42,396 bases of DNA from a bacterium (GCA_024228555.1 JAAETI010000888.1:1-42396); one strand, 5' to 3'. Numbered from the stretch's first letter, positions 1 through 42,396 are shown. A program made the numbers and translations. The notes: generated from the sequence alone by a model not told the origin.

Positions 1-397
1 AACTGTCACCGAACGTAGGAAGCGAGACGCACCGCCGACATGGTGGCACTTCATGCCCGCGACCGAACTGGCAGATCGGGCGCTTCTCGGGGATGACGAT
101 CGTCACCGATAGTGTTCGATACCCCGCACGCATGTGTGCCGATACTGAGCACCCGACGATGTGCTCGTTTCCGCTCCGTATTTGGTGGTCTGGGCGGCAG
201 TTCTTGCCGACGGCACAGAAGTGACTTAATCAAGCGCCGGCCCCCGTGACTCAAGTCGCGGTAGCCCAACCGTCGCTCGGTCAGCCTTGGCGTCTCGGTG
301 TGCAGATAGCTCCACGACGACCCTAGTCAGACTGACCTGAGGCGGTGCCGGGGGCTTGCGTGTGACGGGAGACCGCCTTCTGGGTTTCGAATCGGGG
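1..397. other. no supported gene; downstream flank of the membrane-protein gene
   Basis: I see no convincing gene here. The only ORF of note, on the minus strand (51-269), has no ribosome binding site I can recognise and an Arg/Pro-rich composition typical of a chance frame in GC-rich DNA. An inverted repeat, AGGCGGT (340-346) with ACCGCCT (372-378), lies just downstream of the leftward gene ending at 398 and could be a weak terminator, but its loop is about 25 bases, so this is uncertain. Confidence 0.4.
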
Positions 398-1537
398 CTA
401 TGGCGACAGCACGAGTGTCGTTGACTCGGTTGGCGAGGTCTTGTCGGTTACGATCACAGTTACTTGCTCGGGCGGAATCAGATCGTTCAGGAATGCGATC
501 ACCTCTGCCAATGACCGTCCACCGATCGGCGTGACCTCAATCGTGAGGATCGGCGTTGAGGTAGACGGCGGATCGAGCTCGACGGATGATCTGTTTACGA
601 TCGCTACTTCCTCGAGCCGAAAAGCGATTGACGCTTCGATGTCGAGTGCTCTTATCTCTGAGTCATAGAGGTCAGGGCTGCCCGCCTCGTCTTGAGCGAG
701 CAAGGATCGTGTCGGGTCAACACCGGCGAGCACGGCCCCGACCGGGCTGCCGTCGCCGCCTTCAGCCACGAGGATATCGACGAGTGACCCAAGGGGGATG
801 CCTGTCAATGCCGGGTCAATGCCGATCGGGTCGGGTTGCCAGGGGCCGATAACACCCGCATCTGCGAGTGCTCGAAGCTCTAGCGCCTGCAGGTGACTGT
901 GGGGCCAGACTATCTCTTCAGCGACTCCCCAGGTTGCACTCCCGGTGAAGGATCGATAGACCGGGTCGGTGTAGCCATCGCGGAATGGCATCGGTGCTTG
1001 CTGAACGAAGAAGACACGCTGCTCGCCGACTGTGAACCCGTCTGTCCCAACAATGGGCCTCGACGAGTTCGAAGAAGGATCCCCAAGGAACCAGATGGTC
1101 AGCTCGTGTTGCGGTGGGGATGTGTCCGACCATACGACGGTGTCAACGGCCACGGTCACCGGCGTGAACACGGTTGGTGCGGTGAAACTCTGGTCAGCAC
1201 GGTCGTTCTCCCATGCCTTGCCATCGGCTGCGTTCCATTGGGGGTCACCCATACCTGAGATGGTCCCGACAACGGCGAAGTCGAACGTCTGGACCAGTTC
1301 CTCTAGACCGTAGTCCGGCATCTCGAACGTTGAATTCGCGGCGAAGTCGCGGGCGTCCTCCGAAGGGGAGTTGGCAGCGACCACGACAGTAGCGATCGTC
1401 AACGCCGCCGCGGCACTCGCCAGCACGATCGTGGGCTTCCAACGTCGGCGCCCGAGGGTGTCGTATTGTGGAGCGACTGCAGACTCCAGCGCGTCACCGA
1501 ACTGGGCTACGAATGGAATCCGGGTTGAATCGCTCAT
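398..1537 (-). CDS. one-pass membrane protein with large outer domain, partner of the ECF sigma factor (putative anti-sigma/sensor)
   Basis: The predicted protein has 379 residues. Residues 1-33 are a short cytoplasmic tail, residues 34-55 a single hydrophobic segment, and the remaining 320 or so residues an outer domain. The start at 1537 is set by a strong GGAGGAGG site. Its ATG overlaps the sigma factor's TGA (ATGA), which implies translational coupling. A short tail plus one membrane span directly downstream of an ECF sigma gene is the usual place for an anti-sigma or sensor partner, but I see no HxxxCxxC zinc anti-sigma motif. The outer domain is clearly homologous to the secreted protein at 2328-3371: both have MP(D/N)YGL, TVFTP, WFLGDPS, QRVFFV, GYTDPV and WPHSH, in the same order. 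Function is inferred from context and confidence in a sigma-regulating role is moderate. Confidence 0.8.
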   Translation of the reverse strand: MSDSTRIPFVAQFGDALESAVAPQYDTLGRRRWKPTIVLASAAAALTIATVVVAANSPSEDARDFAANSTFEMPDYGLEELVQTFDFAVVGTISGMGDPQWNAADGKAWENDRADQSFTAPTVFTPVTVAVDTVVWSDTSPPQHELTIWFLGDPSSNSSRPIVGTDGFTVGEQRVFFVQQAPMPFRDGYTDPVYRSFTGSATWGVAEEIVWPHSHLQALELRALADAGVIGPWQPDPIGIDPALTGIPLGSLVDILVAEGGDGSPVGAVLAGVDPTRSLLAQDEAGSPDLYDSEIRALDIEASIAFRLEEVAIVNRSSVELDPPSTSTPILTIEVTPIGGRSLAEVIAFLNDLIPPEQVTVIVTDKTSPTESTTLVLSP

Positions 1538-2136
1538 GTTGCCTCCTCCAATAGGTCCGCCAGCCGGTTCAATGCTCTGTGTACTCGCACCCTTGCGGCG
1601 CCTTCTGAGCATCCGAGTTGCGTGGCGACCGTTCGATAGTCGAGTTCGTCGACCACACGCAGCTCGACAGCCTTTCGCTGAGTTGGTTTGAGGTTCGCTA
1701 GAGCTGCCGCCAACGCATTGCGATACTGATCGACGTCAATCAGCCTTTCGATGCGGTCGATTGACTCACTATCGAGAGCGGGTATCTCAACGCCAAGCCG
1801 GCTGACAGCTCGGGCTTCGATGCTTCGCCTGCGTCGATACGCTGCGAGCTCCCGGCGAGCAATGCCGTACAGCCAAGCAACACCGGGGGTGCGAGTTGGC
1901 GTGTATCGCCTGCGTTTCTCGAACGCAATTGCAAACGTCTCGGCCATGACATCGGCACTCAACTGGGCGTCGAACGTCCGTCGATAGACATACGCGAGGA
2001 TTCTCTCTGCGTTTCGCTCGTACAGCTCCTGGAACGCAGAAGCCTCCGTGATCGAGGCCACGATCAGTTCGGCATCGGTGCGGCTTCCATAGGTGGGTGT
2101 GAGTGACATGGTCCCTTGAGTCATCGGCTCGTTCAT
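1534..2136 (-). CDS. ECF-type RNA polymerase sigma factor
   Basis: This is a sigma-70 family protein of about 200 residues, normal for the ECF group. Region 2 is recognisable by FQELYERNAERILAYVYRR, then DVMAETFAIAFEKR and WLYGIARREL. Region 4 is recognisable by LKPTQRKAVELRVVDELDYRTVATQLG followed by the helix-turn-helix end GAARVRVHRALNRL. It would direct RNA polymerase to a small set of promoters. The start is uncertain: in-frame ATGs lie at 2154, 2136, 2124 and 2109. I chose 2136 because a possible ECF promoter (2143-2170) ends six bases before it, as for a leaderless message; 2109 has a weak AAGGGA but the spacing is short. The stop overlaps the start of the downstream membrane protein, its likely regulator. 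Confidence 0.9.
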   Translation of the reverse strand: MNEPMTQGTMSLTPTYGSRTDAELIVASITEASAFQELYERNAERILAYVYRRTFDAQLSADVMAETFAIAFEKRRRYTPTRTPGVAWLYGIARRELAAYRRRRSIEARAVSRLGVEIPALDSESIDRIERLIDVDQYRNALAAALANLKPTQRKAVELRVVDELDYRTVATQLGCSEGAARVRVHRALNRLADLLEEAT

Positions 2137-2142
2137 CGTAGG

Positions 2143-2170
2143 TATACGGAACATCTGCCGGATCTGTTAC
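2143..2170 (-). promoter_or_regulatory. candidate ECF-type promoter for the sigma gene
   Basis: Reading the minus strand, GTAACA (2170-2165) is followed by 16 bases and CGTATA (2148-2143), then six bases and the ATG at 2136. A -35 box containing AAC with a 16-base spacer is typical of ECF promoters. The second sigma gene of the window also has GTAACA in a similar position, which suggests self-regulation. This is a pattern match only. Confidence 0.35.
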
Positions 2171-2273
2171 ACCCATTGACCGATGCGCACAACGGGAGCG
2201 AGCTCCACGCTGTGCCGGCACGAATCGGCAGGAACCGTGGTGGTCGATGATTGGCAACACCCACGCTGCAGTT

Positions 2274-2304
2274 GAGTGAGAGGGCCCTGCAGGCCCTCTC
2301 ACTC
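2274..2304 (-). terminator. 13-bp perfect hairpin after the protease operon
   Basis: GAGTGAGAGGGCC (2274-2286) and its exact complement (2292-2304) enclose a five-base loop, CTGCA. It lies 24 bases beyond the stop of the leftward gene that ends at 2328 and before the sigma gene, so it separates the two transcription units. There is no T-run on either side, as often seen in actinobacterial terminators. Confidence 0.75.
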
Positions 2305-2327
2305 GGTGGGTATTGCCCTTGCGCCAT

Positions 2328-3371
2328 TTACGGAGCGAGTAGCAGTTCGTTGGCTTGTCCCTTGCCGGTCTCAAAGATCAGCACCTTGATCTTCTCAGGC
2401 GGAATGAGTTGATCTACAAAGGCCACGACATCCGTCAGGCTCTTGTCCTCAAGTGGCGTGATCTCCACTGTGAGGACCGGCTCAGCGTCAGAGTAGGGGT
2501 CGAGTTCCAGCGACGCCTTGTCTACGGTGGCAATCTCCTCGAGAGGGATGATCACGGCCGACTCGATGTCATATGCCCGCAGGTCTGATCGCTCGGACAC
2601 CTTGATCTCCTCATCTGTCTCTTGGAGGAGGGCACGCGTATAGTCCACGTCGGCAAGGGCGAGAGCGAAGTCCGAATCTTCAGCTGTCATATCGGCGGCT
2701 AGCACCGTGCGCAGATCTTCGAGACTGACCCTCGTTACCGCGGCGTCGCCACCCTTGGGATCCGGTTGCCACGCATCAATGACTCCGGCATCTGAAAACG
2801 CACGAAGTTCCATTGCCTGTACGTGGCTGTGAGGCCACGCGGTCTGATCCTGAACACCCCAGGTGGCCATGCCGCTAAAGCTGCGATTGACGGGATCTGT
2901 GTACCCGTTCTGGAAAGGCATGGGCCCCTCGTAGACGAAGAAGACCCGCTGGTCACCTTCTCCGAATCCGTCGGACTGGGTGAGGGCCTTGGATTCGCCT
3001 GTAGAGGGGTCTCCTAGGAACCAGACCGTAAGCTCCTTGTCTGGCGATTCACCGGAAGACCAGATCGTTTCTGAGACCATGATCGTTATCGGTGTGAACA
3101 CCGTCGGACTTGTGAACTGGTTCTTGAGTGCTTCGTCCTCCCAGTGCTGGCCATCCTCAGAGTTCCATTGCGGTTCGCCGACGTGTAGAACCGTGCCAAT
3201 GACAGCGAAGTCAAAGTCGTCGGTAAGCTCTTGGAGTCCGTAGTTGGGCATCTCGTATTGAGCGCCACTGGCGGAAACCGACAACTCGCCGTTCTCCGAT
3301 AGAGCCACTGTTGTTGCGACACCTCCGATGAGGGCCCCAAGTGCGAATAGCAGAAGTACTCTTCTCATCAT
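2328..3371 (-). CDS. secreted paralogue of the sigma-linked membrane protein's outer domain
   Basis: The predicted protein has 347 residues. It starts MMRRVLLLFALGALIGG, a Sec signal peptide or single N-terminal anchor; there is no lipobox Cys. The rest aligns throughout with the outer domain of the protein at 398-1537, including the C-terminal block on L(D/I)PPE and a terminal LLLAP/LVLSP. The sigma-linked copy has a cytoplasmic tail, this one does not, so it should act outside the membrane. The start at 3371 has GAGGG eight bases upstream. It lies 12 bases behind the metalloprotease gene and is almost certainly in the same operon. I do not recognise the domain family. It could be a ligand, a competitor or a protease target of the membrane-bound copy (inference). 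Confidence 0.8.
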   Translation of the reverse strand: MMRRVLLLFALGALIGGVATTVALSENGELSVSASGAQYEMPNYGLQELTDDFDFAVIGTVLHVGEPQWNSEDGQHWEDEALKNQFTSPTVFTPITIMVSETIWSSGESPDKELTVWFLGDPSTGESKALTQSDGFGEGDQRVFFVYEGPMPFQNGYTDPVNRSFSGMATWGVQDQTAWPHSHVQAMELRAFSDAGVIDAWQPDPKGGDAAVTRVSLEDLRTVLAADMTAEDSDFALALADVDYTRALLQETDEEIKVSERSDLRAYDIESAVIIPLEEIATVDKASLELDPYSDAEPVLTVEITPLEDKSLTDVVAFVDQLIPPEKIKVLIFETGKGQANELLLAP

Positions 3372-3383
3372 TGCTTCACCCTC

Positions 3384-4481
3384 TTATCCGAAGTCTGAAT
3401 CGATTTGGTCTACCCCGATGGTTCCAGTGTGATGAGGCTCACCCAGACTCCAATTCCGGATGTAGATCCTCACGTCCGCGACGTACGTGTTGACTGTGTC
3501 AAGGTCACCATGCGAGCAGGTCGACCACGTTGAGCCCGAAATGGTGTCTGTGCACCACGGGCCATAGCTATAGACATACGATCCCAAGGAACCGTTAGAG
3601 CTGACAGTATTCGACCTGACCATCGTCTTGACCTTCATCCCCGTGGAATAGGTCAAACCCCGATACTTGAATGAGAGGCTCGGATCCTGTCGGTCCTGTC
3701 GGTGATCAACGGTCATCCGGGTCGTCATGTACATGTAGCCGTAAGCGCTGCTAGAGGACTTGGAGAGGCACAGATAGCTACCACAGTCCCACAGACTTCC
3801 GCCCCCCGCTCCCCAATACCCCACACTAGACGCGTAGTAGCCCTGGATCAGGACGTTCTTGGACGTGACGAACTCTCCACCGGATCGGTCATCCTGCCGA
3901 AGCGTCCGACGGCTGACCGCCTTCTTGGCTTGGCCATACATCATGACAGGGTTCTGCCCGTCCCAGCTCTTTTCTGGGTAGGTGTTGTTGAATTCCGGGT
4001 GCTTCAAGCCGAGGCCGTGGCCCAACTCGTGGCTTGCAGTCGACTGGAAGTCGTACTTCCCCGAGGGGATTGTGCTGCTCGATCCGAAATACCAGGGGAT
4101 CGCGCCATTGGTACCATTTTCGGCAAAACGAATCCACACCGCCCCATTTGTGCCAGTCCCCGTGCGGCCAAGTGCACCGCCGAGGTCCGTCACCCAGTCG
4201 ATCTCTATCTTTGCGACAGGACAGACGCTCGAAACGGTGTCATGGTTGATGTTCAGCGAGTACGCAACAGCCTCCCAGTGAGCTACCGCGGCATTCACCC
4301 GAGCCTTCTCGAGGGGATCCCAATCTGTTCCTGTGAAGCAGGTCTCAATCTCATCCGAGGCGTAATGATGCTGATCGAAAGCCTCGGCGCGAAGCGGGTT
4401 TAGAACAGCCAACGCTGCGCCAAGCCCAAGACCGAGTAGTAGAGCGACTGCATATCGGCTAGCTCTTTCAGAGAACACCAC
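3384..4481 (-). CDS. secreted matrixin-type zinc metalloprotease
   Basis: The protein has 365 residues. Residues 9-34 form a signal peptide ending ...LRAEA. The catalytic zinc motif HELGHGLGLKH (residues 151-161) matches the metzincin consensus HExxHxxGxxH exactly. It is followed by NPVMMYG (177-183), which supplies the Met-turn. This places it in the M10 matrixin-like peptidases, acting outside the cell. The C-terminal 170 residues (rich in Ser, Tyr and Gly, with several Cys) are not recognised and may be a binding or beta-rich domain. The start is GTG at 4481 with AAGGTGG upstream. It is the first gene of a two-gene leftward operon with the secreted ectodomain protein. I see no obvious propeptide cysteine switch. 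Confidence 0.88.
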   Translation of the reverse strand: MVFSERASRYAVALLLGLGLGAALAVLNPLRAEAFDQHHYASDEIETCFTGTDWDPLEKARVNAAVAHWEAVAYSLNINHDTVSSVCPVAKIEIDWVTDLGGALGRTGTGTNGAVWIRFAENGTNGAIPWYFGSSSTIPSGKYDFQSTASHELGHGLGLKHPEFNNTYPEKSWDGQNPVMMYGQAKKAVSRRTLRQDDRSGGEFVTSKNVLIQGYYASSVGYWGAGGGSLWDCGSYLCLSKSSSSAYGYMYMTTRMTVDHRQDRQDPSLSFKYRGLTYSTGMKVKTMVRSNTVSSNGSLGSYVYSYGPWCTDTISGSTWSTCSHGDLDTVNTYVADVRIYIRNWSLGEPHHTGTIGVDQIDSDFG

Positions 4482-5006
4482 GCTTCACCACCTTTCCAAA
4501 ATGGTGTCGTCGTTCCCGTCTACCTTGAGCAGATGGCCGATGCATCCCCTCCTCCGGTAGTTGCTAGCAGGATGTCTCTGCATAACTCCTCCTCCATCCG
4601 GGTTCGTGAGTACGTCCCGCTTAGCCATTGGTCGCGTGTCGCCGTCCGGTTCTTACTATCGGCGATCAAGCCACTCGCTACGGAAGCCCGGTCGGGTGCT
4701 CGTTAGGCGAGGGGCGGGACCTGCCAGTGCGGAGGATGACCGCAGACGTGTACAGCTCCCGCCCCTCCTCTGAATTGGTCGTGGAACCCGGGCGGGTTCT
4801 TGCCAGTTGTTGAGGAGCAGCAGTCGCGTCCGGTGTTCCTACCCCGCCCAAGTCCGCGGGCGCCTACTCGCTGCCGGCCAACAGCTGAGGAGTGGCACAG
4901 CAGCCCGGGCCACTTGGTTGAGCGCCCAGATGCTGGCTGTGAACCGATCGGGAACTCGCATCAAAGTGCAGTGAGTCAGTAGAAGTAGACCTGCGGAGGA
5001 TGACGC
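4482..5006. other. divergent intergenic region between metalloprotease and betagamma-like gene
   Basis: I see no supported gene here. The stretch must hold the promoters of the leftward protease operon and the rightward gene at 5007. It contains a 16-base palindrome, GAACCCG-GG-CGGGTTC (4784-4799), and two copies of GCGGAGGATGAC (about 4729-4740 and 4993-5004), the second being the ribosome binding site of the next gene. Several short ORFs cross it, but none has both a ribosome site and sensible composition. Confidence 0.4.
4784..4799. repeat. 16-base palindrome, possible operator
   Basis: GAACCCG and CGGGTTC form perfect 7-base arms around GG. It lies in the long divergent spacer, about 300 bases upstream of the protease gene and 210 bases upstream of the gene at 5007. 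The two-base loop makes it more likely a dimer-binding site than an RNA hairpin. Confidence 0.35.
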
Positions 5007-5540
5007 ATGACTGGTTCGTTCGTACAAGCACTGGCCGGAGTGGTGTTGGCGAGTTCCTTGGGAGCGGTGCCGTCAACCGGCGCAGAGCAGCATTGTGTGG
5101 TGGAGGTAGTCGGCCAGTCGAAGGGTGGCGAGTTGATAACCGCCGAGCCGGTGTGTTTCTCAACGTTTTCGGACGCGATGCGTTCTGCATCGGAAGGCGA
5201 GTTGATCCTTCCTCGAGGAGTTGACGGCGACGTTGTGCTTTCGAGTGGCGATGTGGCGCGGGCGGTCTCTTCGTTTGCCATCGGCATCCACTACGACGGG
5301 TATGGCGGTAGCGGCAGCTCAATCACAATCACGGGTTCGAATTGCTCGGGTGGGTATTGGAACGCAACCGGATTCTGGAAGGACAGGATCCGGTCGTCAT
5401 ACAACGGCTGCCCGAAGCTACGTCACTATACGAACAAGAATAGGCAGGGTAGCTCGCAGACAACGTCTCCTGCAGGCCAAACCCACAATCTGGGGTCGAC
5501 CCTGGCAGGACGTGTCGAGTCGGTTCAGTATTCGTCCTAA
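5007..5540 (+). CDS. small secreted protein with betagamma-crystallin-like C-terminus
   Basis: The protein has 177 residues. GGAGGA (4995-5000) lies six bases before the ATG. Residues 4-26 are hydrophobic and end in an AEQ-type cleavage site; the signal peptide is unusual in lacking N-terminal Lys or Arg. The C-terminal 85 residues show the rhythm of a betagamma-crystallin-like fold: IHYDGYGGSG, then W.DRI.SS...GCPKLRHYTNKN..G, then NLG......RVESVQY. Four cysteines (30, 50, 113, 135) could form two disulfides. The fold is shared by proteinase inhibitors of the I36 type and by small secreted binding proteins. With a secreted metalloprotease gene next door, an inhibitor role is attractive but unproven. 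The N-terminal 85 residues are not recognised. Confidence 0.7.
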   Translation: MTGSFVQALAGVVLASSLGAVPSTGAEQHCVVEVVGQSKGGELITAEPVCFSTFSDAMRSASEGELILPRGVDGDVVLSSGDVARAVSSFAIGIHYDGYGGSGSSITITGSNCSGGYWNATGFWKDRIRSSYNGCPKLRHYTNKNRQGSSQTTSPAGQTHNLGSTLAGRVESVQYSS

Positions 5541-5559
5541 TCCTTGGTGGTGAGCTCTG

Positions 5560-5584
5560 GCCCAGCGCCGACATAGCGCTGGGC
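5560..5584 (+). terminator. 9-bp perfect hairpin after the betagamma-like gene
   Basis: GCCCAGCGC (5560-5568) and GCGCTGGGC (5576-5584) pair perfectly around a seven-base loop, 19 bases beyond the stop at 5540. GCTC and GAGC outside the stem could lengthen it across a small internal loop. No T-run follows. Confidence 0.7.
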
Positions 5585-5597
5585 ATCGGAGCGCCAC

Positions 5598-5625
5598 GTA
5601 ACAGCCCCGATTGTGTACTCCGACT
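5598..5625 (+). promoter_or_regulatory. candidate ECF-type promoter for the second sigma gene
   Basis: GTAACA (5598-5603) is followed by 16 bases and CCGACT (5620-5625), five bases before an in-frame GTG at 5631. The GTAACA and the spacer match the candidate promoter of the other ECF gene at 2143-2170. If real, the sigma factor would start at 5631 on a nearly leaderless message. Confidence 0.3.
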
Positions 5626-6179
5626 CTGATGTGATTGCGGCGTCGCTAGACGATCCCGATCGTTTTGGCGAAATCTACGATCGGTACAGCCGCCGCGTCT
5701 TTGGGTACGTCGTTCGCAGGATCCCAAGAGAGGACGCCGCCGACATCACCGGGGATATCTTCCTACGAGCCTTCCGATTTCGTCACAAGTTCGATCTGAA
5801 ACGCTCCGCAGCTCTCCCCTGGCTGCTCGGTATCGCAACCAACGTAATCGGCGAGTACCTCCGCAAACGTACCCGCCGGACCAGGATCGGCCTCCGAGCC
5901 GATACCTTCTCGAATCCACCCATAGATGACATTGCCACTGCTCGTGCGGACGCAGCCAGAGCCTGGCCCGCCCTAGAAGCGACCTTGGGTCGCCTGAAAC
6001 CAAGAGACCGCTCCGTGCTGATCCTCTTCGCGATCGAGGACATGTCGTATCAAGAGATAAGCGACGCGCTGCAGGTCCCAGTGGGCACTGTCAGGTCACG
6101 ATTGCATCGAGCACGTACCCAAGCCGGTGAACTGCTCGGCGCTTCGGGGCAAACACCATACGATGAGGGACAACTGTGA
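5613..6179 (+). CDS. ECF-type RNA polymerase sigma factor (second)
   Basis: The protein has 188 residues. Region 2 is seen in FGEIYDRYSRRVFGYVVRR, DAADITGDIFLRAF and WLLGIATNVIGEYLR. Region 4 is seen in LKPRDRSVLILFAIEDMSYQEISDAL followed by VPVGTVRSRLHRAR. The GTG at 5613 gives the longest frame; GTG at 5631 is also possible and is favoured by the candidate promoter. No Shine-Dalgarno site precedes either. The stop overlaps the GTG of the next gene (GTGA), so the pair is translationally coupled, the standard layout for an ECF sigma factor and its regulator. It is not a close copy of the first sigma factor. Confidence 0.9.
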   Translation: MYSDSDVIAASLDDPDRFGEIYDRYSRRVFGYVVRRIPREDAADITGDIFLRAFRFRHKFDLKRSAALPWLLGIATNVIGEYLRKRTRRTRIGLRADTFSNPPIDDIATARADAARAWPALEATLGRLKPRDRSVLILFAIEDMSYQEISDALQVPVGTVRSRLHRARTQAGELLGASGQTPYDEGQL

Positions 6180-7177
6180 GTAGGCCCCAAGACGACAAAC
6201 ATGTCGATGCGATGCTGCGCCATCTGGCCGGCGACGATGCGCCGCCAACGGACGACGAGCTGACGTTGGCGCGGGCCAAACTTGATGCAGCAATCCTCGC
6301 AGAGACCACATCTCAAAGCCATCGCAGAGCTCGTGGACTGCCCCGTCGGCCATTGGTCGCTGCCGTGGGCATGGCTTTGGTCGTTGCCGTGGTTGCCGGC
6401 AGCGTCTTAGTGGCCAGACCAGCACCGCTCGCCGCCGCTTTGGCCGAATATGCCGAGGTAGTGCTCGAGACCGAACCCTTGGAGCCCGTCGAGGGCGAGT
6501 TCATTCTCCAAACCACCGAGCTAGCTCAGCTAGTCATTGTCGACGGTTCGCTGCTCGAACTCGACGCGCCTGAGATTGCCTACATCATCATCGAACAACG
6601 CAAGACCTGGGTAGGAGCGGACGGCATCATCCAAATGGCCAGCACACCAACCGAAACACGGTTCTTCTCCGGAGCAACCGCAGCCGCCTACGAGAACGCC
6701 AACATGGCTGAGTTCGACGACATCGGTATGACAACCACCGTTCGCCAAGAAGGCGACGACCTATCCGCGCTACCAACCGACGTAGAAGCCCTGGAGGCAT
6801 TCCTACGTGAGCAGATCCGCCTCGGAGGCACCGAACTCCCCGAGGACGTACTGCTCTATGACGAACTGGCGTCCATACTCGGAGATCCCGTCGCCCCACC
6901 CGAAGTCCGAGCCGCAGCAGCACTAACACTGAACTCGATCGACGGTATCGAGCTTGTCCAAAAGAACGAAACACAGATCGTCGTTGCGCTGGAATACCTA
7001 GACCCAATCCGGGTGCGCCACACACTCGAACTTGACCTATCGGCGTCGCAACTAACCCAGAACACGACACAGCTTCTCGAGGACCACGGCATCCTCGGTA
7101 TTCCAGCCAGCACAATCATCAACCAGACGAACCACGACCGCCTCGTAGTCACAACCGATCGGCCGCCGACCAGCTAG
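6176..7177 (+). CDS. one-pass membrane protein of CU044_5270 type, partner of the second ECF sigma factor
   Basis: The protein has 333 residues. The cytoplasmic part, about residues 1-58, is rich in Asp and Arg. A single membrane span follows (about 60-80, LVAAVGMALVVAVVAGSVLVA). The outer part is about 250 residues and mostly acidic. The arrangement and the ectodomain (LEPVEGEFILQTTE..., a run on LPTDVEALEAFLREQI, and a Val-rich C-terminus) fit the actinobacterial CU044_5270 family that usually follows ECF sigma genes. The GTG start overlaps the sigma stop. It probably senses something outside the membrane and restrains or activates the sigma factor (inference). It has no visible similarity to the membrane protein at 398-1537, so the two sigma systems are independent. 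Confidence 0.8.
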   Translation: MSRPQDDKHVDAMLRHLAGDDAPPTDDELTLARAKLDAAILAETTSQSHRRARGLPRRPLVAAVGMALVVAVVAGSVLVARPAPLAAALAEYAEVVLETEPLEPVEGEFILQTTELAQLVIVDGSLLELDAPEIAYIIIEQRKTWVGADGIIQMASTPTETRFFSGATAAAYENANMAEFDDIGMTTTVRQEGDDLSALPTDVEALEAFLREQIRLGGTELPEDVLLYDELASILGDPVAPPEVRAAAALTLNSIDGIELVQKNETQIVVALEYLDPIRVRHTLELDLSASQLTQNTTQLLEDHGILGIPASTIINQTNHDRLVVTTDRPPTS

Positions 7178-7294
7178 TCGGAAACGTCGGCCCTGAAGAC
7201 CACGCAGGTGCATGGACCAAAGAAGCGACTGCTTTCCCGTCGAACGCACAGATCACACACCACCCCGAACGTTATCGAGCGCCCACCCGCGCCC

Positions 7295-7321
7295 GGGAAC
7301 CGGCAATCTGGACCGGATCCC
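7295..7321. terminator. possible bidirectional hairpin between convergent genes
   Basis: GGGA-A-CCGG (7295-7303) can pair with CCGG-A-TCCC (7313-7321), an eight-pair stem with one A/A mismatch and a nine-base loop. It lies between the rightward gene ending at 7177 and the leftward relaxase gene ending at 7354, where a shared terminator is expected. Confidence 0.35.
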
Positions 7322-7353
7322 AATTATGGGGTTGCCACGTTCCGTGGCCGTGG

Positions 7354-10155
7354 TCAGCGGCCTATGGCGAGGTCGACGCCTGATGCCTGCCGTTCTGCTT
7401 CGGCTCGCTCCATCCGGCGTTTGGCGATCTGCCAGGCGACCCGAGCGGCGATGTCGCTGCTGGGCGGAGGCGGGCCGAGAGAATCGAGGTCGTCGCTTTG
7501 CGTCGGCCCGGCTTGGTCGATGGCGGCGGTCTGGCTTCGGCTGCGTCTGAGGGTGGCGGTGAGACCATCGAGAGGATCGTGGTGACTGATGTGGGTCAGA
7601 TGGAGGCACTGTTCGTCTGACTGCTGGAGGTTGGTGAGGTAGAGCGTGTTGGCTTGCCGACCGCGGCTCATCGCCACATAGAACCATTCCCGATCTGTGG
7701 TGCCGGTCACGACGACGAAGGTGCGGCCGGTGGTGACACCTTGGGCCTTGTGGCCGGTCATTGCGTAGCCGTAGTCGACATGACCCTCGTTGAGGTACCA
7801 CGCAGGAAGCTCACGGGTGTCTTGGCCGCGGTCGAGGCTAACCGTCAGGCCCCCTGTTTCCTGGTCGACACACATGACTGTGGCTAGGTCGCCGTTGAGT
7901 ACTCCGAGTCGCTGCTGGTTGTTACGGCATAGGATCCGGTCACCGGCTTGTAAGACACGGTCCCCGAACTCAAGGGTGGGTCCGTAGAGCCGTGTCGATG
8001 CGGCGAGGTGGGTGCGGGCTTGTTGGTTGAGCTCGGCGACGGTGTCGTTGTCGTGGGCGATGAGTAACCCCGTAGTGAGGTCACCGGTGGCTGTGACATG
8101 GTGATACCAGTCGTCGACTGCCCGTGTGGTTGTGTCGTCACGGTTCTGTCCGATGATGAGTCGCTGGTGATCGCAGTATTCGTTGATCGCTTTGTCGACT
8201 GATCCGTCTCGGAGTTCGGTGAGTGCCGCCCGTTCCCAAGGGTGTTGCTGGCGGATGTTGTCGGTCAGTTCGACCGCTGGTAGCCGGTTGGTGAGGGCTC
8301 GGAATAAGCCTCCGGCGTCTATTTCGGGTAGTTGACGGTGGTCACCGATGAGGATCAGCTTGCCTCCAGCGGCTTCTGTGAGGTCGGCGACGGTGGCGAG
8401 TTGGCGGGTGCCGACCATGCCTGCCTCGTCAACCACCACAACCGCACCCCGGGGGAGGCCGCCTTGTTGTTGGCTTTTGCCGATTACGCGGGTGAGGGTG
8501 CTCGACGGGATCCCGGTAGCCGATTGCAGCCCAGCCGCAGTACGGCCAGCCAGTGCCGCCCCGACGATGTTGGTTCCGGTCATCATCGCCAATTCTCCGA
8601 TCACCGTCATGACAGCGGTCTTGCCAGTACCCGCCGGCCCCACCCCAATGTCGATGGCGCTGCTTGAGGTGGCGAATTGTCGCACCATTTCCTGTTGTCC
8701 TTCGGTGAGGTGCCGGTGACGTCGCAATCGTCGTTCGACTAGGCGGTTGGGTGCGGTCCACCTGCCGGCATTCAGGCCGGAGGTGGCTTGTTCGATGACC
8801 CGCTGCTCAATGCCCAACAACTCGGCAGCGGTGTATTGGCGGTGCACGGTGCCTGGGAACGCCGTGCCGTCGCGTCGTCGCATCGGACGGCACCCAGTGT
8901 CGGCGACACTGGGTTGGTCGATCGCTGCGGGTTCGACCTCGGTGAGGTCTTCGGCCAAATCGGCTTGCTCGACATCTCGTCCGCCTATGAGCGGTATGAC
9001 TTCTTTGGTGCCGAGGAACGTCTCGGCGAGGGCTTCGACTTGGTCTCGGGTGCCACCGTCCGGCAAAGCCGCTGCCACTTCCTTGATGACTTCGGCTTGT
9101 CCGAAGGTGGAGGCTTGTGCGGTGAGCCCATCCGGTGATGCAAGACTGCCGAACAGCTCATGTGGATCGGGCTGTTGCGTCTCACTGCTGTGGCCCATCA
9201 TCCTGCAAAGCCGATCCGGGGTGAGACCAACATCAATAGCCCGCTGCCGCCACTCGACTTCGAGCTCGGCGAGGGGGTTCTCTTGTTTGGGGCTGCGGGT
9301 GGCCAACACTGCGACCTGCCGGGCTGCCGGCGTATCGGGGAGGCCCTGTTCTTGTCGCCACGTTTCAAGCTGGCGGCGGCGTCGAGAGAACACCTCGACC
9401 TGGCGTCGGGTGAACCCTTCGATATCGGCCATGCCGTTGTGGACCGGCTGCCAACCAACACCCAACCGCTCAGTCAGCTCCTTGCGCAACACGGCTTCGT
9501 GGAGATAGCCAGCAGCCAACTGATGGCGATACAACAAACGTCCGTCAATGGTGCGCCACACCTCATCCATGCCTTTGACCTTGTTGGCCACCACCACATG
9601 AGTGTGGAGTTGAGGGTCATCTGCTCGTGAGGTGAACTCGGTGAACGATGCCGCCACATATCCCGACGTGGCGATCGGCCACGTCTCCACCCGAAACTTC
9701 GGGATCCCGTTCGCATCGAGCACCGGGTCGCCGTCGTCGTCGAGCACAGGTGTCTTGGTGGCACCCCGGGTCGATGATGCAACCGACTCCAGATATCCGA
9801 ACGCTGACATGGTGGCCTCGTCGAACGCTGCCAACACCTGGCGCCGGGTCTGCTCGTCGCCGAGGGCCCACAACAGTGAAACGGACTTGTCCGCCGAGAA
9901 GGTCACATCCCACGCCGCCACCCCATCGCGCCGCAAACTACGACCCAACTGCTCACCGGTACCGGGGTGCTGACCATCGAACAACCGCACCAAGCCCTCA
10001 GCAGTCACCCTCCCCGACAAGCCCAACTCGGCGGCACCGCGCCCCTGCCACATCCCGGTAGCGGTACCACCCCGCAAGTAGTAATCCTCCCCACGTGAAA
10101 TCTCTCCCAGCTTGCGCAGGTAGTAGTCCTTGGCAGCCTTGGCCAGACTCAACAT
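7354..10155 (-). CDS. MobF/TrwC-type conjugative relaxase-helicase
   Basis: The protein has 933 residues. An N-terminal TrwC relaxase domain (about 1-300) begins MLSLAKAAKDYYL with candidate nicking tyrosines Y11/Y12 and Y25/Y26. It continues with AWDVTFSADKSVSLLWAL (81-98) and the metal-site block TSRADDPQLHTH (175-186). The helicase part has Walker A GPAGTGKT (Lys512) and Walker B VVVVDEAGM (Asp576-Glu577), and ends with the GHKAQG-type motif of SF1 helicases. It would nick oriT, attach to the strand and unwind it during transfer. One oddity is that the position where many MobF proteins have the first metal-binding His (two residues after the Phe before TSR) is Glu173. No type IV secretion or coupling genes are present, so transfer would need a helper. 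Confidence 0.92.
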   Translation of the reverse strand: MLSLAKAAKDYYLRKLGEISRGEDYYLRGGTATGMWQGRGAAELGLSGRVTAEGLVRLFDGQHPGTGEQLGRSLRRDGVAAWDVTFSADKSVSLLWALGDEQTRRQVLAAFDEATMSAFGYLESVASSTRGATKTPVLDDDGDPVLDANGIPKFRVETWPIATSGYVAASFTEFTSRADDPQLHTHVVVANKVKGMDEVWRTIDGRLLYRHQLAAGYLHEAVLRKELTERLGVGWQPVHNGMADIEGFTRRQVEVFSRRRRQLETWRQEQGLPDTPAARQVAVLATRSPKQENPLAELEVEWRQRAIDVGLTPDRLCRMMGHSSETQQPDPHELFGSLASPDGLTAQASTFGQAEVIKEVAAALPDGGTRDQVEALAETFLGTKEVIPLIGGRDVEQADLAEDLTEVEPAAIDQPSVADTGCRPMRRRDGTAFPGTVHRQYTAAELLGIEQRVIEQATSGLNAGRWTAPNRLVERRLRRHRHLTEGQQEMVRQFATSSSAIDIGVGPAGTGKTAVMTVIGELAMMTGTNIVGAALAGRTAAGLQSATGIPSSTLTRVIGKSQQQGGLPRGAVVVVDEAGMVGTRQLATVADLTEAAGGKLILIGDHRQLPEIDAGGLFRALTNRLPAVELTDNIRQQHPWERAALTELRDGSVDKAINEYCDHQRLIIGQNRDDTTTRAVDDWYHHVTATGDLTTGLLIAHDNDTVAELNQQARTHLAASTRLYGPTLEFGDRVLQAGDRILCRNNQQRLGVLNGDLATVMCVDQETGGLTVSLDRGQDTRELPAWYLNEGHVDYGYAMTGHKAQGVTTGRTFVVVTGTTDREWFYVAMSRGRQANTLYLTNLQQSDEQCLHLTHISHHDPLDGLTATLRRSRSQTAAIDQAGPTQSDDLDSLGPPPPSSDIAARVAWQIAKRRMERAEAERQASGVDLAIGR

Positions 10156-10494
10156 CCGCGACCCCCACCTGCGGCCGCATGTATACGCCGGGCAACTCGT
10201 TGCAGATGCGTGTGTGATTCATGCTGGCTGATCCGAGAAATGTCAGTAGTGGCGTCATCGTGACTGCGAGGTCTGGGTGCATCGGTCAAAGAGCGGTCGT
10301 AGATGCTAGGGACGTTGTGCAGTCCGTTGCACTGGTTGTGGGACTCGCATCGTCGGATCCGGTCCGGGGTCCCTGAGAAAGCTGGTAGCCCCCGACGACC
10401 TGACCCAACCATGGATTCAACAGCACCGGCAGCATCCGCCGGCAGGCCAGCGACGATCCGGGTTCGAACCTTGATGATCTCTGGGAGTTGAACC
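10156..10494. other. relaxase upstream region without a supported gene
   Basis: The relaxase is read leftward from 10155, with AGGTGGGGG upstream, and the small genes at 10495/10731 are read rightward, so this holds divergent promoters. In MobF elements oriT is usually close to the relaxase gene, so it probably lies here or just to the right. Two leftward ORFs cover much of the stretch (10149-10586 and 10286-10612), but they overlap each other in different frames and resemble nothing I know, so I do not call them. Confidence 0.35.
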
Positions 10495-10734
10495 ATGGCC
10501 CCAACCAGACACCACAACCCTTTAGCCAGAGTTTCAGCAACCCTTGAACTTCGCTCGGGGAATGCGTCGCAAAACCAAAACAACAAACCTTGTCAGAGGT
10601 CCGAGGAACCACCTTCTCAAACCGGCAGGTTGCCTCTGACCTGGCGAAACAATCGAAATGCCATTGGAGTTAAACCCCAATTACATTCAGAATGCATTGG
10701 AGTTAAAGGGTTGAGCAACAGAATGAGGGAATGA
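10495..10734 (+). CDS. possible small basic protein upstream of the excisionase-like gene
   Basis: A 79-residue frame starts at an ATG with GGGAG (10483-10487) seven bases upstream. It ends in a TGA that overlaps the ATG of the HTH gene at 10731 (ATGA), a layout expected for coupled translation. The protein is rich in Arg, Asn, Gln and Ser and matches no family I know. Part of its sequence (two IGVK units) comes from the direct repeat in the DNA, which argues for caution. It may instead be a leader region with a repeat that happens to be open. Confidence 0.3.
   Translation: MAPTRHHNPLARVSATLELRSGNASQNQNNKPCQRSEEPPSQTGRLPLTWRNNRNAIGVKPQLHSECIGVKGLSNRMRE
10592..10640. repeat. inverted repeat GTCAGAGG / CCTCTGAC, candidate oriT or regulator site
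   Basis: GTCAGAGG (10592-10599) and its complement CCTCTGAC (10633-10640) are 33 bases apart. AACC and GGTT inside them could add a second short stem. The repeat lies between the relaxase and excisionase-like genes, preceded by an A/C-rich tract (AAAACCAAAACAACAAACC). Inverted repeats beside a relaxase gene are typical of oriT, but no nic site can be assigned by eye. Confidence 0.3.
10657..10707. repeat. direct repeat CATTGGAGTTAAA, possible iteron or excisionase site
   Basis: AATGCCATTGGAGTTAAA (10657-10674) recurs as AATGCATTGGAGTTAAA (10691-10707), one base shorter. The spacer contains CCAATTACATTC, which together with GAATGCATTGG forms an imperfect palindrome (about 10678-10700). The second copy ends 24 bases before the HTH gene. 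Paired repeats like this suit binding by an excisionase/repressor or the integrase accessory sites. Confidence 0.55.
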
Positions 10735-10916
10735 AATCCCTCGACGGCCTCGTGACCATCCAAGAACTCGCCAACAGCCTGGGTGTGCCCGTCGCCACCA
10801 TCTACACCTGGCGATACCAACACCAAGGCCCACCCGGATTCCGTGTCGGCAAACACCTACGCTTCCGCTGGAGCGATATAGACAGCTGGATCGCGCAGCA
10901 GCGGGAGCCTGTGTAG
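10731..10916 (+). CDS. excisionase-like HTH DNA-binding protein
   Basis: The protein has 61 residues, almost entirely one winged-helix/MerR-like helix-turn-helix of the HTH_17 type. The line is VTIQELANSLGVPVATIYTWRYQ, a Gly-rich wing (GPPGFRVGKHLRF), and RWSDIDSWIAQQRE. Such proteins next to tyrosine integrases act as excisionases or as repressors of the element. The ATG at 10731 sits directly against GAGGGA, too close for normal initiation, so it may be translated by coupling to the frame that ends at 10734, or start at a GTG a few codons later. The gene lies about 100 bases before the integrase. Confidence 0.85.
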   Translation: MKSLDGLVTIQELANSLGVPVATIYTWRYQHQGPPGFRVGKHLRFRWSDIDSWIAQQREPV

Positions 10917-11018
10917 ACCAAGAATGTCGCCCGTTCCTCCTCCAGCGTCGTCACGGGCAGCGTGTAGCGTTGAACCATCGGCGGGAGCGACACTCGGGCC
11001 GACGAAGGGAGACTGATC

Positions 11019-12176
11019 GTGGGGTCAATTCGAAAGCGATCTGACCGATCGAAGCCGTATCAGGCCCGCTATCGGGCTCCGGACGGGCAGGAGCGGACCC
11101 GCTCATTCCGGCGCAAGGTCGACGCCGAGCGTTGGCTACTGGAACGCGAACGCGACAAGGCGCGAGGAGACTGGGTGGACCCTGCCCTCGGGCGAATGGT
11201 GTTCAGCGAATGGGCCAGCGATGTCGAGGCAACACGTCTCAATCGCCGGCCATCCTCGCGAGCAAGAGATCAGAGCTTGCTACGAAGCCTCATCCTCCCA
11301 GAGTTTGGCGATCAACCACTTGCCAGCGTCGATCCGATGGACATCCGTCGGTGGATCGTTGGTCTGGAAGAACGCGGGTACGCAGCGGCAACGATCGGCA
11401 AGGCATACCAGATCGTAACGCGAGCCTTTCGAGTCGCGGTTACAGATGGCATCATTTCTCGATCTCCGTGTCGGGAGGTCAAGCTTCCCAAGATCGAAAC
11501 CCCTGAGAGGCGCTTCCTCTCGGCAACCGAGGTCGAGGAGCTGGCTGACTCAATCGATGCCCTCTATCGGACACTGGTGCTCACCGGCGCCTACACAGGT
11601 CTGCGTTTCGGAGAGATGGCAGCGCTGCGCACCGACGACCTCGATCCGCTGCGGCGAACCCTGCGGATCGATGAGCAGCTCTCTCGGCAGGGAACCAGCC
11701 AAATGGTCTCGAGCCCACTCAAGACCCGCAAAGCCCGACGCTCGATCGGCATCCCACAATTCCTAGCCGACGAACTCGTCGCACACCTACCCGCCTATCC
11801 CTCGTCATCGGACCTGATCTTCTCCATGCCCCAGGGAGGTCCACTCGACTACAACCGATTCCGCTCCCGATACTGGAACCCTGCAGTGGAGGCGTCGATT
11901 GGACGCCCGTGCACGCCACACGACCTCCGACACACCCACGTAGCGATGCTGATCGCGCAAGGAGAGTCGCCAAAATACATCGCGGATCGGCTCGGCCATG
12001 AGAGCACTCGAACCGTTTTCGACGTCTACGGGCACCTTTATGAAGGGGTAGATGAGGCCGCCACAGACCGTCTCGAACAGCTCAGAAGTGTTTCACGCGC
12101 GGACCAGGCGCGGACCAAACGTGGTCCAGAGGTCGTCGAGCTCTCCAGCAGAAAGCCCGAATCCCTTGCGACATAA
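11019..12176 (+). CDS. tyrosine recombinase integrase
   Basis: The protein has 385 residues. An N-terminal AP2-like arm-binding part (SIRKRSDRSKPYQARYRAPDG) is followed by a SAM-like core-binding domain (about 60-155) and a catalytic domain. All active-site residues are visible: Arg196 in TGLRFGE, Lys235 or Lys238, His301-x-x-Arg304 in HDLRHTH, His327 in LGHEST, and the nucleophile Tyr337 in FDVYGHL. The GTG start at 11019 is supported by AAGGGAG seven bases upstream. Its last bases form one arm of a terminator-like hairpin, and the gene ends beside the 3' end of tRNA-Val, the probable attachment site. It would insert and excise the element. Confidence 0.95.
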   Translation: MGSIRKRSDRSKPYQARYRAPDGQERTRSFRRKVDAERWLLERERDKARGDWVDPALGRMVFSEWASDVEATRLNRRPSSRARDQSLLRSLILPEFGDQPLASVDPMDIRRWIVGLEERGYAAATIGKAYQIVTRAFRVAVTDGIISRSPCREVKLPKIETPERRFLSATEVEELADSIDALYRTLVLTGAYTGLRFGEMAALRTDDLDPLRRTLRIDEQLSRQGTSQMVSSPLKTRKARRSIGIPQFLADELVAHLPAYPSSSDLIFSMPQGGPLDYNRFRSRYWNPAVEASIGRPCTPHDLRHTHVAMLIAQGESPKYIADRLGHESTRTVFDVYGHLYEGVDEAATDRLEQLRSVSRADQARTKRGPEVVELSSRKPESLAT

Positions 12177-12187
12177 GGGATTCGGGC
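12155..12187. terminator. 13-bp perfect hairpin overlapping the integrase stop codon
   Basis: GCCCGAATCCCTT (12155-12167) pairs exactly with 12175-12187 around the loop GCGACAT. The stem includes the last codons of the integrase and its TAA. It ends two bases from the 3' end of the tRNA, so it can serve as terminator for both the integrase (rightward) and the tRNA (leftward). Confidence 0.75.
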
Positions 12188-12189
12188 GG

Positions 12190-12263
12190 TGGGCGTTACC
12201 GGACTCGAACCGATGACCTCTTCCTTGTAAGGGAAGCGCTCTAGCCAACTGAGCTAAACGCCC
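12190..12263 (-). tRNA. tRNA-Val (anticodon UAC)
   Basis: The minus strand folds as a complete 74-base cloverleaf. The acceptor arm is GGGCGTT/AACGCCC, the D arm GCTC...GAGC, the anticodon arm CTTCC-CTTACAA-GGAAG with anticodon TAC, and the T arm ATCGG/CCGGT (approximate pairing) around TTCGAGT. The discriminator is A. The 3' CCA is not encoded (the next bases are CCG). A possible -10 box, TAATGT, lies upstream on the minus strand (12287-12282). The gene is intact, so an inserted element would have restored its 3' end. Confidence 0.95.
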
Positions 12264-12378
12264 TCTAGATGGCGGCGGCCTACATTAGCCCACCTCCGAT
12301 TCCCCGAGAAGGTACGACACTCAATCGGTTCCAACGAGCTGAACCGGATTAGCTCCTGTCGGCGAAGGAGGCCGCAGT

Positions 12379-15300
12379 TCATGCTCCCGAGACGCGTTCC
12401 TCTGCGATCGGGGGCATTCCGGCCGCATAGAGATCCAGATAGGCGGTAGCACCGATATCTGAAAGGAACTGACATGCGGCATCCGACGCCTGCCTCGCCT
12501 CCGCCACCTCTCGTCCGACGACGGCGGCAAACAGCCCTTGCAGCGTCGCCCGGTCAAGACGAAGCCACCCGAAGCTCAAAGCTCGCAAGAACCCGGCAAC
12601 AGCTTCCTCGGTCCGCCCCTCCAGCGCCGCCTTGGACGCCAGTGCCACGTCGCTGGTCGCCACCACCATTCGCCCGCGCGTCCTGCTCGAGGCGAGTGCG
12701 TCGATGACGACCTGCAGCTGGTCTGTGTTGCCGAGCAACGCTGCAGCTGAGGTTGCGACGGCGAGGTGATCGGGCAACAGATGGGCACCATCAACGCTCA
12801 TCGCCACGGTATAGGCGGCGTCCAACTCGCCAGTGATCATCTTCAGCCTGGCGCGCGTAAACGGTAAGGCCGCTTCAGACTGCGGATTCTCCTCATCGAT
12901 GGACCGCTCCAAGGCCGCATAGGCAGCATCAATCGCGGACTCGTCACCGTACTCGACACGGACAATCAGATCGGATAGGTCGTACCAGACGATTGAACTC
13001 CCCGGCAGTTCAACCCGTTCCCGCGCCTCGGCACGCAGCGCCCTTGCCTCCTGCGGTCGCCCGTCCCGATCCAGGTATGCGGCCACTGCCCAGGTGAAAG
13101 ACCCAATGAAGCGTACGTCGCCAAGGCGGTTCGCTTGCTCCATCCCCATGCGGCAAGCATCCATGGCCCCAGCATGGTCGTCGTAGGCAAGAAGGTGCCC
13201 GAGGTTGTTCGCAGCGCGCATCTCCGGCAGCGCCTGGTCGTGTTCTTGGGCGTATTGAGCAGCCCCGCGCAGCAGAGCGATCGCCTCATGCAGCCGGCCC
13301 AGGTTGCCAAGGGCGGTGCCTCGAGTTATCAGCGTGTTGACGATCGTCGACAACAACCCGAATCGTTCGGCGGGCCCCATGAGGCGATCGCCCAACTCGG
13401 CTGCCTCGCGATTACGCAGGGTCATCAGATATGCCCGAGCCAGCCCACTCGCGGCGCCAACCACCGCTGGCGAAGAGAACCCCGGATCAGCACCGACGAT
13501 CGGTTCCAGGACCTCGATCGCCACCGGGGCCCGAAAGGCGTGACACAACCAGTTGCCCAAAAGGGCCGCCGCATCCGCGATGTCGTCGGCGTCACCATGC
13601 GTGCGATACCAGTCGAAGGCCTGGGTGGCGTAGCCCACAGCAGTCTGGTGACGAGCAAGTGCACTTGCCGAACGAGCTGCTCTCTGCATCAGATCCGCAC
13701 GCACCGCGGGATCGGTCACAAACGTGAGGGCGTGCTCGATCATGGCGAGTGCCTGCGCGTGCGAATGCAGCCCTGCGGCCCGATCCGCGGCATCCGAGAG
13801 CGCAGTGGTTGCCTCAGTCGCAAGGGCCGCAGCTGCATCGGGGGCATCTGCGACATTGTGAGCCGACATGTAATGGCTGGCGACGGCCCCGGCAAACTCG
13901 CTCTCCCCAAGTTGGGCAAAGTATTCGGCAGCGCGTATGTGCTTGACCCGTCGCTCGTCACGAGTGACGCGCCGGTACGCCACCTCTCGGATCATGCTCT
14001 GCACAAACCGATACTGCCCGCGCCCAGGAGACCGAGGATCGCTCTCGAACTCCAATAGCTCGCTACGGACCAGCAGCTCGAGCAGCTCATCGATGCGATC
14101 CCGATCAGGTCCGATCATTGCGGCAAGACCGCCTCGCGTGAAGGATGCGCCAAGCACGGCGGCGTCCTGCAGCAACGCTCGCGCATCGAGCGACAATCGG
14201 TCGAGTCGTGCCGCGACTACGGCTCGCACTGTGTCGGGGACTGCGATATTCGACAAATCTCTGGTCGGTCGGCAGCAGTCGTCCCCGATCTCGAGATCAC
14301 CGTCTGCAATGAGCATTCGCACCAGCTCAACCGCATACAGCGGAATGCCGTTCGCACGATCGACAACCGCCGTCGTCACATCGTCCCCAATGCCCCGAAC
14401 CATCCCGGCCACCAGTTCGGTCATCTCAGCATCGGTCAACGGCCCAAGATGAACCGATGTGGAATTGCGTCGCCCCGCTCCCCAGCCGGGCTGGTGGTCC
14501 AACAGGTCCGGGCGAGACAAGGTAACAACCAGGATCGGATGCGACGGCGACCGTTCGACCAACTGGCTAACGAACTGAATGAGGCCCTCGTCTGCCCAGT
14601 GGAAGTCTTCGAAAACGAGCACCGTGGTGCCCCGCTCGGCGATGGATTGGAAGAAGCTGCGCACGGCAGCAAAGAACTCGTTTGGCTCATCGGTCGGTGT
14701 CGAATCCAAGCCAAGCAACGCGGCAAGCCTCGGTTCAATCCACTCCTGATCCGATGGTGACGCCACGTACTCGGCCACCGCGGTGCGTAGCTTGGTGCGA
14801 CTGCGCAGAGGATCGTCGGTCTCGGCGATCCCGGCACGTTGTCGCACCATCTCGCCCAACGCCCACAAGGTGAGGCCCTGATCGAACGCAGGTGAGCGTC
14901 CCTCGTGCCAATACGTATCCCGAGCAAGACCTCCAACGTACTTACGCAACTCGAGAGCGAGCCGGCTCTTTCCGATCCCCGCCTCACCAACGATCGATAC
15001 CAGCCGGGACCTTCCTGTCCGTTGGGTAACGTTCACGGCATCTTTCAGAAGATGGATCTCTTCCCTGCGACCCACGAAGTCCGGTTCCAAGCCGCTGCGG
15101 ATGCGACGGGTTCGATCTGTGTTCACTCGCACGACACGCCATACAGCCATCGGTTTGGACTTACCCTTGAACGAATGCTCCCCAAGAGCCTCGAACACGA
15201 CCGCATCACCGAGCATCCGATGGGTTGCCTCGCCGACGACAACAGTCCCCGGCTCAGCGAGAGTCTGCAGACGTGAGGCCGTATTAACCAGGTCACCCAC

Positions 15301-15864
15301 GACAAGACCCAGCTCCGGCGTCTCCGGGCCAATCGACGCCTCCCCGGTGAGCACGCCGACTCGAAGCGAAAGCTCTCCACGGTCTGGTTCATTGCCAAGG
15401 CGTCTCACCATATCGACAAGCTCGAGCCCGGCTCGCAGTGCCCGTTCCGCATCGTCCTCGTGGGCAACCGTCGCCCCCCACACCGCCATCACTGCGTCAC
15501 CGATGAACTTCTGGACCGATCCGCCGTACCTGTGGACAATCTCTCGGGCACGGTCGTAGTAGTCCGTCAACGTCGCCCGCACTATCTCATGGTCCCGCGC
15601 TTCCGAGAACTCAGTGAAGCTGACCAGATCGGCAAACAGCACAGCCACGAAACGCCGCTCGTTTGGATCCCGGTCGGGTGCGGTGAGTTCACGCTTCCCG
15701 GCCGCAGGTTGGACGTCAATCGCAGCCCCACAGGTACCGCAGAATTTGTCGACCGGATCGTTGGTTGCCCCGCACGCCTGACAGGCAAGGTTCAAGGGCT
15801 TTCCACAGTCTCGGCAGAACCGACGAGTTGGTTTGTTCTCACTTCCGCAACTAGCGCACACCAA
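12379..15864 (-). CDS. class III adenylate/guanylate cyclase with zinc ribbons and AAA/TPR regulator part
   Basis: The protein has 1161 residues. Two zinc ribbons lie at the N-terminus (C3/C6/C17/C20 and C28/C31/C42/C45). A class III cyclase domain spans about 70-245, with metal-binding Asp79 and Asp123, substrate-binding Lys119 and Asp191, and transition-state Asn194 and Arg198, so it looks catalytically competent. An ATPase domain of the AAA_16/STAND type follows (Walker A GEAGIGKS, 293-300; LLVFEDFHWAD-type Walker B), then a long helical, TPR-like C-terminal half. It has no membrane segment. Such proteins make cAMP or cGMP in response to an unknown signal sensed by the ATPase/TPR part. It is divergent from a cyclic-nucleotide-binding protein gene. 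Length and domain order are normal for the family. Confidence 0.92.
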   Translation of the reverse strand: MVCASCGSENKPTRRFCRDCGKPLNLACQACGATNDPVDKFCGTCGAAIDVQPAAGKRELTAPDRDPNERRFVAVLFADLVSFTEFSEARDHEIVRATLTDYYDRAREIVHRYGGSVQKFIGDAVMAVWGATVAHEDDAERALRAGLELVDMVRRLGNEPDRGELSLRVGVLTGEASIGPETPELGLVVGDLVNTASRLQTLAEPGTVVVGEATHRMLGDAVVFEALGEHSFKGKSKPMAVWRVVRVNTDRTRRIRSGLEPDFVGRREEIHLLKDAVNVTQRTGRSRLVSIVGEAGIGKSRLALELRKYVGGLARDTYWHEGRSPAFDQGLTLWALGEMVRQRAGIAETDDPLRSRTKLRTAVAEYVASPSDQEWIEPRLAALLGLDSTPTDEPNEFFAAVRSFFQSIAERGTTVLVFEDFHWADEGLIQFVSQLVERSPSHPILVVTLSRPDLLDHQPGWGAGRRNSTSVHLGPLTDAEMTELVAGMVRGIGDDVTTAVVDRANGIPLYAVELVRMLIADGDLEIGDDCCRPTRDLSNIAVPDTVRAVVAARLDRLSLDARALLQDAAVLGASFTRGGLAAMIGPDRDRIDELLELLVRSELLEFESDPRSPGRGQYRFVQSMIREVAYRRVTRDERRVKHIRAAEYFAQLGESEFAGAVASHYMSAHNVADAPDAAAALATEATTALSDAADRAAGLHSHAQALAMIEHALTFVTDPAVRADLMQRAARSASALARHQTAVGYATQAFDWYRTHGDADDIADAAALLGNWLCHAFRAPVAIEVLEPIVGADPGFSSPAVVGAASGLARAYLMTLRNREAAELGDRLMGPAERFGLLSTIVNTLITRGTALGNLGRLHEAIALLRGAAQYAQEHDQALPEMRAANNLGHLLAYDDHAGAMDACRMGMEQANRLGDVRFIGSFTWAVAAYLDRDGRPQEARALRAEARERVELPGSSIVWYDLSDLIVRVEYGDESAIDAAYAALERSIDEENPQSEAALPFTRARLKMITGELDAAYTVAMSVDGAHLLPDHLAVATSAAALLGNTDQLQVVIDALASSRTRGRMVVATSDVALASKAALEGRTEEAVAGFLRALSFGWLRLDRATLQGLFAAVVGREVAEARQASDAACQFLSDIGATAYLDLYAAGMPPIAEERVSGA

Positions 15865-15988
15865 TCAGCGTCACACTCCTCGCCTACCACTACCCAGGCT
15901 AATGCTGAGGGACCTGCACTGCGATCGGCGCCAACTGCTCTCTTGCCCGCATCGGGCTGACACGCGGCGTTTATCATGTCTGGCAGGA

Positions 15989-16426
15989 ATGGCAATACTC
16001 AATCCTGTGACACGGCTCCCCTTGCTCCGACCGGTTCCACTCTTCCGGGGCTTTAGCAAGAGTGCCCTTCTCCAGGTGGCCCGCAAGTCGGTCGAAGAGA
16101 CCCATCCGAGCGGCTCCGTGCTCATCCGCGAGGGGGAAGAGGGAGGCTGCCTCGGCATCATCATCAGCGGCACGGTCGAGGTTCACAAAGGCGACCGGGT
16201 CGTTGCAGAGCTGACCGCAGGTGACTTCTTCGGTGAGCTTTCATTGATCGACGGCGAGCCCCGCAGCGCAGATGTCGTTGCCATCGACAACGTGACACTG
16301 CTGACACTATCCGCCGCAGAGTTCGACGCCTTGCTCAGTGATCCCTACTTCTCCAGGGCCGTGATATCCAGCCTCGCCAAACGATTCCGTGAGCTCCTGG
16401 AAAACCGGGGTATGCCTGCTCCCTGA
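15989..16426 (+). CDS. stand-alone cyclic-nucleotide-binding domain protein
   Basis: The protein has 145 residues, nearly all one cNMP-binding beta-roll: LFRGFSKSALLQVARKS, then G.VLIREGEEGGCLGIIISGTVEV, then the phosphate-binding cassette GDFFGELSLIDGEPRSADV with Glu83 and Arg92 intact. It ends in a single C-helix. It lacks the HTH of CRP/FNR regulators and any kinase, channel or enzyme domain. The start at 15989 is the only in-frame ATG that leaves a normal domain; AGGA lies directly before it, and the frame runs further upstream, so the start is not certain. It is transcribed away from the cyclase gene, whose product it probably binds. Confidence 0.85.
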   Translation: MAILNPVTRLPLLRPVPLFRGFSKSALLQVARKSVEETHPSGSVLIREGEEGGCLGIIISGTVEVHKGDRVVAELTAGDFFGELSLIDGEPRSADVVAIDNVTLLTLSAAEFDALLSDPYFSRAVISSLAKRFRELLENRGMPAP

Positions 16427-16472
16427 CGGGCCCGCCGGTCACAATTGCCTCGGGTATCGCCACCCTGCCGCT

Positions 16473-17117
16473 CTACTCGGTCGGCCGGGGAACACCCGTT
16501 GCAAGATTCAGAGCCGCGGCAATGGCGAGCCCAACCGCGGCACCGGCAACCACATCCAATGGATTGTGGGCACCCAAATACACTCGTGCCAGGCTGTTGG
16601 CGATAGCAAGCAGATAGACCGTGATCCTCCCGCGCCGCCCCAGGTAGGGGGCAAGCAGCCCTGCCAACACAAACGCAAAGATGGCGTGCCCTGATGGGAA
16701 CCCGAGCGGCGAGGTGTTGACATCGCGGATCACAGCACCCGGGACTGTGAATAGCGGTCGCTCTCGTTCGACGAGAGCCTTGACCACCCACCACTCAACT
16801 GCGAGCTTCAGCGGTATAGCGACGGCCAGGGCAAGACCAAGCCGGGTTCGCCCCATGGCAATTGCCGCAACGGCCACGACCGCGACGAACGCCAACGAGC
16901 CGAACAGTTGGAACACCCACAACGGAGCTCGCAAAGCATCGGGTAGCTCGTTGATGGATCGGAATACCGATTTCTCGATCTCGCTCACACCGTTCCGCAC
17001 TGTGAGCATGCAAATCGACACGAGGGCGACCCCGACCAGCAACACCCATACGTCTCGCCACCGCCGCGAGAAGTCGATGGTGCGAGTTGGAAACCGCCGG
17101 AGACCGTGGTCGACCAT
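16473..17117 (-). CDS. PAP2-type membrane phosphatase
   Basis: The protein has 214 residues from the ATG at 17117 (a GTG at 17144 would add nine). It has about five to six membrane spans. The three phosphatase motifs are present: KALVERERP (K-x6-RP), PSGH, and RVYLGAHNPLD (R-x5-H-x3-D). The family removes phosphate from lipid phosphates such as undecaprenyl pyrophosphate or phosphatidic acid at the outer face of the membrane; substrate cannot be told from sequence. It converges on the cyclic-nucleotide-binding protein gene and is a single-gene unit. Confidence 0.88.
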   Translation of the reverse strand: MVDHGLRRFPTRTIDFSRRWRDVWVLLVGVALVSICMLTVRNGVSEIEKSVFRSINELPDALRAPLWVFQLFGSLAFVAVVAVAAIAMGRTRLGLALAVAIPLKLAVEWWVVKALVERERPLFTVPGAVIRDVNTSPLGFPSGHAIFAFVLAGLLAPYLGRRGRITVYLLAIANSLARVYLGAHNPLDVVAGAAVGLAIAAALNLATGVPRPTE

Positions 17118-17295
17118 CAGTTCCAATTCTACCGCTCCAACCACGGCGCCCCAACCCGGAGGATCACGCCAGCCCTGAGACCCGCCTCATCGCAAGACGT
17201 ACCGAAATGGGCCATAGGCCTCACCTGCGCGTGCGAGAATTGGGGGCACAAACGCCAAGTGAGTTCGAGGACCAAGACCAATGCGAGAGGTTGCG

Positions 17296-18279
17296 ATGAC
17301 GACTAGAAGCATCGGCATCCAACTAGGTGCGACGACAGCACCTGCAGACATCCCCGAGGTAGCAGGGGAGGCGGAGCAGCTGGGCTACGCCGAGATGTGG
17401 ATGGCTGAGGACTACTTCCAGCTCGGCGGTATCTCGTCGGTCGCCACCGCTCTCGCTGCGACAGAACGGATCCCAGTGGGTCTCGGCGTCGTTGCCGCCG
17501 CCGCACGACATCCAGCTGTGACCGCGATGGAGTTTGCCACCCTCGGTGGGCTGTATCCCGCTCGATTTATGGCAGGCCTGGGGCACGGTGCCCCGGGTTG
17601 GGTACATCAGATGGGGCTGCAACCGGCTTCACCGCTCGGGCTGCTTCGAGAGGCGACGGATGCGGTGGGTCGGCTGCTCGACGGGCAGGTCGTCACGGAA
17701 TCTGGTGACTACTTCAGCTTCGACCAGGTTCAGCTGCATCATCCGCCGGAGCCACCACCACCCATCTATTTCGGCGTACAGGGGCCCGCATCGCTCCGCT
17801 TGTCTGGGGAGGTTGCAGACGGGACCCTGCTCGGGTGGTTCAGCTCACCGGGCTACGTCGCGTGGGCACGCCAACGCATTGAAGAGGGCCGCAAGAGGGC
17901 AAACCGGACCAGCCATCACGAACTCGCCGTTCTCTGCGTACTTTCGATCTCCGAGCACGGCCCGGCAGCAGCGAAAGCTGATCTCATCCGTTGGGCGACG
18001 CCGATGCTCAACGCCATGGCCGAGTCACCACAGGTGAAGCTCTCGGATGGAGGCCGGCAACTCTTGACGCACCTCGAGAGAGGCGACCAAATCGCTGCTG
18101 CCTCGCTGCTCGGCGAGTTCGCCGCAGCCGGGGATCACACCGATTGCGCAACAACAATCGGCCGGTTGCTCGACGCAGGCGCAGATAGGATCGTGCTTGT
18201 ACCCAACCCCGCCGGCTTCCGGTCCACCCCGCAAATGCTTGAACAGATCCGAGGTGGCGCCAGCCTCATCGACATGTGA
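17296..18279 (+). CDS. LLM-class (luciferase-like) F420- or flavin-dependent oxidoreductase
   Basis: The protein has 327 residues. The ATG at 17296 has GAGAGG (17284-17289) six bases upstream; a longer frame from 17281 is less likely. It has the luciferase-like TIM-barrel pattern: IGIQLGA, AEQLGYAEMWMAEDYF, RIPVGLGVVAAAARHPAVTAMEFATL, RFMAGLGHGAPGWV and IYFGVQGPASLRLSGEVADG. Many actinobacterial members use coenzyme F420, and the general shape fits methylene-H4MPT reductase-like members, but cofactor and substrate are not shown by the sequence. The stop lies 36 bases before the next gene's preferred start. Confidence 0.88.
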   Translation: MTTRSIGIQLGATTAPADIPEVAGEAEQLGYAEMWMAEDYFQLGGISSVATALAATERIPVGLGVVAAAARHPAVTAMEFATLGGLYPARFMAGLGHGAPGWVHQMGLQPASPLGLLREATDAVGRLLDGQVVTESGDYFSFDQVQLHHPPEPPPPIYFGVQGPASLRLSGEVADGTLLGWFSSPGYVAWARQRIEEGRKRANRTSHHELAVLCVLSISEHGPAAAKADLIRWATPMLNAMAESPQVKLSDGGRQLLTHLERGDQIAAASLLGEFAAAGDHTDCATTIGRLLDAGADRIVLVPNPAGFRSTPQMLEQIRGGASLIDM

Positions 18280-18314
18280 GCGTGGCGCGTCAATTGTGCG
18301 ATACTCGGGCGCCC

Positions 18315-19769
18315 ATGTCGACCTTCTCCGCCAGGACTCTCGTCTTCTTCACGTCAGCTGCAGTTCTCGTCCTCGAGATCCTGGCCAGCCGGATGATGGC
18401 CCCCTATGTCGGCGTCACCTTGGAGACGTTCACCGGCATCATCGGTACCGTCCTCGCCGGAATCGCAGTCGGTGCCTGGCTTGGCGGGCGCCTGGCTGAT
18501 CGCTACCCGCCGCAACAGGTATTGCCACCGACGCTGATCATCGGCGGAGTGCTCGCACTTCTGACGTATCCGATCGTCACCACCGTCGGCCCCTCGTCGG
18601 GGGGCGACCCTTTCGATATCGTGACTCTCGCCGTCGCCAGCTTCTTCGCCCCGGCGGCAGTTCTCTCAGCCGTCACCCCCACCGTCACCAAGCTCCGCCT
18701 GCAGACGCTCGATGAAACCGGTGCCGTCGTGGGACGTTTGTCCGCGATCGCGACTGCGGGAGCAATCTTCGGCACCTTTGTGGCCGGCTTTGTCCTGGTT
18801 GCCGCATGGCCCAGCCGCACCATCACCATCGTCGTCGGCGCCTCACTTGCTATCGCCGGACTTGCCATTGCGATGCGTGCCCGGCTGGCGACGACGACTC
18901 TTGTCATTGCAGCGGTAGCGGGCAGCGGGCTGGCGCTCGGGGCGGCAACGGCGGCGCCTTCGACCTGCGAATACGAAACCGCCTACTACTGCATCAATGT
19001 CGATGTCGATGCGTCACGTCGTTCTGGGCGGATTCTGTGGTTGGACACACTCCGCCACTCCTACGTCGACCTCGATGACCCAACTTGGCTGGAGTTTCGC
19101 TATGCCCAGATCTTCGGTGCAGTCCTTGATTCGCAACTCCCCGATGGCCCCGCCAGCTCGCTGTCGATCGGTGGCGGCGGATTCACCTTCCCCCGCTATG
19201 TGGCCGCCACCCACCCCGGCGGCACCAATACTGTCCTCGAGCTCGATAGCGCAGTGGTCGACATCGCATCTGATGACCTCGGTCTGGACCCGGATTCTCT
19301 CGACATCCACACCGGCGACGCCAGGGTGACGATGCGAGCAACAGAGGAGGGCGCCTATGACGTAGTGATCGGTGATGCATTTGGAGGGCCAGCGGTGCCA
19401 TGGCATCTCACCACCCGGGAGTTCGCAGAGGAGTTCTCGGAACGGCTCCGTCCCGGTGGCTTCTACGTGCTCAACCTGATCGACTACCCACCGCTGGGTT
19501 TCGCAAAAGCCGAAACGGCAACCCTCGCAAGTGTGTTTTCTGATGTCGCGGTGATCGCACCTGCCACATACTTGGATGGGGCGCACGGGGGCAATTTTGT
19601 GCTGGTCGCCAGCGACTCACCGCTGGACATCGCCGCACTGCAGGCCGAACTCGCAGAGCGAAACAGCAGTGGCATAGTCCTCAGCGGGGCCGGTGTTGCA
19701 TCGTTCGCCGCAGGCGCCGAGATCCTGACCGACGACTACGCACCCGTCGACCAGCTCATCACGTCGTAG
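18315..19769 (+). CDS. fused membrane protein / spermidine synthase-like methyltransferase fold
   Basis: The protein has 484 residues from the ATG at 18315. The N-terminal 215 residues form about seven hydrophobic spans, beginning TLVFFTSAAVLVLEILASRMMAP, a signature of the membrane part of these fusions. The C-terminal 270 residues form a Rossmann-like domain: SLSIGGGGFTFPRYVA (SAM-type loop), VLELDSAVVDIA, HTGDAR and YDVVIGDAFGG. This is the polyamine aminopropyltransferase-like fold, here probably not making spermidine in the ordinary way. GATACT (18300-18305) lies nine bases before the ATG and could be the -10 box. A GTG at 18276 overlapping the previous gene is an alternative start. Confidence 0.85.
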   Translation: MSTFSARTLVFFTSAAVLVLEILASRMMAPYVGVTLETFTGIIGTVLAGIAVGAWLGGRLADRYPPQQVLPPTLIIGGVLALLTYPIVTTVGPSSGGDPFDIVTLAVASFFAPAAVLSAVTPTVTKLRLQTLDETGAVVGRLSAIATAGAIFGTFVAGFVLVAAWPSRTITIVVGASLAIAGLAIAMRARLATTTLVIAAVAGSGLALGAATAAPSTCEYETAYYCINVDVDASRRSGRILWLDTLRHSYVDLDDPTWLEFRYAQIFGAVLDSQLPDGPASSLSIGGGGFTFPRYVAATHPGGTNTVLELDSAVVDIASDDLGLDPDSLDIHTGDARVTMRATEEGAYDVVIGDAFGGPAVPWHLTTREFAEEFSERLRPGGFYVLNLIDYPPLGFAKAETATLASVFSDVAVIAPATYLDGAHGGNFVLVASDSPLDIAALQAELAERNSSGIVLSGAGVASFAAGAEILTDDYAPVDQLITS

Positions 19770-19776
19770 CGTCGGC

Positions 19777-20097
19777 TCACAATCCTGCGGTCGGAATATC
19801 GTCGGGAAGGAGCGGATTAGGTCGATTGGCGTGATAGACCCGCAGCGTCTCGGCATCGCAGTCCGAGCACAGATTGATCGGTCTGGTACCCACGACCGAC
19901 AACTGGGTGCCTCGACCCTTTTCAAGTATGGCTAGCGGCACCTGCTGCATGTCGACGCCACCGCACTTGGCGCAGCTGGCACTCAGGTCGCGCTTCCATT
20001 TGTGGGTGCACTTCTCGCAGTAGAGAAGTATCACCTCCGCACGAGGGGTGCCTCGTAACGCCTCCTGCTCGCCGCAGTTCGGACATGCAATATCCAT
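19777..20097 (-). CDS. small double zinc-ribbon protein
   Basis: The protein has 106 residues from the ATG at 20097. Eight cysteines are arranged as four CxxC pairs (5/8, 27/30, 42/45, 77/80), forming two treble-clef or zinc-ribbon units. No other domain is visible. Such proteins often bind nucleic acid or act as small adaptors. No ribosome site precedes the ATG; upstream in-frame ATGs would add an Arg/Ser-rich tail that overlaps the gene before, so I reject them. It is the last gene of a four-gene leftward unit. Confidence 0.75.
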   Translation of the reverse strand: MDIACPNCGEQEALRGTPRAEVILLYCEKCTHKWKRDLSASCAKCGGVDMQQVPLAILEKGRGTQLSVVGTRPINLCSDCDAETLRVYHANRPNPLLPDDIPTAGL

Positions 20098-20119
20098 CGC
20101 GACAGTTTGCCACGAACAG

Positions 20120-20797
20120 CTATCCGGTCGGGACGAGAGCCTCCCAGACGGCACGACCAAGGGTGAACGGCATACCGCCTTCGACCAGCGAAGCCCCCAC
20201 CGAACAACGACCATCTGTATGAGCCAACACGACGGTCAGGACCGGCGCCCCTTCTACATCCCGTAGCTCAACACCGGCAAGGCGCGGCACTGGACGTTCC
20301 CGACGCAGCCTGGCAACGGCTGACACGACAGCTTGGTTGAGCGATCGCGGGTCGCTCACAGGGGAAAACGAGATACCGCCAGCAGAATCCGATGCTCGCA
20401 CCGAAATGCCCCCAGCTGTCTCCTCTACAGCGACCAACGCCAGCCGGGTCAGCTGCACCGCTTCGATTTCCGTGGCCTTGGGGACCAGCTGAGTAGGCGG
20501 CAGTTCCTCGTGGGCTGCCGCCATCAACTCGTCGAGAGTCCGGCCCAGACCGGTGCGGTGGGCTGGTGCCGCAGGCTCTGGTGTTGCCGCCACGAAGGCC
20601 TGGGCGACCAGGCTCTCGATGTGGTCGCCCACCGCGACGGCCTCGATCGAACCGTCGAGCCACACCCGCAATCGGGGCCGCCCGTCCTCGCGGAGATCGA
20701 CCTCAACGTTGGCGACACCATCGACATCCAGCGCCAGCTGGCGAAGCTCTGTGATGGTTAGCTCGGAGTCGGGGTTCTCGCTCTTCGAGGAATCCAA
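20120..20797 (-). CDS. unrecognised conserved-looking soluble protein
   Basis: The protein has 225 residues and is acidic, with no membrane span, signal peptide or Cys motif. Residues 14-60 (ITELRQLALDVDGVANVEVDL) look like a small beta-alpha-beta unit. A second similar unit near the C-terminus (ELRDVEGAPVLTVVLAHTDG) suggests an internal duplication of a small sheet domain, with a Pro/Ala-rich linker between. GGGGAG lies eight bases before the ATG. It sits 9 bases after the hydrolase gene in one operon. I do not know its function. Confidence 0.7.
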   Translation of the reverse strand: MDSSKSENPDSELTITELRQLALDVDGVANVEVDLREDGRPRLRVWLDGSIEAVAVGDHIESLVAQAFVAATPEPAAPAHRTGLGRTLDELMAAAHEELPPTQLVPKATEIEAVQLTRLALVAVEETAGGISVRASDSAGGISFSPVSDPRSLNQAVVSAVARLRRERPVPRLAGVELRDVEGAPVLTVVLAHTDGRCSVGASLVEGGMPFTLGRAVWEALVPTG

Positions 20798-20806
20798 GAT
20801 GCTCCC

Positions 20807-21541
20807 CTACTCCGCAAAACCACGAACGATCGACATAAACCGATCATAAGAGTCGCGATGCATCGAGTGACCTGCTCCTTCGATCATCACGAATTCGATG
20901 AGGCTGTTGCTTTCTGCCGCTGCGCTGCCGAGCTCTTCCGAGACCAGCGATCCCAGCGCCGGGTCGGCAGCGAGGATCAGAGTTGGAACCTGGACTCCAC
21001 GGATCTCCGGCCAGACATCCCACGGTGATGCGTCTTCCATGGTTCGCGTCGGCGCTTCGACACCGCACTGCACCAGAGCTTGGACCTTCAATTCGACGTC
21101 GCGGGGGTGCCAATCGGGATGCTCTGCGGCAACTGCAGCAATGGTTGGGTCTTCGGTCTGTGGTGGCGAGTCCGCCAGCAGCCGTGCTGTCCCCACAGAG
21201 TCGACGGCCGGGTCTTCCAAGACGACGCGAGCTGCGAAGAAGGGATGGGCGGCTACGACTGCGGCTGCGATCGCACCTCCCAAGGAATGCCCAATCAGAA
21301 GATCCCATCCCCCGCCCATCAGGAGAACATCATCCCGGTACGAGTCGATGGTTAGGTCATCGCCGGCTGGGCTAGACCCATGCGCCCTGAGGTCGGGAGC
21401 AACCACCGTGTAACCGGCATCGGCGAGCCCCTCGGCGACCCGCCACCAAATCGCACCGGAAGAAGTGAGCCCATGAAGCACCAAAGCACGCCGCGGTCCG
21501 TCACCCCAGACGGTTGTTGTCAAGACATCCGGGTTGGTCAT
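20807..21541 (-). CDS. alpha/beta hydrolase
   Basis: The protein has 244 residues, typical for a small alpha/beta hydrolase. It starts with the usual sheet and oxyanion region (ALVLHGLTSSGAIWW), followed by the nucleophile elbow GHSLGG (Ser86). The acid residue is probably Asp in the strand LILAADPALG. The catalytic His is His225 in GAGHSMHRD. It is cytoplasmic. Substrate is not evident; related proteins hydrolyse esters, epoxides or lactones. Its ATG overlaps the stop of the CoA-binding gene upstream, so it belongs to the same operon. Confidence 0.85.
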   Translation of the reverse strand: MTNPDVLTTTVWGDGPRRALVLHGLTSSGAIWWRVAEGLADAGYTVVAPDLRAHGSSPAGDDLTIDSYRDDVLLMGGGWDLLIGHSLGGAIAAAVVAAHPFFAARVVLEDPAVDSVGTARLLADSPPQTEDPTIAAVAAEHPDWHPRDVELKVQALVQCGVEAPTRTMEDASPWDVWPEIRGVQVPTLILAADPALGSLVSEELGSAAAESNSLIEFVMIEGAGHSMHRDSYDRFMSIVRGFAE

Positions 21542-21939
21542 GCGCCGGAACGCACCCGGCTACGAACCATGATGCAGGCGTTGGCGAGGTAGTTGAAGTC
21601 ATGCTCCGTTAGATAGGCCATGACCTCGGCGCTTTCGGCACCGGGTTGCACCCAAACGTTGTCGAGACCCATTTCGTTGGCCTTCCTGAGAACCGCAATA
21701 GTTGCCTGCGGCGGCACCACGATGTTGATGATCGTTGGTACAACCGGCAGCGTCTCGAGATTCGGGAACGCAGCGTCGCCATCGACAGTCGCCCGGTTCG
21801 GATTCACGGGATACACCTGATATCCCTTGCGTTTCAGGTCGCGATAGATCACCGATCCGTATTTGGTCGGATCGTCGGTGGCACCAACGACGGCAACAGT
21901 CGTGTCGTCTCGGTTGAGCAAAGTCGCAATGTCGTTCAT
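21538..21939 (-). CDS. CoA-binding domain protein (YccU type)
   Basis: The protein has 133 residues from the ATG at 21939. It is a single Rossmann-like CoA_binding_2 domain: TTVAVVGATDDPTKYGSVIYRDLKRKGYQVYPVNPN, then VDIV-type strand TIINIVVPP and VWVQPGAESAE. The family resembles the N-terminal half of succinyl-CoA synthetase alpha but has no catalytic His, and its role is poorly defined. An upstream in-frame extension (to 22128) would be Trp/Cys-rich and atypical, so I reject it. It is the first gene of the four-gene leftward unit and overlaps the hydrolase start by four bases. Confidence 0.85.
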   Translation of the reverse strand: MNDIATLLNRDDTTVAVVGATDDPTKYGSVIYRDLKRKGYQVYPVNPNRATVDGDAAFPNLETLPVVPTIINIVVPPQATIAVLRKANEMGLDNVWVQPGAESAEVMAYLTEHDFNYLANACIMVRSRVRSGA

Positions 21940-22159
21940 GCCGGTGTCAACACTTCCGTGGCTCAGAATCATCCAGGAGCCACAGGCTACGGGCCAGGCG
22001 GTCTCCGTCCAAAGCCGTCGAATGTCCCGCGGACGACCTTTCCAACTGTCGGGCGCGGGACATTTCCAGCCAAACGCTCCCCAAGCCGCTGTTTTGGAGA
22101 ACAGTCGAGCAGAAGGAGCAAATGTCATGACTTCACGAGTTGCAGAACTTACCCGGCCA

Positions 22160-22178
22160 GGGCCACGCGACGTGGCCC
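22160..22178. other. 7-bp hairpin upstream of the ComB-like gene
   Basis: GGGCCAC (22160-22166) and GTGGCCC (22172-22178) pair perfectly around GCGAC. It lies 33 bases before the ATG at 22212 and 22 bases before the probable -10 box, in the spacer between two divergent genes, so it is more likely an operator than a terminator. Confidence 0.4.
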
Positions 22179-22199
22179 CACATTTTCGGCTCGAGCTGC

Positions 22200-22205
22200 G
22201 ATACT
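22200..22205 (+). promoter_or_regulatory. probable -10 box of a leaderless promoter
   Basis: GATACT is followed by exactly six bases and then the ATG at 22212, the usual spacing for a leaderless actinobacterial message. No clear -35 box is visible. The nine-base string GCGATACTC also occurs before the gene at 18315. Confidence 0.45.
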
Positions 22206-22211
22206 CAACAC

Positions 22212-22898
22212 ATGATTGTCCGCCATGCTTTTGGATTTGCGGGTGCTACCTCCGTGAACGGTCCCGCGATAGTGATCGATGTCTTTCGGGCCTTCTCGGC
22301 AGCGGCCTACGCATTTGACGCGGGCGCAACCAAGATTCTGCTGACGGCAGAGGTCGATGCCGCACGAGAACTAGCGGCCACCACGTCCGATTCGGTTCTC
22401 ATGGGTGAGGTTCATGGGGTACGCCCCGATGGTTTCGACCTGGGCAACTCACCGGGAGAGATCCAAGCCAATCGGCACCTTGTCGCCGACCGCACCATTG
22501 TTCATCGCAGCTCCGCAGGCACCCAGTGTGCACTGGCTGCTCTCGAAAACGGATCCGACCCGGTCTACGTGTCCAGCCTGGTGGTGGCTTCGGCGACCGC
22601 GGCCGCGGCTGTAGATCTTCCTGAAATCACAATCGTTGCCGCCGGCCTCTCGGGTGTTGCCGAGGCCGCCGAAGACACGGCCTGCGCCAACCTGATCGGC
22701 GATCTCCTGCTCGGCTCGAAGGTCGATCTGGCGGCAAGCGCCGATGCCGTCATGGCGAGCGACCGCGCCCAGTTGCTTCGTTCCGCCGTATTCGCCCACC
22801 CTGAAGACGTGCGCCTGTGCAGTGCCGTCGATCGGTTTGACTTTGCCATGATGGCGACCGCCAGCGACGCCACGGTGACAGTCCACAGGGTGGGCTAG
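22212..22898 (+). CDS. 2-phosphosulfolactate phosphatase (ComB-like)
   Basis: The protein has 228 residues. The ComB family features are visible: VIDVFRAFSAAAYAFDAGA near the N-terminus, GEVHGVRPDGFDLGNSP, and HRSSAGTQ followed by ALENGSDPVYVSSLVVASATA. ComB removes phosphate from 2-phosphosulfolactate in coenzyme M synthesis; many bacteria carry the gene without the rest of that pathway, and no other pathway gene is seen here, so the true substrate is open. The start at 22212 is chosen from the -10 box; a frame from 22140 adds an unlikely N-terminus. Its TAG overlaps the stop of the convergent gene. Confidence 0.82.
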   Translation: MIVRHAFGFAGATSVNGPAIVIDVFRAFSAAAYAFDAGATKILLTAEVDAARELAATTSDSVLMGEVHGVRPDGFDLGNSPGEIQANRHLVADRTIVHRSSAGTQCALAALENGSDPVYVSSLVVASATAAAAVDLPEITIVAAGLSGVAEAAEDTACANLIGDLLLGSKVDLAASADAVMASDRAQLLRSAVFAHPEDVRLCSAVDRFDFAMMATASDATVTVHRVG

Positions 22899-23098
22899 AA
22901 CTCCGAATCGTCCTTCGATCCGGACGACGCCTTCGCCGAGATCAGGATGACCACACCGGCAAAGACCAGGAATGCCGGGAACACCCAGTTGCCCTTCAGG
23001 AACGAGAAGTCCGAATCGGCGTAGAGCAGCGGCAGGCTGACCCCGACGAACAAGAGCCCGAAGATGAATGACAATGGGTCAAACTCGTGCCGCTTCAT
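22895..23098 (-). CDS. small two-span membrane protein of the PspC/LiaF locus
   Basis: The protein has 67 residues: a Lys/Arg-containing start (MKRHEFDPLSF), a first span IFGLLFVGVSLPLLYA, a short loop and a second span WVFPAFLVFAGVVILIS, with a charged tail. Its ATG overlaps the TGA of the gene upstream (ATGA), so it is cotranslated with the PspC/LiaF-like protein and probably acts with it at the membrane. No family name can be given. Confidence 0.75.
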   Translation of the reverse strand: MKRHEFDPLSFIFGLLFVGVSLPLLYADSDFSFLKGNWVFPAFLVFAGVVILISAKASSGSKDDSEF

Positions 23099-24303
23099 GG
23101 CGTCTCCTCGACTTGGTGTACCACGAGTTCCCCAAAACCGACATGGGCATCCAGCTGGATGTCTCCCGAGCCCTCAAAGTCGATGGATCGCTCTGCTTTC
23201 ACATTCTCGTTCTGGATGACGCCACCGAGTGTCATCTCCCCAGCATCGACGCGAGCCATGACGTCAACACCAAGGTCGGGAGGGACAACTACCTCGAGGC
23301 GGCCAAACACCACGCTGGCCTCGACCTCGTAGGTCTCGTCCTCGGCCAGTTCCAAGTCACTGAGATCGAGAACGAGCTCACCTGCAATAAGCCGGTACTC
23401 GTCCTCTAGGTCGGGTGCACTCTGCGGTGCGTGGTGCGGATCGCCAAAGCCGCCTTCGAAGGGGACGCTGAGAAGCGAAGCGCCCACCAGCAATGGAGCC
23501 AATGCCAGACCCGGAATAACCAACCAGCGGGCTCGGCCAAAGAAGCTCGAGATCAGCAAGCCGATGCCGAGAACGATGAATACGGCTGCCACGTAGTGGC
23601 GCAACGTCGGCTCGAACCAGCCCGTAGCTTGGCCGACGCCCATCACCCCAACGACGATCAAGAGCCCGGCAAAGACAAATCTGCCTAGTGGGGACGATTC
23701 GCGGGGCTCGTAGGGTCGTGGTTGAAAGGCCGGATCGGGATCGAGTGGTGGGTACACAGGAGGTTCGGGAGGACTCGCATACCCAACCGGGTCCGAGTCA
23801 TTCTGCTCCACAATGGGGGCGGTGACCTCAAAAGCTTCCGGCACATGCGACGCAGGCGAGACCGGCGGGGCAGCCGGGTCTTCCAAGTCACGGTTACCTC
23901 CGAGGTCTCCGCGGTAGAGCATGACACCAACCGCCACTAGCGCGGCCGCAAAGACCAACTCGCCATCGACGATGCTGCTGTTGCCAACGACGATGACCGC
24001 AGCGAGGATTATCAATCCAAGACCAAGCACGCTCTTGGACCCCTCGAATTCACGAGCCTTGTCGGCGACGATCGACTCGTTCTCACCTTCTTCCGGCATC
24101 GCAACCCAACCCACCAGATACAGCAACAGGCCGGTTCCGCCAAAGATGGCGGCAAGCACGAAGCCGATACGGACCCAAGCCACATCGATATTGAGGTACC
24201 TGGCAAGCCCAGAGGCAACGCCGGCAACGGCGCGATCGCTGCGCAAGCGTTCCAGGCGAGGACGTTGTTGTGTCGGCTGTGGGGGTGGTTGTGTCGATTC
24301 CAT
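23095..24303 (-). CDS. PspC-domain membrane protein with LiaF-type C-terminus
   Basis: The protein has 402 residues from the ATG at 24303. It starts with a Pro/Gln-rich tail, then a PspC domain (about 15-75: RLRSDRAVAGVASGLARYLNID, span FVLAAIFGGTGLLLYLVGW). Two more membrane spans follow, then a Pro-rich linker (about 150-210) and further spans (about 215-285). It ends with a beta-rich LiaF/toast-rack-like domain (about 310-400, VEASVVFGRLEVVVPPDLGV...GDIQLDAHVGFGELVV). In Firmicutes LiaF restrains a LiaS-LiaR two-component system, and a PspC-kinase/regulator pair is divergent from this gene, so it probably plays the same part here. Confidence 0.85.
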   Translation of the reverse strand: MESTQPPPQPTQQRPRLERLRSDRAVAGVASGLARYLNIDVAWVRIGFVLAAIFGGTGLLLYLVGWVAMPEEGENESIVADKAREFEGSKSVLGLGLIILAAVIVVGNSSIVDGELVFAAALVAVGVMLYRGDLGGNRDLEDPAAPPVSPASHVPEAFEVTAPIVEQNDSDPVGYASPPEPPVYPPLDPDPAFQPRPYEPRESSPLGRFVFAGLLIVVGVMGVGQATGWFEPTLRHYVAAVFIVLGIGLLISSFFGRARWLVIPGLALAPLLVGASLLSVPFEGGFGDPHHAPQSAPDLEDEYRLIAGELVLDLSDLELAEDETYEVEASVVFGRLEVVVPPDLGVDVMARVDAGEMTLGGVIQNENVKAERSIDFEGSGDIQLDAHVGFGELVVHQVEETP

Positions 24304-24340
24304 ACTCGGAGCATCCCATGAAGACCACATGCAAGCTATC

Positions 24341-24365
24341 GGGTAATACCCTGAGGGTACCCTGA
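24341..24365. promoter_or_regulatory. overlapping GGGTA/TACCC palindromes, candidate response-regulator operator
   Basis: The divergent spacer carries GGGTA (24341-24345), A, TACCC (24347-24351), TGA, GGGTA (24355-24359), CCC. So two palindromes share one arm, and TACCCTGA occurs twice (24347-24354, 24358-24365). It lies between the LiaF-like gene and the kinase gene, where a regulator of both would bind. Confidence 0.6.
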
Positions 24366-24435
24366 TCCGACTGAGACGAACCTGGGGACAGTCCTAGTTG
24401 TGGGGACCAAGCGGCTGTGACAACATCTAGGCCAG

Positions 24436-25632
24436 ATGGACACAAAGACGACAGCTGAAACGACAAAAATGCGCCCGATTGATCGGGTGCGGAGGTTTGT
24501 CGTTCGCCGCCCCGATGACCGCGTAATCATGGGCCTCGCCGGTGGTATCGCAGATCGGATCGGCGTCGCCGATGTATACGTGCGCGCCGCATTCATCTCA
24601 CTGTCACTAGCAGGCGGTGCAGGCATCGTGCTCTACCTGGTGGGGACCGCCATCGCTGTCGAGGCTGACGAACCGCCCAATGATCCGCCGAAAGGGCGAC
24701 AGCTCCTCGCCCTTGCCGTCATGTTCTTAGGGCTAATGGCCTTCCTGCGCGGAATGAACCTGTGGTTTGGCGACAGCGTGGTGTGGGCAGGAACCCTGTT
24801 GACGTTCGGTGGTGCCGCTATGTGGGACCGCACCAATCTGTTCGATGGCTCCGAACATGCCGGCATAGCGCCAAGCCGAACCCGGATTGCCGCCGGTGCC
24901 CTTCTGCTTCTCGCCGGTCTTGCCAGCCTTTCCAGCAGTATCGAGGCCATCGACTCGCTGGGTCCGGCAGTCGCCGCGGCTGCCCTCACCGCGGCAGGCT
25001 TCATGATCATCTTCGGCCCGTGGGTGACGTCGCTGGCCAAGGATTTGGCCGACGAGCGCCGCAACCGCATCCGCTCCGACGAGCGGACCGACGTCGCCGC
25101 CCACCTTCACGATTCGGTGCTGCAGACCCTGGCTCTCATCCAACGTACCGACGACCCCAAACGGATGGTGACGCTCGCCCGTGCGCAGGAGCGCGATCTG
25201 CGTCATTGGCTTTATGGACCCAAGGACGATGGCGATGGCATAGGCCTGCGCCAAGCTCTCGAAGACACCGCCAGCAATGTTGAAGATATTCACGATGTTC
25301 CCATTGAGGTGGTCGTCGTCGGCGACGTACCCCTCGAGGAGCGCACGAGTGCCCTAATCGCAGCTGCAGGCGAAGCGATGACCAACGCCGTCAAACACTC
25401 CGGCGCCCCCCTCGTGTCCGTCTTCGCCGAAGTCACCGATAGTGAGGCCGAGGTCTTCGTCACTGATCAGGGAGCAGGATTCGACCCAGATTCGATCCCA
25501 GATGGCCGGCACGGGATCACGGACTCATTGATCGGACGGATGCAGCGCCACGGTGGCGAGGCCAACATTTCAAGCGAACCGGGAGAAGGCACCGAAGTGC
25601 GCCTCACCCTCCCCCGAGGTACCCATGACTGA
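24436..25632 (+). CDS. PspC-domain sensor histidine kinase (LiaS-like)
   Basis: The protein has 398 residues. A PspC domain (about 15-75: RRPDDRVIMGLAGGIADRIGV, then a span) is followed by about four further membrane spans (90-195). The HisKA_3 phosphoacceptor is His225 in AAHLHDSVLQTLALIQ. The ATPase domain carries EAMTNAVKHSGAPL (N box), VTDQGAGFDP (G1) and a GITDSL...GTEVRLTLP end. PspC-kinase fusions of this sort work with LuxR-type regulators in actinobacterial envelope stress. Its end overlaps the response regulator by eight bases. Confidence 0.92.
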   Translation: MDTKTTAETTKMRPIDRVRRFVVRRPDDRVIMGLAGGIADRIGVADVYVRAAFISLSLAGGAGIVLYLVGTAIAVEADEPPNDPPKGRQLLALAVMFLGLMAFLRGMNLWFGDSVVWAGTLLTFGGAAMWDRTNLFDGSEHAGIAPSRTRIAAGALLLLAGLASLSSSIEAIDSLGPAVAAAALTAAGFMIIFGPWVTSLAKDLADERRNRIRSDERTDVAAHLHDSVLQTLALIQRTDDPKRMVTLARAQERDLRHWLYGPKDDGDGIGLRQALEDTASNVEDIHDVPIEVVVVGDVPLEERTSALIAAAGEAMTNAVKHSGAPLVSVFAEVTDSEAEVFVTDQGAGFDPDSIPDGRHGITDSLIGRMQRHGGEANISSEPGEGTEVRLTLPRGTHD

Positions 25633-26263
25633 CACGACCCTGTTTCTCGTCGACGACCACAAACTGTTTCTCTCTGGAGTCCAGACAGAACTCAGCGAGG
25701 AGTTCCCGATCGTGGGGACCGCCTCCGACGTGGACGACGCCATCACCAAGATCCGCGAACTCACCCCGGGTGTCATTTTGGTCGATGTCCATATGCCGGG
25801 TGGGGGCGGCGTAACGGTGATAACCAACGTGCTCCAGACTCATCCCGAAACCCGATTCCTTGCCCTCTCGGTTTCCGACTCACCCGAAGACGTTATCGCA
25901 ATGATTCGCGCCGGGGCCCGCGGGTATGTGACCAAGTCGATCTCCCCGACCGACCTGGCTAACGCGGTCAGGCGCGTCGCCGATGGCGATGCCGTTTTCT
26001 CACCGCGGCTCGCTGGGTTCGTGCTTGATGCGTTCGGCGGAGCAATCTCGCCCGCCGCCGACCCCGAACTAGACCAGCTCACTCCCCGTGAACAGGAAGT
26101 ACTCAGACTCATCGCCCGCGGCCTCGCCTACAAGCAGGTGGCTCGCAAGCTCTCGATCTCCATCAAGACCGTCGAGACGCACGTGTCTTCCGTCCTGCGC
26201 AAGCTACAACTGTCCAGCCGGCACGAGCTGGCAAGGTGGGCTTCAGACCGTCGCATCGTCTGA
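25625..26263 (+). CDS. LuxR/NarL-family response regulator (LiaR-like)
   Basis: The protein has 212 residues from the ATG at 25625. The receiver domain has the acidic pair at Asp10-Asp11, the phosphorylation site Asp54 (GVILVDVHMPG) and a conserved Lys in VTKSIS. The C-terminal HTH of LuxR type is LTPREQEVLRLIARGLAYKQVARKLSISIKTVETHVSSVLRKL. It overlaps the kinase gene and is its partner. It probably binds the GGGTA/TACCC repeat upstream of the kinase and LiaF-like genes (inference). Confidence 0.93.
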   Translation: MTDTTLFLVDDHKLFLSGVQTELSEEFPIVGTASDVDDAITKIRELTPGVILVDVHMPGGGGVTVITNVLQTHPETRFLALSVSDSPEDVIAMIRAGARGYVTKSISPTDLANAVRRVADGDAVFSPRLAGFVLDAFGGAISPAADPELDQLTPREQEVLRLIARGLAYKQVARKLSISIKTVETHVSSVLRKLQLSSRHELARWASDRRIV

Positions 26264-26349
26264 GGAAGACACAACGGGCTGCTAACTAGCCACCCTGATC
26301 ATCCCACAATGATCCTGCTGATTCTTGGGCGATTTGCCGATCACTGAAC

Positions 26350-27402
26350 ATGCAAGACAGCCATTCTCCAACCCCCCTCCAGCGCCGCATTGGGGTGCTT
26401 GTGCTCTCTATGGCAGGAGCGATCGCAATCGCTCCGATAGCAATGGCGCTGGCGGTACGCAATACCGGGTCGTCAGTGCGCACCACGGTTCTCCTCATCG
26501 CATCCGTCACATGGTGTGTCTCTCTTCTCACCTACCGGGGCCTAGCCCTAGCCCACGAGCACTGGCGGCGACGCACTCTACGCTCCGAGGTGACCAACGC
26601 CCGGCGAGCTCGTCTCGACGCCAGCGCCACTTTCGAAGACAAGCTCAACGATCAGAACGCAATCCTCGACCGCATCGCCGACATCAGCGAGGGCCTGCTC
26701 GAAGATGGCATCATCGACCCGCAACTTGCACTGAACCACGTGCGGCTCATCAACTCGCACGCCAGGGAAGCCCAGGCACTTGTCGAAGATGCACTTACCG
26801 AGGTCCGTGTCGAGGTCGGTGCCTCAGCAGTCAACACGGAGACCTTCGACGCTCGTGACGAAATCGAGGACGTTGCCCTCCCGTTCATTCGTGGCGGAGT
26901 CAAGATTGTGACCAGCGGGGCCCGCCGCATTGCTGAGACCGACCCAGCAATGTTCCGTCTCATGGTGCGCGGTCTGATCAACGGAGCTGTGGAGCGGCAG
27001 GTCGAGGAGATCGACATCTCCATTTCTCGTGACAACGACACGATCGTCTGCGTGGTGTCCGATAGCGGTGCCGACAACTCGGAGTTCGGCCTCGAATCGG
27101 TGTCGCCAGTAACCAGCTCTCTGGCACACACTGCTGGAGCCGAGCTGCGGTTCACCCGAGCTCTGGGACGCAATCAGTACAGCCTGACCGTTCCGGCAGC
27201 GGAGACACCGGCATCAGTCGAGCATCGTACTGTTCCCATGGATGTGCTCGGGGAGCGCCATGCTCCCGACCAGCCAGGAGCCGACACGGGACCCCCCAAG
27301 GTTGTGCTGGATCGCAAGGATTCGATCGTCTTCCCGCAGCCCCGGCGGGCTGGAGACGAGACTGTCGCCGCTCGCAGAGAGAGACAGCTGACGGCTCGAT
27401 AG
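26350..27402 (+). CDS. two-span membrane protein with degenerate histidine-kinase ATPase domain
   Basis: The protein has 350 residues. Two membrane spans (about 14-36 and 45-62) are followed by a helical segment (95-150) and a region that follows the HATPase pattern: [16 protein letters not shown] (Asn211 at the N box), then [23 protein letters not shown]. The usual DxGxG is DSGAD, the second glycine box is missing, and no HisKA-type His is obvious in the dimerisation helices. A Pro/Arg-rich tail of about 70 residues follows. It probably binds partners or nucleotide weakly rather than phosphorylating. It sits 86 bases after the LiaR-like gene. Confidence 0.7.
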
Positions 27403-27421
27403 AATCCGGGTTGGAGGCGAT

Positions 27422-28609
27422 ATGGACTCAGCATTTCTCGCACAACTCGACGCACAGACCCAGGAACTGCACGAACTTGGATTGTTCAAAGAGGAACGGA
27501 CAATCGCATCACCGCAGCAGGCTGTGATCACACTCGATGACGGAACAGAAGTCATCAACATGTGTGCCAACAACTACCTGGGTCTCGCCAATCACCCATC
27601 TCTTGTTGATGCGGCATCGGCGGCGGTTCACGAGTACGGCTACGGGATGTCGTCGGTCCGCTTCATTTGCGGGACTCAGACCGTCCACAAGCAACTCGAG
27701 GCCGAACTGAGCGACTTTCTGGGGACAGAAGACACCATCTTGTACTCATCGTGCTTCGACGCCAACGGTGGCCTTTTCGAGACTCTGCTCGGGCCGGAAG
27801 ACGCCATCATCTCCGACTCGCTCAATCATGCATCCATCATTGACGGCGTGAGGCTCTGCAAAGCACAGCGATACCGTTACGCCAACAACGACATGGCGGA
27901 CCTCGAGGCCAAACTGGAGGAGTCCTCCGGCGCACGCCACACCATCATCGCTACTGACGGCGTCTTCTCGATGGACGGCATCATTGCCGACCTGGCTTCG
28001 ATCTGCGATCTAGCCGACAAGTACGGCGCCTTGGTCATGGTCGACGACTCACACGCCGTCGGGTTCGTTGGAGAGGCCGGCGGAGGAACGCCCGAGCATT
28101 GCGGGGTCCTCGGCCGTGTCGACATCATCACAGGTACGTTGGGCAAAGCACTCGGTGGAGCTTCGGGGGGCTACACGGCGGCCAGGAAGGAGATCGTGGC
28201 GTGGCTCCGGCAACGATCAAGGCCCTACCTATTCTCCAACTCGTTGGCACCGATGATTACTGCCACCTCTATCACTGTATTGGATCTATTGCGCAGCTCA
28301 GATGAACTCCGCAGCAATCTCCGTGCCAATTCACAACGGTTCCGCACAGGAATGGCTGCAGCTGGGTTTACGCTGACGGGCGCCGACCATCCGATCATCC
28401 CCGTTATGCTTGGCGACGCCAAGGTCGCATCCGACATGGCCGACCGATTGCTTGCGGAGGGGATCTACGTGATCGGATTCTCGTTCCCTGTCGTGCCCCG
28501 CGACGCGGCCAGAATCCGGACCCAAATGTCGGCAGCCCACACCGACGCACATGTCGACCAGGCCATCGCGGCATTCACTCGCGTCGGTCGTGAACTGGGA
28601 GTCATCTAG
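27422..28609 (+). CDS. kbl: glycine C-acetyltransferase (2-amino-3-ketobutyrate CoA ligase)
   Basis: The protein has 395 residues, the usual length. GGAGG lies four bases before the ATG and TAGAAT (about 27399-27404) could be its -10 box. It is a fold-type I PLP enzyme of the alpha-oxoamine synthase family: [35 protein letters not shown] (His211), and the PLP lysine Lys242 in [14 protein letters not shown]. With the next gene it converts threonine through 2-amino-3-oxobutanoate to glycine and acetyl-CoA. The downstream gene begins two bases after its stop. Confidence 0.93.
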
Positions 28610-28611
28610 CG

Positions 28612-29640
28612 ATGAAAGCCCTCGTCAAGACCAAGGCAGAGCCGGGCATTTGGATGGAAGACATCGCGGTGCCCGAGATCGGTCACAACGACGTCCTCAT
28701 CAAGGTTGCCAAGACGGCAGTCTGCGGCACCGACCTTCACATCGTCAACTGGGATGCGTGGGCACAAGCAACCATCCCGGTCGGAATGCAGGTCGGCCAT
28801 GAGTTTGTCGGCGTTGTCGAAGCCGTCGGCTCCGAAGTCCGTGGCCTCGATGTTGGCCAGCGAGTCTCCGGCGAAGGACACGTGACCTGCGGGCACTGCC
28901 GGAACTGTCGAGCAGGGCGAAGGCGCTTCTGTCGCAACACGGTCGGCGTAGGAGTCAATCGCCCCGGTGCGTTTGCCGAGTACCTTGCCATTCCCGCCGT
29001 CAATGCTTTCCCCATCCCCGGTGAAATCCCGGATCGGATTGCAACAATCCTCGACCCTCTCGGTAACGCAACTCACACCGCTCTCTCGTACAACCTGGTC
29101 GGCGAGGACGTCTTGATCACAGGGGCTGGCCCCATCGGGATGATGGCCGTCGCCATCGCCAGACATGCGGGAGCGCGGTTTGTCGTCATTACGGATGTGA
29201 ACGACTACCGCCTCGACATCGCTAGGTCCATGGGTGCCGATAAGGCAATCAACGTGAAGGAAACCGCCATCCCCGTGGCGATGACCGACCTCGGCATGAC
29301 CGAAGGTTTCGACATTGGTATGGAGATGTCGGGCATCCACAGTGCTCTCCACGAGATGCTCGAGGCAATGAACCACGGCGCCTCTGTTGCTCTTCTCGGC
29401 ATTCCCCCCGAGGAAGCACCTATGGACTGGAACACCATCATCTTCAAGGGTCTGACCTTGAGGGGCATTTACGGGCGACGGATGTTCGAGACCTGGTACC
29501 TCATGACTGCGATGCTGCACACTGGACTCGACGTCTCCCCCGTAATTACCCATGAGTTTGCGGCCGACGAATTCGACAAAGCGTTTGCGACGATGCGGGC
29601 CGGAGAATGCGGAAAAGTCATCCTCGACTGGGCCCAATAA
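28612..29640 (+). CDS. tdh: L-threonine 3-dehydrogenase
   Basis: The protein has 342 residues, a zinc-dependent medium-chain dehydrogenase. The catalytic zinc site has Cys38 (AVCGTDLHI) and His63-Glu64 (GHEFVGVVE). The structural zinc has Cys93, 96, 99 and 107. The NAD-binding loop is [11 protein letters not shown]. Ending [26 protein letters not shown] is typical of Tdh. It oxidises threonine to 2-amino-3-oxobutanoate, the substrate of the kbl product just upstream; the two genes form an operon. Confidence 0.94.
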
Positions 29641-29682
29641 CGCCCGATCGCGGAGCGCGTCGCAAAGCACCGCACCGCTCCC

Positions 29683-29688
29683 TACACT
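29683..29688 (+). promoter_or_regulatory. probable -10 box of a leaderless promoter for the Rrf2 gene
   Basis: TACACT is followed by seven bases and the ATG at 29696. No Shine-Dalgarno site lies before this ATG, so a leaderless message is likely. A clear -35 box is not seen. Confidence 0.45.
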
Positions 29689-29695
29689 GCCCGCC

Positions 29696-30154
29696 ATGAA
29701 GATCGTGCCAACCAGACGAGCCGACTACGGTGTCCGCGCCCTGATAAATCTCGCCCAGAACCATCCCGCAGGACAAGCCGCTCCCGCGATTTCAAAGGAT
29801 ATGGACATTCCGGTCGGGTTCCTTCGCCAGGTCCTTCAGGAGTTGGGCCGTGCCGGACTTGTCAGTTCTCAGCCGGGTCGGACTGGGGGCTATTCGCTCG
29901 CCAAGGAGCCAGAAACGATCACCCTGTACGACATCATTGATGCCCTGGAAGGGCCAGGAGACGAGCCCGCTTGCGCCCTCGATGGGGGCCCTTGTCACTG
30001 GGACCGCGCCTGCGCCATCCACTGGGTGTGGCTAGCGGCCCGAGAGTCGTTCACCAACCAGCTAAAGAGCGCAACTCTGGCCCGGATCGCCGCTGATGAC
30101 CAGTCGCTGCGCGCTGGGAACCTGCCCGCCCCGCTGGTTGAGGAGCACCGCTAG
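29696..30154 (+). CDS. Rrf2-family transcriptional regulator with three cysteines
   Basis: The protein has 152 residues. The winged helix is read in RRADYGVRALINLAQNH, ISKDMDIPVGFLRQVLQELGRAGLV and SQPGRTGGYSLAK. Three cysteines (93, 100, 106; CALDGGPCHWDRAC) match the cluster-binding loop of IscR/NsrR-type members, so it probably senses redox state, iron-sulfur status or nitric oxide. Its target is not evident; it follows tdh in the same direction but has its own likely promoter. A much longer frame starting at 29552 would overlap tdh and is rejected. Confidence 0.88.
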   Translation: MKIVPTRRADYGVRALINLAQNHPAGQAAPAISKDMDIPVGFLRQVLQELGRAGLVSSQPGRTGGYSLAKEPETITLYDIIDALEGPGDEPACALDGGPCHWDRACAIHWVWLAARESFTNQLKSATLARIAADDQSLRAGNLPAPLVEEHR

Positions 30155-30158
30155 ACGG

Positions 30159-30983
30159 CTATGCAGTCAAGGTCGGGGCAGCAGCGTCGAACACGGCTTG
30201 TGCATACTCCAGCAACTTCTGTGCTGGGTTCGGTGTAGCCAGTAGCTCGTCGTAGTAGAGGATGGAACCCTCCCAGCCTTGGGTATTCCACTGTGCCGGC
30301 GCCGGCAGGCCTCTCTTGGTCAAGGCTGCGGCGTCAAACGGCCACGGATTCGAGTAGAAGTATGGACGCCCCGCTGGATAGAAACCAAGGTTCAGTTGGG
30401 CAGGCATCTCTGTGGACTCCCCACCCTCGTCATGAGCGGCCATCTTGGTGCCGTACCATTCGAAAGCGAGATCAAAGCCGTGCGGCCAGATCTGGAGCGG
30501 CCCCACAGGCCCCTGCAGCGACCTACGATGAATCTCGAGGTTGTGGTTCACAGCCACCATCGCAGCCAGGAAGGTTTCGGCATCACTCGCCTCATAGGCG
30601 CGAGCATCGTCACTTTCGAACTTCTCAGTGACGTACTCCCCGGTAAGTCCCAGTTCGCCAACCATGGCGATGAGACGGCTCCCGAACTCGGTTCCGGTTG
30701 GGCCGTCTGCCATCGAAAGCGTGCGACGCTTGCCGGTGCTCGTCTCCAATACTGCCTCATGGCTCCCAAAATCCATGCGAAGATCGAGCGTCCCGCCATC
30801 GAGTAGCGGCAGCGGGTCGGTCACGAAACCGGTAGGGCTGACCTTCAGACTGATATGCCACCACCGGTCGTGCGGTTTGGCATGGGCCCGCGCAATGACG
30901 CCGAGGGCGTTTGCATAGTTGTGAAGCGTTGCACGCGTCGGCTCCCAGTCTTCTGGCATGGGTTGCAGCGGTACCGAGCTCAT
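30159..30983 (-). CDS. DUF5996 family protein
   Basis: The protein has 274 residues and is soluble, with no signal peptide or membrane span. It resembles the DUF5996 family: WEPTRATLHNYANALGVIARAHAKPHDRWWHISLKVSPTGF at the start, then PVGPLQIWPHGFDLAFEWYG and the C-terminal QLNLGFYPAGRPYFYSNPWPF. The conserved Trp/His/Tyr clusters suggest an enzyme, but no reaction is known to me. It converges on the Rrf2 gene and is divergent from the carbonic-anhydrase-like gene. Confidence 0.8.
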   Translation of the reverse strand: MSSVPLQPMPEDWEPTRATLHNYANALGVIARAHAKPHDRWWHISLKVSPTGFVTDPLPLLDGGTLDLRMDFGSHEAVLETSTGKRRTLSMADGPTGTEFGSRLIAMVGELGLTGEYVTEKFESDDARAYEASDAETFLAAMVAVNHNLEIHRRSLQGPVGPLQIWPHGFDLAFEWYGTKMAAHDEGGESTEMPAQLNLGFYPAGRPYFYSNPWPFDAAALTKRGLPAPAQWNTQGWEGSILYYDELLATPNPAQKLLEYAQAVFDAAAPTLTA

Positions 30984-31097
30984 ATCCTCATCCTTGGTGG
31001 CTTCCTTGTGTTCAAGAGGTCATCGCGCTGAATAATTCCATAGAGTGGCTGAGCGGTGGCGAACGCTATAACTTGGGTACATCAGGAGGAAGGACTC

Positions 31098-31607
31098 ATG
31101 AGCGAACTCCAATTGAGCGACCCCCAGATCCACCCAAGTGCCTTCGTGGCCGACACGGCAAGGCTCTACGGTCGGATCACCGTCGCCCGTCTCGCCGTTG
31201 TCATGTTTGGAACAGTGATCCGTGCAGAACTCGACGATGTCATGATCGGTGAGCAGTCCAATATCCAGGACAACTGCGTCATCCACGTTGACAAGGGTTT
31301 CCCAACGCTGATCGGTTCCCGAGTCACGGTTGGTCATGCGGCAGTGGTCCACGGGGCAACTGTGGGCGACAACTGTCTTGTCGGGATAGGGTCACGGGCT
31401 CTCAATGGGTCAACGATGGGCGAAGGTTCGTGGCTGGCAGCTGGATCGATCCTGACCGAAGGCAAGGGCATCCCTCCCTGGACCCTGGCCATGGGCATTC
31501 CGGCAAAACCAGTTCGAGAGCTAACCGAAGCGGAGATTGCAGGGCAAAGCGAAGGGGTGGAGCACTATCTGGCGTTCGGCACCCTCTATGCCCGACTCGA
31601 AGAGTGA
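31098..31607 (+). CDS. gamma carbonic anhydrase-like hexapeptide protein
   Basis: The protein has 169 residues. GGAGGA lies seven bases before the ATG at 31098. The chain is a left-handed beta helix with hexapeptide repeats (VADTARLYGRITVARLAVVMFG..., LVGIGSRALNGSTMGEGSWLAAGS), followed by a C-terminal helix. Candidate zinc or iron ligands are His63, His80 and His85 (VIHVDKG and VGHAAVVHG), at the usual places. Members are carbonic anhydrases or acyltransferase-like proteins; activity is not certain. Confidence 0.87.
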   Translation: MSELQLSDPQIHPSAFVADTARLYGRITVARLAVVMFGTVIRAELDDVMIGEQSNIQDNCVIHVDKGFPTLIGSRVTVGHAAVVHGATVGDNCLVGIGSRALNGSTMGEGSWLAAGSILTEGKGIPPWTLAMGIPAKPVRELTEAEIAGQSEGVEHYLAFGTLYARLEE

Positions 31608-31608
31608 G

Positions 31609-33108
31609 TTAGACGGCTGGACGCCGGTCGAACCACGGCATTGCTCGCTCCAACTGACCCGCCACAGACAACATCAACGCATCGTCGGCGAAACGGCCCA
31701 TGAAATGTGTCCCGATCGGCAACCCGGCCGCCGACCAGTAGGTGGGAACGGACATGGCAGGCAGCCCGCTGAAGTTGGCCACCGGTGTAAACGCTACGTA
31801 CTGCATCAATTGCTCAACGATCTCGTCCCAGGGTGCGTTCTGATCGATCCCTCCAAGCTCGACCGGAGCAGTGCCCAACACCGGTGTCAGCAGCATGTCG
31901 TAGTCCTCGAGGAACTCACCAACGATGTGGGCCACCCGCTGCAGCTCGGTTTTGGCAGCTTCCAACTCGGCAGGCGTTCGGTGTCTTGATCGGTCGGCGA
32001 GTCCCCACGTGAAGGGCTCAAATGCATCCCGGCCCGACTTCCGTTTGTCGAGGTATGCAATGACTTTCATGGCCCTCCAGTCACCAAGGACTCGACGAAG
32101 CATTGCCCCCGCCCGTTGCTTCCCTGCCTCATCGAGGATGATCGTGAAGATCGACTCGGCCAGTGACTGCCACACAGCCATAAACGCTTCAGCCATCGAT
32201 TGCCCGTCGATCACCGGCTTGTCGGCAACAAGCGTGTGACCCAGCTTGCCAAGCTGCTCCGCCGTCGTGGTGACCGCGGTCGCACACGCAGCATCGGTCG
32301 AACCGCCACGGAAATCCTCGGCGGCGAACGCAATTCGAAGCGGTCGGGGGTCCGTCTTGGGAGCATCAGCAAAGGGCTGCCCTGGCTGCGGTACATGGTA
32401 CGCCGCACCCGGCACCGCTCCATGGGTGGCGTCGAGCAGGACGCATGTGTCCCGCACCGACCGGCTCACCGCCAGATCCAGCGACAAATAGTCGGCCGCA
32501 GAGCCGGGGAATCGTGGCATCAGACCACGTGACGGCTTGAAACCGAACACTCCACAAGCCGAGGCGGGTATCCGGATCGAGCCACCACCATCGCTGGCGT
32601 GAGCCATCGGTACGATGCCGGCGGCAACCGCGGCGGCGGCGCCACCGCTCGAACCTCCCGAGGAGCGGGTGCGGTCCCAGGGGTTCTTGGTGGCACCGTG
32701 CAGCTCCGGCTCGGTCGTCGGTACCAGCCCGAACTCCGGTGAGTTGGTTCGCCCAATCGAGATCAGACCCGCACGCTGGGTGCGGAGCTGATACTCGTCG
32801 GTGTAGTCGGGACGGAACTCCCGAAAGAAGACCGACCCGAAGCTGGCGACTTGCCCCTCGACCATGGCTAGGTCCTTGGTCAGGAAAGGCACGCCGCAAA
32901 ACGGACCTTTCGGCGCACCGGAGCGGGCCACGCCACGCGCCTCCTCGTAGTTCTTTACTATGACCGCATTCAGCGCCGGATTGCGTTGCTCGACCCGCTC
33001 GATCGCGGCTTCGATCAACTCCGCGGTCGTTGTCTCGCCGTTGGCAACAAGCTCGGCAAGGCCGACGGCGTCAAACTGCTCGTATTCCGAAAAGCTCGGT
33101 TCACCCAC
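31609..33108 (-). CDS. amidase (amidase-signature family)
   Basis: The protein has 499 residues from a GTG at 33108. The Ser-Ser-Lys triad is intact: Lys78 ([10 protein letters not shown]), cis-Ser153 ([11 protein letters not shown]) and nucleophile Ser177 ([11 protein letters not shown]). The text resembles 6-aminohexanoate cyclic dimer hydrolase-like and general aliphatic amidases rather than GatA, because no gatB/gatC is nearby. It hydrolyses amide bonds to acid and ammonia. The start is uncertain: the frame runs back into the pckA gene with only GTG codons (33108, 33153) near the end of pckA. A 10-base gap after pckA suggests one operon. Confidence 0.87.
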
Positions 33109-33118
33109 GTCGTCGAAC

Positions 33119-34693
33119 CTAGACGTTCGGCCCAGCTGCGACCAAGTTGTCACCGGCCATCTCGCGGAACTCTTCGAAGTTCTCAACAAACAATCTTGCG
33201 AGATCCGCAGCCTTGGTGTCGTAGGAGTCTGGATCACTCCAGGTTCCCCGTGGCGTGAGCAACTCCGTTGGAACGCCGGGACATTCGACCGGAACCTCGA
33301 ATCCGAACACCGGGTCCTCAACAAAGTCGATGCCATCAAACGCATCGGTGATGGCGGCCTTGATGACGCCACGCGAGTGGGCGATCTTGAAGCGCTCCCC
33401 AACGCCATATGGGCCACCAGTCCAACCGGTGTTGACCAGCCAGACCTTGACGTCATGCTCTTCGATCTTCTTGCCCAGAAGATCGGCATAGACGGTCGGA
33501 TGCAGCGGCATGAAAGGCGCACCAAAACAGGCAGAGAAAGTTGCTTGTGGCTCCTTGACCCCACGCTCGGTGCCGGCCACCTTGGCCGTATAGCCCGAGA
33601 TGAAGTGGTACTTCGCCTGCTCCGGCGTCAGCCGCGCAATCGGAGGCAGCACACCGAACGCATCAGCGGTCAGCATAAATATGTGCTTGGGATGCCCCGC
33701 CATCGACCCTTCTGCAATGTTGTCGATATGGGTGATTGGATAGGCCCCGCGAGTATTTTCGGTGTTGGCTTCTGTCAGGTCGAGCCGCCGCGACTCCGGG
33801 TCGATCGTTACGTTCTCGAGAACCGTCCCGAATCGTCGGGTGGTTTGGTAGATCTCCGGTTCGGCTTCGTCGGACAGGCGGATCATCTTGGCGTAGCAAC
33901 CACCCTCGTAGTTGAAGACGCCCTGATCGCTCCAGCCGAGTTCGTCGTCACCGATAAGAGCCCTGTCCGCCTCGGTCGACAACGTTGTCTTGCCGGTGCC
34001 GGACAAGCCGAAGAAGACGGCGGAGTCTCCGTCGACACCTACGTTCGCCGACGAGTGCAAGCTCAAGACGCCCTGGATCGGCATGAGGTAGTTCATTACG
34101 GTGAAGATCGACTTCTTGATCTCCCCTGCGTAGCTGGTTCCACCGATGACGACCATCTTGCGATCAAGATTCAGCAGCACAAATGCCTCACTGGCCGTGT
34201 GTTCCTGCTCCGGATCAGCTTGGAAGTCGGGGCAGTGCACCACGGTGTAGTCGGGCTCGAACCCGGCAATCACCTCGGGGTCGAACTCTCGAATGAACAT
34301 GTTGCGCGCAAAAAGGCTGTGCCAGGCATGCTCGCTGATCACACGCACCTTGATGCGATAGTTGGGATCAGCCCCTGCATACCCATCTTGGACAAAGATG
34401 TCCTTGTTCTGGAGGTATGAACGAAGCCCATACAGCACCTTGTCGAAGTCGGCGGGATCGAACGGCTTGTTGATCTTTCCCCACCAGATCTGATCCTCGG
34501 TGAACGGCTCCCGCACCACGAACTTGTCATTGGCGGAGCGACCGGTGTACTTGCCAGTGCTGACAACCAGCGGGCCGAGATGGCCCATCATCGCTTCGCC
34601 GCGTCGTATTGCCTCTTCGTAGAGTTCGGGGGTGGAGAGGTTGTGATGGACCTCGCCGACGTTCTTTAGATCAAGGCTGTTCAGTTGCAGCAC
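33119..34693 (-). CDS. pckA: phosphoenolpyruvate carboxykinase (ATP)
   Basis: The protein has 524 residues from the GTG at 34693, which has AAGGAG five bases upstream; a longer frame to 34774 has an unlikely N-terminus. Family motifs are VSTGKYTGRSANDKFVV, the kinase loop GLSGTGKTTLSTEADR (229 onward), IGDDELGWSDQGVFNYEGGCYAKMI (metal and ADP site) and RGAYPI. It makes PEP from oxaloacetate with ATP, the first committed step of gluconeogenesis. It is divergent from the trehalose synthase fusion and followed by the amidase. Confidence 0.95.
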   Translation of the reverse strand: MLQLNSLDLKNVGEVHHNLSTPELYEEAIRRGEAMMGHLGPLVVSTGKYTGRSANDKFVVREPFTEDQIWWGKINKPFDPADFDKVLYGLRSYLQNKDIFVQDGYAGADPNYRIKVRVISEHAWHSLFARNMFIREFDPEVIAGFEPDYTVVHCPDFQADPEQEHTASEAFVLLNLDRKMVVIGGTSYAGEIKKSIFTVMNYLMPIQGVLSLHSSANVGVDGDSAVFFGLSGTGKTTLSTEADRALIGDDELGWSDQGVFNYEGGCYAKMIRLSDEAEPEIYQTTRRFGTVLENVTIDPESRRLDLTEANTENTRGAYPITHIDNIAEGSMAGHPKHIFMLTADAFGVLPPIARLTPEQAKYHFISGYTAKVAGTERGVKEPQATFSACFGAPFMPLHPTVYADLLGKKIEEHDVKVWLVNTGWTGGPYGVGERFKIAHSRGVIKAAITDAFDGIDFVEDPVFGFEVPVECPGVPTELLTPRGTWSDPDSYDTKAADLARLFVENFEEFREMAGDNLVAAGPNV

Positions 34694-34856
34694 GAGGACT
34701 CCTTCTTGGCGACATAGCTCCGAACCTAGCTGCTGTGTGGAGCCACACCAGACGGTGAATGCACTGATGTGCATAGGTGGCTGGACTCACCCATGATCCG
34801 CACGTCGATTGACTCTCGCAATGACCTACGGCCGCCAAAGTTCCCGATGACAGCCC

Positions 34857-34862
34857 TAGTCT
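34857..34862 (+). promoter_or_regulatory. probable -10 box of a leaderless promoter for the trehalose synthase fusion
   Basis: TAGTCT is followed by exactly six bases and the ATG at 34869, with no ribosome binding site between. The spacing is that of a leaderless message. No good -35 box is visible. Confidence 0.4.
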
Positions 34863-34868
34863 GAGTCA

Positions 34869-37800
34869 ATGCCAATCGAAGACATGCACCGCCCGCCGCA
34901 GTGGTATCGCGACGCTGTCATCTATGAAGTCCACGTTCGTGCCTTCGCCGATTCCAACGGAGACGGTATCGGTGACTTCCCCGGCTTGACCAGCAAGCTT
35001 GACTACCTGCAGCAACTGGGCGTCAATGCAATCTGGCTACTCCCGTTCTATCCGTCTCCCTTGCGTGACGATGGATACGACATTGCCGATTACTACGATG
35101 TGCACCCGAGCTATGGCACGCTGGACGACTTCAAAGACTTTCTCGATGAAGCCCATTCCAGGGGCATGTACGTCATCACTGAGCTTGTGATCAACCACAC
35201 CTCCGACCAGCACCCCTGGTTCCAGCGAGCCCGCCGCGCCGAGCCGGGCACCCCTGAGCGCGACTTCTATGTTTGGAGCGATACCAAAGAACGATACGAA
35301 GACGTTCGCATCATCTTCCAAGACACCGAAACGTCGAACTGGGCATGGGATCCGGTCGCCGATGCCTACTTCTGGCATCGATTTTTCTCCCATCAGCCCG
35401 ATCTGAACTGGGAGAACCCGCTTGTCGCCGAAACGGTCGAGGAAGCCTTGGACTTCTGGCTTGACCTTGGCGTTGACGGTCTTCGACTCGATGCCATCCC
35501 GTACCTGCATGAGCAGGAGGGAACCAACGGCGAGAACCTACCGGAAACACACGCTGAGCTGCGACGACTGCGCGCTCATGTTGATGAGAAGTACGGCGAT
35601 CGGATGCTCCTCGCCGAAGCCAACCAGTGGCCGGAAGACGCGGTCGCCTACTTCGGCGACGGTGACGAGTGTCATATGTCGTTCCACTTTCCGCTGATGC
35701 CTCGTCTGTACCTCGCCTTGGAACGAGAGACCCGCCTCCCCATCATCGACATCCTCGAGCAAACACCCGAGATTCCCGAGTCTGCGCAGTGGGCGATCTT
35801 CTTGCGCAACCACGACGAGCTCACCCTCGAGATGGTTTCCGAGGAGGAGCGAGACCTCATGTGGCGGACGTACTCGCCCGATCGGCGCGCTCGCCTCAAT
35901 CTGGGTATTCGACGCCGTCTCGCCCCGCTGATGGAGAACGATCGGAGACGAATCGAGCTCTTGATGAGCCTGTTGCTGTCGCTGCCGGGAACACCTGTCA
36001 TGTACTACGGCGATGAGATCGGGATGGGAGACAACATCTTCTTGGCGGATCGTGACGGTGTCCGCACCCCAATGCAGTGGAGCAACGACCGCAACGCAGG
36101 TTTCTCCCCCGCCAACCCCCAGTCCATGTTCCTACCGGTCGTCGTCGACCCTCAGTTCCACTACGAAACAGTGAACGTCGAGGCGCAGCACGCAAACCCC
36201 AACTCGCTGCTGTGGTGGCTACGGAGAATGATCCGTAGGCGCCGCCGCCATCCCGTCTTTGGCCGCGGCTCGATCCGCTTCCTCGAACCTGACAACGCCC
36301 AGGTGCTCACCTACATCCGCGAGGGCGAAGACGAAACCATCCTGGTGGTCGCCAACCTCAGCCGTCACTCTCAGTTCGTCGAACTCGGTCTTGGCGACTA
36401 CTCCGGCCAACATCTGGTGGAGCTTCTTGGCCACACCGAGTTCCCTGCCATTGGTGACTTGCCGTATCTGCTGACCCTCAGCCCGTATGGCTTCTATTGG
36501 TTTGCAATCGAATCGCCCGACGCTGATAAGCGGGTCACCAAGACGCTCGAGGTCGATGGCCCGGTTGATGAACTCTTCAGTAGTGATCACCCATTGGGCG
36601 ATCGGCTCGCTCGCTATGCGGAGAAGCAGGTTTGGTACCAAGACAGAGGCCGGCGCCAGCTCGGTGCATCCGTCTTTGATGCAATTCCCGCAACCGGAGA
36701 CGACGGTGAGGTCACCGGCTGGCTGGCCCTTGTCGACATCGAGTATGTGAACGGTCACCCGCAGCGGTATCTGATGCCGATCCGCCTCGACTTCGACGAT
36801 GAGCCCAACCCGCTATCGATAATCGCCCCGGTTACCCAAGATGGCACCACCGGCTGGGTGGTTGATGCTCTCTTCGATGATGATTTCTGCAGCGCGCTGC
36901 GGGCTGCCATCGGCGAAGGGCGTGAGATGCTCGGTCGCACCGGTGCGGTGTGGAGCACGTCTGCAGCCACAGAGTTCGAGGCAACCGAATCGGCATCCGC
37001 CCCTGTCCTCCAACAGACCGCACAGGGCGAGTCCTTTGTTCAATTCGGCCCTGATCTGACACTCAAGCTTTTTCGCAATATCGAACCGGGGATTCACCCG
37101 GATCTCGAGTTGCGACGCTACCTGACCGAGAGAACCAGCTTCGAGAAGCTGGCTCCCGTCTACGGAGCCATCGAGTATCACTCGGGCGACCCATTCAGCC
37201 TCGGCTTGATGCAACAGAACCTCGATCCCGAGCTGACGGCATGGACCGTCTTCAGGGACCTATGCACCAGCTACCTGGACGATGTTGCAGGAACTGTGCC
37301 GGCGCCCGTCGACACCAACGCCACCTGGACCCAGAGGCAGGATCTCCCTGGTGCAGGGTCCTCAGCCCTGCAATCGGCTGCCGCCCATGCAATCGCGCTG
37401 GGTGCGACTACCGCAGATCTCCACTTGGCTTTCTCGACCTACACCGAGGAGCCCGATCTTCGACCGGACCCCGCCAACCTGCTCTACCAGCGGTCGCTGT
37501 ATCAATCGATGCGTGCCGGTGTCAGACAGGAGCTCTCCGCGATCCGCCGGCTCTACGGCAACGCCCCGCCAAACCTTCAGCCCGAACTCGATGAACTCCT
37601 GGCTGGCGAATCGAAGATGCTGAAACTGATCAATCGGGTTCGGCAGATACCTCCGAGCGGACAGCGCACCCGTATCCACGGCAACTACCGGCTCGATGAA
37701 CTGCGAATGATCGAAGGCGCCTTCTTCGTTCTCGATCTCAGCGGCGACCACACCCGTCCGATGAGCGAGCGTCGGCTCAAAGCGTTACCGATACGCGACG

Positions 37801-38099
37801 TGGCCGAAATGCTCCGGTCCTTGGACTATGTGTCGCTTGATGCGGCCCGCAACCATGAGGCCGACCAATCCATCGAGCACGCTGCCGTGTGGTATAGCAC
37901 TCTTGGTGGGCAGTTCGTGAGCTCATACTTGGCTGCGTCCAGTGGCTCCCCAGCCCTACCTGTCGAACCCGCCGAAATCGATGTTCTCCTCAACGCGTTT
38001 GAGTTGACCAAGGCCCTACGCGAAGTCCATTGGGAACTCCTGAATCGGATCGAGTGGCTCGACATCGCCCTGCATGGGGCGATTCGCAAGATACGTTGA
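34869..38099 (+). CDS. treS: trehalose synthase fused to a maltokinase-like domain
   Basis: The protein has 1076 residues. Residues 1-550 are a GH13 trehalose synthase: nucleophile Asp208 ([10 protein letters not shown]), acid/base Glu250 (LLAEANQWP), Asp316 (LRNHDEL), opening [22 protein letters not shown]. It interconverts maltose and trehalose. Residues about 570-1076 have the maltokinase (Mak/Pep2) form, with [21 protein letters not shown] and [18 protein letters not shown]. Oddly, its catalytic loop is HGNYRLDE (His937, Asn939), where maltokinases have HGD and a Gln, and the metal loop is LDLSGD (Asp956) in place of DFEGE. The kinase part may be inactive or altered. Confidence 0.93.
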
Positions 38100-38101
38100 T
38101 C

Positions 38102-38845
38102 CTAGGTTTGCAGGTCGCTACGGACGATCGCCAGCGTCTCGAGAACCTCGGCCACATCTTGCTGCGATGGAATCCGACATGTTGCGAGGGTTGAACCCGG
38201 CCCTACCTTGATACCCAGGTCCTTGTCACTGAGGACGGCAAACGCATCCTCATCGGTTATGTCATCACCGACGAACACGACCCCGGTTGCCCCAGTGGCG
38301 TCCCGCATCGCGGTCAGAGCGGAACCCTTGTCGGCATCACCGAACACACACTCGACGACCTTCTTGCCCGCAATCATCCTGGCTCCGACCGCGCCTGCGA
38401 TGGCTCGTGCCTCGGCCGCCGCCCGTTCGCCGCGTGCTGCGTTGCGGTAGTGGAACGCCGCCCCGATCGGTTTGACCTCCACCTCCGACCCCGGATACTG
38501 GCGGGACAGGGACAGCAGGTCCGCCTGAAGCCGCCTCACTGCTCCCGTCGATTCAGGAACAGCAACATCGCCCATTTCGGCGCCGTGAGTTCCGATCATG
38601 GCCACCCCGTCAGGGTTGCCGGTTAGCGAGCGCAGGGTTGCCAGTGATCGGCCAGAGATCGCCACAGCGTGGGTGTCGGGCATCTGTCCCAAGCTGACCA
38701 ATGCACCGATGGCGTTCTTGTCAGGAAGTGCCGCGGCAGGGTCCGCGACGATTGGTGACAGGACACCGTCGTAGTCGCTGGCCACCAACAGCACCTGCGT
38801 CTCAGCAATCGTTGCCAGCCTGCCGGCCAGCAAGCTGTCGATCAC
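38102..38845 (-). CDS. otsB: trehalose-6-phosphate phosphatase
   Basis: The protein has 247 residues from the GTG at 38845, which overlaps the otsA stop (GTGA). It is a HAD-family phosphatase: SDYDGVL with nucleophile Asp24 and acid Asp26, ISGRSLATL (motif 2), KVVECVFGDADKGSAL (Lys) and FVGDDITDEDAF (Mg-binding acids). It removes phosphate from trehalose-6-phosphate to give trehalose. A frame reaching 38881 adds residues inside otsA and is unlikely. It converges on the treS fusion gene, so both trehalose routes share this locus. Confidence 0.92.
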   Translation of the reverse strand: MIDSLLAGRLATIAETQVLLVASDYDGVLSPIVADPAAALPDKNAIGALVSLGQMPDTHAVAISGRSLATLRSLTGNPDGVAMIGTHGAEMGDVAVPESTGAVRRLQADLLSLSRQYPGSEVEVKPIGAAFHYRNAARGERAAAEARAIAGAVGARMIAGKKVVECVFGDADKGSALTAMRDATGATGVVFVGDDITDEDAFAVLSDKDLGIKVGPGSTLATCRIPSQQDVAEVLETLAIVRSDLQT

Positions 38846-40212
38846 AACGTCTCCAACATCGCCAAACAATCGCGGGCCCACTCAAACACAGTTTCGCGTC
38901 GTACAGTCCTCCGCAGCCGCTGCATTCTGGCCCTGGCTTCGGCCTCGGGCATCTCCGTTGCCTGTCGCATCACCTCGGTCACACCGTCAACGTCGTGCGG
39001 ATTTACGATGAGAGCCGCCCGCAGTTGCTCGGCTGCGCCGGCAAATTCGCTGAGCACAAGCACTCCCGACCGATTGCGACGACATGCCACATATTCTTTG
39101 GCGACGAGGTTCATCCCATCCCGCAGCGGTGTCACCAACATCACGTCTGCGGCGACGTAGTAGGCGATGAGTTCTTCAAGTTCGAGGCTGCGGTACAGGT
39201 AGGAGACGGGCGACCATCCCGGTTCGCCGTAGTCGCCGTTGATCCGGCCCACCGACTGTTCGATGTCGGATCTCAATTCTTGATAGGCGGGAACGTTCTC
39301 TCTGGAGGGCACCGCAACTTGAACGAACGCATAGCGCCTGGGGAGCCCAACGTTCTGGTCCAAGAGCCCCGCAAACGACTTGAGACGGAGATCGATGCCC
39401 TTCGTGTAGTCAAGCCGATCGACTCCAAGAAAGATGTGCGTCGCATCACCCAACTCATGGCGCAGCTCGCGGGCACGGCGCTGTACGCCTTCGGACCTCG
39501 CCAATGTCTCGAAATGCGCCGTGTCGATGGCAATGGGAGCTCGCTGCAACTTGATCGACCGCCCCTGCCACTTCAGCTCCCGCCTTCCAACGGATTCTGC
39601 CCCGCCAAACCGACGTGCCGCCCGTGCGAAGTTCGCCACGCTGGCCCGGGTCTGGAAGGCCAGGACATCGGCACCGAGCAGGCCCTCGATCAACTGTCTA
39701 CGCCACGGGAGACGAGCAAAGAGCTCAATCGGGGGAAAAGGTATGTGCAGATAGAAGCCGATGGTGATGTCATCGCGGATCGCCCGCAGCATGCCAGGGA
39801 CCAGCTGCAGCTGATAGTCCTGGACCCAGGCAATGTCATCGGGCTCGACCGACTCTGCCGCTATCTGTGCGTAGCGTTGGTTGACCGTTCGGTACGGGCG
39901 CCAGTGGTGACGATGGAACTCCGGAGAAATCACCGCATCGTGATAGAGCGGCCACAGCGTGCCGTTGCAGAACCCGTAGTAGAAGTCATCGACCTCATCA
40001 TTGGACAGCGGGACAGGTCGCTGTTCGATCCCGTCATGCTCGAAAGGTCCGGGGGCATCTCCTGAATTGCCTGCCCACCCCACCCAGGAACCATTCACCT
40101 TCTGCAACACCGGTTCGAGCGCACGTACCAGCCCCCCAGGACTGGTCACCCAGCGTTCCCCGTCCCAAGAAACGGGCAGACGGTTTGCCACCACAACGAT
40201 ACGACTTTTCAC
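38842..40212 (-). CDS. otsA: trehalose-6-phosphate synthase
   Basis: The protein has 456 residues, normal for the GT20 family. It opens SRIVVVANRLPVSW with the glycine loop SPGGLVRAL. Further marks are DDIAWVQDYQLQLVPGML, FYLHIPFPPIELFARLPW, FLGVDRLDYTKGIDLRLKSF and the donor-site stretch PLRDGMNLVAKEYVACR. It joins glucose from a nucleotide sugar to glucose-6-phosphate. Its stop overlaps the otsB start. A long opposite-strand frame over this gene is a shadow. Confidence 0.95.
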   Translation of the reverse strand: MKSRIVVVANRLPVSWDGERWVTSPGGLVRALEPVLQKVNGSWVGWAGNSGDAPGPFEHDGIEQRPVPLSNDEVDDFYYGFCNGTLWPLYHDAVISPEFHRHHWRPYRTVNQRYAQIAAESVEPDDIAWVQDYQLQLVPGMLRAIRDDITIGFYLHIPFPPIELFARLPWRRQLIEGLLGADVLAFQTRASVANFARAARRFGGAESVGRRELKWQGRSIKLQRAPIAIDTAHFETLARSEGVQRRARELRHELGDATHIFLGVDRLDYTKGIDLRLKSFAGLLDQNVGLPRRYAFVQVAVPSRENVPAYQELRSDIEQSVGRINGDYGEPGWSPVSYLYRSLELEELIAYYVAADVMLVTPLRDGMNLVAKEYVACRRNRSGVLVLSEFAGAAEQLRAALIVNPHDVDGVTEVMRQATEMPEAEARARMQRLRRTVRRETVFEWARDCLAMLETL

Positions 40213-40301
40213 AGATCCTCCCCCACCACCATAACGGCGTGGTGCCGACCCGTTTGCATGTCCACGCGATTACGCTACCGGTTCTGCGAAGGAGCAACGC
40301 G

Positions 40302-40640
40302 ATGACGAAATCGGATGCAGCTGGAATGCCGGATGGTCGCGATGGCATCAACAGAATGGGGTGGATGCCCCTCCCCTATTCGTGTGTTGGTTTGGTACGC
40401 AAGACTGGTGTCGGCAATAGCAATACGGTGTGGTCATGGTTGGTCCTGATGCCGTGGTCTTCCGATACGAAGCCGTGGATCGACGGCTCCGAAGTGGTCG
40501 CCGCATCGACCCTCTCAGAACAGCAGGAACGAGAGCAGATAGTCGTCAAGATGCGGGAGGTACTCGACGAACGGTATGGCGAAGCCGTTGGCAACAAGGC
40601 GGTTGACGACCTGATCCGGCGTCTTCGGGAAGAGGACTGA
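40302..40640 (+). CDS. small unrecognised soluble protein
   Basis: The protein has 112 residues. AAGGAG lies eight bases before the ATG. It has a Trp-rich middle (MGWMPLPYSCVGLVRKTG, NTVWSWLVLMPW) and a charged, helical C-terminus with EQQEREQIVVKMREVLDERYG and KAVDDLIRRLREED. It matches no family I can name. It is divergent from otsA and 10 bases upstream of the aminotransferase gene, so it is probably cotranscribed with it. Confidence 0.65.
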   Translation: MTKSDAAGMPDGRDGINRMGWMPLPYSCVGLVRKTGVGNSNTVWSWLVLMPWSSDTKPWIDGSEVVAASTLSEQQEREQIVVKMREVLDERYGEAVGNKAVDDLIRRLREED

Positions 40641-40650
40641 CGAGCAACTC

Positions 40651-41817
40651 ATGGACACCTGGGCCCTCGATGAGACCGTCACTCATCTGAACCACGGTTC
40701 CTTTGGGGCCAGCCCCCGCTCCGTTCTCGAAGTGCAGGATCGCTGGCGCACCGAGATGGAAGCCAACCCTGTTCTCTTCTTCACCAAGACGCTCCAGCCC
40801 GCGCTCGACGAGACCCGTGCTGTCCTGGCCGACTTCGTCGGGGCCGACCCGGCTGGTCTCGTCCTTGTCCCCAACGCGACCTCAGGGGTCAATTCAGTGC
40901 TCCGTTCGCTGGAACCGTCGCTCGGGCCAGGCGATGAGATCCTCGTGACCGATCACGCCTACAACGCCTGCCGCAACGTTGCGGAAGTCACAGCGCATAG
41001 AACTGGTGCCAGCTTGGTCGAGGTCCCCGTGCCGTTTCCGATTGAATCTGCGCAGGAGTTCACCAGCGCCGTCTTGGACCGGGTATCCGCGTCCACCCGC
41101 GTGGTGATGCTCGACGCCGTCACCTCCCCAACGGCGCTGATCTTGCCGCTGGATGAAATCATTGCGATGCTCGAACCTGATATCTCTGTCATTGTCGATG
41201 CCGCCCACGCCCCCGGCATGGTCCCGCTCAACCTCACCGCACTCGGCGCTTCGTTCGTGGTGGGCAACTGCCACAAATGGATGTGCGCTCCGAAGAGTGC
41301 AGGGTTCTTGTGGGTGCGGAGCGACCGACTCCACGAGATGGTCCCCGCCACAGTGAGCCACGGCTGGAACGTCGAACCAAGGGTTGGCGCATCCCGCTTC
41401 CACAGCCTGTTCGATTGGACCGGCACAGACGATCCAACAGCAAAGCTATCTATTCCGGCTGCGATCGCAACGATGGCGACCCTGCACCGTCACGGTTGGG
41501 ACGGCGTGACGGATGCCAACCATCAGCTGGCGCTGGAGGGCCGAAGGACTATCAGCGAGCGACTCGGTTTGGATATCGCTGCCCCTGATTCGATGATCGG
41601 TTCGATGGCGACCATCCCGCTTCCGGGACCGCGTAACGCCGCCCATGGTGATCTCGAACCACTGACCGAACAGCTCCGAATGGGATGGAATATCGAGGTT
41701 CCCGTGTTCTCGTGGCGCGACTGGCCGGATCGATTGTTGCGGTTGTCAGCGCAGCTGTACAACAGGACGTCGGACTACGAAAGGCTCGCTGAAGCCCTCT
41801 CATCAGAAATGACCTGA
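40651..41817 (+). CDS. class V aminotransferase, isopenicillin N epimerase-like
   Basis: The protein has 388 residues. It begins with the CefD-like NHGSFGASPRSVLEVQDRW, followed by VLVPNATSGVNSVLRSL, SVIVDAAHAPGM (Asp183 at the PLP nitrogen) and the PLP lysine Lys209 in GNCHKWMCAPKSAGFLW. Members of this group include isopenicillin N epimerase, cysteine desulfurase-like and ergothioneine lyase-like enzymes; the exact reaction is not shown. It starts 10 bases after the small protein gene. Confidence 0.88.
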   Translation: MDTWALDETVTHLNHGSFGASPRSVLEVQDRWRTEMEANPVLFFTKTLQPALDETRAVLADFVGADPAGLVLVPNATSGVNSVLRSLEPSLGPGDEILVTDHAYNACRNVAEVTAHRTGASLVEVPVPFPIESAQEFTSAVLDRVSASTRVVMLDAVTSPTALILPLDEIIAMLEPDISVIVDAAHAPGMVPLNLTALGASFVVGNCHKWMCAPKSAGFLWVRSDRLHEMVPATVSHGWNVEPRVGASRFHSLFDWTGTDDPTAKLSIPAAIATMATLHRHGWDGVTDANHQLALEGRRTISERLGLDIAAPDSMIGSMATIPLPGPRNAAHGDLEPLTEQLRMGWNIEVPVFSWRDWPDRLLRLSAQLYNRTSDYERLAEALSSEMT

Positions 41818-42143
41818 CTACCCAAAGAATTCAATCGCATGTCATCCTCCATCAAAGTTGACCCAAATATGGTCGCTGACGGACGGTTATTGACCCGAAA
41901 CAGCCTATATTTGCTGGATCCTGTCAGGAAACGACACCCAATGGCACCGCTACCCCGGCAAATCTCACAACTACACAGCGTCACCGACCACGCTAAGGTT
42001 TCAGCATGGCTGGAGTAAGGGGATTGTCTTGGGTGGAAAAGGGACAGGCGTGGGATCTATCGCGATTCAAGCCGTCTTGCCTATCCATGATCGTTCCACA
42101 GCCTTTCCGACCATTCGGTCTCGTAACACCTGAGGAGGATGCA
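41818..42143. other. intergenic region before the secreted protein, with no complete separate gene seen
   Basis: The stretch is slightly richer in A and T than its neighbours and contains a possible -10 box at 41994-41999. An ATG at 42006 opens a frame that runs in phase into the next gene, so part of the region may be coding for an N-terminal extension. I see no terminator hairpin for the aminotransferase gene. Confidence 0.4.
41994..41999 (+). promoter_or_regulatory. possible -10 box before the last gene
   Basis: TAAGGT is followed by six bases and an ATG at 42006, the leaderless spacing. It can also serve as a normal promoter for a message starting near 42006 that is translated from the TTG at 42144. 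Confidence 0.35.
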
Positions 42144-42396
42144 TTGAAACGCGTGCGCTCGCGACTAGGCCTTTTACTTGTACTTGGAATGCTGACGGCA
42201 ATACTGCCTGTGGGCTCCGTCACCGCAGCATCGGCTGAGGCAACTGACCTTTTATTGACTCAGTATGTTGAGGGCGGTGGCTTCAACAAGGCTATCGAGG
42301 TTGCCAACCTGACAACAGGCGATATCGTCCTCGACGGCTACACCCTCGAGTTGTACTCAAACGAAAGCACAACCGTCTCCAGCAGCGAGGCCCTCA
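42144..42396 (+). CDS. secreted lamin-tail-domain protein, start only (partial, runs off the window)
   Basis: The TTG at 42144 has AGGAGG five bases upstream and opens a frame that stays open to the window end. Residues 1-32 are a clear Sec signal peptide (MKRVRSRLGLLLVLGMLTAIL, ending ASA). The mature part starts EATDLLLTQYVEGGGFNKAIEVANLTTGDIVLDGYTLELYSN, the lamin-tail domain found at the N-terminus of ExeM/NucH-type secreted nucleases and of other surface proteins. Only 84 residues are visible, so the enzyme part, if any, is not known. An in-frame ATG at 42006 would add 46 residues but no better signal peptide. Confidence 0.8.
   Translation, partial: MKRVRSRLGLLLVLGMLTAILPVGSVTAASAEATDLLLTQYVEGGGFNKAIEVANLTTGDIVLDGYTLELYSNESTTVSSSEAL

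What the first reader, a model, noticed from the sequence alone, without database searches (positions are those of the whole stretch)
398..4481. ECF sigma factor with a membrane partner whose outer domain is duplicated as a secreted protein, beside a secreted metalloprotease
The sequence shows two homologous ectodomains: one on a one-pass membrane protein translationally coupled to an ECF sigma gene, the other with only a signal peptide, in an operon with a matrixin-like protease carrying HELGHGLGLKH and a Met-turn. Established knowledge is that ECF partners sense outside signals and are often controlled by proteolysis. I infer that the secreted copy may be a ligand, decoy or protease substrate that tunes the sigma system. 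I do not recognise the ectodomain family, so this may be an undescribed signalling set.
Basis: partly seen in the sequence, partly recalled or inferred. Interest (0 to 1): 0.75.

Follow-up and report, generated by a model that had tools for sequence, protein, structure and literature searches.

The report
Bacterial TIMP-like protein paired with metalloprotease
A mobile stretch of DNA in an uncultured actinobacterium carries a secreted metalloprotease next to a secreted protein predicted to fold like the animal metalloprotease inhibitors (TIMPs), and a second copy of that inhibitor-like domain is mounted on the membrane partner of a gene-switching sigma factor, which suggests that the cell reads out its own protease.

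Summary
On the minus strand lie a secreted metzincin (3384-4481), a secreted ectodomain protein 12 bp downstream (2328-3371), and a separate ECF sigma (1534-2136) overlapping a one-pass membrane protein (398-1537). The two ectodomains are 47% identical. Pfam and NCBIfam do not recognise it, and it has no cysteines, so it cannot use the TIMP Cys1 mechanism. Homologues found by profile sit directly beside a metzincin gene in about 19 of 36 cases in Actinomycetota (strict motif: 10 observed, 0.06 expected). Such pairs are a known kind, Listeria Mtz-Tim (PMC8235301), also carried on mobile elements; here a MobF relaxase, integrase and tRNA-Val lie nearby. New here is the TIMP-like domain on an ECF sigma partner. 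Close relatives of that sigma have partners with a similar cytoplasmic motif and TM but unrelated ectodomains, so the domain looks swapped in. I infer that the membrane copy senses the protease and the secreted copy buffers it; nothing functional is shown.

The parts
398..1537 (-). membrane partner of the ECF sigma: about 35-aa cytoplasmic part with IPFVAQFGDALESAV, RRR, one TM (about residues 37-55), TIMP/NTR-like ectodomain plus a C-terminal region; no Cys
914..1324 (-). core of the NTR/TIMP-like domain in the membrane partner
   Evidence: 57% identical to the core of the secreted copy
1534..2136 (-). ECF sigma factor; stop overlaps start of the membrane partner (ATGA)
2274..2304 (-). 14-bp perfect hairpin between the two transcription units, terminator-like but with no T-run
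   Evidence: z -5.1; one search found no T-tailed terminator
2328..3371 (-). secreted TIMP/NTR-like protein (347 aa), signal peptide, no Cys, no lipobox
2682..3254 (-). NTR/TIMP-like OB-fold domain of the secreted protein (about residues 40-230)
   Evidence: AlphaFold model md37d80e76c12, VIA rank 1 TIMP-1 Z 9.3
3384..4481 (-). secreted metzincin (matrixin-like) protease, 365 aa
   Evidence: (Peptidase_M10 E 3.7e-4, below Pfam cut-off)
3999..4031 (-). HELGHGLGLKH zinc-binding motif
3939..3944 (-). Met-turn methionines (NPVMMYG)
5007..5540 (+). small secreted Cys-containing protein, weakly like metalloproteinase inhibitor family I36; divergent neighbour of the protease
   Evidence: E 0.006, below cut-off
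5613..6179 (+). second ECF sigma
6176..7177 (+). membrane partner of the second ECF sigma (CU044_5270-like)
   Evidence: E 1.7e-16, below the NCBIfam cut-off
7354..10155 (-). MobF/TrwC relaxase-helicase
   Evidence: TrwC E 1e-73
10731..10916 (+). excisionase-like HTH_17 protein
   Evidence: E 2e-12
11019..12176 (+). tyrosine integrase
   Evidence: Phage_integrase E 6e-17
12188..12263 (-). tRNA-Val, probable integration target next to the integrase

Best explanation
This is a metzincin/TIMP-like (Mtz-Tim type) pair, most likely carried by an integrated mobilizable element, with its own sensor-regulator. P0003 is a secreted metzincin. P0002 is its cognate secreted partner with an NTR/TIMP-like OB-fold that binds the protease and restrains or controls it, by a loop or wedge mode rather than by TIMP's Cys1 zinc chelation. 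P0001 is the membrane partner of the ECF sigma P0004: a short cytoplasmic motif and one TM tether or hold the sigma, and a duplicated copy of the TIMP-like domain has replaced the usual ectodomain. Free protease binds or clips the membrane-anchored copy and thereby changes the state of the sigma; soluble P0002 competes for protease and sets the threshold. Shown: gene order, homology of the ectodomains, recurrent adjacency to metzincins, mobile-element genes nearby, and a similar sigma-partner tail with other ectodomains in relatives. Predicted: the fold. Inferred: protease binding, inhibition or cleavage, sigma control, and the sign of the response.
For: Fold: two models from proteins 22% identical both hit the NTR/TIMP superfamily at the top (TIMP-1 from the MT1-MMP complex, Z 9.3, rmsd 3.1, 115 aa; N-TIMP-3 from the TACE complex, Z 9.5, rmsd 2.9 over 119 of 121 residues, and all 50 listed rows are TIMP, agrin NtA, PCOLCE or meteorin NTR, or complement proteins matched in their C345C region). 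Linkage: the family, found by profile without regard to neighbours, is directly beside a metzincin-type gene in about 19 of 36 cases; strict HExxHxxGxxH sites within 1.5 kb on the same strand 10, expected 0.06, Poisson P 2e-19. Sigma partner: P0004 relatives (44-54% identical) have partners with a similar N-terminal motif and TM but other ectodomains. Duplication: core domains 57% identical to each other, at most 24% to the rest. Mobile context: MobF, HTH_17, integrase, tRNA-Val; integrase, MobF and a tRNA also beside the pair in G071, MobF also near family members in G011 and G329. Precedent: PMC8235301.
Against: No activity data. No TIMP Cys1 (no cysteines) and no Pfam TIMP/NTR sequence match. 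The P0002 model is of moderate confidence (mean pLDDT 58.6; Foldseek TM-scores about 0.5 by target), and Z near 9 is only modestly above the level seen for unrelated models. In Listeria the reported biochemistry is cleavage of Tim by Mtz, not inhibition. No shared ECF promoter motif was found upstream of the two units. The sigma plus NTR-partner arrangement was seen once. The left end of the element lies beyond the contig, so its extent is unproven.
Confidence: 0.45

Rival explanations
1. Listeria-type effector model: the metzincin's job is to cleave the TIMP-like protein, and the released or soluble domain (with or without the protease) acts on the cell envelope of the producer and neighbours. 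In the window the membrane-anchored form is P0001, so cleavage would both shed the ectodomain and switch the sigma, while P0002 is a pre-soluble copy rather than an inhibitor.
For: In Listeria Mtz cleaves Tim about 50 residues from its N-terminus and both are needed for cell-wall sensitisation. P0001 has a linker of about 15-20 residues between TM and domain. Firmicutes Tim homologues are SPI-secreted like P0002.
Against: No phenotype known here; Listeria Tim was not compared by sequence; two copies are more than that model needs.
Confidence: 0.25
2. Bystander model: the metzincin/TIMP-like pair and the ECF sigma operon are separate cargo of the element; the sigma partner simply recruited the nearby domain for another ligand and does not sense the protease.
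For: Separate transcription units with a hairpin between; no shared promoter motif found; a second, different ECF pair lies on the same segment.
Against: The partner's ectodomain is the paralogue of the protease's own partner, 12 bp from the protease gene.
Confidence: 0.2
3. Chaperone model: P0002 is a foldase or secretion helper or a trans-acting pro-domain for the metzincin rather than an inhibitor.
For: Tight gene coupling with the protease and conservation of the pair would fit.
Against: Predicted fold is that of inhibitors and NTR binding domains; does not explain the copy on the sigma partner.
Confidence: 0.1

Closest known systems
Listeria monocytogenes Mtz-Tim pair (LMRG_00713/00714; PMC8235301) and its Firmicutes relatives
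   Same: secreted metzincin with HExxHxxGxxH/D and Met-turn; partner gene immediately downstream with predicted TIMP-like structure; SPI-secreted form known in Firmicutes; association with integrases and ICE or phage genes
   Different: regulated by CI/Cro-like repressors, not an ECF sigma; no TIMP-like domain on a sigma partner described; Listeria Tim is a lipoprotein; no sequence relation tested; other phylum
Tannerella forsythia KLIKK protease/potempin system (PMC7296668; OB-fold of PotA recalled from memory, not tested)
   Same: small secreted or surface protein encoded next to its cognate protease; bicistronic logic; reported inhibitory activity against the co-expressed protease
   Different: Bacteroidota, potempin gene precedes the protease, proteases bear a KLIKK C-terminal end absent here, no sigma link
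Animal TIMPs with matrixins
   Same: predicted NTR/OB-fold of the partner; matrixin-like protease
   Different: no Cys1-x-Cys3, no disulfides, no detectable sequence similarity; genes adjacent; one copy membrane-anchored on a sigma partner
ECF sigma factors with one-pass membrane partners (anti-sigma-like)
   Same: ATGA overlap, short cytoplasmic part, single TM, variable ectodomain
   Different: ectodomain is TIMP-like and duplicated as a soluble protein beside a protease; no known anti-sigma domain detected

Membership tests
Mtz-Tim type metzincin/TIMP-like pair | secreted metzincin with HExxHxxGxxH/D and Met-turn | tested here: met
   N-terminal hydrophobic stretch, HELGHGLGLKH, NPVMMYG
Mtz-Tim type metzincin/TIMP-like pair | partner gene immediately beside the protease, structure similar to TIMP | tested here: met
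   12-bp gap; fold by prediction only
Mtz-Tim type metzincin/TIMP-like pair | association with mobile elements | tested here: met
   MobF, integrase, HTH_17, tRNA-Val; far end of the element not on the contig
Mtz-Tim type metzincin/TIMP-like pair | metzincin cleaves its Tim | not testable with these tools
   needs biochemistry
Mtz-Tim type metzincin/TIMP-like pair | sequence homology to Listeria Tim | not tested
   no Listeria Tim sequence retrieved; no metzincin motif in the 10-kb stretch of phage A118 examined; tblastn of a family member against phages gave nothing
TIMP (inhibitor family I35) | N-terminal Cys1-x-Cys3 that chelates the catalytic zinc | tested here: not met
   no cysteine in P0001 or P0002
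TIMP (inhibitor family I35) | NTR/OB-fold N-domain | tested here: met
   predicted structures only
TIMP (inhibitor family I35) | match to Pfam TIMP or NTR | tested here: not met
   none at E up to 1
Matrixin M10 protease | HExxHxxGxxH/D and Met-turn | tested here: met
Matrixin M10 protease | Pfam Peptidase_M10 above gathering score | tested here: not met
   20.8 bits against 24; best called a matrixin-like metzincin
ECF sigma with membrane partner | sigma-70 r2 and r4, coupled one-pass membrane protein | tested here: met
ECF sigma with membrane partner | known anti-sigma domain in the partner | tested here: not met
   no Pfam or NCBIfam match; only a short motif shared with partners of related sigmas
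ECF sigma with membrane partner | partner binds and controls the sigma | not testable with these tools
   needs experiment
KLIKK protease/potempin system | protease ends in KLIKK | tested here: not met
   P0003 ends IDSDFG
KLIKK protease/potempin system | potempin OB-fold homology | tested here: inconclusive
   no potempin row among the listed Foldseek or VIA matches, which does not exclude it

The most novel reading that the evidence does not exclude
A TIMP-fold domain serves as the extracellular receptor of an ECF sigma system: the cell senses its own secreted metzincin through a membrane-anchored copy of the cognate inhibitor-like domain, with a soluble copy setting the threshold, and the whole protease-homeostasis circuit travels on a mobilizable element.
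Probability: 0.4. Interest if true: 0.75.

Novelty: new variant of a known kind. Interest (0 to 1): 0.6.

Why it matters
It ties a fold known from animal metalloprotease inhibitors to bacterial metzincin genes across many actinobacterial loci, giving a recognisable family where the protein family libraries searched show none, and it extends the bacterial pair characterised in Listeria (Mtz-Tim) to another phylum. If the sigma link holds, it would be a direct protease-sensing input to transcription, testable with four genes, and would help explain why mobile elements carry protease/inhibitor-like pairs.

Tried and rejected
Pfam, NCBIfam and PHROGs gave no family for the ectodomain; a profile against PDB sequences gave only chance hits. 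Single-protein searches for P0002 found only distant loci or nothing; viral contigs and phages gave none. Conserved-stretch search with a 10-row alignment could not run. A first metzincin DNA pattern was mistyped by one N and is disregarded; the correct one is. Upstream regions of the two units and of related sigmas showed no common ECF promoter. No second copy of the tRNA-Val end inside the window, so the element's left boundary is not on the contig. The Listeria phage A118 stretch examined has no metzincin. A full-length profile search of the order gave many hits to signal peptides only; it was replaced by a core-domain profile. Apparent NTR-like neighbours of further metzincins score weakly (best E 5e-4, next three 0.05-0.09) and are not counted in the adjacency figure.

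Full report
Observation. The four genes are real and on the minus strand. The secreted metzincin (3384-4481) and the secreted ectodomain protein (2328-3371) are 12 bp apart; the ECF sigma (1534-2136) and one-pass membrane partner (398-1537) overlap by ATGA. A perfect 14-bp hairpin at 2274-2304 lies between the two units. The two ectodomain proteins are 47% identical over 344 aa; in the core domain they are 57% identical to each other and at most 24% to any other relative, so they are a lineage-specific duplication. Neither contains a cysteine, so P0002 has no lipobox.

What the ectodomain is. No curated family recognises it. The strand pattern and the metzincin neighbour suggested an NTR/TIMP domain before any model was made (note). 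AlphaFold of P0002 (6-sequence alignment; mean pLDDT 58.6, core 70-85) gave agrin NtA, complement C345C and meteorin NTR among the top Foldseek rows, and TIMP-1 from the MT1-MMP complex as VIA rank 1 (Z 9.3, rmsd 3.1, 115 residues; model residues 39-228). The homologue from G038 (22% identical to P0002; pLDDT 69, core 80-95) gave N-TIMP-3 from the TACE complex as rank 1 (Z 9.5, rmsd 2.9, 119 of 121 residues), and all fifty listed rows were NTR-superfamily domains. Absolute Foldseek E-values are modest (6e-4 and 6e-3); the weight lies in the consistency. The two models share the same six sequences as alignment, so they are not fully independent. The TIMP Cys1 mechanism is excluded for these two proteins. 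The PxWNxxDGxxW motif, invariant in the six closest sequences, falls in the connection between the first and second strand, which corresponds to the AB loop that in TIMPs touches the protease (the last point from general knowledge; that loop is poorly predicted here).

The protease. HExxHxxGxxH and Met-turn are present; Peptidase_M10 scores just under its cut-off; the PDB profile hits of its family are weak and mostly serralysins, MMPs and other metzincins, with some antibody chains. I call it a matrixin-like metzincin.

Recurrence. A core-domain profile (A6) was searched in 395 genomes of the class and 396 of the phylum. Of 36 family members, about 19 have a metzincin-type gene on the same strand within about 100 bp, usually protease first, in three loci ectodomain first (G071, G038:C29, G030:C143). 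With the strict motif and the genomes' own background of 75 sites in 51 Mb, 10 adjacent cases stand against 0.06 expected, P 2e-19. A caution: sixteen of the members built the profile, and these were found by searches that began with the window's own protein. Further metzincins without a profile hit are followed by secreted proteins with a similar look; the four best-scoring of 740 ORFs in those loci were immediate downstream neighbours (P 4e-7 with a rough count of 20 such neighbours), though their scores are weak. The pair extends beyond the class (G413, G565, G582, G637).

The sigma partner. The closest sigma relatives (44-54% identical: G009, G028, G021, G050) are each followed by a one-pass membrane protein with a similar short cytoplasmic motif (about [FY]L..L..ELE.A) and TM, but with ectodomains unrelated to P0001. 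P0001 thus looks like a standard partner into which the TIMP-like domain was swapped. ECF sigma genes also lie beside an NTR and/or metzincin gene at G011:C70 (sigma, one-pass partner, metzincin, NTR, MobF), G008:C31 and own contig C690, but no other NTR domain on a sigma partner was seen. Because ECF genes are common, these neighbourhoods alone are weak evidence (my rough estimate is about one by chance).

Mobile element. To the right are a second ECF pair, a MobF/TrwC relaxase, an HTH_17 excisionase-like protein, a tyrosine integrase and, about 11 bp beyond it, tRNA-Val. G071 has the pair beside tRNA, integrase and MobF; G011 and G329 also have MobF nearby. Two sigma relatives lie near integrases, and their partners are 98.6% identical between genomes of different genera, pointing to transfer.

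Comparison with the known. Boichis et al. 2021 (PMC8235301) describe a Listeria metzincin and TIMP-like lipoprotein pair, consistently paired across Gram-positive bacteria, near integrases and phage or ICE genes, with SPI-secreted Tim in other Firmicutes; Mtz cleaves Tim, and the pair sensitises cells to wall-acting agents. The window pair meets the features of that kind that could be tested here. Tannerella potempins (PMC7296668) show the same inhibitor/protease logic. New is the coupling of the TIMP-like domain to an ECF sigma.

Mechanism. Most likely the protease is bound by the soluble copy and either bound or clipped at the membrane copy, so that the sigma reports free protease. The order of events, inhibition versus cleavage, and the sign are inference. 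The rival in which the TIMP-like domain is the released effector, as in Listeria, remains open, as does the possibility that the sigma operon is independent cargo.

Verdict. A real, well-supported pair of a known kind with a new regulatory variant; interest 0.6.

Noticed in passing
window 5613-7177 (+): A second ECF sigma overlapping a CU044_5270-like membrane partner lies between the protease and the relaxase; relatives of this pair occur in several related genomes.
   Followed up: partly
window 5007-5540 (+): Small secreted protein, divergent from the protease gene, with a weak match to metalloproteinase inhibitor family I36 (E 0.006): possibly a second, unrelated inhibitor at the same locus.
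   Followed up: partly
window 7354-12263: MobF relaxase, HTH_17 protein, tyrosine integrase and tRNA-Val in a row: right end of an integrative mobilizable element whose left end is off the contig.
   Followed up: partly
L007:7756-9737 (G038:C29): Two tandem TIMP-like lipoproteins (60% identical) precede one metzincin.
   Followed up: no
L098:2342-4052 (G000:C690, own genome): Another metzincin/TIMP-like pair in the same genome, with an ECF sigma upstream; its third zinc ligand position reads E (HEMGHVVGLGE).
   Followed up: partly
L134:3714-6346 and L135:2996-5760: Sigma partners 98.6% identical (residues 76-650) between two genera, each near an integrase: recent transfer of a sigma cassette.
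   Followed up: no
L021:2077-3414 and L022:1961-2770: Genes upstream of two family members share an EELGHVQNITH stretch, perhaps a degenerate protease.
   Followed up: no
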